Notes under the pieces: model-generated
What the model was told of the DNA's origin: nothing
The model's input: only the letters and a program-made list of their open reading frames with translations
Database searches by the model: none
In this document: positions 1 to 46,215 of the stretch, piece by piece
How positions within the stretch are numbered: position 1 is the first letter of the stretch
How the letters are laid out: each line of letters opens with the position of its first letter
Assembly (NCBI GenBank): GCA_947459875.1
Contig: CANHFG010000009.1
Span: forward strand, 1 to 46,215
Length of the DNA stretch: 46,215 nucleotides
Reading direction: 5' to 3'
DNA from: Ignavibacteria bacterium
GTDB lineage: Bacteria > Bacteroidota > Ignavibacteria > Kapaibacteriales > Kapaibacteriaceae
Position numbers and translations under genes: made by a program

Positions 1-1500
1 TCGGGCTCTGCTGCGTGGAACCTTGTAGACATAGCCGACGACGGAACGGTCTACGCAACGGGTACGGTGTTTGGTCAGCGTGGAATGCTTCGCGCCTCGG
101 GCGCCTCCGGAGGATTTCTGCAGATACCATTTACGCCATCGATCGTGCGTGCGATGTCGTCCACATCGGTTTATCTCGGCGGCAATAATGCCGGCAGGGC
201 AACGGTATCACGATCTGCCAATGGTGGGCAGTCATGGAGCAGTATAGACGTCAGCACATTCGTTTCCTCGGTTGCTGGCTTGCACATTTTTGACTCGCAA
301 ACCGGCGTCGTTGTTGGCAACCCCGTGAGCGGCAAGCTGGGTCTTGCACGATCCACCAACGGCGGAAACTCTTGGGCGGCCATCGCCGGAACTCCACCGG
401 CATTGACCGGCGAGACCATTCCAGCCGGTGCGATCGCCGCACACGGCGATGCCATGTGGCTGGCTACGTCGGCTGGTCGGGTTTTCTTCTCGCTCAATAA
501 GGGACAGTCGTGGAGTCAGGGCTCTACCGGTCTCGGCAACGTCTCGGTCATCTCCCTGGCCTTCCGCGACAGTACCAATGGCCTGATGCTTTATCGCACC
601 TCCGCCAGCGGGCCCTTCCGCATCGCCACAACACTTAACGGCGGATTGAACTGGAAAGCCGGTACGGTAGATATCAATACGGCCATGAAGATCACACCCG
701 TTCGATTGCTTGCCAACCCAGGACATCATCTTCTGGCATGTTCGAATGGTGAACTCTATGCGTCGGACAACAACGGCACAGACTGGCAGACGGTGCTCTC
801 GCGTCCGGTTGCCGGCGTACTCTCGGCAGCAGCCAACGTCGTGGGCCGCCCTGTTGTGATCTTCTCCGGTGAAGAGGTCGGCATCATTCAGTATCGCTAT
901 GCCGGACCTAATGGCTCAAAGCTGCCGGCATTCACCGCGAACGAAGTCAACTTCGGAATGGTCGACATGGGTCAGTCACGCTCACGCACGGCAACACTGC
1001 GCAACAACGGCGCATCGGACCTGGCGGTCAGCAAGGTAGAGATCGTGCCGGAGGGGGCGACACCTGCATCGGCATTCATCATCACGACGTTGCCCAAGAC
1101 CACGGTTCCGGCAAGCGGCACGATAACCTATCCTCTGCGGTTTGTCGCACCCGACACGGGTACATTCCGTGCTAAGCTCCGCGTCACCACCGACGGTACG
1201 CCGTCCGTCGTGGAAATGCAGCTTCTGGCAACAGTGCAGGTGCCGACGTCCGTCTCGGAGGACGTCGCGGCCATGGGTTCGATCCGCGTTTGGCCTAACC
1301 CAACCACGTCATCTCTTTCGGTGTATGTCGAAGCCCCTTCCCAGGCAACTCTTGTGAACGCAGCCGGCAACGCGGTGCGGTCTTGGACGACCGATACCGG
1401 TACAACCAGCATCGATGTATCGGGTCTTGCCAAGGGTGCCTATCGACTGGTCCTCACACACGGGCTCGGCGTCCGTTCCATCGGAGTGATCGTCGAGTAA
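1..1500 (+). CDS. Secreted BNR/PSII-type beta-propeller protein with T9SS sorting domain (5' end outside window)
   Basis: The frame is open from base 1, so this is the 3' part of a longer gene; the GTG at 67 is internal. The first ~300 residues carry repeated S(T/A)NGGxSW motifs typical of BNR/Ycf48-like propeller blades. They are followed by an Ig-like ASH/HYDIN-type domain (around FGMVDMGQSRSRTATLRN) and a C-terminal T9SS type A sorting domain with the VWPNPTTSSLSVYVE motif and an LAKGAYRLVL tail. In Bacteroidota such proteins cross the outer membrane through T9SS and are released or anchored at the surface. The specific function is unknown. The gene converges on a minus-strand block that begins 18 bp downstream. 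Confidence 0.85.
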   Translation, partial: SGSAAWNLVDIADDGTVYATGTVFGQRGMLRASGASGGFLQIPFTPSIVRAMSSTSVYLGGNNAGRATVSRSANGGQSWSSIDVSTFVSSVAGLHIFDSQTGVVVGNPVSGKLGLARSTNGGNSWAAIAGTPPALTGETIPAGAIAAHGDAMWLATSAGRVFFSLNKGQSWSQGSTGLGNVSVISLAFRDSTNGLMLYRTSASGPFRIATTLNGGLNWKAGTVDINTAMKITPVRLLANPGHHLLACSNGELYASDNNGTDWQTVLSRPVAGVLSAAANVVGRPVVIFSGEEVGIIQYRYAGPNGSKLPAFTANEVNFGMVDMGQSRSRTATLRNNGASDLAVSKVEIVPEGATPASAFIITTLPKTTVPASGTITYPLRFVAPDTGTFRAKLRVTTDGTPSVVEMQLLATVQVPTSVSEDVAAMGSIRVWPNPTTSSLSVYVEAPSQATLVNAAGNAVRSWTTDTGTTSIDVSGLAKGAYRLVLTHGLGVRSIGVIVE

Positions 1501-1518
1501 GAACTCCCCAGCAGACGG

Positions 1519-1762
1519 TCAGTAGAAGCTACTTTTCGAGCCGCTGTCATCCGACGGCGGCTCGTTCCATTGTGAGCTGTCACTGCCGGCAAAAGCCCCC
1601 TGAACGCGACGACGGCGATTGCGCAGCCAGGTAAAGAGGATGAAGGCGATGCCCCCTACCACAAGCAGCGTGATGATCAGCGTGCCCCACTGAAACGTTG
1701 GCGGATAAACGCCCACTGTTCCATCAGGATGTATGCTTGTATAGGGCCGCGAGAATCGGATT
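1519..1762 (-). pseudogene. 3' fragment duplicate of the Gly/Arg-rich membrane protein at 4304-5014
   Basis: Reading the minus strand from about 1762 gives FSRPYTSIHPDGTVGVYPP followed by a membrane segment and an RNRRRR stop-transfer motif. This is nearly the same as the C-terminal ~75 residues of the intact gene at 4304-5014 (FSRPYTHANPDGSVGVYPP). Upstream of 1762 the similarity fades and the frame meets a stop, and the whole N-terminal signal peptide and Gly/Arg-rich part are missing. The last ~20 residues differ from the parent and end in SKSSFY. A short 65-residue product from an internal ATG (1716) is possible, but a duplication remnant is more likely. Confidence 0.75.
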
Positions 1763-1806
1763 CCTTGCCATCGCGCTCATCAACCCCGGATAATGGGCGG
1801 TGAAAG

Positions 1807-1832
1807 TGTAGGGGCGAGACGCAGTCTCGCCC
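1807..1832. repeat. REP-like hairpin, GGGCGAGAC / GTCTCGCCC
   Basis: Perfect 9-bp inverted repeat (1812-1820 and 1824-1832) around a GCA loop. The 14 nt TGTAGGGGCGAGAC at 1807-1820 recur on the minus strand at 4308-4295, and the same palindrome with a TGC loop is at 19204-19224. It lies between two minus-strand genes, where it could act as a 3' transcript hairpin; no T-run follows. Confidence 0.7.
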
Positions 1833-1843
1833 GTTGACTTGTT

Positions 1844-2070
1844 CTACGGCAGAACCATAAAAGTCTTTACACTCGTTGCACTTTGTAGAAAATACACGCC
1901 GGGGTTGACCTGCAAGACCCGGTTCTCATCGCCTTGAAAAAGCTCGCCGTGCGTTATAATCCGACCGCTGATGTCGTAAAGTGTGTATGGGCCTTGAAAG
2001 CCCGTCACTTGGATATTCCCATGACTGACGGCGGTGGGCCCGGAAGGTGTACTGCTGGGTGAATCGTTTT
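1844..2070 (-). repeat. Direct repeat, sorting-domain cassette copy A
   Basis: This stretch encodes the C-terminal sorting domain of the 1844-2725 gene and matches 3267-3493 in the same orientation. Bases 1844-1931 are identical to 3267-3354 (88 nt) and the rest differs at roughly ten positions. Such local identity between genes with unrelated bodies points to recent duplication or gene conversion of the domain. Confidence 0.85.
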
Positions 2071-2725
2071 TGACACTTACAAAAATAAAGCATGGACTCG
2101 TTAGATTTAGTTCCATTGCAGTAATACCATAAGGGTCGGTTCCTCTTTGAGAAGCCAGAACAGCCGCGGGATCTGTCGTGTCCGCGCCACGCGACAATGC
2201 CCACAACTGCTTCACCTTCCAGTAGTTGTAATACCGTGGATTCGGGATAGTGCAAGAAAACCTAGGAGGAGTCTTAGTTCCTCTGGGTGAAATAGTTCTA
2301 GCCACAACGTGATCAAAACCGACTTCATCCTGCAGTAACGCTACGAACGCACGCACTTGTGCGTCGAGCAGGTAGGCATTGGAACTATCAATTACACCTC
2401 TAGATTCGCAAAGTTCACGAAACTCATCCGCATAAGCGTCCTGTCCTGTGAAGGAAAGGGAAATGCGAAAATTCGTGAACAGCAGTCTCCACGGAAGATC
2501 GGGCCGAACCTCAGACCAAAACATGAACCTCTCACACGAATCCGGCGGAACAGTGCCTTCCTCAACAAAAAGAGAGTCAAGACACACCCAGCCATTTTCC
2601 AACTCCTCGGCATTGCATTTGACCGGCACCAGCTTCCGCTGCGCCAATGCGTGGCTGGGCAGGAGAATCGGCAGCAAGACGGTGCATAAGGTGGCCAGCA
2701 AGCGAATGGTACGTATGCAGTTCAT
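1844..2725 (-). CDS. Small exported T9SS cargo protein, unknown function
   Basis: 293 residues. The ATG at 2725 is preceded by AAAGGAGC, a good ribosome-binding site. Residues 1-28 form a signal peptide (hydrophobic core, then SHALAQ cleavage region). The middle (30-215) is unrecognised and contains several Cys. The last ~70 residues are a T9SS-type sorting domain (GPYTLYDISGRI, then NPGVYFLQSA, ending KTFMVLP). The nucleotide sequence of this domain is almost identical to that of the neighbouring gene at 3267-4032, while the N-terminal bodies differ. It is the only intact member of a three-gene tandem family here, and is probably exported to the surface or released. Confidence 0.8.
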   Translation of the reverse strand: MNCIRTIRLLATLCTVLLPILLPSHALAQRKLVPVKCNAEELENGWVCLDSLFVEEGTVPPDSCERFMFWSEVRPDLPWRLLFTNFRISLSFTGQDAYADEFRELCESRGVIDSSNAYLLDAQVRAFVALLQDEVGFDHVVARTISPRGTKTPPRFSCTIPNPRYYNYWKVKQLWALSRGADTTDPAAVLASQRGTDPYGITAMELNLTSPCFIFVSVKNDSPSSTPSGPTAVSHGNIQVTGFQGPYTLYDISGRIITHGELFQGDENRVLQVNPGVYFLQSATSVKTFMVLP

Positions 2726-2775
2726 AACAGCTCCTTTGAAACATGGTCAAATTTGTGTTGGATGTGAAACATGCG

Positions 2776-3243
2776 TCATCGAACGACAATTATCAGTACC
2801 GAGCAGGTAGCGGTTTGTGGGTTGTACACGCGAAGCGAAAATATACCCGGTGTGACGGTCTGCAGGTGCGTAAAAAGCTCTGGCACGTTCGACGCGACCC
2901 GTGCCTGCCCTGTTACAGCGTGTACCTCATAGGTGGCTTCTGCAGGGGTGCCGTTGCAGGCCATGTGTATCTTACGACCGAGAACATCGACGGTGGCCGT
3001 GGCCTGCTCGTAGACGTATGTAGCCGTGCTCATTGGCACGTATGCACTGCCAGCAGTTGATTCAGAGTCTTCTAGCCTGCGCTTTCCAAACACCGACTCC
3101 CCATCAATGCTGAAAGATACACATGTCGGCGTTTCGTTTTCGATGCCGCACACTTGGTTATACCCCTGGCTGACGTTCCACGGATTACCGTCGATGGCTA
3201 CGTTGGTACCTTGTTCTTCACGAGAGAGCACCGCATCGGGCAC
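2776..3243 (-). pseudogene. Truncated third paralogue of the small T9SS cargo family
   Basis: An open frame of 155 codons starting at a GTG (3243) that has no ribosome-binding site and no signal peptide. The frame stays open upstream into the sorting-domain cassette of the preceding gene, out of phase with it. Residues around ETPTCVSFSIDGESVFGKRR align with SPCFIFVSVKNDS of the 1844 gene, and the end (TVDVLGRKI, then TPGIFSLRVYN) resembles a T9SS sorting domain. It therefore looks like the 3' half of a third paralogue whose N-terminal half was lost, perhaps when the 3267 cassette arrived. Expression as a separate protein is unlikely but not excluded. Confidence 0.55.
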
Positions 3244-3266
3244 GCAAGCGAATTTCGAAGTTGATG

Positions 3267-3493
3267 CTACGGCAGAACCATAAAAGTCTTTACACTCGTT
3301 GCACTTTGTAGAAAATACACGCCGGGGTTGACCTGCAAGACCCGGTTCTCATCGACTTGAAAAAGCTCGCCGTGCGTTACAATCCGGCCGCTGATGTCGT
3401 AGAGTGTGTATGGGCCGTGAAAGCCTGTCACTTGGATATTCCCATGACTGACGGCGGTGGGTCTGGAAGGTGCACTGCTGAATGAGTCGTTAT
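3267..3493 (-). repeat. Direct repeat, sorting-domain cassette copy B
   Basis: Second copy of the cassette at 1844-2070, same orientation, 88 identical bases at the 3' end (3267-3354), then scattered substitutions, about 95% identical by eye. It encodes the sorting domain that is now out of frame with its body. Confidence 0.85.
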
Positions 3494-4032
3494 CGACGCT
3501 TACCGGAATAAGGCAGGCAGGCAGGCACGCCCTCGAACGAAAACTGTGGGTACTTGTAGATGCCTTTATCTTTGAACGTTGCTTCGGCGACGGTATATTT
3601 TACGGGTTCGTCGAAGATAACTTTGTAATACAATCTTGGATTACGTAAAAAACGCATCGAACCGCGTGAGACAAGCCGAAATCTCCCCAACTTGCCCATG
3701 GCATCCTGAAGGCGACTGCGAACGCTATCGTCGAAAAACTCCCATGAACCCACGTCAATGGTATCCACCTTGCGTTCACGGAATCGATCAACGTCGGCCA
3801 CCGTTGATGCATGACTCATGAACCAACTATCTGTGGAGTATATCTCGCTGTTGTCTACAAGTGTTCCAGGCTTAACTTCAAGAGTATCGTCGATATACAA
3901 GGGCCCGGGGCGGCATTGTACTCCGATTGAATCGCCCCATTTACCGTAGTCAAGAAGTTTCAATCTCGGCTTTTGCGCAGTCGCTTGCATGGTACATGCA
4001 TGTACAAGCAGAAATCCTGCAACGGCAAACAC
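3267..4032 (-). CDS. Exported T9SS cargo gene, frame broken at a (GCCT)4 tract before the sorting domain
   Basis: Read from a GTG at 4032, the body is 180 residues. It begins with a hydrophobic signal-like segment (FAVAGFLLVHACTMQATAQ) and ends PACLPYSGKRR at a stop just inside the tetranucleotide tract at 3511-3526. In the alternative frame the tract continues into PACLIPVSVDNDS and a complete T9SS sorting domain ending KTFMVLP at 3267, matching SPCFIFVSVKNDS of the paralogue residue for residue. Removing one 4-nt unit would fuse body and sorting domain exactly. As sequenced, the product would be exported to the periplasm without its T9SS signal. The start is uncertain: a second tract (C8) lies just upstream, and a GTG at 4090 with AGAGG before it would read through if that tract had 7 C. 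Confidence 0.75.
3511..3526 (-). repeat. Tetranucleotide tract (AGGC)4, minus strand (GCCT)4
   Basis: Four perfect tandem copies inside the coding sequence, exactly at the junction between cargo body and T9SS sorting domain. Four copies put the sorting domain out of frame; three would put it in frame; five also fail. This is the arrangement expected for slipped-strand frame switching. Confidence 0.85.
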
Positions 4033-4072
4033 AACACATCGTGCGCCGCGCGAGCAATCAGCTCTTTCCGGC

Positions 4073-4080
4073 GGGGGGGG
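4073..4080 (-). repeat. Homopolymer tract, C8 on the coding (minus) strand
   Basis: Eight C on the minus strand, about 40 nt upstream of the GTG at 4032. If translation starts at the GTG at 4090 (AGAGG six bases upstream), eight C lead to an early TGA, whereas seven C would join the frame of the downstream cargo gene and give a signal peptide with Arg residues before the hydrophobic core. Confidence 0.6.
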
Positions 4081-4280
4081 TAGTAGTCACGCGATACCTC
4101 TATTTGCTTACAGTGAACTTTGACAGTTGGTATGACAATCTCACGACGCCAGCAAGTTTCATTTCGTCAATATATGCCAATCCTATTGTGGTGTCGTCGC
4201 GCTGCGCCGCGTCTTTCCGAAAAGCGTAGCGACCAACGCATGTTCCCTGGCAGACTCAGCGCGCGATACAGGCCTGCCCA

Positions 4281-4308
4281 GAGCGAGGCGGGGGGTCTCG
4301 CCCCTACA
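4281..4308 (-). repeat. Variant copy of the GGGCGAGAC hairpin family
   Basis: On the minus strand TGTAGGGGCGAGAC (4308-4295) is identical to 1807-1820, then diverges to CCCCCCGCCTCGC, leaving an imperfect stem (GCGAG/CTCGC). The TAG stop codon of the 4304-5014 gene lies inside the repeat, so it sits immediately at the gene's 3' end and may protect or terminate the transcript. Confidence 0.55.
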
Positions 4309-5014
4309 TAAACGAACTCTGTGCTCCGGGACGTTCGTCGTCGTCATACGACGCGGCCATCGTCCCGGATGTCGTATATGCCATACGTCGACGGCGATTG
4401 CGCAGCCAGGTAAAGAGGATGAAGGCGATGCCTCCAACCACAAGCAGCGTGATGATCAGCGTGCCCCACTGAAATGTTGGCGGATAGACGCCAACCGACC
4501 CATCGGGATTGGCATGCGTGTATGGACGCGAAAAATAGAAGGCCGGGTGGAAGGGCATCGACCAGTACCAGGGAATACTGCCCATCATGTATCCCATCAT
4601 GAACCCATCTCCCATGCCGCCGTAGCGATTCACAACGTAGTTCGTTGATGTTCCGGACTGACCCCGGAAGCTCTGGCGCTCGGTAGCACGCGGTGCGCCG
4701 TAGCGCCCGGTATAGTCGGCCGGACGGTTCATGCGGCTGCCTCCAAACGCGTTACGCGACGTCGGGGCGTTGCCGAAACGGCCTGTCGGCGCGTTCGAAC
4801 CTGGTGCGTTGCGTGAAGGGGGCGGAGCCTGCCGCGTGCGAGATCCGCCGAAGGAGCGACCGCTGCTTGGACTGCGGAAGCTGCGGCCGTATCCGCCGCC
4901 GCGGCTTCCGCCGAACGAACCGCCACCGCGCCGCTGCGCAAGAGCGTCAGTCGGGATGACCCAGGCAAGCAGAGCAAGCACAAGCGTCGAGAGAACAAGA
5001 AAACGTTTCATCAT
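4304..5014 (-). CDS. Gly/Ser/Arg-rich membrane protein with signal peptide and one C-terminal membrane segment
   Basis: 236 residues. A signal peptide (1-26, ending DALAQ) is followed by a low-complexity region rich in Gly, Arg, Ser and Pro (27-100), a Met/Gly/aromatic stretch (GMGDGFMMGYMMGSIPWYW), a strong transmembrane helix (about 185-205, LIITLLVVGGIAFILF) with an RNRRRR cytoplasmic anchor, and an acidic tail. The ATG overlaps the stop of the upstream gene (TAATG) behind GGAG, so the two are probably translationally coupled. A 3' fragment of the same gene lies at 1519-1762. No specific function can be assigned. Confidence 0.75.
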   Translation of the reverse strand: MMKRFLVLSTLVLALLAWVIPTDALAQRRGGGSFGGSRGGGYGRSFRSPSSGRSFGGSRTRQAPPPSRNAPGSNAPTGRFGNAPTSRNAFGGSRMNRPADYTGRYGAPRATERQSFRGQSGTSTNYVVNRYGGMGDGFMMGYMMGSIPWYWSMPFHPAFYFSRPYTHANPDGSVGVYPPTFQWGTLIITLLVVGGIAFILFTWLRNRRRRMAYTTSGTMAASYDDDERPGAQSSFM

Positions 5015-5496
5015 TAGAATACTCCTTCTGTCGTTAACGACCCGTCAATTTCCCTGTAGGTGATCTCGGCGGCAAACTCAGCTCGCTCGGGGATGTTCTT
5101 TGAACCACCGAACCAGGAGCGCAAGCCATTTCCCTCCTCAACGGACGGCGCCTTGATGTGCACATAGAGCCGCACGACGCCTTCCTGCTCTTCGTTGTTG
5201 CGCAGCAGCAGTGTTGACTCGAGCGTGCCGTCACTATCGACGGTCAGCATCTGCAGTGACGTGGCTTCTTCAGAGGTGAAACCAGGGGGCTCGGTCTGGA
5301 CACTGTCGAGGTAGTCCGTGAAGAGATTCTTCGTGTATTGCTGGCCGTCTGAGCCGACATACATGATCAAGGCGTCAAAGTCGCCGTCTTCACTGATATG
5401 GATGAAGATCTCGCGGACCTTGTCGAGCTGCTGGCCGTTGTAGTAAATGGCCGTCCGTTCAAGGCGACCATTCCCTTCGATGCTGAGTTCTGGCAT
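5014..5496 (-). CDS. Hypothetical protein, beta-rich, coupled to the downstream membrane protein
   Basis: I place the start at the ATG at 5496 (MPELSIEGNGRLER, 160 residues). Longer frames would run into the start region of the divergent ligase gene at 5600. No signal peptide or membrane helix is visible. The sequence alternates polar and hydrophobic residues (AIYYNGQQLDKVREIFIHIS) and contains repeated acidic patches, as in a beta-sandwich domain; I do not recognise the family. Its stop overlaps the start of the 4304-5014 gene, so the two form an operon, and a shared role at the cell envelope is an inference from this coupling only. Confidence 0.65.
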   Translation of the reverse strand: MPELSIEGNGRLERTAIYYNGQQLDKVREIFIHISEDGDFDALIMYVGSDGQQYTKNLFTDYLDSVQTEPPGFTSEEATSLQMLTVDSDGTLESTLLLRNNEEQEGVVRLYVHIKAPSVEEGNGLRSWFGGSKNIPERAEFAAEITYREIDGSLTTEGVF

Positions 5497-5599
5497 ATGG
5501 CAAGTATACGACGTACCACCAGGTGATTCGTTGCAGTCAGCCCCCTGCCTGCCTATCTTCGGCGTACTCTCGGCGTATTCATTGTTGAAAGACACCACC

Positions 5600-6750
<1,151 letters not shown>

Positions 6751-6754
<4 letters not shown>

Positions 6755-8253
6755 TCCGCACGCTCACAATGCTGTTCATTGCAGCCACGTTCACCATGGT
6801 TGCGGCACCATGTCTTGCAGCCGATTCAACGAAGTCCGACATTGCGATCTTCCAGAAGCCGGTCACGACCAAACACAGCATTACGATCGATGGAAAGAAG
6901 ATCGACTACGACGCTACGGCCGGACATCTAACGCTGGTCAAAGAAGACGGTACTCCCCGCGCGAAGGTCTTCTACATTGCCTACACCAGAACAGGTGTGA
7001 CCGATCCCTCTCAACGCCCCCTGACATTCTCCTTCAACGGCGGGCCGGGTTCATCAAGCGTGTGGCTGCACCTCGGCGTGCTGGGTCCGCGCCGCGTCCT
7101 TATGACCGATGAAGGGGCTACCCTGCCCCCTCCCTATAAACTTGTTGATAATGACCAGTCATGGCTGGACATGACCGACATGGTCTTCATCGACCCGGTC
7201 AGTACGGGCTACTCCCGTGCCAGTGACGAAAAGGACGCCAAGCAGTTCCACGGCTACAATCAGGACATCGAGTCGGTCGGTGAGTTCATCCGCCGGTGGA
7301 CGTCCGATCACAAACGCTGGGCATCACCGAAGTACCTCATCGGCGAGTCCTATGGAACCACTCGTGCCAGCGCGATGTCGGAACATCTTCAGAACCGATA
7401 CGGCATGTACCTCAACGGCGTGATCCTTGTTAGTGCTGTTCTGAACTTTCAGAGCATCGACTTCGCCGACGGTAACGACCTTCCGTTTGCGACATTTTTG
7501 CCGACGTATGCCGCCTCGGCCTGGTACCACAAGAAGCTCGCTCCCGAGATGCAGGCCCTGAAGCTCGAAGACGTTGTTTCCCGCGCCCGCGAGTTTGCCA
7601 TGGGCGACTACACTCTTGCCCTGATGAAGGGGAGCGCCATGAGTGATGCCGAACGCTCGGCCATCATCGAGAAGATCTCACGCTTTACCGGCCTTTCTCG
7701 CGAATACATCGACAAGGCCGACCTTCGTCCGGTGATCTTCCGGTTCTGTCAGGAACTGCTCCGCGATAAGGGGCTTGTGATCGGCCGCTTCGACAGTCGT
7801 TACACGGGCACGATCTCGGATCGACTCGGCGAATCAATGGAGCGCGACCCGTCGCATCATCCGACCATTGCCGGATGCTTTTCCACCTGCATCAACGATT
7901 ACCTGGCGCGCGAACTGAACGTCACCACCACACTGCCGTATGAAGTACTGACCGGGCGCGTCTGGCCATGGGACTATTCAAACGTCCAGAACGAATACTT
8001 GAACGTAGCTCCGCGACTGCGCAATGCGATGCAGATGAATCCGGCTCTGCGCGTGTGGGTGCTGAATGGATACTACGACCTGGCAACGCCGTTCTATGGA
8101 ACGGAGTATACGTTCGATCATCTGGGGTTGCCGGCGTCGCTGCGACCCAACATCAGCATGACGTATTACCCGGCCGGACACATGATGTATCTGCTCAAGA
8201 GTTCGCTGGTGCAGATGAAGACGGATGCTCGTCGGTGGTACGAGTCGAGGTAG
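6751..8253 (+). CDS. Exported serine carboxypeptidase-like protein, peptidase family S10
   Basis: 500 residues with a signal peptide (1-23, APCLAAD). S10 landmarks are present in order: FSFNGGPGSSSVWLHLG (oxyanion region, about 90-107), LIGESYGTTRA with the nucleophile Ser in GESYG (about 200), WVLNGYYDLATP with the catalytic Asp (about 440), and YYPAGHMMYL with the catalytic His near the C-terminus. It should cleave C-terminal residues from peptides in the periplasm. The start codon overlaps the stop of the ligase gene. The last 59 bp overlap the 3' end of the convergent methyltransferase gene. Confidence 0.92.
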
Positions 8254-9421
8254 GCTGACCGTAGCTCTTTCGCGTTCCCTCATAGAGCTCAAACTCGAGC
8301 AGTCGGCACTCCACGTCGGCGCTCCAGAACGTGATGCGTTTCGACGAACGCAGACCGATCTCCTTTGCCAGAGCGAAATTGCCGGTGAAGACATAGCCTG
8401 TATATCCCTTGAATCGCTGCTTGAATAGATCACCGATGTCGTGATATACCCCACGTAATGAGCGTTCATCGCCGAGCCGCAATCCGTATTCCGGGTTAAG
8501 GATTACGATCGGGCCATGCTGCTCGCCCCCTGCCACTGTGGACTTTGCCGGGGTCACATCACGGAAGTCCGCCACTGCAATGTCGAGTCGAACACCCGCA
8601 GCGCGGGCATTCTCACGTGCCTGTCGCACAACGCGGGGATCAATGTCCGAACACATGATCTTGCCGGCCGGCGCTTTCACGTGCTCGAGAGCCTGCAGGC
8701 GTAGCTTCTGCCAGGCGGAAGCGGAAAACGGCAGTAGGTGCTGCAAGCCCATGTTTCGGCGGATCGATCCCGGAGCTGTATTCGTGGAGATCAGTGCCGC
8801 TTCGATTCCCAGCGTACCACTGCCGCACATCGGGTTCACAAAAGGGTACTCGGGCGACCATCTCGTGGAGAGGATCACGGCCGCAGCGAGCGTCTCACGC
8901 ATCGGTGCCTTTGCCGGATGCATACGGTATCCGCGGTCGGAAAGGGGCTGACCCGACGTATCGACATAGACCATTAGTGAGTCATCGTGCCAGTACAGGA
9001 ACACGACACTCTGCGAGGTATCGGGCCCGCTATCGGGTCTCCGCCCTTTGCGGTCGCGTATCTGATCAACAATCGCATCTTTACATCGCATGTTGGCATA
9101 CATGGTGTTATCGATCTGCGGGGTGCTGATCGAGCTGACGACACTCAGATACCCATCTGCAGGGATCCATTCGTGCCATTCAATACCGTTGATCGCCTGA
9201 TACATATCGTCGACCGTGCGAACCTGCCAAGCTCCAAGACGCAGAAGAACGCGATGTGCCGTGCGCAGCCACAGATTCAGACGCATGCAGTCTTCAAGCG
9301 TGCCGGATGTTTCGACGGCAGCAGGCAGCACGGCACTAACGGTCAGACCCAGGGCCTCGACCTCGCGTGCAAGTATCGGCGGGATCTCCCGCGGACAGGT
9401 TATCAGGATCGGATAGGTCAT
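8195..9421 (-). CDS. THUMP-domain class I SAM-dependent RNA methyltransferase (RlmL/RlmKL-N type)
   Basis: 408 residues. The N-terminal ~160 residues match a THUMP RNA-binding module (ITCPREIPPILAREVEALG at the start). The C-terminal part has the Rossmann-type SAM site (FVNPMCGSGTLGIEAALI, then MCSDIDPRVVRQARENA). The usual NPPYG catalytic motif reads NPEYGLRLGDE here, so a Glu replaces the second Pro. The family makes N2-methylguanosine in 23S rRNA (E. coli RlmL, m2G2445). The ATG overlaps the stop of the cysteine-cluster gene, making it the last gene of the run from 15171. The Ser/Thr-rich C-terminal tail lies in the convergent overlap and may be poorly conserved. Confidence 0.87.
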   Translation of the reverse strand: MTYPILITCPREIPPILAREVEALGLTVSAVLPAAVETSGTLEDCMRLNLWLRTAHRVLLRLGAWQVRTVDDMYQAINGIEWHEWIPADGYLSVVSSISTPQIDNTMYANMRCKDAIVDQIRDRKGRRPDSGPDTSQSVVFLYWHDDSLMVYVDTSGQPLSDRGYRMHPAKAPMRETLAAAVILSTRWSPEYPFVNPMCGSGTLGIEAALISTNTAPGSIRRNMGLQHLLPFSASAWQKLRLQALEHVKAPAGKIMCSDIDPRVVRQARENARAAGVRLDIAVADFRDVTPAKSTVAGGEQHGPIVILNPEYGLRLGDERSLRGVYHDIGDLFKQRFKGYTGYVFTGNFALAKEIGLRSSKRITFWSADVECRLLEFELYEGTRKSYGQPTSTRTTDEHPSSSAPANS

Positions 9422-9687
9422 GTGTTCGGCCTCGTGGGCCGCGTTTCAATTTCGAGGTGTGTCAGGATCTGCATGGCCTCAGCGTGCGACGTGCCGCACA
9501 TCTGCTCATGTGGCTGCAGAGTGCCACAGAATGCCGGACGTTCCGGCTGACCAAAGAGCATGCAGCGCAGATCATCCGTCAGCTGCACACATCGAACACC
9601 GGCAGGCTTGCCGTTCGGCATACCGGGAATAGGCGACGTAATGGATGGGGCTATGCAGCATGCTCCACACAACGGACGGCATGTCAT
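9418..9687 (-). CDS. YkgJ-type cysteine-cluster protein
   Basis: 89 residues. The N-terminal CRPLCGACC, a central C-V-Q-L-x5-RC and a later C-GTLQPHEQMC give the Cys pattern of the small Zn/Fe-chelating CxxCxxCC family (UPF0153/YkgJ). Metal binding is known or predicted for the family, but the biological role is not. ATGA overlaps on both sides (with the aminotransferase at 9684-9687 and the methyltransferase at 9418-9421) show it is translated as part of the operon. Confidence 0.75.
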   Translation of the reverse strand: MTCRPLCGACCIAPSITSPIPGMPNGKPAGVRCVQLTDDLRCMLFGQPERPAFCGTLQPHEQMCGTSHAEAMQILTHLEIETRPTRPNT

Positions 9688-10883
9688 GCGCTGGCGAAGA
9701 CGGCTGTCAGTGCAGCATGCAGCTCATCAATGTCACTGCGTGTGATGATAAACGGCGGTACAAGTCGGATGACCGTGCCCGCCGTGGCATTGGCAATGAC
9801 GCCACATTCGAGCAGGCGCGGGATGAATGGCGCTGCGTCCTGCGTCAGTACGATGCCCTGCATGCAGCCACGACCCCGTATCTCGCGGACAAGCTCCGGG
9901 AATTGTGACTGCAGTTCACGCAGCCGACCATGCAGGTACTCGCCAACCTCGCGCACGTGGTCCATCATTCCCGACATCACCTCATCCATCACAATGCTTC
10001 CGGCGACGCAGGCCACGGGGTTGCCACCATAGGTGGTGCCATGCATGCCCCTATCCAGTAACGCGGCTGCTTCGTTCGTTGCAAGAATTCCGCCAAGTGG
10101 AAGTCCGCCGCCCATGGCTTTGGCAATCGTCACAACGTCAGGCCGCACTCCATAGCGTTCGAATGCGAAGAAGTCGCCCGTGCGACCGATGCCCGACTGA
10201 ACCTCGTCGGCAATCACAAGAAAGCCATACTGCTGCTTGAGACGCCAGATCGCATCAATGAATTCCTGCGTGGCCTCCGTAATGCCCCCTTCACCCTGAA
10301 GAAATTCGAGCATGATCGCTGCGGTGTTCTCATCAACGCGCGACTCGAGAGCATCAACGTCATTGTAGGGAAGCACAAGTGTATTCGGAAGAAACGGCCC
10401 CATTCCGTCCTTGTAAAGGGGCTTATCCATCACCGATAGGGCACCATAGGTACGACCATGAAAGCCCCCAGAGAAGCCGATGATATCATAACGTCCGGTA
10501 GCACTGCCAAATCGACGGGCGATCTTCATGGCACCATCGGTCGACTCAGCGCCGGAGTTGCTGAAAAACACGCGTGGGTAGCCCGATGCCGTCACGAGCT
10601 GTTCAGCCAGTGCGACCTGCGGTTCCTGGTAGAACACATTGGACACGTGCATATATCGGCGGATCTGGTGCTCTACGGCCTCAATGATGCGCCGGTGGCT
10701 GTGCCCCAGCGCATTAACGGCGATCCCACCCAGCATGTCCAGGTAGGCCTTGCCATCAACGTCATAAATGCGCATGCCCTCGGCACGGTCGATCGCAACG
10801 CTGATACGGCGGTAGGTCTGAAACACCACCGCGTGTTCGCGGTCGATGATCTCTTGGCTGGCAAGGGTATCGGTAACGGACAT
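9684..10883 (-). CDS. argD: Class III PLP-dependent aminotransferase, acetylornithine aminotransferase-like
   Basis: 399 residues. Typical class III features are DMLGGIAVNALGHSHRRI near the N-terminus, FSNSGAESTDGAMKIAR (PLP phosphate binding), GFHGRTYGALS, VIADEVQSGIGRTG (Asp that contacts the pyridine nitrogen) and TIAKAMGGGLPLGG with the Schiff-base Lys. The family moves an amino group from N2-acetylornithine or similar omega-amino acids to 2-oxoglutarate. Length and motifs fit ArgD best, but succinyl-ornithine, LysJ and 4-aminobutyrate enzymes are close, and no other arginine gene is nearby. Start and stop overlap its neighbours (TAATG and ATGA). Confidence 0.75.
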   Translation of the reverse strand: MSVTDTLASQEIIDREHAVVFQTYRRISVAIDRAEGMRIYDVDGKAYLDMLGGIAVNALGHSHRRIIEAVEHQIRRYMHVSNVFYQEPQVALAEQLVTASGYPRVFFSNSGAESTDGAMKIARRFGSATGRYDIIGFSGGFHGRTYGALSVMDKPLYKDGMGPFLPNTLVLPYNDVDALESRVDENTAAIMLEFLQGEGGITEATQEFIDAIWRLKQQYGFLVIADEVQSGIGRTGDFFAFERYGVRPDVVTIAKAMGGGLPLGGILATNEAAALLDRGMHGTTYGGNPVACVAGSIVMDEVMSGMMDHVREVGEYLHGRLRELQSQFPELVREIRGRGCMQGIVLTQDAAPFIPRLLECGVIANATAGTVIRLVPPFIITRSDIDELHAALTAVFASA

Positions 10884-12424
10884 TACTTTTCGAGAATCGT
10901 GAATTCGACGCGACGGTTTTTAGCGCGCCCTTCGTCAGTGTCGTTTGTTGCCAGCGGACGGGTTTCTCCATAGCCCCGCGCCGTGATGCGCAATGGATCG
11001 ACGCCGCCCACCATCACAACGTAGTCCTTGACGGCACGAGCCCGATCGTCGGAAAGCTGCTGATTATCAGAATCCTTCCCCATCGCATCGGTGTGACCAC
11101 TGACCTCGATCTTCATCGTCGGGTTATCCTTCATCAGGTTCACCAGCTGCTGAAGCTCTGTGGTCGACTCTGCCTTTAGCGTTGCCAGCTTGCGGTCGAA
11201 AAAGATGTTCTTGAGTTCGATCACGACGCCCTTTTCGAGCGGAACGAGTTCAAGGTCGCGCTGACGCTCGGCGTAGGCCGTGTCCGCCGTCAGATCAATG
11301 TTTTCACTAATGGCCCCGAAGTCCTTTGCCTCGGCACGCAGGCCGTAGGAGATTCCCGCCGGCAGAGTGATCACGTACTCTCCCGAGAGGTCTGCCGACC
11401 GCGACCGGCCAACTTCTGTGCCAGTGGATAGGTTCACGTAGATGATGTCGGCCGCAACGGCCCCCTTCGTCTTCTTGTTCAGCACTCTTCCCGATAACAG
11501 CACCACCGGACGTGGGCGTACCTTCTCCGGAAGCCGAACACGGAAGATGTCCCCGCTGAGCGTGTCGACGTACGACACGAAGTACGCATACCTGCCGTCG
11601 GCGGGGATCGTGTAGGAAAGGTCCCAGTCAGCCGTATTGATCGTTGGTCCAAGGTTGACCGGTTCGGACCAATTCTTCCACGTCGAATCGAGTCGACGCG
11701 ACACATAGACGTCGAAAGCCCCGTAGCCCTCTCGTCCATCGGTAGCGAAGTACAGAGAGGCATCATCAGATGCCAGAAACGGTGTGGCTTCCTGACCCGC
11801 CGAATTGATGACCGGTCCAAGATTCATCGGCGGCGCATACGAACCGTCACGCCGACGCAGGCTCACGTACAGATCGCGATTGCCACGCGTATCTGAGCGC
11901 TGGATGGCCATGATAAGCGCCTCTCCGTCATTCGAGAGACAGAACTCCGAGTACTTGCTTTCGTTGGAGTAGTCGGCGATCTCAAGGGGCTTCGGTAACG
12001 ACCAGCCACTGGATGTACGCTTGGAAAGCGCCACGCTCCGGAGCTTGATGGAGGGATCCGAATATGAGTCAAGCAGCAGCATGCTTTTGCCATCGGGCGA
12101 TATCGAGCACACGCTGTTATTACCGCGGTTGTTCAATACGCCACCGATGTTCAACGCCTCGCCCCAGGTGCCGTCGTCCTGCAATTCGCTCACCCAAATG
12201 TCTTCACCCCCACCTCCAATGTTGTCCGGTGAGCCCTTGCGGCAAATGAACAGCGTGCGTCCATCCGGTGATATCACCGGCTTGAGATCATCGTACGCAC
12301 TGTTCACACCGCTGCCCAGCGACTCTGACCGAAATGTGGTGTCTGCGCCGGAAAATGCGGTGGCCATCACCGGAAAGGTGATGGCCAGCAATGCAGCGGA
12401 GATCGTCTTCGTCAGAGTGTTCAA
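10883..12424 (-). CDS. Exported PD40-repeat / OmpA-domain protein, PorE-like
   Basis: 513 residues from a TTG start (12424) 12 nt after the previous stop, with AAGGG upstream. A signal peptide (about 1-24) is followed by WD40-like PD40 repeats (SPDGRTLFICRKG, SPDGKSMLLLDSY and others, about 45-290), a carboxypeptidase-regulatory-like beta domain (about 315-390) and an OmpA C-terminal peptidoglycan-binding domain (VSGHTDAMGKDSDNQQLSDD, then RRVEFTI). This order matches the PD40-CRD-OmpA part of PorE, a T9SS component that holds the complex to peptidoglycan; the TPR part of PorE is absent. In a genome rich in T9SS cargo this is a reasonable but unproven role. Confidence 0.85.
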   Translation of the reverse strand: MNTLTKTISAALLAITFPVMATAFSGADTTFRSESLGSGVNSAYDDLKPVISPDGRTLFICRKGSPDNIGGGGEDIWVSELQDDGTWGEALNIGGVLNNRGNNSVCSISPDGKSMLLLDSYSDPSIKLRSVALSKRTSSGWSLPKPLEIADYSNESKYSEFCLSNDGEALIMAIQRSDTRGNRDLYVSLRRRDGSYAPPMNLGPVINSAGQEATPFLASDDASLYFATDGREGYGAFDVYVSRRLDSTWKNWSEPVNLGPTINTADWDLSYTIPADGRYAYFVSYVDTLSGDIFRVRLPEKVRPRPVVLLSGRVLNKKTKGAVAADIIYVNLSTGTEVGRSRSADLSGEYVITLPAGISYGLRAEAKDFGAISENIDLTADTAYAERQRDLELVPLEKGVVIELKNIFFDRKLATLKAESTTELQQLVNLMKDNPTMKIEVSGHTDAMGKDSDNQQLSDDRARAVKDYVVMVGGVDPLRITARGYGETRPLATNDTDEGRAKNRRVEFTILEK

Positions 12425-12436
12425 GAGGCAACACCC

Positions 12437-13051
12437 TTACTTGTTCTTGGTGATCTTCATGGAAATCTTCTCTAACGGGTTGTTGCTGCCATCCTGAGGT
12501 GCTCTGACAATGGCGTCGGCAACTTCCATGCCGCTGACAACTTCACCGAATGTCGAGTATTGCCCGTCAAGCCAGTCAGCCTTTGCAACGCAAATGAAAA
12601 ACTGGCCGCTAAAGCTGTTCGGATCTTGCGTACGAGCTGCCGACAGCACTCCACGAAGGTGAGGTTTGTTCGAGAATTCCGCCTGCACCTTGTCCCTATG
12701 ACCACCGGAGCCCCATGAACTACGCGGACCGTTCTTGCTGTTTGGGTCGCCCCCTTGGATCATGAAGTTGGCAATACAGCGGTGGAATGCCGTGCCATCA
12801 TAGAAGCCTTCGGCAACACGGGCATCAAAGAAAGCCACATGCTTTGGTGCAACATCCGGCCAGAGACGCAGAACGATCTTTCCGAGGTTGGCAGTGCCTT
12901 GCGTGACTTCGATGGTGTACATTGGTCCGTCACCTGGGTTGATGGGCCCAGTCGGATCGGTCTCGTCTGCACAGCCCGACGCAATAACCATTGCACTTAC
13001 AAGGAGGGCAAGCAGGCAGCGTTGCACAGCAGGAGTTATCATGGTGAACAT
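12437..13051 (-). CDS. Lipoprotein cyclophilin-type peptidyl-prolyl isomerase
   Basis: 204 residues. The signal peptide ends in a lipobox-like IASGCAD, so the protein is probably lipid-anchored and periplasmic. The cyclophilin core follows from about residue 45: YTIEVTQGTANLGKIVLRLW, FHRCIANFMIQGGDPN, SAARTQDPNSFSGQFFICV and YSTFGEVVSGMEV. The catalytic Arg (FHR) and the QFF region are present. It is highly similar to the next gene upstream (13065-13661), a tandem duplicate, with the same ending MKITKNK. Predicted job: cis-trans isomerisation at prolines during folding of exported proteins. Confidence 0.92.
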   Translation of the reverse strand: MFTMITPAVQRCLLALLVSAMVIASGCADETDPTGPINPGDGPMYTIEVTQGTANLGKIVLRLWPDVAPKHVAFFDARVAEGFYDGTAFHRCIANFMIQGGDPNSKNGPRSSWGSGGHRDKVQAEFSNKPHLRGVLSAARTQDPNSFSGQFFICVAKADWLDGQYSTFGEVVSGMEVADAIVRAPQDGSNNPLEKISMKITKNK

Positions 13052-13064
13052 CAGAAGCGGTGAA

Positions 13065-13661
13065 TTACTTGTTCTTCGTGATCTTCATTTCGATCTTTTC
13101 CAGCGGATTGTTCCCCGCATCCTGAGGAGCAGCAACGATCGCGTCGGCCACTTCCATACCGCTGATGACCTCACCAAAGGCAGTGTACTGTCCGTCGAGC
13201 CATGGGGAAGGGGCTACACAGATGAAGAACTGACCGCTGAAGCTGTTTGGATCTTGCGTGCGAGCTGCCGACAGCACACCACGCTGGTGTGGCCTGTTGG
13301 AGAATTCGGCAACTACCTTGTCCTCATGACCGCCTGAACCCCACGAGTTGCGCGGACCGCTCTTACTGTTTGGGTCGCCCCCTTGGATCATGAAGTTGGC
13401 GATGCAACGGTGAAACGCCGTACCATTATAGTGGCTTTCTGCAACACGGGCATCGAAGAATGCTACGTGCTTTGGCGCGACGTCTGGCCACAGACGGATA
13501 ACAATCTTGCCGAGGTTGGTGTTGCCTTGGGTGACTTCGATCGTGTAGGTATTCATCGGTGCGCCTCCAGATTTTGCGGTGGTTTGGGATTGTGCGTTCA
13601 TTGAGCCACTTGAAACGAGCAGTGAACAAAAAACTGCGACGATCAGCGAGGTGATGCGCAT
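13065..13661 (-). CDS. Exported cyclophilin-type peptidyl-prolyl isomerase
   Basis: I choose the ATG at 13661 (MRITSLIVAVFCSLLVSS), which has GGAGA eight bases upstream; longer starts overlap the previous gene. The signal peptide ends at MNAQ, with no lipobox, so the enzyme is likely soluble in the periplasm. The cyclophilin core is intact (FHRCIANFMIQGGDPN, SFSGQFFICV). It differs from its tandem copy at 12437 mainly in the N-terminal targeting sequence, so one copy appears soluble and the other membrane-tethered. It lies 34 nt after the UppP-cyclophilin gene. Confidence 0.92.
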   Translation of the reverse strand: MRITSLIVAVFCSLLVSSGSMNAQSQTTAKSGGAPMNTYTIEVTQGNTNLGKIVIRLWPDVAPKHVAFFDARVAESHYNGTAFHRCIANFMIQGGDPNSKSGPRNSWGSGGHEDKVVAEFSNRPHQRGVLSAARTQDPNSFSGQFFICVAPSPWLDGQYTAFGEVISGMEVADAIVAAPQDAGNNPLEKIEMKITKNK

Positions 13662-13695
13662 GATGTGATTCTCCATGAGAATTGATGATTCGGTG

Positions 13696-15171
13696 TTATT
13701 TCTTGCCACTCACGTGCGGTCGGATGTTCTTGACGACGATCGGACTCTTTGGCGTGCCGTCGGTATCACCCAGGGGGCCGGGCTCAACTTCGACGCTTCC
13801 GATCTTCGATACGACTTCCATTCCACCAATGACGCTGCCAAAAATCGTGTATTGATACGGAAGTGCCGAAGCTTTTTCGAGGCAAATGAAGAATTGACTG
13901 GTTCCGGTGTTGGGAGCCGACTTTCGGGCCATGGCAACGATGCCCGGACGGTAGCCGCGTCGAGCCGAAGGAGCCGATTCGTTCAATTCATCCATGAGTG
14001 GCTCTCCGGTTGCTGTTTCTCCCCCTCTTCCCCACTCGTTCCGGGCCTTCCGGTCGCGCGTGTTGGGATCGCCCATCTGAACGACGAAGTCCCGCGCCAC
14101 GCGGTGAATCAGCGTGCCGTCATAGTACTTCCGCCCCACGAGAGTAAGGAAGTTGGCAACCGATTTGGGTGCATCACGGCCATACAGCTCGATGCTGATC
14201 GTTCCCTTGGACGTCACAACGTCCACAGTATCCGTAGCCACGGCGCTCGAAAGAGAATCGATCGGCGGCACGCTCAGTGTCTCAGCTGGGGGCGAGATCT
14301 GCTGCACGATCTCAACAGGGGGCTGCTGTTTCGGCTGGCAGCCGGTAAGGAGGATGATCAGCCCGAGCGCTACGCGATAGATCACAAAAACGGCCATGGT
14401 GCGCGTACGAAGAAACTTCAGGAGGGTATCAATACTCCAGTACCCGCTCACAAAGGCCGCAATGGTGGCAACGGCAAGCGCTGCCCCGCTTCCTGCATCG
14501 GAGAGGTTACCCACCTCGCGAGAGAACTGTAGTAGACCGGCAGCGAGAACTGACGGGATAGAGAGCAGAAACGAAAACCGTGCGGCGTGCTCACGCGTCA
14601 TTCCACGGAACATGGCCGCCATCATCGTCGAGCCGCTGCGCGAAGAGCCAGGCACAAGGGCAAGGCACTGTGCTGCTCCGATCACCACCGCATCGGTCAT
14701 TGTCAGGTCAGACGTCGACCGGGTGAATGAGGCCCGCCGCTCGGCAAGCCATAGCAGCAGCCCGACGCCGATGAGCGCACCGGCGATCACGTGCAGATCC
14801 TTCGTCAGTGCTCCCTCGATCACATCCTTAAAGGCCAGGCCGATCACGACGATCGGTACCGTGCCAACGATAACGAACCATGCCAGACGTGCATCAGCCC
14901 CCTGCTCGCGCAAAGGCCTTCGGCCGCGGCCAATGTTCTCCGACGCCCACCCCGTTACCGAGCGCATAATGTCGGTGCGGAAGTACAAAAGCACGGCTGC
15001 AAGCGTGCCCAGCTGAATGGTGGCCATGAACGACGTCCACCGCTCTGGATGCGACGGGTCGATCACCCCCATGATGGATGCCGCGATCGTCAGATGCGCC
15101 GTACTGGAGATCGGCAGAAACTCGCTCAGCCCCTGAATAATGCCGAGAATGGCGGCAGTAAGGATCGACAT
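13696..15171 (-). CDS. uppP: Undecaprenyl-diphosphatase (UppP/BacA) fused to a cyclophilin domain
   Basis: The start is the ATG at 15171 (MSILTAAILGIIQGLSEF); the longer frame would begin in the heptamer repeat. Residues 1-275 are a multi-helix UppP that recycles undecaprenyl diphosphate for wall synthesis: SEFLPISSTAH and LVPGSSRSGST are its catalytic motifs. The expected last helix (VFVIYRVALGLIILL) runs without a stop into LTGCQPK, a lipobox-like site at Cys 278, then a Pro-rich linker and a full cyclophilin domain (about 315-491; HRVARDFVVQMGDPN, TSQFFICLE). The usual UppP length is ~265-275, so the isomerase is an added domain. An internal ATG (14397) could also start a 20-residue lipoprotein signal and yield a separate isomerase. 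Confidence 0.88.
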   Translation of the reverse strand: MSILTAAILGIIQGLSEFLPISSTAHLTIAASIMGVIDPSHPERWTSFMATIQLGTLAAVLLYFRTDIMRSVTGWASENIGRGRRPLREQGADARLAWFVIVGTVPIVVIGLAFKDVIEGALTKDLHVIAGALIGVGLLLWLAERRASFTRSTSDLTMTDAVVIGAAQCLALVPGSSRSGSTMMAAMFRGMTREHAARFSFLLSIPSVLAAGLLQFSREVGNLSDAGSGAALAVATIAAFVSGYWSIDTLLKFLRTRTMAVFVIYRVALGLIILLTGCQPKQQPPVEIVQQISPPAETLSVPPIDSLSSAVATDTVDVVTSKGTISIELYGRDAPKSVANFLTLVGRKYYDGTLIHRVARDFVVQMGDPNTRDRKARNEWGRGGETATGEPLMDELNESAPSARRGYRPGIVAMARKSAPNTGTSQFFICLEKASALPYQYTIFGSVIGGMEVVSKIGSVEVEPGPLGDTDGTPKSPIVVKNIRPHVSGKK

Positions 15172-15185
15172 GGGGCGAAGATAAG

Positions 15186-15238
15186 TCAGGTGCGGGGTTT
15201 GGGGTTCGAGGCTTGAGGTGTGGGGTGTGAGATCTGAA
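15186..15238 (+). repeat. Degenerate heptamer array, G-rich on the plus strand
   Basis: After GTCAGG come six consecutive 7-nt units (TGCGGGG, TTTGGGG, TTCGAGG, CTTGAGG, TGTGGGG, TGTGAGA) of consensus YNYGRGG. It lies between the SRPBCC gene and uppP, within the leader of uppP. Related arrays in inverted orientation are at 15721-15750 and 19292-19340. Confidence 0.75.
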
Positions 15239-15247
15239 GGTGATGGT

Positions 15248-15664
15248 TTACAAAGTCTCAGCCAAAGCGACAAGTAACTTGACGGTTTCCGGGAAGCCCT
15301 TCTCAATGTTCTTGCCGATCACACGCGAGAAGAGAGGAGTAAGAAGTCCATGCATTTCAACGCGATGGACGACCTCCAAGCCCTGCGGTGTCTCGTTCAG
15401 CGTGTGGATGAAGTCCATTGTGCAAACGGGGAGGACGCTTCTGCTCGTGAATGAGGACAGCTGCGAGCACTCAGTGATCGTGAACTTCACCGTGGGGCCA
15501 TTCGATGGCTGCATGGTACCAGTCGTGCCTACGGCAAAACCCCCGTTCAGGCGCGCTTCGCGAACATCAGCGTCCCAAACCTTCCAGTTCGGCACATCAA
15601 CCCATAGCTGCCAAAGGCGATGCCTCGTTGCTGATGTAATCCTGCGTGATTCAGTCGACCACAT
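15248..15664 (-). CDS. SRPBCC / polyketide-cyclase-like protein
   Basis: 138 residues from the ATG at 15664, which has GGAGG seven bases upstream. WQLWVDVPNWKVWDADV near the N-terminus and a central beta-rich part ending in a C-terminal helix (FSRVIGKNIEKGFPETVKLLV) are typical of START/SRPBCC small hydrophobic-ligand-binding folds. No signal peptide, so cytoplasmic. Ligand and role are unknown. It lies between two heptamer arrays. Confidence 0.72.
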   Translation of the reverse strand: MWSTESRRITSATRHRLWQLWVDVPNWKVWDADVREARLNGGFAVGTTGTMQPSNGPTVKFTITECSQLSSFTSRSVLPVCTMDFIHTLNETPQGLEVVHRVEMHGLLTPLFSRVIGKNIEKGFPETVKLLVALAETL

Positions 15665-15720
15665 GATCAGACCTCCATTGTGAATTCGACATATACCGCT
15701 GATCCAAGAGAGCAAACTAT

Positions 15721-15750
15721 CGCCTCACACCTCAAACCTCAAACCTGTCA
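15721..15750 (-). repeat. Degenerate heptamer array, G-rich on the minus strand
   Basis: On the minus strand TGACAGG is followed by TTTGAGG, TTTGAGG and TGTGAGG. Same unit type as 15186-15238 and 19292-19340, and the TGACAGG edge is shared with the latter. It lies 26 bp after the stop of the T9SS propeller gene. Confidence 0.7.
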
Positions 15751-15775
15751 AATGAGGTCACAGAGTGCAGGATAG

Positions 15776-18121
15776 TCATCGCGAAAGCACAACAGTCTGG
15801 GTAGACGTCCCGTTGGGGCCCCGGCAGACAACGTAATAGATTCCGTTTGAGAGGTCGGCTGCATCCATCACCGCAGATGAGGAGTACGACCGGACACGGG
15901 AATGAAGTTGCGAGGTGAGATCACGAACCTCCTCGCCAAGCTGATTGTATACCTTCAGCGTGAGCGTTTGCGGGGACACGGTCCAGAACCACGTAATGGC
16001 GATTGTTGTGCTTACGGAGAACGGATTAGGATAGGGCGGATAAGAGAACACGTCTGCCTGCTCTTCAACTCCGGTGGTCACCGAATCGATGGGTCCGTTG
16101 TAGAAGTCGCCTCGCGAGTTTGCGATGTAGACATAGTCCCCTGCAGAGAAAACGTTGTCATTGACTCCGCTCCGCACTGCAGCCATGTGTAGAAGGAATC
16201 GGTCCTCCAGTCTGCTGCTAAACGAGCGGCCAGTGTCACGAGAAACGTGCACGTCTGTGAGGCCACGGATACTAACAAGCGCATCGTCAACGAAGCATGA
16301 GAATCCCTCAGGATCCGCATCACTTCCATCGCTCGGACCCATGTCAAGCAGCAAAGCCGAGGATGCATCATCGGGTAGCAAAATAGAATGGTTGCGTTGC
16401 GCCCCGAGAATACACACAAGTGATCCGTCTTTAACTACATGACGGCCGGCTGGCACTTTTGTAAGCAGCACATCCCAAGTTATGCCGTCCGTGGATCGAA
16501 CAAGCTCTCTTGTGCTGTCATCATCGCGCGTCCCCAGTGCGAGGTACGCAGAACTGTCGCGAGTCACACCAACAAGCGTAAACTCACTATACTCGGTCGG
16601 ATATGGCGCTTGTTGCCAAGTCCTTGCTGAGTCTGTCGTTATCGCAAGGTACTTGCGGAACCATAACTCAACGGCCGCTTTTGAGGCTGATTGCCATGCC
16701 GAATTCAGCACGGTTCTGGCAATTGGGCCGGGGTTTGTCTGCCAGGTTATGCCGCCGTTTGTGGTGACGAATGTATATCCGAAAATCTGGCTAGTGTCCG
16801 TGTGCTGATCTTTAATGCTGTCGGCAAAGATCACCATTCGATCGACTCCATGAGCTTCTGCCCTGGAGTATTCCCAACCTGTGTTCGTGGTCCAGCCAGC
16901 CTCCAAGCTTCCTATCCAGCGTACAGTGCTGTCCTTAGCGGCCCATGTTCGTAGCTCCTTGCCATCGGCATCGTGCTCGGACACCACCAGAAGGCCGCCG
17001 CGGTTCTCCGTCTTGATGTATGTTCCCTGCTTGGTTCCAGCGTAGAACACCGGCTTCGGCGATTGATCCCCTGCAACGCGAACTCGTCGAGAAAACCTCG
17101 GTGCGATCGGATCAGTCGTTATCTGCATCGTCGAAACGCGGTCAAACACACCGGAGATGACACCCGTATCAGATTTGGGGAAGAAGGCTAGGTCTTCCAT
17201 GGTCATCACATCGGTGTTCAGGATTACACCATTGATTCCCTCACGCCATTTCTTTCCTCCATCGACGGTAATGCAGAATCGACCAAAGGGCCGGAACATG
17301 TTGTATACAATCGCGACCCCAATTCCATTGGATGTGAATCTGATGGTGCGCACGTTATACCGTTCGTCGATCAAGCTCTGTGCCGGCACTTTGGTTTCCC
17401 ATGTCCCACCATCATCCGATGAACGTGCAAAGTAGGTCGTGTCACCACCGATCATCCACGTTGAGTCGTCAACCCACGCAACGGCAAGCAGAGTGACGGT
17501 GTCGGGTGCCTGGATAGTCGTTGGCAACCACGTACGCCCTGAATCTGCAGTGATAAGTGTACTACCCTTCCCACCGACAGCCATTGCTCTGCCCTGGGGG
17601 GCAGTGGAAATGGCATGAAGCGGAGCGGTTGATGAATGAACTTTCGTCCACGTCTGTCCTGCATCGCTACTGCGATGCACCGCTCCGCTGATGCCTGTAC
17701 ATAACAAGATTCGTGCGTCCAGATGTCGCACACAGGTAATGTCATCGTTCTCATCCACAACCACGCGTTCCCAGGTACGAAAGTGATCATCACTTCGGTA
17801 CACCGCCCCCCAGCCACCGGCAATAACGAGACCGGAGTCCGAGAAGTATGCCACAGACCGCAGGGTCTGCGCCTCATCAATCTGAACGAAGCTCCATGAC
17901 ACCCCCCGGTCTGACGTGAGATAGACTGATCCGAAGTAACCGACCGATGCCGCTCGCCGTCCATCAGGCGACGTACCGCAGGCTTCCTGCATGGTGCGTC
18001 CGGGAAACCGCCGAAGCGACTTCCATTGATGCTGAAGCTGAGCGTGCAGGCTGAATGTTGCCGTGCATATCGCAAAGAGATAGCACACAAATCGAATCCG
18101 ATAACGGTTACGCGTAATCAT
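15776..18121 (-). CDS. Large secreted BNR/PSII-type propeller protein with T9SS sorting domain
   Basis: 781 residues. The ATG at 18121 has GGAG upstream. A signal peptide (1-27, SLHAQ) leads into propeller repeats with S(D/S)DxGxTW motifs (SSDAGQTWTKV, SADSGRTWLP, SSDDGGTWE, TTDSARTWQQ) over about 40-680. The C-terminal ~90 residues form a T9SS type A domain with YPPYPNPFSVSTTIAI, LKVYNQLGEEVRDL and LSNGIYYVV. No catalytic motif is visible. It starts 80 bp after the Cys-rich frameshifted gene at 18202-18931 in the same direction, so the two are probably co-transcribed and may act together at the surface. Confidence 0.88.
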   Translation of the reverse strand: MITRNRYRIRFVCYLFAICTATFSLHAQLQHQWKSLRRFPGRTMQEACGTSPDGRRAASVGYFGSVYLTSDRGVSWSFVQIDEAQTLRSVAYFSDSGLVIAGGWGAVYRSDDHFRTWERVVVDENDDITCVRHLDARILLCTGISGAVHRSSDAGQTWTKVHSSTAPLHAISTAPQGRAMAVGGKGSTLITADSGRTWLPTTIQAPDTVTLLAVAWVDDSTWMIGGDTTYFARSSDDGGTWETKVPAQSLIDERYNVRTIRFTSNGIGVAIVYNMFRPFGRFCITVDGGKKWREGINGVILNTDVMTMEDLAFFPKSDTGVISGVFDRVSTMQITTDPIAPRFSRRVRVAGDQSPKPVFYAGTKQGTYIKTENRGGLLVVSEHDADGKELRTWAAKDSTVRWIGSLEAGWTTNTGWEYSRAEAHGVDRMVIFADSIKDQHTDTSQIFGYTFVTTNGGITWQTNPGPIARTVLNSAWQSASKAAVELWFRKYLAITTDSARTWQQAPYPTEYSEFTLVGVTRDSSAYLALGTRDDDSTRELVRSTDGITWDVLLTKVPAGRHVVKDGSLVCILGAQRNHSILLPDDASSALLLDMGPSDGSDADPEGFSCFVDDALVSIRGLTDVHVSRDTGRSFSSRLEDRFLLHMAAVRSGVNDNVFSAGDYVYIANSRGDFYNGPIDSVTTGVEEQADVFSYPPYPNPFSVSTTIAITWFWTVSPQTLTLKVYNQLGEEVRDLTSQLHSRVRSYSSSAVMDAADLSNGIYYVVCRGPNGTSTQTVVLSR

Positions 18122-18201
18122 TTCAGTCTCCGTGAGTTATGGGTAATGACTGCCGATTGAGAACACTCGTGCTTGTGATGTCCATGTGGACGTAGATGAG
18201 T

Positions 18202-18931
18202 TTATGGTTCTCCCGGACCGAATGGTGCCATACCGCAAACGGGATCGCAGTGTACTCCGGGAACGAGTGTAGGGCACGGTAGGGCAGGTGGATTCGTTGA
18301 TGCCGGAGGCTGACGCGTGATACGACGCTCACCAGCCTCGTTGATACAGACTACAAAGCGATCTATGCAGCATGTTTCAGTGGTCTCACACCAGTGCAGG
18401 CGATTCCACTGATAGCCCGTGCCATTGTTTAGGTCCCCATCGGGGTCCGTGAATAGCTTCTGCCAACAAGGTCCCTTGACCACCCGCCAATTGGTTTCGC
18501 ATTCACCAGGATTTTTCGGAGGGAATCTCATGGGGTTGAGAAGCAACATTCTTCTGGTCACTTCCGCAAGAATCATCGCCGGACTCATGCTGTTAAAACA
18601 CGCGTCGCAAAACGGATTGTTGGTTTGATTCACACCATTGGTTGTTGTGACGGACTCGATGTAAAGATCATGGTACTGATTGCAAGCATTTCGAATGGAG
18701 TATCTGACTTCTACAGTGCAGCCGGGACATAGCTCAAGCAGCACAGGCTCGAAGTTCTGCCATGGTGGGAAAGGGGTTTCAGGGCAATCCGGAATGCAGG
18801 GTGTTGAGAACGCCTGAGGCTGATTACCCCCCCCCCCCCGCGGTGTTGGGCTGGGCAACAACCTGAACGTAACTGCCGGCCATGAGCAAGGAGCACACGA
18901 GCAGCGCGACTGAAGTGATGAATCGTTTCAT
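18202..18931 (-). CDS. Cys-rich exported protein, frame broken by a G13 tract after the signal peptide
   Basis: The ATG at 18931 has AAAGGA upstream and encodes a clear signal peptide (MKRFITSVALLVCSLLMAG, then VVAQP). Codons ACC-GC then enter a run of 13 G and hit TAA at 18826-18824, so the present product is only 34 residues. The long downstream frame (NQPQAFSTPC to FGPGEP, ending at 18202) has about 16 Cys with several CxxC pairs (CPGC, CDAC) and would be joined in frame by 12 (or 9 or 15) G. The body has no recognised family; many Cys suggest disulfides in an extracytoplasmic domain. No T9SS sorting domain is visible. It sits directly upstream of the T9SS propeller gene. Confidence 0.8.
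18827..18839 (-). repeat. Homopolymer tract, G13 on the coding (minus) strand
   Basis: Thirteen C on the plus strand, inside the coding sequence right after the signal peptide of the 18202-18931 gene. Thirteen gives an immediate TAA stop; twelve restores the reading frame. It is the longest homopolymer I see in the window. Confidence 0.9.
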
Positions 18932-19203
18932 AGAACGATCCTTTCAAAAAATGAATGAATGAAAACCCGGCAGCCACATGACTGCCCTATCTGTATTGCG
19001 TATTAACGTTGGTCTTCAGCACGTGCTTCTGACCCAGGCAACTTACGGAGGCACTCGCTCATGTCATGGTATAATAATTGAAATTTTGGGACAACTACTT
19101 TTTCATCGTGTGAAGCGCCCTACGCCCCTTCTGATAGGGGCTAGCGAAGATTTCGAAACCAACACAAAGGTGTGATTCGAAATTTTCCAGAAAAACAAGA
19201 TGC
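18932..19203. other. Non-coding stretch upstream of the Cys-rich gene
   Basis: No credible gene in either direction. It should hold the promoter and leader of the minus-strand gene that starts at 18931 (SD AAAGGA, preceded by a T-run). I could not place promoter boxes with confidence. Confidence 0.5.
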
Positions 19204-19224
19204 GGGCGAGACTGCGTCTCGCCC
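19204..19224. repeat. REP-like hairpin, GGGCGAGAC / GTCTCGCCC
   Basis: Perfect 9-bp inverted repeat around a TGC loop, the same palindrome as at 1812-1832. It lies next to a second, different palindromic element (19231-19296). Confidence 0.75.
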
Positions 19225-19230
19225 ATTGGT

Positions 19231-19296
19231 TGTCATCCCCGCGAAAGCGGGGATCCATGCGTGTGAAGATGGACTCCCGCGTTCGCGACAATGACA
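19231..19296. repeat. Palindromic intergenic element with TGTCAT/ATGACA ends
   Basis: 66-bp unit with inverted ends TGTCAT and ATGACA. Inside, CCCCGCGAAAGCGGGG forms a stem at the left, and ACTCCCGCGTTCGCG forms the degenerate right half. Reverse translation gives the WIPAFAGMT-like phrases often seen as false ORFs in genomes carrying this widespread REP/MITE-type repeat family. No transposase is present here, so if mobile it would need help in trans. Confidence 0.7.
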
Positions 19297-19340
19297 CACC
19301 TCGCACCCCACACCCCACACCTCAAACCCCAAACCTGTCA
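19292..19340 (-). repeat. Degenerate heptamer array, seven units, G-rich on the minus strand
   Basis: Exactly seven 7-nt units; on the minus strand TGACAGG, TTTGGGG, TTTGAGG, TGTGGGG, TGTGGGG, TGCGAGG, TGTGTCA. The ends TGACA/TGTCA are inverted. The array overlaps the TGA stop of polA, so it forms the start of the polA 3' untranslated region, and its other end overlaps the palindromic element at 19231-19296. Confidence 0.8.
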
Positions 19341-22154
19341 ATGCGCTTCATACCACGACGGACCCGATCCTGACTCCACCACTACGGGTACGCCGTCAAG
19401 GGGCAGGGCATGTTCCATTTCATGTTTGGCCAGGGCGCACAGGGCTTCGACTTCATGTTCAGGAGCTTCAAAGACCAGTTCGTCGTGTACCTGCAGGAGC
19501 ATCATGGAGGCCAGGCCTTCGGCCTGCATGCGGTTGTGGACGCGGACCATGGCCAGTTTCATCATATCGGCGGCAGTACCTTGAATAGGCATGTTGATGG
19601 CAGCGCGCTCGGCGGCTGTGCGAAGCCCGCGGTTAGCGGCATTGATCATCGGGAAGTACCGGCGGCGTCCTAGGATGGTGGACGCATAGCCCCTTTCGCG
19701 TGTCGACTCAATGGTCTCGTCCATGTAGCGCTTGATGCCCGGATACTTTTCGAAGTAGCTCTCGATGATCTTCTGACCTTCGGTGCGGGGGATGCCGAGC
19801 CGCTGCGCAAGACCAAAGGCACCCAGTCCGTACATGATACCGAAGTTGACGGTCTTGGCTACGCGGCGTTGATCGGAGGTCACCTCGCTGATCGGCACGT
19901 CGTGCAGAATTGCGGCGGTGGCCGAGTGAATGTCAGCTCCGGAGGCAAAGGCCGAGCGGAGATTCCCGTCCCTGGAGATTGCTGCCATGATCCGCAGCTC
20001 GATCTGGGAATAGTCAGCCGAGACCATCACCCATCCTTTGCGCTGCGGAACAAATGCCTTGCGAATGCGCAGTCCAAGTTCGGTTCGGATCGGAATGTTC
20101 TGGAGGTTGGGATCGGTCGATGACAGGCGTCCGGTAGCGGCCACGGTCTGATTGAACGTCGTGTGCACGCGCCCTGTATGGGGATTGATGAGCTTTGGCA
20201 AGGATTCCACGTACGTCGAGCGGAGTTTTTCCACCTGACGGTAGTCGAGGATCATCTGCGCTATGGGATACGAATCAGCCAGCTCCGTCAGCACCGACGA
20301 ATCGGTGGAAAATCCTGTCTTGGTCTTCTTCGATGCCGGCAGCATGAGCTTTTCGAACAGCACTTCGGCAAGCTGCTTCGGCGAGGCAATGGTGAACTCT
20401 TCGCCCGCCTCCTGCCAGATCTCGGCTTCAAGACGTCTAGCCTCGCTGCGCATGAACTCGCCGAGTCCGCTGAGCGATTCGGTATTGATACAGACACCAT
20501 TGCGCTCCATGGTCACAAGCACGGGCACGGCAGCAAACTCAACCCTACGGGCAAAGTCGAGCAGCTCTGACTTTTCCAGCTCCGGCTGCAGGGTATGACG
20601 AAGCTTCAGAGCTACATCGGCGTCCTCGCAGGCATAGTCTGACACGCGCGCCGGGTCGATCTCCCGCATTGAAAGCTGTTGTCCGCGCTTCTCGCCGATG
20701 AGCGTCGTGATCGAGATCGGTGCATACTTCAACCATCGTTCAGACAGAGCATCAAGATTATGCGGTCGGTCGGGGTCGAGCACGTAACTGGCAAGCATAC
20801 TGTCGAATGCCAGGGGGCTTACGCTAACGCCATACCGACTTAAAATCAGCATGTCGAACTTGGCGTTCTGACCCAGCTTCTCGATCGACGGATCTTCGAG
20901 AAGGGGCTTGATGGCCTTCAATACGTCGGCCACCGGCAGACCATGTCCACCGCCGTGCTCACCGAAAAGCGAGCCCCCTTCGAGAGGATCAGGATCATCG
21001 ACATCAATGTAGTAGGCTTTGCCCTCGGCAGCCGACAATGCAACGCCAACGATGCGGCAGCGCATGGCATCGAGACCGGTGGTCTCAAGATCAAACGAGA
21101 GCTCTGCAGATCCCTTCAACTCTGTGATGGCCAGTTCAAGCCCACCGGGCGTATCAACCAGGGTGTAGTCGTGCGCAAGGTCCGAGAGGATCGTCAGATG
21201 ATGCGTGGGCTCTGCGGGTGAGAGATTACTCTCATGTCGTGCGGATACGTCGGACGTTGCTGATGCTTCGCCACCGCTGGCTTGTGCGTACTTGGCAAAC
21301 TTTCGGCGCAGCGTTCCAAAGCCCAGTTCTTCGCAGAAGGAATCGATGGCAAGACCGTCCATGGGCCTGCGCACCAGGGCTACGCGCTTTGCATCGATCG
21401 GCACATCTGTGTGGATGGTCACGAGTTGCTTTGACAGAAACGCCATGTCTCGACTCTCTTCGAGCTTCTTCTTCACCGAGGCTCGCTCGACCTGTTCAAG
21501 CTGTTCGTAGAGTGCTTCCAGGGAGCCGAACTGCTCGATCAGCGGGATGGCGGTTTTCTCTCCGACGCCCTTTACGCCCGGAACGTTGTCTGAGGAGTCG
21601 CCGATGAGTGCCAGAACGTCAATGACGTGGTCGGGGCCCACGCCGAACTTGTCCTTGACCTTTACAGCGTCCAAGACATCGTACTCGCCGACATCTTTGC
21701 CCGGACGCAGGATCTTTACCTTGTCGTTGACCAGCTGGAAGTAGTCCTTATCCGATGTCACACAAAGGATCTCATGACCATCATTGCTCTCACGTTTGCA
21801 GATCGTTCCGATAATGTCGTCGGCCTCGAATCCCGGCATCTCCACCATCTCGAGCCCCATGAGCGAGATCAGCTCCTTGATTCGGGCAAGCTGCGGGACA
21901 AGGTCCTCGGGAAAGGCGTCGCGATGGGCCTTGTACTGGTCGTACATCACATGCCGGAACGTCGGCTCGGGTGTGTCGAAGACCACAGCGATAGCATCGG
22001 GGTTGTGCTTATCGAGCAATGACGTGAGAATATTCGCAAAGGCAAACACCGCAAATGTCGGCTCGCCCGACGGCGATTGCATCCCCGTGCGTTGCAGGGC
22101 ATGATAGGCCCGAAAAACGAGCGACATGCCATCAATCAGAATCAGTGGACCCAT
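19338..22154 (-). CDS. polA: DNA polymerase I
   Basis: 938 residues, full length. The 5'-3' exonuclease domain (1-290) has FVFRAYHA-like and FEADDIIGTI motifs. The 3'-5' proofreading domain (about 330-520) looks active: DLETTG (ExoI), GQNAKFDML (ExoII) and YACEDAD (ExoIII). The polymerase domain (about 560-938) has SADYSQIELRI (motif A), RRVAKTVNFGIMYGLGAFGL (motif B/O-helix) and LQVHDELVFEAP (motif C). It fills gaps and removes RNA primers in repair and lagging-strand synthesis. Its ATG lies only 32 bp from that of the divergent terC gene; its stop codon lies at the edge of the heptamer array. Confidence 0.97.
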   Translation of the reverse strand: MGPLILIDGMSLVFRAYHALQRTGMQSPSGEPTFAVFAFANILTSLLDKHNPDAIAVVFDTPEPTFRHVMYDQYKAHRDAFPEDLVPQLARIKELISLMGLEMVEMPGFEADDIIGTICKRESNDGHEILCVTSDKDYFQLVNDKVKILRPGKDVGEYDVLDAVKVKDKFGVGPDHVIDVLALIGDSSDNVPGVKGVGEKTAIPLIEQFGSLEALYEQLEQVERASVKKKLEESRDMAFLSKQLVTIHTDVPIDAKRVALVRRPMDGLAIDSFCEELGFGTLRRKFAKYAQASGGEASATSDVSARHESNLSPAEPTHHLTILSDLAHDYTLVDTPGGLELAITELKGSAELSFDLETTGLDAMRCRIVGVALSAAEGKAYYIDVDDPDPLEGGSLFGEHGGGHGLPVADVLKAIKPLLEDPSIEKLGQNAKFDMLILSRYGVSVSPLAFDSMLASYVLDPDRPHNLDALSERWLKYAPISITTLIGEKRGQQLSMREIDPARVSDYACEDADVALKLRHTLQPELEKSELLDFARRVEFAAVPVLVTMERNGVCINTESLSGLGEFMRSEARRLEAEIWQEAGEEFTIASPKQLAEVLFEKLMLPASKKTKTGFSTDSSVLTELADSYPIAQMILDYRQVEKLRSTYVESLPKLINPHTGRVHTTFNQTVAATGRLSSTDPNLQNIPIRTELGLRIRKAFVPQRKGWVMVSADYSQIELRIMAAISRDGNLRSAFASGADIHSATAAILHDVPISEVTSDQRRVAKTVNFGIMYGLGAFGLAQRLGIPRTEGQKIIESYFEKYPGIKRYMDETIESTRERGYASTILGRRRYFPMINAANRGLRTAAERAAINMPIQGTAADMMKLAMVRVHNRMQAEGLASMMLLQVHDELVFEAPEHEVEALCALAKHEMEHALPLDGVPVVVESGSGPSWYEAH

Positions 22155-22186
22155 TTGTACAATCTACGGTCGTAGTTTCGCAAAAC

Positions 22187-23119
22187 ATGATGCTCCCTGT
22201 CATCCCCGAACCGATCCTTTATACCGGTTTCATCATTCTCGTTCTGTTGCTTCTGGCACTGGACCTCGGCGTGTTCAATAAAACGCCACACGTCGTCAAG
22301 GTCAGCGAAGCCGTGGGGTGGACCGTGTTCTGGATCTGTCTAGCCCTTTTGTTCAACCTTTTCGTGTACTTCGAAAAGGGGCCAATAGCAGCGCAGGAAT
22401 TCTTCGCGGGATATCTTCTGGAGCAGTCGCTCTCGGTCGATAACATCTTCGTGATCATCCTGATCCTGAAGTACTTCAAGGTCGCCCCGCAGTATCATCA
22501 CAAGGTGCTCTTCTGGGGTATTATCGGCGCTCTGGTCATGCGCGGCGCGATGATCGCCATCGGTGCTGCGCTGATCGCCACGTTCCACTGGATCTTCTAC
22601 GTCTTCGGTGCCTTCCTGATCTTTACCGGTATTCGCATGGCCTTCAGTGACGAGGAGGCCGAAGAGCTTGAGGCGAACGCCGTTGTGAGGATCGCGCGCA
22701 AGTACCTGCGCATAACCCCCGGTTACCACCAGGATCGGTTTTGGATCATCAAGGACGGTGTTCGCTGGTTCACGCCACTTTTTCTGGTTCTACTCGTTGT
22801 TGAGTTCACCGATCTCGTCTTTGCCGTCGATTCAATTCCGGCCATCTTCGCTGTCACCAAAGACCCGTTCATCGTCTTCACCTCGAACGTCTTTGCCGTC
22901 ATGGGCCTGCGGTCACTCTTCTTCGCCGTGGCCGGCGTGATGGGCATCTTCCACTACCTCAAGTATGGCCTAAGTCTTATTCTATCGTTCATCGGCGTCA
23001 AGATGCTGATCCATGACTTCTACGTCATGCCCATTGAGATCGCCCTCGGCGTTATCGCCGTCGTGCTCTCGGTAAGCGTACTGGCCTCGATACTGATGCC
23101 TCAAAAGAAGGATGCATAA
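22187..23119 (+). CDS. TerC family integral membrane protein
   Basis: Start at the ATG at 22187 (MMLPVIPEP); the longer frame would lie inside polA. About 310 residues with eight or nine hydrophobic helices. Family motifs are present: LLLALDLGVFNK, EQSLSVDNIFVIILIL, and VEFTDLVFAVDSIPAIFAVTKDPFIVFTSN is the second acidic helix pair of TerC proteins. Members are linked to tellurite resistance and, in several bacteria, to Mn export or metallation of secreted enzymes. The function here is inferred only from the family. Its stop overlaps the start of the NlpC/P60 gene by 8 nt, so they are co-transcribed. Confidence 0.93.
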   Translation: MMLPVIPEPILYTGFIILVLLLLALDLGVFNKTPHVVKVSEAVGWTVFWICLALLFNLFVYFEKGPIAAQEFFAGYLLEQSLSVDNIFVIILILKYFKVAPQYHHKVLFWGIIGALVMRGAMIAIGAALIATFHWIFYVFGAFLIFTGIRMAFSDEEAEELEANAVVRIARKYLRITPGYHQDRFWIIKDGVRWFTPLFLVLLVVEFTDLVFAVDSIPAIFAVTKDPFIVFTSNVFAVMGLRSLFFAVAGVMGIFHYLKYGLSLILSFIGVKMLIHDFYVMPIEIALGVIAVVLSVSVLASILMPQKKDA

Positions 23120-23570
23120 GGGGCTGATCCTTGCTGTTGGCGTGGTCCTGGCATTACTGATTATTGGCTGCTCAAGCTCATCCCGCGTGCGGAGCACTGC
23201 TCCCCCTGCCCTTAAACCCGTTATTGATCAGGCAATGGACCTACTGGGAACGTCGTACTGCAATGCCGGGACTACGCCTGACTGTTTTGATTGCTCGGGA
23301 TTCGTCTCCTTTTGCTTTGCCTCCAACGGCATCAAGCTGCCGCGCGTTTCCGCCGATATGTACCGCGCAGGGTCGGCCGTGGAGCGAACCAATCTTCAAG
23401 GGGGCGACCTGGTGTTCTTCTCGCTCTCGGGTGGACGCATCAATCATGTTGGGATAGCGCTGAACGACAAACAGTTCATCCACAGCTCCTCATCCAAAGG
23501 GGTCAGCATAGCCACCTTCTCCGATGCTTACTGGTCACCGAAATATGTCGGAGCGTGTAGAGTCAAGTGA
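23112..23570 (+). CDS. NlpC/P60 (C40) cell-wall hydrolase, predicted lipoprotein
   Basis: 152 residues. The signal sequence ends in LIIGCSSSS, a lipobox, so the mature protein should be lipid-anchored at Cys 20. The C40 domain follows: DCFDCSGFVSFCF with the catalytic Cys (DCSG), GGDLVFFSLSGGRINHVGIAL with the catalytic His (INHVG), and QFIHSSSSKGV. Such enzymes cut D-Glu to diamino-acid links in peptidoglycan stem peptides. It overlaps the 3' end of terC and is followed by a structured intergenic region before hsp20. Confidence 0.93.
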   Translation: MHKGLILAVGVVLALLIIGCSSSSRVRSTAPPALKPVIDQAMDLLGTSYCNAGTTPDCFDCSGFVSFCFASNGIKLPRVSADMYRAGSAVERTNLQGGDLVFFSLSGGRINHVGIALNDKQFIHSSSSKGVSIATFSDAYWSPKYVGACRVK

Positions 23571-23580
23571 CGAGCGGCGA

Positions 23581-23605
23581 GTGACAACATGACATACATT
23601 GTCAC
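23581..23605. promoter_or_regulatory. Inverted repeat GTGACAA-N11-TTGTCAC upstream of hsp20
   Basis: Perfect 7-bp inverted repeat 162 bp before the hsp20 start and 11 bp after the NlpC/P60 stop. Size and spacing suit an operator for a dimeric regulator. It is not the CIRCE element (no TTAGCACTC). The role is an inference. Confidence 0.4.
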
Positions 23606-23610
23606 CGTAT

Positions 23611-23664
23611 AACTGCCGTTATGACGGCGACTTAGCTAAGGGGACTGCCATTACGGCAGTTTTT
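23611..23664 (+). terminator. Competing hairpins ending in an intrinsic-terminator-like stem, hsp20 leader
   Basis: Local stem 1: GCCGT (23615-23619)/ACGGC (23624-23628). Stem 2: ACTGCC (23644-23649)/GGCAGT (23655-23660) followed by T5, terminator-like. The two regions can also pair with each other: AACTGCCGT (23611-23619) with ACGGCAGTT (23653-23661), nine bases exact, excluding both local stems. A perfect palindrome CTTAGCTAAG lies between. It either terminates the terC/NlpC operon or acts as an attenuator for hsp20-dnaK. Confidence 0.5.
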
Positions 23665-23766
23665 CGTGATTGGCACGATTTTCCAAGAGGAACGTCATCA
23701 CCGCAGTTCCACCAATGGCCATTGGGAGCACAAATGTCATTCCTCATCACCACTAGGAGACCGACA

Positions 23767-24207
23767 ATGTCCCTGATCAAAGTTGATCCGTTTCGCGGAG
23801 TCGATACGGTATTCCGTCGCATGAATGAACTGTTTGATGGCTTCAACGACGGAGGTCTGCAGTTCGAGATCGGCGATTTCACGCCACGCGTTGATATCTG
23901 CGACGAGGCCGAAGGCGTTTCCTTCCACGCTGAGCTTCCGGGCTTGGATAAGAAGGATGTGAAGATCACCGTGACCGACGATCGCGTGCTGACGATCCGC
24001 GGAGAGAAGAAGCGCGAAGAGAGGCAGCAGAACAAGAACTACACTCGCATTGAGCGCAACTATGGTTCGTTCTCGCGCTCATTCACACTACCGAGCGACC
24101 TCAAGCTCGACTCAGTGAAAGCAACGTTCGACAAAGGTGTTCTAACGGTATGGGTGGCAAAGAAAGAGCCGGCCATGCACAAGGAACAAGAGATCAAGAT
24201 CTCGTAA
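23767..24207 (+). CDS. Small heat-shock protein, Hsp20/alpha-crystallin family
   Basis: 146 residues from the ATG at 23767, behind AGGAGA. The alpha-crystallin domain spans about 40-135: FTPRVDICDEAEGVSFHAELPG, then IRGEKKREERQ, RIERNYGSFSRSFTLP and FDKGVLTVWV (the AxxxxGVLxV motif; Ala replaced by Phe-Asp here). The C-terminal QEIKIS supplies the I-x-I oligomerisation motif. It is an ATP-independent holdase that keeps unfolding proteins soluble and hands them to DnaK, which is encoded 40 bp downstream in the same direction. The leader contains competing hairpins and an inverted repeat that may control it. Confidence 0.95.
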   Translation: MSLIKVDPFRGVDTVFRRMNELFDGFNDGGLQFEIGDFTPRVDICDEAEGVSFHAELPGLDKKDVKITVTDDRVLTIRGEKKREERQQNKNYTRIERNYGSFSRSFTLPSDLKLDSVKATFDKGVLTVWVAKKEPAMHKEQEIKIS

Positions 24208-24247
24208 GCAACTCACATTCACACACGTTTAGGTTTAAGGATTCCCA

Positions 24248-26149
24248 ATGGGAAAGATCATCGGAATTGACCTCGGAACGACGAATTCCTGCGTCGCCGT
24301 CATGGAAGGCACCACGCCTGTTGTGATCGCGAACGTTGAAGGAATGCGTACCACGCCGTCGGTCGTCGCATTCACAAAGAGCGGTGAGCGCCTTGTCGGT
24401 CAGTCGGCAAAGCGTCAGTCTGTTACCAACCCGAAGAACACGATCTACTCGATCAAGCGTTTCATGGGTCGGCAGATGGATGAAGTCTCCGACGAGGCCA
24501 AGGGTGTGCCCTATGCCGTCGTTGCCGGAGATAACAACACTGCTCGTGTAGACATTGACGGCAGACTCTACTCGCCCCCTGAAATCTCGGCCATGGTGCT
24601 GCAGAAGATGAAGCAGACTGCCGAAGATTATCTGGGTGAGAAGATCACTGAGGCCGTCATCACCGTTCCTGCATACTTCAATGACGCCCAGCGTCAGGCC
24701 ACCAAGGATGCGGGCGAGATCGCCGGTCTGACGGTGCGCCGGATCATCAACGAGCCGACGGCGGCCGCACTGGCATACGGGCTCGACAAGAAGGGTCAGA
24801 ACCAGGTCGTTGCCGTGTATGACCTTGGTGGCGGCACGTTCGACGTGTCGATCCTGGAGATCGGGGATGGTGTGTTCGAGGTCAAGTCCACCAACGGTGA
24901 TACGCACCTTGGCGGCGACAACTTCGATCAGCGACTGATCGACTTTCTGGCCGACGAGTTCAATAAGGCCGAGGGCATTGATCTGCGCAAGGATCCGATG
25001 GCCTTGCAGCGGCTGCGTGAAGCTGCCGAAAAGGCCAAGATCGAACTCTCGCAGATGCTGCAGACGGACGTGAACCTGCCGTTCATCACGGCCACGGCCG
25101 AGGGTCCAAAGCACCTGAACGTGAACATCACGCGTGCTCGCTTCGAGCAGCTCTGCACGGACCTTTTCGATCGTTCGCTCAAGCCATGCGAAGCGGCTCT
25201 CCGTGATGCTAAGCTCACGCCATCGCAGATCGACGAAGTCATCCTGGTAGGGGGCTCGACACGCATCCCGAAGATCCAGGAGCTTGTGAAGAACTTCTTT
25301 GGCAAGGAGCCATCCAAGGGCGTCAACCCCGATGAAGTTGTGGCCGTAGGCGCAGCCATTCAGGGCGGCGTTCTCTCGGGCGACGTCAAGGACGTGCTTC
25401 TGCTGGACGTCACTCCGCTGTCGCTCGGTATCGAGACGATGGGTGGTGTGATGACGCCGATGATCCCAGCCAACACGACCATTCCTCACCGCAAGACGGA
25501 AACGTTCTCCACGGCATCGGACAACCAGCCATCGGTGGAGATTCATATCCTGCAGGGCGAGCGGTCAATGGCGGCTGATAACAAGACGCTTGGCAAGTTC
25601 CACCTTGATGGCATCCCGCCGGCACCGCGCGGCATTCCGCAGGTCGAGGTCACCTTTGACATCGATGCGAACGGAATTCTTAGCGTCACGGCAAAAGACA
25701 AGGCCAGCAACAAGGAACAGAACATCCGCATCACCGGCTCTTCGGGTCTGGACAAGACCGAGGTCGAGAAGATGAAGCGCGACGCTCAGGACCATGCTAC
25801 CGAAGACAAGAAGCGCAAAGAAGAGATCGAGCTCCGCAACCAGGCTGACCAGCTGGTGTACAGCACCGAAAAGCAGCTGAAGGAGTTCGACGAGAAGCTC
25901 GACGCCGATACCAAGGATCGTATCACGAAGGCGAAGGACAGACTTGCCGACGCGGCCAAGAACAACGCCTCCGACATCCGTCCGGCTATGGATGCTCTTA
26001 ACCAGCTCTGGAGCGAAGCCTCCACGAAGATGTACGAGCAGGCATCGACGGCATCGGCCCAACAAGCCCCTTCCGAAGAAGGTCCAGCCCAGGGCGGAGA
26101 CGGAAACAAGGTCGAAGACGCCGACTATACGATCGTCGACGAGAAGTAA
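24248..26149 (+). CDS. dnaK: Molecular chaperone DnaK (Hsp70)
   Basis: 633 residues, full length, ATG behind AAGGA. The ATPase domain shows [18 protein letters not shown] at the N-terminus, [16 protein letters not shown] and [14 protein letters not shown]. The substrate-binding domain starts near 385 after [17 protein letters not shown], and the lid ends in an acidic tail ([12 protein letters not shown]) that carries the Hsp70 C-terminal signature. It folds and refolds proteins in an ATP cycle with DnaJ and GrpE, which are not in this window. Probably one transcript with hsp20; a strong terminator follows at 26201. Confidence 0.98.
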
Positions 26150-26200
26150 CGTTCCCTCGTGTCGGTCGTTCAAGCAACCGGCACCGAATTCACCACCAGC

Positions 26201-26235
26201 GCCCGCACCGTTTCACCACCGGTGCGGGCGTTTTT
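26201..26235 (+). terminator. Rho-independent terminator after dnaK
   Basis: Ten-base perfect stem GCCCGCACCG (26201-26210)/CGGTGCGGGC (26220-26229), 9-nt loop, followed by GTTTTTG. It lies 51 bp after the dnaK stop. Confidence 0.88.
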
Positions 26236-26287
26236 GTTAGAGATCGCCCCGTGACACTGGAAGATGCGGAACGCGTAAATTCCCCTT

Positions 26288-29140
26288 ATGATACGATCGA
26301 TCTACGCCTCTGCTCTGGCACTGACACTCGTGGCCTTCGCCGGGCCACTCGCTGCTCAGGAGAACATCCATGAACGGCACATGGAGCGTGCCCACCCTAC
26401 CCCGACTGTTTCGTCACAGCCGGAGATGGTCAAGCTCCCATTCATCGAAGATGATCAGCTGCCGACGCTGTTCAGCAACGTTAACATGGTGATCGCTGCC
26501 GAGAACGACCAGCTTCCGACGCAGAACGAATCATCGATCGCCATTAGCCCCCTCAATCCAAAACTGATGATCGGCTCCGCGGTCGATTATCGCGGTGGGT
26601 CATCAACCTGGGCGTACTACTCTACCGACGCTGGATACACTTGGAGCAACGTTTCACTCGGGACTGCGCGACCTGGCTGGACGTCAACAAACGACCCGTC
26701 AGTTTGCTTTGATCACAAGGGCAAGGGCTATCTGTGTTACGGCGGCTTCCGTCGAACAGGCAATGCACAGTTCGGCGAGAACGGCGTTTTCATCAGCTCT
26801 ACGACCGATGCCGGTCAGACCTGGTCGATGAAACACACCGCCGTGATCATTCACACAGGCGTGCAGACGGCGGACTCGGCCTTTGAAGACAAGTACTACG
26901 TTCACGTCGATACGGCAGCAACGTCGCCGCACCGCGGAACACTCTACATTCCCTGGAAGCGCGTCATCAATCGCGACTCGTCCACCCAGATCGTGATCAC
27001 CAGAAGCACCGATGAGGGGGCAACGTGGTCCGTTCCCGTCGCCGTGAGTGATCGATTCCCGGGAACAAGCGAGGCCACAACGTTTGGGCAGAGCTTTCCA
27101 CTTGCGCGCACCGGACCTGATGGCTCGGTTCATCTCGTCTGGAACAGTGGTACCGAGTCAGCTATTCGGTACGCTCGTTCAACCGATGGAGGAACCACGT
27201 GGACTGCTCCTCGCATCATCCATCGGTACAATCCTTTCGGCGTCAAGAGCGTTGTTGCCGGTCAGTCCAACTCACGCGTCAAAGGCGTCGTCCGTGCCGA
27301 GTGTTATCCGACGCTGACGATCGACAACACGAGGGGTCCGCGCAATGGCTGGATGTACCTGTCATGGGCGGCAGACAACTACCCGAACGTGTATGTTTCC
27401 CGATCGACAGATAACGGTCAGTCGTGGTCAGAAGCTCGCATTGTGCACTCAGACACCACCAACGATCAGTTCTGGTCGTGGATCGCGCTCGACCCCACCA
27501 GTGGCGATGTTGCCGTGATGTATGCCGATAGCCGGGATGACTCTGCGAACATTCTCGTGCGCACCTACGTGAGTCTTTCCACGGATGGTGCAGAGACATG
27601 GGTCGACCGCAGAGCCGGCGACGGGAACAGCGATCTGCGCAATAATCCGTTCAGCGGCGGCACCTTCGCCGGTGATTACTCGGGATGTGATTTCCGCAAC
27701 GGTATTGTCTATCCGTCCTGGGTGGACATGCGTAACACGACCTCGACAAACAGAGCCGACAACGACGTCTATACTGCAGCAGTGAACACACGAGCACCAG
27801 CAGCGCCGCAACGATTCATCGCCACGACACTTCCGGACACACCCACCGAGATCGATCTGGCCTGGGATGCCGTCACCACGCGAGCGTTCGGCCAGCCCCT
27901 TGCCTCGGCTGACATCGCGTATGCGATCATACGTGATGGACAACCGATCGCACTTCTAGGCTCGGACGTAAGAACCTATCGTGACCGCGGACTGACCAAG
28001 TATCGAAAGTATGACTACACGTTGGTTGCTCTTGCTGGCACGGACACCAGCGCCCCGCAATTGGCATCGGCCTGGGCCGGTGGTTCACGTGAACCGGGTA
28101 TTCCGAAGCTCATCAGCGCGGTTGGAGCCTCATCTCGGCCGATCAGCTGCACCGTTGGACTGCCCAACAGGCGACTCGACGGCATCACGCCCTTGGTGAA
28201 TCTCTCGAAACTCGTCCTCACGGCAACGGACTTCGACCAACAAAGTGCACTGGCAGTCGATGACTCCGGCGCCGTGATCACGCGTGACATCACACCTGAT
28301 GCCCGTGGATGGTATCGAGTGCAGGCCAGCGTCGCTGATGCGGATGGCAACGAGAGCCCAAAGAGCGATTCGCTGTGGGTCTTCACGGGCGATGCCGGCT
28401 ACCGTGATGAAGACTTTACCCGTGAGCCACGGTATCGTAAGATTCAGGGGGCTTGGGGGACGACGACGAGCTTCTTCCGCTCTGCTCCGGCGGCATATGC
28501 ACACTCTCCGTCTGGACCCTATCAGCCGAATCGGCGTGACACCGTGCAGTTGATGCCAATAGTCCCTGAACCGCGCATACCGGAGGCCGGTCTGTTCGTA
28601 AAGATGTACGTGGCGGCCTTCATCGATCCGACCGATACCATGTTCTTGGAAGCTTCGACAGAGGGTGTCGCTGGACCATACACGACACTTGATTGGTGGA
28701 ATGCATCAAAGGATGCGCGCTGGTCTGACACCACAAAGGGGGATGACGCATGGCGTGACGTCAGACTACAGCTACCCGAGGGAAGAGACACAACACATAT
28801 GCGACTCCGCTTTCGGTCAAATGCATCTCGCCAGTCAGACGGATTCTATATCGATGACATTCAGGTAGTCGTCGTATCCGTGCCTGAGCAGGAGAGTCGA
28901 CAACCAATCTCCGTCTTCCCCTCCCCTGCATCAAGTCATTGCAACGTGACATTGCCAACAGACCTTCCTGTCGATGACGCATGGCTGACCGATATCACAG
29001 GCATGCGCTGTGCAACATCATGGTATCAGCGTGGCAGTACGTTGATCGCCAACCTGCAGGCGCTGGCGTCCGGTCGCTACGTCATATCAGTCCGCACCGG
29101 ATCGACGATCTCGAGTCTGCCAGTTATGGTTGTTCGGTAA
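26288..29140 (+). CDS. Secreted sialidase-like propeller protein with T9SS sorting domain
   Basis: 950 residues. Signal peptide 1-23 (GPLAAQ). Residues ~75-500 form a sialidase/neuraminidase-type propeller with S(T/R)(D/T)xGxTW Asp-box repeats (STDAGYTWSNV, TTDAGQTWSMK, STDEGATWSVP, STDGGTTWTAP, STDNGQSWSEA). A fibronectin type III-like domain follows (about 510-600, TEIDLAWDAVT), then two further beta domains and a degenerate T9SS tail (ISVFPSPASSHCNVTLP, LASGRYVISV). The PxP motif reads FPSPAS rather than PNP. Glycoside hydrolysis is possible, but I cannot see a full sialidase Arg triad, so a binding or structural role is equally likely. Confidence 0.85.
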   Translation: MIRSIYASALALTLVAFAGPLAAQENIHERHMERAHPTPTVSSQPEMVKLPFIEDDQLPTLFSNVNMVIAAENDQLPTQNESSIAISPLNPKLMIGSAVDYRGGSSTWAYYSTDAGYTWSNVSLGTARPGWTSTNDPSVCFDHKGKGYLCYGGFRRTGNAQFGENGVFISSTTDAGQTWSMKHTAVIIHTGVQTADSAFEDKYYVHVDTAATSPHRGTLYIPWKRVINRDSSTQIVITRSTDEGATWSVPVAVSDRFPGTSEATTFGQSFPLARTGPDGSVHLVWNSGTESAIRYARSTDGGTTWTAPRIIHRYNPFGVKSVVAGQSNSRVKGVVRAECYPTLTIDNTRGPRNGWMYLSWAADNYPNVYVSRSTDNGQSWSEARIVHSDTTNDQFWSWIALDPTSGDVAVMYADSRDDSANILVRTYVSLSTDGAETWVDRRAGDGNSDLRNNPFSGGTFAGDYSGCDFRNGIVYPSWVDMRNTTSTNRADNDVYTAAVNTRAPAAPQRFIATTLPDTPTEIDLAWDAVTTRAFGQPLASADIAYAIIRDGQPIALLGSDVRTYRDRGLTKYRKYDYTLVALAGTDTSAPQLASAWAGGSREPGIPKLISAVGASSRPISCTVGLPNRRLDGITPLVNLSKLVLTATDFDQQSALAVDDSGAVITRDITPDARGWYRVQASVADADGNESPKSDSLWVFTGDAGYRDEDFTREPRYRKIQGAWGTTTSFFRSAPAAYAHSPSGPYQPNRRDTVQLMPIVPEPRIPEAGLFVKMYVAAFIDPTDTMFLEASTEGVAGPYTTLDWWNASKDARWSDTTKGDDAWRDVRLQLPEGRDTTHMRLRFRSNASRQSDGFYIDDIQVVVVSVPEQESRQPISVFPSPASSHCNVTLPTDLPVDDAWLTDITGMRCATSWYQRGSTLIANLQALASGRYVISVRTGSTISSLPVMVVR

Positions 29141-29163
29141 GCCCCTTGACGCGCGACGTGCGC

Positions 29164-30141
29164 TTAAACGGCTTCACCTGAGCGAAGCGTGAAACCGATC
29201 TGCGTGCCGTGGCCAGCGCTCGATGAGACATCAATGTGTGCATCGTGAGCTTCGAGAATGTGTTTCACGATTGCCAGTCCAAGACCAGTGCCTCCGACTG
29301 CGCGTGAGCGGTCTTTGTCAACGCGGTAGAAGCGTTCGAAGATGCGTGACAGGTGCTGCTCCGGGATGCCGATGCCAGTATCGGCGATCTCTATGCGCAC
29401 TCCGGATTCTGCTCCTTGCGTTACCACATTCACGCGACCACCATCGACATTGTACTTGATGGCGTTGTCGAGCAGGTTCGTTAACACCTGCGAGAGCCGT
29501 TCCTTGTCACCATACACCGAGCGGGCATCATCGTGCGAATAGGTAACCGTGACATTTGCCTGACGTGCTCGGATCTCTGAGTTGTGCACCAGTTCGGTGA
29601 TGAGGTCGACGATATCAAAGTATCGGAATGAGAACTTCAACTCTCCGCTTTCAATCCGGGAGATGTCGATGAGGTCGTTCAGAAGAACGTTCAGGCGCAT
29701 CGCGTTGTGATAGGCCTTTTCCAGAAACGGGATGGCAACGGCCGGATCGTCCTTCGCGCCATCGAGAAGCGTCTCCAGATAGCCCTGAACGCTGAAGATT
29801 GGTGTGCGCAGTTCGTGTGAGACATTGGCAATAAACTCTGAGCGCACTCGCTCGAGACGGCGCATTTCTTCGATATCGTGCGCAGCACGGTCTGCAAGCC
29901 GGTTAATCGCCGTTGCCGTCTGCGCTACGGCCGGATCGACGTTGTCTGGTAGCACGATACGCGTGCTCACAGCGCCCTGGGAAATGGATGCCGTGGTCGA
30001 CTCAACAATCTCCAACGGAAGGCGCACGGACCGCTGGAGTCGACGGCGCTGAAGGGCAGAGGCCAGCAGAGCGCCGACCATAAACGTCACGCTACAAAGA
30101 AGGACGACAGTAATGAGGGAGAGCGACGGGACATCTGCCAT
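29164..30141 (-). CDS. Sensor histidine kinase, PhoR-like
   Basis: 325 residues from the ATG at 30141, 10 nt after the stop of the response regulator. One transmembrane helix near the N-terminus (about 8-30), no obvious periplasmic domain, a HAMP-like linker (RLPLEIVESTTASISQGAV), then HisKA with FIANVSHELRTPIFSVQG (His phosphorylation site) and HATPase_c with DNAIKYN (N box), ADTGIGIPEQHLSRIFERFYR (G1/F) and GGTGLGLAIVKHIL (G2). It should phosphorylate the adjacent regulator. With no visible sensor domain, the signal must be sensed in the membrane or inside the cell; PhoR is the closest type by layout only. Confidence 0.93.
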   Translation of the reverse strand: MADVPSLSLITVVLLCSVTFMVGALLASALQRRRLQRSVRLPLEIVESTTASISQGAVSTRIVLPDNVDPAVAQTATAINRLADRAAHDIEEMRRLERVRSEFIANVSHELRTPIFSVQGYLETLLDGAKDDPAVAIPFLEKAYHNAMRLNVLLNDLIDISRIESGELKFSFRYFDIVDLITELVHNSEIRARQANVTVTYSHDDARSVYGDKERLSQVLTNLLDNAIKYNVDGGRVNVVTQGAESGVRIEIADTGIGIPEQHLSRIFERFYRVDKDRSRAVGGTGLGLAIVKHILEAHDAHIDVSSSAGHGTQIGFTLRSGEAV

Positions 30142-30151
30142 GGTGGCAAAG

Positions 30152-30853
30152 TTAGACCTGCTCGGTGAAACGGTACCCCACACCCTTGACCGTTTCGATC
30201 CACGTGCCATAGGCGCCGAGTTTTTCGCGGATCTTGCTGACGTGTACATCCACCGTCCGATCGATCACGAAAACGCTTTCACCCCAGATTCGGCGCAGTA
30301 GCGCCTCGCGTGAGAACACCTTACCACGGTTGGCAGCAAGAAAGGCCAGGAGTTCAAACTCCTTCTTCGGAAAGAATGCTTCTTTACCATCAACGCGCAC
30401 CGTGTAGTTCTGACGGTTGATTTCCAGGTTACCCAGGCGCAGGATCTCCGGAGCGACGATCGTCTCACCGCGCCCGGCATCCCCGCCGCGTCGAAGAATG
30501 CTCTTGACGCGTGCCAGCAGTACCCGGGGAGAAATTGGCTTTTGGAGGTAGTCGTCGGCACCAAGTTCCAGACCAAGGATCTGGTCGATCTCAGTGGACT
30601 TGGCTGTGAGAAACATAATCGCGCTGTCGGCAAAGGCACGGTCCTGCCGGAGCAACCGGCAGACCTCGAAGCCATCCATACCCGGCATCATCACGTCGAG
30701 AATGACCAGGTCCGGACGCTGATTTTTTGCTGCCTCTAGCCCCTTCATCCCATCCGTGGCTGTCTGAACGCGATAGCCTTCCTTGGACAGGTTGTAAGAG
30801 ATCAGATCGAGGATGTCTTGCTCGTCGTCCACGATCAGGATCTTCTTTTCCAT
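30152..30853 (-). CDS. OmpR/PhoB-family response regulator
   Basis: 233 residues. The receiver domain has the acidic pair IVDDEQD, the phospho-acceptor Asp 52 in LVILDVMMPGMDG, Thr in FLTAKS and Lys in DYLQKP. The C-terminal winged helix (about 130-230) has FPKKEFELLAFLAANRGKVFSREALLRRIWG and RTVDVHVSKIREKLG, then GVGYRF. GGAAAG precedes the ATG. It is followed at 10 nt by its cognate kinase. Targets are unknown; it diverges from the large T9SS gene at 30975 across a 121-bp intergenic region. Confidence 0.95.
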   Translation of the reverse strand: MEKKILIVDDEQDILDLISYNLSKEGYRVQTATDGMKGLEAAKNQRPDLVILDVMMPGMDGFEVCRLLRQDRAFADSAIMFLTAKSTEIDQILGLELGADDYLQKPISPRVLLARVKSILRRGGDAGRGETIVAPEILRLGNLEINRQNYTVRVDGKEAFFPKKEFELLAFLAANRGKVFSREALLRRIWGESVFVIDRTVDVHVSKIREKLGAYGTWIETVKGVGYRFTEQV

Positions 30854-30974
30854 GTGCTTTCCGCTGTGATGTGAAGGTGTGCGAAGTTACGGTCAGGCCT
30901 TTCAGGGGGCGGTTAAAATCCGGTAACATTGCTGGCACCGTGGGACGATAAGTTGGTTATTTTCCGAGGCCATT

Positions 30975-33900
30975 TTGCGCTTCGAACTGCGACCATATTT
31001 CTTGGGGGGAAAGGGTCGCCATCAGCGGTATGTTCTGCTGATGACGCTGGCGCTTGCGTGCGTGTTTTGCAATCTGCACACGGCAGTTTCCCAGACGAAA
31101 ATCTCATCAAACTGGTACTTCGGCCAGTACGCAGGAATCACCTTTTCCGGTGGCGATGCGCGTTCGCTTGACGATTCGCGCATGACCGCTGGACGCTCTT
31201 CCGCTGTGATCTCTGATCCTTCGACCGGTGAGCTGTTGTTCTATACCGATGGCGTAACTGTCTGGAACCGCTATCACGAAGTAATGCCCAATGGCACGGG
31301 ACTCATGGGCGACCCTACAACAAGTCAGGGCGTGCTGGTAGTGCCGGCTCCGGGTCGTCCCGGAATTTACTATCTGTTCAATGCAGCTCCTACGTCGGCA
31401 TCAGATGCCGCCTACCGATGTCTGTGTCTGTACTATAGCATCATCGACATGCGTGCCAGCAACGGGCTCGGTGATATCACCACGAAGAATGAATTCGTGC
31501 TGAGCGATGTGACCGAACATCTTACGGCAACACTGGACTGCCGAGGAGACAGCTGGTGGATTATCACGCGCAGCCGTGTCTCCCGCCATTTCTATAGTCT
31601 TCGGCTAGGCAGGGACTACCTGGAAACGACCCCAGTCGTTTCAGCAGTAGGCAATCCACTTCTGGAAGCTCGAGGTGCAGGGCAGCTTCATGTCTCCCCG
31701 GATAATCGCCGAATGCTGCTGACCTCGACGACGGGCAGCTCGCAGCTGTTTGACTTCGACGGGCAGACCGGACGCGTCACCGGTGGAACGAGCCTCTTCG
31801 GTGCAGAGAACAAGGGCGAACACTACGGCGCAGCATTTTCGCCAGACGGGCGTCGGGCCTACATCACTGTCAGCAACGCCGACAACACGCGCACTACACA
31901 GCTCTTTCAGTTCAACGTTTCTCTCAAGAGTGCTGCAGATGTTGCGGCTTCAAAGGCACTCGTCGCAGACCTTTCGCAGACCTCATCATGGGTACCATTG
32001 CAGCTCGGACCGGACGGACGAGTCTACGTAGGCATTCCGGGAATGCGCAGTCTGAGTGTCATCCAGGCGCCGAACAATGACGCCCCCTCTGTGAACTTTG
32101 AGCGTAACGCGATAGCTCTAACAGGAAGTGTCCGGTCGGGATTGCCCAACATTCCTGCCCCGTTGCTGTTTGAAGCAGCCGATCGGAACTCCGGTTGTGT
32201 ATTGCCGGTGGCGGACTTTTCGGCACCAAGCATATTGTGTGCGGGCACAACAGCAGCATTTGTCGATAAAAGCTCGGGGAATGTCGAGTCGTGGCAATGG
32301 CAGTTTGAAGGTGCTATACCATCGACGTCTACCGAACGCAACCCATCGAAGATCACGTATACCGCAGCAGGCACCTATACCGTGCGGCTGATCGTCAGAA
32401 GCGTGTACGGCATAGACACGGCAACATCGAAGATCGAGGTCCTGCGACGTCCGTCTCTTGTTACCGATTCGAACGTGATTGCCTGCCCTGATAGCCCGCT
32501 GCAGCTTCGCGTTTCCGGCGCCGACAGTTATCGGTGGACTCCGGCAACTGCCGTGAGTGATCCTACCTCGCCCTTGCCGATCGTGCGCGTTCGCACGACC
32601 ACACGTCTGACCGTCATCGGCACGGGCAGTGATGGATGCACCGACACGGCCACGGTTCTTGTGCGCGTACCGACGACGAGTGTCAGCGCAAACGCAACGA
32701 TCTGTCGTGGTGCTTCGGTACAGCTGCGCGCCTCAGGGGGCAGTGCCTATGAATGGAGCCCGTCGACCGGACTCAGCGACACGACCTCCGCATCACCGGT
32801 TGCGAATCCGCGTGAAACCACAACCTATGTCGTGACGATCGACCTTGGAGACTGCACCGTGCGCGACACCGTGCGCGTAACGGTGTTGGACTCCCTCATC
32901 GTCCGTATCGAGGGTCCTTCTCAGGCGTGTGCCGGCGACACGGTCACGCTCAGGGCTACCGCCGGTACGGCCTTCGAATGGACTGGTCCTGGCCTGCTGA
33001 AGGGATCGGCTGACACGGCACGGGTGGTTGTGCCTGCAAACGGGAGCCGCATTGAACTCCGCGTGCAGAGTGGACTTTGCTCGGCATCTGATGTCATCGA
33101 CATCGCCCCCTATACGCTACCGAAACTGACCGTTCAGCCCAGCGTCAGGATCTGCTCTGGAGAGCGGGTGCGTCTTACGGCTGATGCCGGTGGAGCATCG
33201 ATTCGGTGGTTCCCTTCGGCTGGACTTGACGTCGATACCGGTGGCGTCGTAACGGCATCGCCGCGTATCTCCACAACCTATTTGATCGAGGCCACCAGTG
33301 AGACGGGCTGTTCGGTGCGAGACACCATTCGTGTGACAGTGACTCCAACGCCGAGCGTCAACGCCGGTGCCGACCTTTCCATCTGCGCCGGTGTGGGCAA
33401 ACGACTTCTTGCGTCAGGTTTCGGAGAGGTATTCTCCTGGTCGCCGGCCGATGGCCTGAGCGACCCAACGTCACTCACTCCGGTTGCATCGCCAACGGTG
33501 ACCACCACCTATGTTCTGCGATCGCAGATAGGCAGCTGCGAGGAGTTTGACACGGTGACGGTCTACGTTTCGAGGCTGCGCGTCAGGCTTACCGGCGACA
33601 CAACGGCGTGCCGTGGAAATGCCGTTCGCATTCAAGCCAGCGGCGCTTGGCAGTACAGATGGAGTCCGACGCTGGGTTTGGTCGACAGCACGTCGGCAAC
33701 ACAGACCTTTATCGCTGACACCACCGTCACCTACACGGTCACGGGCGTCGATGGTCTTGGATGCACCGAAACACAGTCGATCACGATCGTCGTTCGTGAC
33801 ACCGTTTCACTGTCCGTCACTGCAGGCACGATCTCAGCAACGGCGGGACAGGATAGCGTTGGTATCCCGGTCATCGTGGACGTACCGGAACACATGCTGC

Positions 33901-34493
33901 CGCTGCACCTCGATGAAATGCGTGCCACTCTGGTCAATGACGTCGGTGCATTCTTCCCAACGAGTACGGATCGGGGCGATCTGCGGGTTAGCATTCGCGG
34001 CAAGCAGCGTCTATCACACCTCCGCATCCAGAACATCGAACTGATCAGCCCCCGTCAGCGTGTGACATCCCTAAGGGGCATTGTGCTATCCGGACAGATC
34101 ATCAGTGCGGATCTGCTGTGGGAGAATGTTGAGCTCGATGCGGCAAAGTGCCCAGCTCTTACAGTTACCCCCGGAATCATGTATATCAACGGGTGCAACA
34201 TTCTCAAGCGCCTGATCAAAACATTCACCGTTCCCAAGGTGGGCGTGCGTGTTCGGCCCCGTGACCACATCATTGACGTCGACATGCAGGCCGAACTTCC
34301 CGGCCAGTACGAGGTGCGCCTGACTACACTCGAGGGCAGCACGGTATACGTGACCGAAATGACGATCTATGACGGCGACCGACGGTCGGTAACAGACGTT
34401 GTGGACATGTCCGAACGAAGCTCGGGAGCATACTACCTCCTGGTACGCACACCGCTTGGACAAACGATGACTCCCGTGATGTGGATGCCGTAG
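30975..34493 (+). CDS. Giant secreted PKD/Ig-repeat protein with T9SS sorting domain
   Basis: 1172 residues. I keep the TTG start at 30975 (GAGG five bases upstream), which gives a long n-region before a hydrophobic signal segment (LLMTLALACVFCNLHTAVS); an ATG at 31041 is the alternative. Residues ~40-400 form a propeller-like domain (ISDPSTGELLFYTDGVTVWN, the start typical of such Bacteroidota proteins). One PKD domain (SWQWQFEGAIPSTST) follows, then at least six Ig-like repeats of ~80 residues with the phrase WSPxxGLSDxTSxxPVAxP and a Cys near ICxGxxVxLxA. The C-terminal ~85 residues form a T9SS-type domain (SSGAYYLLVRTP). Likely a surface adhesin or structural protein. Confidence 0.87.
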   Translation: MRFELRPYFLGGKGRHQRYVLLMTLALACVFCNLHTAVSQTKISSNWYFGQYAGITFSGGDARSLDDSRMTAGRSSAVISDPSTGELLFYTDGVTVWNRYHEVMPNGTGLMGDPTTSQGVLVVPAPGRPGIYYLFNAAPTSASDAAYRCLCLYYSIIDMRASNGLGDITTKNEFVLSDVTEHLTATLDCRGDSWWIITRSRVSRHFYSLRLGRDYLETTPVVSAVGNPLLEARGAGQLHVSPDNRRMLLTSTTGSSQLFDFDGQTGRVTGGTSLFGAENKGEHYGAAFSPDGRRAYITVSNADNTRTTQLFQFNVSLKSAADVAASKALVADLSQTSSWVPLQLGPDGRVYVGIPGMRSLSVIQAPNNDAPSVNFERNAIALTGSVRSGLPNIPAPLLFEAADRNSGCVLPVADFSAPSILCAGTTAAFVDKSSGNVESWQWQFEGAIPSTSTERNPSKITYTAAGTYTVRLIVRSVYGIDTATSKIEVLRRPSLVTDSNVIACPDSPLQLRVSGADSYRWTPATAVSDPTSPLPIVRVRTTTRLTVIGTGSDGCTDTATVLVRVPTTSVSANATICRGASVQLRASGGSAYEWSPSTGLSDTTSASPVANPRETTTYVVTIDLGDCTVRDTVRVTVLDSLIVRIEGPSQACAGDTVTLRATAGTAFEWTGPGLLKGSADTARVVVPANGSRIELRVQSGLCSASDVIDIAPYTLPKLTVQPSVRICSGERVRLTADAGGASIRWFPSAGLDVDTGGVVTASPRISTTYLIEATSETGCSVRDTIRVTVTPTPSVNAGADLSICAGVGKRLLASGFGEVFSWSPADGLSDPTSLTPVASPTVTTTYVLRSQIGSCEEFDTVTVYVSRLRVRLTGDTTACRGNAVRIQASGAWQYRWSPTLGLVDSTSATQTFIADTTVTYTVTGVDGLGCTETQSITIVVRDTVSLSVTAGTISATAGQDSVGIPVIVDVPEHMLPLHLDEMRATLVNDVGAFFPTSTDRGDLRVSIRGKQRLSHLRIQNIELISPRQRVTSLRGIVLSGQIISADLLWENVELDAAKCPALTVTPGIMYINGCNILKRLIKTFTVPKVGVRVRPRDHIIDVDMQAELPGQYEVRLTTLEGSTVYVTEMTIYDGDRRSVTDVVDMSERSSGAYYLLVRTPLGQTMTPVMWMP

Positions 34494-34520
34494 AAGCTAC
34501 CGATGCCGTAGCTTTGCGCG

Positions 34521-36635
34521 ATGCTGCTTGCAGGTCTTTTCTTTTTCATCGCACTTACCACACGCGTCGGGGCAGCGCCATTGGCCCCTTTCGAGACCGA
34601 TACTTCTCGTGCCAGTCTTCAGACAGACAGCATCAGGCAGTACCAGTCAAAGCAGGTAGTCGTTACCGGCACCCGCAATGAGCTCCGAGCAAAGGACTCT
34701 CCGGTGCGGGTTGAGATCATCGATTCGCGGCGCATGGCCAATTCAGGGATGGCAACAATGGCCGATGTCCTGCGCGAGCAGACAGGCATGGCCGTAAGCG
34801 GTGCGATCCGCTCCGGTATTCAGATGAATGGTCTCGGCCCCGACCACACACTCATTCTCATCGACGGTCAGCCAATGATTGGACGCGTTGCTGGCGTGCT
34901 GGACCTTTCAAGACTCTCGATCGGCAACGTCGAGCGAGTGGAGATCGTCAAGGGTCCGATGAGCAGCATGTACGGCAGTGACGCGCTTGCCGGTGTGATC
35001 AACATCATCACTAAGCGTCCGGCCGACAGTCTCCATGGCGATGTGCTGCTGCAGCAGCAGACACGTGGCACCGGAGAAGGACGTGTAGAGATCGGATGGG
35101 GCTCGGATGACCTTGAGCTTTCGGGCTTTTTCAATGCAAAGAATCAGCAGCCATTTAGTCTTTCACGTGGTGCTTCCTCGGTTCCTATTGCCGGTTTTAC
35201 AGATGCCACCGTGCAGAGTAACGTACTCTGGCGTCCGGCGCGCGCATGGACTTTGCGATCGTGGGTGCGAGCGTTCGGCTCGCAGACCAGCGGCTCGTTC
35301 ATTGAAAGCGTTGCCGGACAGATCGCCTCAAACTCAGGAAGTGTTACGCAGTGGGACGGATCGGCTACCGTCAACGCCGAGTACCGATCGGGTCGGGCCC
35401 GACTGAACATCACCTCCTATGGCTCGGTCTATAACGAGCGCTACGACTTCGATACCGTGCAGGGGTCTGGATCGAACATCGATGATCTGCAACGCAGAAT
35501 TCTTCGCACCTATGCTCAATATGATCTCATGATCGGTGCGAAAAATCGCATGACGCTAGGGGGCGAGTACATACTCGATGACATTTCCGGAACACGCTAC
35601 CGTGATTCGGCCGGCATCGATCCCTCATACCGCACAACGGTGGGGTTCACGCAGTGGGAAGGCCTTCCGACGGATTACATTTCCTATGTTTTGAGCGCCC
35701 GGATCGATGACAACAACGTCTTCGGTACCGCCCTGAGTCCACGCTTCTCCCTGTTGCTCAAGCCCGGCGAGCATTTTCGCGCCTCGGCCAGCATCGGAAC
35801 CGGATTCAAGGCCCCGGATTTCCGGCAACTCTTCGTGACGTTTTCGAACCGCCTCTCCGGTGCCGGCTACGATCTTCTTGGGGCCTCGCGTCTGGGCGTC
35901 GATCTCCAGCCGGAACGCAGCCTGTCCTACGACCTTGGCTTGCGCTACGAGGACGGACTCCGCCGTCTGACGTCGGTATCCTCGATCATCTACAACGCCG
36001 AGCTCCGCGGCTTCCGCAATGAGCTTTCAAACCTGATCGAGTTCTACTACGTGAGAACCGTCGCCGGACGCGATGTATACTCGTATCGGAATGTTGCGCG
36101 CGCCTTCACGCAGGGTATTGAGACGAACCTCAATCTTGCCTATGCTCATGATGCGATCGGCACGTTCTCGCTTCTTGCTGGGTATCAGTTTCTTGATGCC
36201 CGAGATCAGCAAGTAGTGGATGCGATCGACAGGGGGCAGGCCGGAACAGCGCAGGGGCTGCTCACGCATGAAGCCTATGGTGGACTTTGGGGACGTTCTC
36301 GCAACAGCGGGGTACTGCGTCTGCAGTACGACGATCCGTCACAGGCGTTCTCGGCCAATGCACGCTTTCAGTTCATCGGTCGATTCGGCGTCGAGGCTCT
36401 CGATAAGAATGGCATCGTCATCAGCGATCCACCACGGAAGGTTCTGGATCGCGATGATGAATATGTTGCCGGCTATACGGTGCTGAATCTTGCGGTGTCC
36501 TATACCGCCCACATCGGTCAGTCGCGCGCCACCTTTGGCGTTGGTCTGATGAATGCCTTCGACGTGCTCGATCCGATCGTCATCCCCGGACTCGTCGGCC
36601 GGCAGTTCACTGCACAGCTGCAGCTGAGATTTTAA
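34521..36635 (+). CDS. TonB-dependent outer-membrane receptor, BtuB-like
   Basis: 704 residues. Signal peptide 1-19, a TonB-box-like segment and VVVTGTRNEL, then a plug domain (about 45-160: MADVLREQTGMAV, LILIDGQPM, ERVEIVKGPMSSMYGSDALAGVINIITK) and a 22-strand beta-barrel ending in the outer-membrane C-terminal signature with a final Phe (AQLQLRF). It should take up a large scarce ligand such as cobalamin or an iron chelate using TonB energy; BtuB resemblance is in the plug, and the substrate cannot be told from sequence. It starts 27 bp after the giant T9SS gene and converges with paaD, sharing 4 nt at the stops. Confidence 0.92.
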   Translation: MLLAGLFFFIALTTRVGAAPLAPFETDTSRASLQTDSIRQYQSKQVVVTGTRNELRAKDSPVRVEIIDSRRMANSGMATMADVLREQTGMAVSGAIRSGIQMNGLGPDHTLILIDGQPMIGRVAGVLDLSRLSIGNVERVEIVKGPMSSMYGSDALAGVINIITKRPADSLHGDVLLQQQTRGTGEGRVEIGWGSDDLELSGFFNAKNQQPFSLSRGASSVPIAGFTDATVQSNVLWRPARAWTLRSWVRAFGSQTSGSFIESVAGQIASNSGSVTQWDGSATVNAEYRSGRARLNITSYGSVYNERYDFDTVQGSGSNIDDLQRRILRTYAQYDLMIGAKNRMTLGGEYILDDISGTRYRDSAGIDPSYRTTVGFTQWEGLPTDYISYVLSARIDDNNVFGTALSPRFSLLLKPGEHFRASASIGTGFKAPDFRQLFVTFSNRLSGAGYDLLGASRLGVDLQPERSLSYDLGLRYEDGLRRLTSVSSIIYNAELRGFRNELSNLIEFYYVRTVAGRDVYSYRNVARAFTQGIETNLNLAYAHDAIGTFSLLAGYQFLDARDQQVVDAIDRGQAGTAQGLLTHEAYGGLWGRSRNSGVLRLQYDDPSQAFSANARFQFIGRFGVEALDKNGIVISDPPRKVLDRDDEYVAGYTVLNLAVSYTAHIGQSRATFGVGLMNAFDVLDPIVIPGLVGRQFTAQLQLRF

Positions 36636-37114
36636 ACGGGCTTGAAACCCTCAAACGCCTGGCGGCATTCGTTGCAGTAGTGCAGTGATCGACACAATGT
36701 GGGTCCAAAGGGGCTTTTGAGCGTTGTCTTGCGTGAGCCGCAGTACGGACATGCCACGTTATTCAGAACCTCCAGCTCAAGCGTCAGCGTATCAAACTGC
36801 TCCGGTGGAGCCAGCCCATGCTCCAAGAGTGCCGCTCGCCCCCTGTCGGTGAGCCGGTTGGTTGTCCATGGAACATCAAACGTTACCGCTACCTCAACCT
36901 GCTCGACTCCGAGTGCACGAACCGCGGCTTCGACGTCTGAACGCATCACGTCAATGGCGGGACATCCAACGAACGTTGGTGTCATCGTGACGCGAACATG
37001 CGCGTCACTCTCGACCTCGACGTCAGTGATGATCCCCATGTCTACAACGGAGATCGTCGGAATCTCCGGATCGCGTACGGATTGAAGTGCTGATAGGACC
37101 TCTTGGCGCGTCAT
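36632..37114 (-). CDS. paaD: Phenylacetyl-CoA epoxidase subunit PaaD
   Basis: 160 residues from the ATG at 37114 (MTRQEVLSALQSVRDPEIP), one base after the paaC stop. The N-terminal MIP18/DUF59-type domain (DPEIPTISVVDMGIITDVEV, then TPTFVGCPAIDVM) and the C-terminal Cys cluster CPYCGSRKTTLKSPFG with CNECRQAFEGFKPV are diagnostic of PaaD. It is thought to help insert or mature the iron centre of the PaaABC(E) oxygenase that makes the 1,2-epoxide of phenylacetyl-CoA. Last gene of the paaBCD set. Confidence 0.93.
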   Translation of the reverse strand: MTRQEVLSALQSVRDPEIPTISVVDMGIITDVEVESDAHVRVTMTPTFVGCPAIDVMRSDVEAAVRALGVEQVEVAVTFDVPWTTNRLTDRGRAALLEHGLAPPEQFDTLTLELEVLNNVACPYCGSRKTTLKSPFGPTLCRSLHYCNECRQAFEGFKPV

Positions 37115-37115
37115 G

Positions 37116-37871
37116 TTACCACGTCGCCGAAGGATCAATGCGATACACCTCTGTCATCTCTACGAGCAACGGGGCCAGAAACTCAGAATGATAACCGTCT
37201 CTGCCGCCAAGAACAGCCGCGTGATCGTGCGGCATGGTCAGCGAAGACTTCTCAAGAATACCCTGCACAAGAACTTCCCACTCAGCACGAAGCGCATCCT
37301 CGCCGGGGAAGAAACCGGAAGCAACAAGGTCGGCATCACCCGAACGTGATTCAAACAGGCCCAGCGCATAGGGCCATGCAGCGTTCAGCGCAGACTGCAT
37401 GCGGGCCTTGGATTCCTCAGACCCCTGCGAGCCGAGCTGCACGATCCACGTCTGGGCGTGATAGAGATGATACTTGAGTTCGCCATGGATCTTGTGAGCC
37501 AGTTTAGCAAGGGGCTCAAATGAACTCTCGCGAAGTGCACTCCATCGAACATACTCTGACGCATCGAAGAGCAGATGCCGTACAAGGGAGAAGTCATATT
37601 CAGCATTGGGTAGCTCTACGAAATGGCACGACCGCATATCGGCTTCGGCGCGACCGAATGCCATCACGTCCGGATCAGGCATGCCGAAGTGCTCGTGCAG
37701 GATCGCATAGAGCGCCTGCGCGTGCCCAAGCTTGTCCTGCGCTACCGACGAAAAGGCAATGTCCTCTTCGAGGACTGGTCCCAATCCCGTCCACTCGGAA
37801 TGGCGATGCGCTAGGATCAGCACGTCATCGGCCATCCGCACAAGCAGATCTTTTACTGCATCCTGATTCAT
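37116..37871 (-). CDS. paaC: Phenylacetyl-CoA epoxidase structural subunit PaaC
   Basis: 251 residues. A ferritin-like helical protein: LILAHRHSEWTGLGPVLEEDIAFSSVAQDKLGHA at the N-terminus, then LPNAEYDFSLVRHLLFDASEY and HKIHGELKYHLYHAQTW, the conserved PaaC signatures. PaaC forms the inactive structural partner of the catalytic PaaA in the multicomponent epoxidase. The ATG overlaps the stop of paaB (ATGA) and its TAA lies one base before the ATG of paaD. paaA is not present on either side. Confidence 0.95.
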   Translation of the reverse strand: MNQDAVKDLLVRMADDVLILAHRHSEWTGLGPVLEEDIAFSSVAQDKLGHAQALYAILHEHFGMPDPDVMAFGRAEADMRSCHFVELPNAEYDFSLVRHLLFDASEYVRWSALRESSFEPLAKLAHKIHGELKYHLYHAQTWIVQLGSQGSEESKARMQSALNAAWPYALGLFESRSGDADLVASGFFPGEDALRAEWEVLVQGILEKSSLTMPHDHAAVLGGRDGYHSEFLAPLLVEMTEVYRIDPSATW

Positions 37872-38260
37872 GACTTCTGGTCTCCCATCTGCTTCTTGTA
37901 AGCCTCCACCTTGTTCCGTACCATGTAAGCACCAACGTCGCGGTAGGTCTTCTCCGGAGTTGTGACAAAGATGTCGGCATCACCGGCTGACATGGTAACC
38001 ACGTCCCGAGTGTTGACGACCCACAGATTCACCGTCTGTCCACGCCGGCCGTATTGCTCCTTTGCAAGCAGCAAGGCCAGGTCGGCATTGGGTGCATGCA
38101 CCGAACCCACATGAACGTGGTGAGCACCGGTGCGTTCCTGATGGAAGACCTCGAATGTGGGAAACTGATCGAGCTCTGCTTTGGGTTCCGGAGCAGATCC
38201 CGGATCCTGTTCGATCTCCATGCGCGTAACGCGCGGATCGAGTGAAACGATCGTAGCCAT
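37868..38260 (-). CDS. paaB: Phenylacetyl-CoA epoxidase subunit PaaB
   Basis: 130 residues. The core FPTFEVFHQERTGAHHVHVGSVHA, LLLAKEQYGRRG and LWVVNTRDVV is typical of PaaB, which bridges PaaAC heterodimers in the larger epoxidase complex. It is about 30 residues longer than E. coli PaaB at the N-terminus. It is the first gene of the set, 44 bp from the 3' end of a T9SS gene on the same strand, so paaA, which usually precedes it, is absent here. Confidence 0.92.
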   Translation of the reverse strand: MATIVSLDPRVTRMEIEQDPGSAPEPKAELDQFPTFEVFHQERTGAHHVHVGSVHAPNADLALLLAKEQYGRRGQTVNLWVVNTRDVVTMSAGDADIFVTTPEKTYRDVGAYMVRNKVEAYKKQMGDQKS

Positions 38261-38304
38261 TCGTGCAAACTACGAAGTTTCTTTGGGCCGCTTGCCCCTT
38301 GACC

Positions 38305-40587
38305 TTAACGACTGATGATCACCGGGTAGCTTGCAAGGGGCTCACCGTCTGCGGTCAGTGAGACCACATAGGGTCCGGCCCGAAGCTGCGAGACATCCAG
38401 CTGATCGTCCATCTTGGCATCGACGCGCAGGACCTTCGGCCCGATCACCACAATGCCGGTAACGTCGTGGACGGTGGCGGTGACCATTCGGGATGACACC
38501 CCGCCATGTGACAGCTGCAGAACAAGGTGATCATCTGCCGGCGTCGGGAACGGTGCTCGAAGTCGCCATGTCGTGCCGGCCTGAACAATGGTTGATTCCA
38601 CCGGTAGGTCACAGCGGGAGATTCCGGTCAATGGGATCGATAATCCGTTCGTTGACACAGGTATTCCGATCGTCGAGCAGGTGTCATCGAAGAGCAAGGT
38701 GTCAAGTATCGGTCCGACTTCATACGCCGATGCACAAATGGTCAGCTCGCCAAACCCTGACGCTGGGATCACGATCGGAAACTGCGCCTGCGGCACGGAG
38801 AAGACGACGTTACCCTTAAAACGGGCGGTGCGCATCACAAGGTCTGTTGAGTCAGATCGGTTCAGAACACCAACGCGCAGGCAGCGCAAGCCTCCGACGT
38901 CATGATCAGCGATGGCATAGGAAGACCCTGCCGAGAAAAACTGAAACACCGCCTTGTTACGAATGTTGAGCACGGTCACCGTTATCGTATCTGACCGACC
39001 CACACAACCGTTCGCATCGACCACTTCAACAATGTAATCACCGGCCGCACCTGTCGTAAAGCTGCGGTTGGTTTCACCATTCGACCACCTATACGAGGCG
39101 TAGGGCGCGTCTACCGATAACGTGATCACCTCGTCTCTGCAGATCGTTGTTCTCCTGTTCGGTATGATCAGGGGGCGTGGCAGCGGATTGACGATGACAT
39201 CGAATGACGCCTCCTGACGGCAGCCAGACTGATCAATGACAATGCATGATACGCGGCCGGGGCCTGCAACACGCACTGACGACGTAGTGTCACCGGTAGT
39301 CCATAGCCATGAATCGATCGGACCGATGAGCGACAGTGTCATCGAATCACCCTGGCAAATCGATCGCGAAGAGGACGTGATCACCGGTCGAAAGGTACTC
39401 CGGAGTGCAACAGTGATCGTGTCCGACACCGTCTCACACGTGAGCGAGTCATAGGCACGCACAATGTACCTTCCGGGTTCGGTTACGATCCGAGCGGGGG
39501 CAATAACACCGTCATTCCATGAATACGGTGCAAACGGCCCAACAGCCGAAAGCAGGAGCGAATCGCCCCGACAGATCAACGCCGTGTCGACATTTGGCTC
39601 GATAGTTATACGCGATTCGGTGGCACCGAGGCGCGAGACATAAATCCCTTCACCAACAGCCCACCCGAGGGTATCGTTGATAAACCATATATCGTCGATG
39701 TTGCCCCGAATTCCGCAGTTACGACGCGTCCACGTCAGACCGTAATCAGTGGTCTCGAACACAGAGCTCTGGTCGCCCACGCCCCATCCTCGAGATTCGC
39801 TCAGAAGAAAGGACCCAAACATATTTGCACCAGTCTGGAACTCCCTCCAAGTTCGGCCACCATCACGACTGAAGCGTAAGGACCCAACTCCACGGGTCTG
39901 ACCGTCACAGTCTGTTCCGGAAGTTGGCAGAAGGATGGAGTTACCAAACACGGCGATCTCCTCCGTCCATCTCTTTGAGCCTGTACTGTTGATGCGAAAC
40001 CAGTTGCGCCCACTATCATTGGTCCCCCACAGCACGCCACTACTCACAGCATACCCTCGACCGTCCGGATAGATCAAACCGTCCGACAGCCCGCTACCTG
40101 GCTCATTCGTTGTTGTGAAAGACCATGACTGACCTGCATCTGTCGTGCGATAGTAGTACTGCAGTCCAGACGCACAGCCGCCAACGAAATACAGACCTTC
40201 CTGCTCATTGATCCAGTAACTACCCCACGCTTTTTCTGGTGCTTCCAACTGCGGCGTAATGTCGCTCCACGATATACCTCCATCTGTACTTCGATACAAT
40301 CCACTCGGGCCAGAGGCATATCCTACGCGAGGATTGAGAAACTGAATGTACTCGAGATTGGCTCCGCGGATCATCGTACCGCGCCATGAGCGACCACCAT
40401 CAATCGTGCGAATCACATGCCCTTGCATCGAGCATACCCACCCGAGACTCGGATTTGCGGGCAGAAAGAAGACATCCAGGTAATAGCCTTCGTTGTAGGG
40501 GGCAGGTAAGGATACCTCCCGCCACTGCGCTATTGAAGAAACAGTGAGCGCAAAGAAGAAGAGCAGAGTTGATTGGGCTGTCTTCAT
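38305..40587 (-). CDS. Secreted PSII-type propeller plus Ig-repeat protein with T9SS sorting domain
   Basis: 760 residues from the ATG at 40587 (MKTAQSTLLFFFALTVSS, a clean signal peptide ending SIAQ); longer starts add a non-signal leader. Residues ~20-320 are a Ycf48/PSII-like propeller (RTIDGGRSWRGT, STDGGISWSD, TTDAGQSWSF, ETTDYGLTWTRR). Three Ig-like repeats (about 335-590) share ICRGDxLxLS-type starts and YxWSNGxT centres. A further beta domain leads to a T9SS tail (LRAPFPTPADDHLVLQLS, LRAGPYVVSL), where the usual PNPT is PTPA. Probably displayed on or released from the surface; no enzymatic motif. Similar in build to the 15776 and 30975 proteins. Confidence 0.87.
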   Translation of the reverse strand: MKTAQSTLLFFFALTVSSIAQWREVSLPAPYNEGYYLDVFFLPANPSLGWVCSMQGHVIRTIDGGRSWRGTMIRGANLEYIQFLNPRVGYASGPSGLYRSTDGGISWSDITPQLEAPEKAWGSYWINEQEGLYFVGGCASGLQYYYRTTDAGQSWSFTTTNEPGSGLSDGLIYPDGRGYAVSSGVLWGTNDSGRNWFRINSTGSKRWTEEIAVFGNSILLPTSGTDCDGQTRGVGSLRFSRDGGRTWREFQTGANMFGSFLLSESRGWGVGDQSSVFETTDYGLTWTRRNCGIRGNIDDIWFINDTLGWAVGEGIYVSRLGATESRITIEPNVDTALICRGDSLLLSAVGPFAPYSWNDGVIAPARIVTEPGRYIVRAYDSLTCETVSDTITVALRSTFRPVITSSSRSICQGDSMTLSLIGPIDSWLWTTGDTTSSVRVAGPGRVSCIVIDQSGCRQEASFDVIVNPLPRPLIIPNRRTTICRDEVITLSVDAPYASYRWSNGETNRSFTTGAAGDYIVEVVDANGCVGRSDTITVTVLNIRNKAVFQFFSAGSSYAIADHDVGGLRCLRVGVLNRSDSTDLVMRTARFKGNVVFSVPQAQFPIVIPASGFGELTICASAYEVGPILDTLLFDDTCSTIGIPVSTNGLSIPLTGISRCDLPVESTIVQAGTTWRLRAPFPTPADDHLVLQLSHGGVSSRMVTATVHDVTGIVVIGPKVLRVDAKMDDQLDVSQLRAGPYVVSLTADGEPLASYPVIISR

Positions 40588-40700
40588 CGAGTTGTTCGTG
40601 GCAGAGTCAATAGTTCGTTGCATGGCTACGACGGAAAGACTCAAACTTTCATGTCACCAAATGTACTGAGCGCCGCTCCAATGATGCCCATAAAAAGAAC

Positions 40701-40729
40701 AGCGGGGATGCACGATGTGCATCCCCGCT
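40701..40729 (-). terminator. Rho-independent terminator of the 40755-43961 gene
   Basis: Thirteen-base perfect stem AGCGGGGATGCAC (40701-40713)/GTGCATCCCCGCT (40717-40729) with a 3-nt loop; on the minus strand it is followed by GTTCTTTTTATG. It lies 25 bp after the stop. Confidence 0.88.
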
Positions 40730-40754
40730 GCGTAGAGTCGTACGTTATGACGTC

Positions 40755-43700
40755 TTACTGACGGATCAGGCTGACAACCCAGCGCTCGCTACCGTTCGTG
40801 ATTACGACATTGTAGAGACCGGCTGGCAGTGACGTCATGTCAAAGCTCGAGGTGAATCCAGAACCTGAGGCGACTTCGTTCACGGACATCACCGCGACAC
40901 CGACCGCGTTCGTGATCGAGATGCTGACGTCACCGGCAAGAGCCAGACCCGTCATGATGCTTACGCGACCGTTCGTTGGGTTTGGATAAACCGTGAAGTT
41001 CTGAGCACCGGCAACCACGTCATCATTGACACCCGTGAAGACGATTTCGAACTTCTCGGAAGTCGCTTCACAACCCTTGCGGATTGCTGTTGCAGTGTAC
41101 ATGCCTGGCTTGGTAACAGTGTAAGAGCTTGATACAACGTTCTGGATGCGCTCTCCATCGACGTTCCAGGCCCATGCTTCGACGTCAGAAGAAGACGTTG
41201 CTGTCAGAACATCGCCAACGCGCGTGACGATCGGCTTGACTGGTGGCTCATTCACGGCAATCGTGATCATCGCTGATGTGACAGGGCACTGTGTGGCCTT
41301 GTCGAGCACCGTCACGAAGTATGAACCAGATTCGGTGATCGTGATTTCACGGGCCGTTGAGCCGTTCGACCAGAGATAGGTGTTGAAGCCGTCTTCGGCC
41401 ATCAGCTTCACCGAGCTGCCAGTACAGAACGTCGTTGGGCCGCTGCTGATAACAACTGGCTTGACAAGTGGTGGAGTCTTCACTCCGACAGGATCCGATG
41501 TGCCCGTGCATCCGTTTACGTCGACGACGATACAGCGAACGGTGTCGGTCGTCTTGATCACGATGCGATTGCCCGTGCCATACGAGTTGCCGGATTGCGA
41601 CACCCAAGCATATGACAGGAAGCCCGAAGGAGCTGTCACAATCACGCTGTCACCAGCGCAGAAGTTCGCGTTGCCAGTCACGGACAGTGTTGGCTTTGGT
41701 GTTGGGCTGACGAGGACTTCTGTTTCAGCCGATGTACCGGCGCAACCAGTTGTAGCATCGACAACACGGACGCGATACAGACCGCCCTTTGTCACCGTGA
41801 TCGATGGTGTTGTAGCACGATATGTTGGATCGTCGCTCATCCACATGTATGAGGAGAATCCTGCTGGTGCTGTCAGGACAACGCTTCCACCTTCGCAGAA
41901 ATTAGTTGGGCCGTTGATAGCGACAACTGGTCCTGGAGCTGCTGTGACATTAAGACGAATCGTGTCGGAAGAATTGGTACAGCCGTTTGAGTTTGTGACC
42001 AGACACCAGTACGGGCCGCTCACGCGAGCCACGATACAGCGAGCTGTTTCACCAGTGTTCCAAACGTAGCGATCAAAGCCGATCGGAGCACAGATCGTTA
42101 CGTCTCCGCCTTCACAGAAGGCCGTACGACCCGAAACGCTGAGAGCTGCCGTTGGCAGAGTGTTGACCGTAACAGCGAGGGTGTTCGTTACAGGGCAGTT
42201 GAACGTCGTGTTGGTCTCCGTGCAAGAAACCGTACCAGCACCGACACCATTCCAACGAACGCGGATTCGGTTGGTGTTTTGGCCTGACGTGATGATTCCG
42301 TTTGGTGAAACTACCCACGTGTACGTGCGGCCCGTGTTCGCTACAACGAGATAGTCAGCTGAAGTCGTGGCGCAGATGGCCGTAGGACCGGTAACCGTTG
42401 GAGTAACAAGAGGGTTGACCGTAACGTTCAGCTGACCGACGGAGCCGCAGCTGAACGTTGAAATGTGAGCGCAGCTAACCGTGCCGACAACAGGGGCAGA
42501 CGTAGAGTTATTCCATTCAACCGTGATCGTCGGGCTACCCTGACCCGAAACGATCGTGCCGCCCGTAACCGTCCAGTTAGGAGTTACTGTGCCTGAGCCC
42601 GTGAAGCCCGTTCCGGTGTTAGCAGGCACGGAACATGTGTACGTGGCTGTGTTAACCGTGGCAGGTGTAGTAGTGCGGCTGGTAGCGCAGATGACTGTGT
42701 TACCAGTGATCGTCGTCACTGGAGGAATAGGCTTGATAGCAACCGACGTGATCGCTGTGATCGTTGTGCCGGCACCGCCAATTGGGAGAGCGTCAGTAAT
42801 TGATTCCGCGACACTTACAGAAGTGCTGGTCACATTTGGCCATGTCGTCGGAAGCCAAAGAACAAGGATTGATCCCGTGCCTTGACCTGAGAGAATCGTT
42901 CCACCCGGTCCAAGACTCCAGTTGTAGGAGTTACCAGCGACTGGATTCTGGACGCTGTACGTTTGCGTTGTGTTACCGCAAGGCTGAACCAGACCAGTGA
43001 TGAGCGGAGCAGGGTTTGGACGAACCAAAACCGTGTCGAGGCGTTCCGTGCTGCAGTCTGAGCCAGGAACAGTCTCACGGCAGCGGATCGTGCCCGATCC
43101 AACAGTCGTCCACGTTACCGTGATCGACGGGCTGCTTGCAGAACCACCTGTGATCGTACCACCCGTGATGTTCCACTGGAACACATTGCCCGGAGTAGCT
43201 GCGACGGAGTACGTATGTGTTGTTCCGAGAGCCGCAATACCAGGGCGACGTGTTGTCGGATTACCGAAACCTGTCGTTGACTGAGGACTTGGAGCCGGCA
43301 CCGGGTTGACGATCACCGTGGCTGTGGCCGTAGCCGAGCAAACGCCACCGATGGCTGTTTCCGTCACGGATACCGAAGCTGTGCCAGTCGTGATCCAACG
43401 AACATTCAGCTGATTTGATCCGGAAGCGACGCCGAGTGGCACACCGCCAATGACGGCGCACATGTTGGCCGGGTTAACATTCCACGTGTAGTTGCTACCT
43501 GCCACTGCGAGCGTCGAATACGTGCGCTCTGCGTTGATGCAGACAACATTTGGACCAGCGATTGCTGGAGTCGGTGTGCGGCTAACAGCAACGTTGATCG
43601 TAGCCGCGGTAACGGTTCCGAAGAAGCTGCGCGTAACCGTCAGCGTCTGGTTGCCCGTATTCTGCCACTGTACAGTGACGGAAGGCGTACCGGCTCCTGC

Positions 43701-43961
43701 CGTGACAAAGCCACCAACCACCGTCCACGTATACGTGACGTCTGGCAGGCCACCAACGTTCGGCGTGCTGTACACGACCTGCTGGCCTTCGCATGCCTGG
43801 TTGAGGTTACCGGCTGGTGAAGCGCGGGTGATGCTTACCGCAACCTGCGCCGACATGGTCGCAACCATGCCAACAGTGAACAGAACCGCCAACAACACGG
43901 TGCGGAGCCATGGCGCCGGATTCCGTTGTGAAGACGAGAACGCGGAATCGAATCGATTCAT
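40755..43961 (-). CDS. Giant secreted PKD/Ig-repeat protein with T9SS type A sorting domain
   Basis: 1068 residues from the ATG at 43961, with GGAGG upstream; the signal peptide is long (n-region MNRFDSAFSSSQRNPAPWLR, core to TMSAQ). Residues ~40-620 hold about seven PKD-like repeats, each with a Cys-containing start, a YTWxV/YxWxL core and a GTITSGQGTxxIxVxW end. Residues ~625-960 hold at least four Ig-like units (FCEGGDVTICAP, FCEGGSVVLTAP, FCAGDSVIVTAP, FCTGSSVKLMAE), and the tail is a canonical T9SS type A domain (NFTVYPNPTNGRVSI, LPAGLYNVVI). It has its own strong SD and terminator, so it is probably monocistronic and well expressed, a candidate adhesin or surface-layer component. Confidence 0.9.
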   Translation of the reverse strand: MNRFDSAFSSSQRNPAPWLRTVLLAVLFTVGMVATMSAQVAVSITRASPAGNLNQACEGQQVVYSTPNVGGLPDVTYTWTVVGGFVTAGAGTPSVTVQWQNTGNQTLTVTRSFFGTVTAATINVAVSRTPTPAIAGPNVVCINAERTYSTLAVAGSNYTWNVNPANMCAVIGGVPLGVASGSNQLNVRWITTGTASVSVTETAIGGVCSATATATVIVNPVPAPSPQSTTGFGNPTTRRPGIAALGTTHTYSVAATPGNVFQWNITGGTITGGSASSPSITVTWTTVGSGTIRCRETVPGSDCSTERLDTVLVRPNPAPLITGLVQPCGNTTQTYSVQNPVAGNSYNWSLGPGGTILSGQGTGSILVLWLPTTWPNVTSTSVSVAESITDALPIGGAGTTITAITSVAIKPIPPVTTITGNTVICATSRTTTPATVNTATYTCSVPANTGTGFTGSGTVTPNWTVTGGTIVSGQGSPTITVEWNNSTSAPVVGTVSCAHISTFSCGSVGQLNVTVNPLVTPTVTGPTAICATTSADYLVVANTGRTYTWVVSPNGIITSGQNTNRIRVRWNGVGAGTVSCTETNTTFNCPVTNTLAVTVNTLPTAALSVSGRTAFCEGGDVTICAPIGFDRYVWNTGETARCIVARVSGPYWCLVTNSNGCTNSSDTIRLNVTAAPGPVVAINGPTNFCEGGSVVLTAPAGFSSYMWMSDDPTYRATTPSITVTKGGLYRVRVVDATTGCAGTSAETEVLVSPTPKPTLSVTGNANFCAGDSVIVTAPSGFLSYAWVSQSGNSYGTGNRIVIKTTDTVRCIVVDVNGCTGTSDPVGVKTPPLVKPVVISSGPTTFCTGSSVKLMAEDGFNTYLWSNGSTAREITITESGSYFVTVLDKATQCPVTSAMITIAVNEPPVKPIVTRVGDVLTATSSSDVEAWAWNVDGERIQNVVSSSYTVTKPGMYTATAIRKGCEATSEKFEIVFTGVNDDVVAGAQNFTVYPNPTNGRVSIMTGLALAGDVSISITNAVGVAVMSVNEVASGSGFTSSFDMTSLPAGLYNVVITNGSERWVVSLIRQ

Positions 43962-44236
43962 ACGATCCTCCAAGTGAAACGTTGAGTTATTGTATTTCAT
44001 TCTTTTCATTGACCTGACTCAAGAGCGGTAGACAAAGCCGCATTAAGCACGGACCTTTGCATACCACAAACGCGAAGCAGGACGCACCTGCGCCCAGCCC
44101 CGTCTGCGAAAATATCACCGCAAGCTGGTTCCGCCAAACAAATCCGTGGTTGCTCTCGACTTTATCGAGACCTGACACGCGAGTGAATGACGCAGCCAAG
44201 ACTGCTCAAGAAGCAAAAACGGCTTTCCGCGGAGAA
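43962..44236. other. Intergenic region between obgE and the giant T9SS gene
   Basis: Both flanking genes are on the minus strand, so this holds the 3' end of the obgE transcript and the promoter and leader of the T9SS gene at 43961. Apart from the SD GGAGG near 43967 I see no gene, repeat or convincing promoter boxes. Confidence 0.5.
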
Positions 44237-45271
44237 TCACCAATCAAGTCCCGTGCCAGTTTCGCCCCCTATCGCTGCTTGCCGATGCGCGCGGACATAC
44301 TCCCACAAAACCTCTGTCAGCTCCGGTAAGCCGTTTCCTGCCACCGCGGAAATGATCCTTGCATTGCTGGAGGCCATAAAGGGGCTCTTTGCGACATCCA
44401 CAAGCTCGTCAGGAGTAAGCACATCTGCCTTGGAGAGGCACACAAGCCACGGTTTATCAAGGAGTTGTGGCGAATATGAGCCGAGCTCTGCGCGCAGAAC
44501 CTGCAGATCCGCCTCGGGGTCAGCCGACTGAACATCGACGAGGAACAGTAGAACAGCCGTGCGCTCAATGTGCCGCAGAAACTGAATCCCAAGCCCCTTG
44601 CCCTCAGACGCTCCTTCGATAAGACCGGGGATGTCGGCAACTGTAAAGCTGCGCCCTTCGCCGGCACGCACCACTCCAAGGTTGGGCACTAGTGTGGTAA
44701 ACGGGTAATCGGCGATCTTGGGCTTGGCAGCCGAGATCCGGGAAATAAGAGTGGACTTACCGGCGTTGGGAAAGCCAACAAGTCCAACGTCGGCAAGAAG
44801 CTTGAGCTCGAATTCAAGGTAGCCTTCCTCGCCTGGCGTTCCGGGATCGGCCTGCCGCGGGGCCTGATTGACGGAAGTGACAAACTCCGAGTTACCTCGC
44901 CCACCCATTCCACCCCGCGCCACGATGGTGCGTTGACCATGGGTCGTCATATCGGCGAGTATCTCTCCGGTCTCACGCTGGCGCACCACGGTGCCTACCG
45001 GAACCCGAATGACGATATCGTCGCCACTCCTGCCGGTACAGTTACTCTTGCCACCTCTGTTTCCGTCTTGCGCCGCATACTTACGCTTGTACGTAAAGTC
45101 CAGCAGTGTTCCGAGGTGCTGATCAGCCTCGATGATGACCGAGCCGCCGGCCCCCCCATTTCCTCCGTCAGGACCGCCCTTGGGAACATACTTCTCCCGT
45201 CGAAACGAGATGTGTCCCGCCCCTCCATCTCCGGCTTTAACGTAGATGGTGGCGGTATCAATAAAATTCAT
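44237..45271 (-). CDS. obgE: GTPase Obg/CgtA
   Basis: 344 residues. The N-terminal Gly-rich Obg fold (VKAGDGGAGHISFRREKYVPKG in two parts: KAGDGGAGHISFRREKY and GGPDGGNGGAGGSVI) is followed by the G domain with GFPNAGKSTLI (G1), DYPFTTLVPNLG (G2), DIPGLIEGASEGKGLG (G3) and LSKADVL (G4). It is an essential GTPase in 50S ribosome assembly and the stringent response. The ATG lies behind AGGAG and overlaps the TGA of the upstream gene (ATGA), so the two are co-translated. The C-terminal extension found in E. coli ObgE is absent, as in many members. Confidence 0.96.
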   Translation of the reverse strand: MNFIDTATIYVKAGDGGAGHISFRREKYVPKGGPDGGNGGAGGSVIIEADQHLGTLLDFTYKRKYAAQDGNRGGKSNCTGRSGDDIVIRVPVGTVVRQRETGEILADMTTHGQRTIVARGGMGGRGNSEFVTSVNQAPRQADPGTPGEEGYLEFELKLLADVGLVGFPNAGKSTLISRISAAKPKIADYPFTTLVPNLGVVRAGEGRSFTVADIPGLIEGASEGKGLGIQFLRHIERTAVLLFLVDVQSADPEADLQVLRAELGSYSPQLLDKPWLVCLSKADVLTPDELVDVAKSPFMASSNARIISAVAGNGLPELTEVLWEYVRAHRQAAIGGETGTGLDW

Positions 45272-46215
45272 GCAAAACTCCTGTGGAGCGCCTGAGCGAA
45301 CTCCATTGCAGTCGACGTGTCTGGGTCTATGCCATTCTTGGCATAGTATCGATCAAGCATGCCGGCTGCCTCTTTCCATTCTGCGCATCCAAGCAGCCGG
45401 CGCACGACCGAAGTATATTCTTCGGAATCAGAACGGAAGAGCTTACGAAGGATCTTGCCACGCTGGTCCGAGTCGAGAGATGTCTCAAACACACGCACAC
45501 GCAGACGCTGCATATCCTCTGCCGTGGGTGCAGGCACCACCGGGTCGGTTGACTCGGCTGAGGCATCTGATGCAGAGTCCGACGTTAATTCCTGCAGGGG
45601 GCTCGGTGGCTGCGCATCAATGGAGGCAATGACGTTGTCGATGACGTCGATCAGCTTCGCCCTGGTAAGCGTGCGAAGCTCCTCGCGGTAGAGCATGCGT
45701 TCGAGTGCCTGTGAGAGCGGGATTGCCCCCTTATCATCGAGAAAGATGATGACGGCCTCTGTCGGGACACTTTCCGGCGGAAGCTCTGGATCGGCCTCGG
45801 CAAAGAATGCATAGACGCCGTCGAGCAGACGCACAAACTCTTCCTGCGAAAGATCAAGGATCGCCTCGTTGTCAATGCGCTCAATGATCCGTTCAAACTC
45901 CACCACACTGAGGATCTCGTTGGCTGATGATTCCGAACCTCGACTCATTGCCCACTGACGTATGCCCTGGAGCAGATATGCGTGGTCTGTCAGATAATCG
46001 AGCCTCAGCAGGATCTCGTAGAGCGGCTTTGTGGGCTCACCCCGGAAAACAAACCACTTAAGTGTGGTACGCGGCCGGCAGAGAAAATTGAGTCGGGTCT
46101 TGACCGCGGCGTCAATAGTAGACAGGAGCTCCTCGTGATCGTAGCGGGCCTGCCTGTAGAGAAGCTCGTCAACGTCGGCAAATGCGCTGCGAAGGGGCTC
46201 GGCAGAACTGTCAAA
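45268..46215 (-). CDS. Hypothetical protein upstream of obgE (5' end outside window)
   Basis: The frame is open from the window edge (FDSSAEPLRSAFADVDELL...) to a TGA at 45268, at least 315 residues; the ATG at 45948 is internal. It is mostly helical and rich in Leu, Glu and Asp, with a low-complexity Pro/Ser/Asp linker near the middle (SDSASDASAESTDP) separating two helical parts, the second ending RRLLGCAEWKEAAGMLDRYYAKNG, which resembles a TPR/helical-hairpin segment. No signal peptide can be judged because the start is missing. I do not recognise a family. Overlap with obgE implies co-expression. Confidence 0.7.
   Translation of the reverse strand, partial: FDSSAEPLRSAFADVDELLYRQARYDHEELLSTIDAAVKTRLNFLCRPRTTLKWFVFRGEPTKPLYEILLRLDYLTDHAYLLQGIRQWAMSRGSESSANEILSVVEFERIIERIDNEAILDLSQEEFVRLLDGVYAFFAEADPELPPESVPTEAVIIFLDDKGAIPLSQALERMLYREELRTLTRAKLIDVIDNVIASIDAQPPSPLQELTSDSASDASAESTDPVVPAPTAEDMQRLRVRVFETSLDSDQRGKILRKLFRSDSEEYTSVVRRLLGCAEWKEAAGMLDRYYAKNGIDPDTSTAMEFAQALHRSFA

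Follow-up and report, generated by a model that had tools for sequence, protein, structure and literature searches.

The window which we analysed, a stretch of 46,215 nucleotides, comes from a genome of an uncultured member of the genus Candidatus Kapaibacterium, and the named relatives of one of its genes, gene X, are from Kapaibacterium and Ignavibacteria assemblies. Adjacent to gene X lies gene B, which runs on the minus strand from 4090 to 3267 and consists of a signal peptide, a cargo body for which no Pfam family was matched, a linker and a T9SS type A sorting tail; beyond it are a shorter open frame, C, and the intact gene A (Table 1). The tail of gene B (3267-3431) exceeds the cut-off of TIGR04183 (25.8 bits against 23) and stays under that of Pfam PF18962. 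In this it resembles the tail of a T9SS type A cargo, and in the intact homologues of gene B a single open frame covers signal peptide, body and tail in this order. In the assembled gene B, however, there are two frameshifts, each at a repeat (a C8 run and a GCCT tract), and the tail is out of frame with both the body and the signal peptide, as the initial annotation had recognised for the body. The genome has around 80 T9SS tails and, as part of the T9SS machinery, a full-length SprA (an open frame of 2278 aa, 907 bits with neighbouring segments).

Table 1. Features of gene B and its surroundings (window coordinates), and C/G tracts near the starts of other secreted-protein genes (contig or genome given as position).
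Feature	Position	Strand	Basis	Frame of assembled tract
Probable start codon GTG of gene B, AGAGG 6 nt upstream	4088..4090	-	SD-like motif, frame	
C8 run between start codon and signal peptide of gene B	4073..4080	-	homopolymer search, slip states	
Gene B body frame: signal peptide end and cargo body, ~170 aa	3493..4032	-	open frame, homology	
(GCCT)4 tract, junction of cargo body and sorting tail	3511..3526	-	sequence, repeat search, slip states	
TAA stop ending the body frame, assembled 4-unit allele	3490..3492	-	translation	
Gene B linker and T9SS type A sorting tail, other frame	3267..3515	-	profile match, nucleotide alignment	
Open frame C, remnant like the C-terminal part of an A-type cargo	2776..3243	-	alignment; tail assigned by eye	
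Gene A, intact 293-aa secreted protein, tail near-identical to that of B	1844..2725	-	open frame, alignment	
X', apparently displaced original 3' end of gene X, left edge of B-C-A segment	1519..1716	-	alignment	
Gene X, right edge of the putatively inserted segment	4304..5014	-	alignment	
G13 right after signal peptide MKRFITSVALLVCSLLMAGSYVQVVAQPNTA, gene 18202 to ~18930	C9:18827-18839	-		out of frame; in frame at 12 or 15
G12 in a relative of the C9:18827 gene	contig C143			out of frame; in frame at 10 or 13
C11	C58:13266-13276			out of frame; in frame at 12
C12 in a paralogue of the C58 gene	C89:211-222			in frame
G12	sister genome G012			out of frame; in frame at 10 or 13
G16	sister genome G014			out of frame; in frame at 15

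The (GCCT)4 tract between body and tail is present on the minus strand as initially reported, and as a period-4 run it is 17 nt long (3511-3527). The tract occurs once in the whole 2.4 Mb genome, and the run is the longest of its period within the 1.65 of 2.40 Mb which our repeat census covered, where 62 runs were 11 nt long, 9 were 12, 5 were 13, 3 were 14, one was 15 and one was 17; the longest run in five simulations under an order-4 Markov model had 15 nt. It is the fourth unit alone that is unusual. The three-unit version, at 13 nt, is ordinary, with 10 runs of at least 13 nt observed and about 5 expected. The run encodes VPACL around a conserved cysteine in the last strand of the body. 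According to the computed slip states, three units fuse body and tail into one frame, which upholds what had been claimed for this tract and is the layout seen in the relatives of gene B in another genome, G017. The four units of the assembly give the C-terminus ...ACLPYSGKRR and five give ...ACLPALFR; by this computation, a length change of a repeat near the 3' end of gene B swaps its C-terminus. The assembled body ends ...VPACLPYSGKRR, and the stop codon, which had been placed inside the tract, in fact lies 18 nt past it. With four units the tract falls short of the five which phasome surveys use as their tetranucleotide cut-off (PMC6321876, PMC5953494). Could repeats at such junctions be in general use? 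We checked 36 tails and found no similar tract at the 35 others; with no enrichment among these tails, we rejected a general use.

Homologues of the body were found in G017 only, as three proteins which are 35-42% identical to it. All three are intact, with signal peptide, body, cysteine, linker and tail, and none of them has a repeat at the junction or at the 5' position. Gene B was not found in G011, G012, G013 or viral contigs, and a scan of the genome collection with its body gave no match. The cysteine at the body end, which is encoded within the GCCT run, is invariant among the aligned body sequences, and when one of the G017 proteins was modelled with AlphaFold (six sequences, mean pLDDT 72) this residue came to lie at the last body strand, with a disordered linker and then a separate beta tail domain beyond it. 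A structure search with the model of the G017 homologue returned nothing at E < 0.001; the C-terminal domain of RgpB appeared at E 0.05 over 81 columns, a weak support which concerns the tail only. Because the G017 proteins and the modelled succession of body, linker and tail agree, the joined reading is the normal layout of this family and the four-unit allele is probably derived.

The other frameshift of gene B lies at its beginning. From its frame and the SD-like motif upstream we infer that the GTG at 4090 is the probable start codon; it is the sole well-placed one, and SD-like 4-mers precede 24% of the long frames here as against 7% of random positions. Read from this GTG with the C8 run as assembled, translation would stop after 10 codons, and a run of C7 or C10 is computed to give VTTTPPPERADCSRGARCVVFAVAGFLLVHACTMQATAQ, which could plausibly serve as a signal peptide and shares the frame of the body. 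The body frame itself offers no good start and, ahead of the signal peptide, hits a stop. There is only an internal GTG at 4032, which could bypass the C tract at the price of a poor signal peptide. Gene B thus has the layout of a 5' contingency locus, in which a homopolymer in the first codons sets the frame of the signal peptide; its C8 run is short, over the homopolymer cut-off used for Campylobacter (7) and under the one used for Neisseria (9) (PMC6321876, PMC5953494). Since the gene would be off at C8 when read from GTG 4090, the assembled gene B should yield neither a tailed nor a tailless secreted product. This bears on the claim that slippage at the junction toggles secretion without silencing the protein. 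The claim fails for the assembled allele, in which gene B is already out of frame at C8, and because start and signal peptide are separated there, a toggle at the junction would be relevant only in cells with an in-frame C tract.

Is gene B alone in having such a run at its start? A whole-genome search found G/C runs of at least 8 in 13 places, of at least 10 in 6 and of at least 12 in 4; in simulation, runs of 8 were more numerous than observed, yet the maximum was 11. We took these homopolymer counts from the whole-genome search, the census sample being enriched for contigs with known G/C tracts. Of the six long runs, four separate the start or the signal peptide from the mature frame in genes for secreted proteins, and two sister genomes have tracts in the same position. 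The tracts at these six loci are 11 to 16 long, and all except the one on C89 are out of frame, so that the assembled states are mostly off, where one third in phase would be expected of random frames. As C/G tracts occupy the same position in four other genes and in two sister genomes, on/off phase variation of secreted proteins at the 5' end is likely in this genus. The C9:18827 gene and its C143 relative are each followed directly by a T9SS cargo gene, and in the C58 and C89 genes, which both reach contig ends, the tract stands between the ATG and a nearly identical signal peptide. Sister genomes G017 and G013 also have C/G runs near the starts of secreted-looking genes, though less clear than those of G012 and G014 (range 12-16); poly-G at contig ends (G016, G020) and very long poly-G in G011 were excluded as evidence, since they may be sequencing artefacts. 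A further C12 run (C75:2277-2288) is intergenic, just upstream of a gene for a 737-aa protein resembling a TonB-dependent receptor, and could act on promoter spacing. Arrays with units of 7 or 8 bases were counted 103 times in 1.65 Mb and not once in simulation, mostly outside long open frames; examples in the window are at 15194-15226, 15723-15746 and 19295-19335.

The surroundings of gene B suggest how it came to be here. Gene X and its convergent neighbour at 1-1500 directly adjoin each other in G012 and G013, whereas here they are separated by 2.8 kb which contain B, C and A. The 3' end of gene X is replaced, and its original end is found 2.8 kb away beside that neighbour, as would result if recombination within gene X had brought in DNA. 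In G011, which is about 94% identical at the nucleotide level nearby, has X and its neighbours and is 89% complete as an assembly, nothing matched A or B, and the contig breaks there. A GC-rich short sequence of the AGGGGCGAGACGCAGTCTCGCCC type lies at about 1807-1838 and is matched many times in G011, G012 and G013, frequently as tandem copies; similar sequence occurs near the other edge of the segment, at 4270-4310. Gene A had been described as matching the joined gene B residue for residue. The close match is confined to the tail, a 249-nt copy which is 92% identical and whose homology ends inside the tract; the linkers differ (CLIPVSVDNDS vs CFIFVSVKNDS) and the bodies gave no significant alignment, so that we rejected the body of gene B as a close paralogue of that of gene A. 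The two tails have a dN/dS of about 0.5; a control frame gives the same ratio, and the value is uninformative on constraint. Open frame C has a tail-like end (PTCVSFSIDG...) and no signal peptide, and looks like a third, truncated cargo. Removal of the 249-nt copy would preserve the frame; we nevertheless rejected C as the original tail of B displaced by an insertion, since the body of B ends in a PxC of its own. Taken as a whole, the B-C-A segment has the look of a recent, unstable insertion, and this would fit both decay and diversification.

How are the two frameshifts of gene B to be read? We lean somewhat towards a Sec-exported T9SS cargo gene which was frameshifted at two simple repeats and is now either switched off or decaying. 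The C run between start codon and signal peptide would then be the layout of a translational on/off switch, with the gene off at C8, and a (GCCT)3 coding for VPACL would have gained one unit, by which the tail became detached. The change at the junction would go back to one slippage event at a time when the gene was silent, be it phase-off or decaying, and because of this silence the extra GCCT unit would not have been selected against. It may instead be that gene B is a two-stage switch, in which the C tract turns the gene on and off and the GCCT tract decides between a tailed form, at the surface or released, and a tailless one in the periplasm. We regard this as unlikely, and as quite unlikely the specific case in which T9SS sorting varies by phase once a cell has an in-frame C tract, with off, periplasmic and surface states set by the two tracts. 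Both lesions are at repeats and nothing else in the gene is broken, a state which also fits a functional double switch; moreover, no longer period-4 run was found than that at the junction, which stands at a domain boundary, 5' switching looks real in the genus, and in P. gingivalis the T9SS cargo RgpB accumulates in the periplasm when its tail is damaged (PMC11285876). On the other hand, four units are under the usual tetranucleotide cut-offs (PMC6321876, PMC5953494), the tract is absent from the homologues and from the other tails checked, and the assembled allele, off at its start, would make neither form. One slippage event in a gene that was silent or in decay therefore seems likelier to us than an evolved sorting switch. 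The latter would require an expressed body, a tract that slips frequently and a population with both states, and we rank it lower since the body should not be expressed in this allele from its probable start and four units make frequent slippage doubtful.

That gene B is a plain pseudogene, its two slippage shifts being without meaningful reversion and the inserted segment around it being in decay, is not very likely either. It would be in keeping with the truncated cargo remnant C and the fragment X' in the same segment, with the lack of A and B in the near relative G011, and with the comparison of the A and B tails, which gave no clear sign of constraint. However, the 5' lesion is of the same place and kind as those in other secreted-protein genes, and we found no stop or frameshift in the body or the tail of gene B outside the two slippage-prone tracts, both being otherwise fully open. 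The initial annotation had named other disabling mutations, together with one tract length in all reads of several samples, as the mark of a simple pseudogene; there is indeed a second frameshift, which it did not mention, but it is the one at C8 near the start, itself at a repeat. That the contig combines allele states which are found in no single cell, through misassembly or a mixture of strains, is highly improbable: the genome is a metagenome-assembled draft of 150 contigs and mixed populations differ at repeat lengths, but at 8 and 17 nt the runs are short by the measure of read-based assembly, and the genome has the tract only once. Finally, slippage of the polymerase or the ribosome at C8 and the GCCT run might bring the frames together during expression. 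A homopolymer of eight C is long enough to permit some polymerase slippage, but four-base repeats are not known to act as slippage signals, and this explanation is the least credible of all.

The kind of event to which we ascribe the junction is already known. Judging from the citation of Janulczyk 2010 in PMC5320596, C-terminal cell-wall motifs of Streptococcus agalactiae are lost and gained through repeats, so that a C-terminal surface anchor is lost. The likeness to gene B, as far as that citation goes, is that a repeat near the 3' end sets the frame of a C-terminus which targets the protein to the surface; the anchor in S. agalactiae is, however, that of a Gram-positive cell wall and its variation was reported, whereas gene B has a T9SS tail and is known from one sequence. 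C-terminal phase variation by repeats has also been described in Helicobacter canadensis (PMC2823697) and Neisseria gonorrhoeae (PMC5320596), where a repeat late in the coding sequence changes the C-terminus and leaves upstream translation unaffected. In these cases the length variation was seen in reads or strains and no secretion tail is involved, and the tracts of H. canadensis, unlike that of gene B, are homopolymers. The 5' loci have their counterpart in the poly-G/C phasomes of Neisseria and Campylobacter (PMC5953494, PMC6321876), in which an early C/G run likewise sets the frame of signal peptide and mature protein and related genes include both on and off states, as C89 (on) and C58 (off) do here, with the difference that the Kapabacteria tracts are known from assembled sequences.

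In agreement with the initial annotation, we found no described case of phase-variable T9SS sorting in the open-access literature, to which our search was largely confined. If the junction tract also varies, gene B would, to judge from this search, be the first instance in the T9SS of surface delivery governed by a repeat. A more general caution is that an out-of-frame sorting tail should be judged jointly with the state of the gene start. If the 5' tracts vary, Kapabacteria would diversify their secreted proteins by means of contingency loci, a form of phase variation for which we found no earlier report from this group in the open-access literature.
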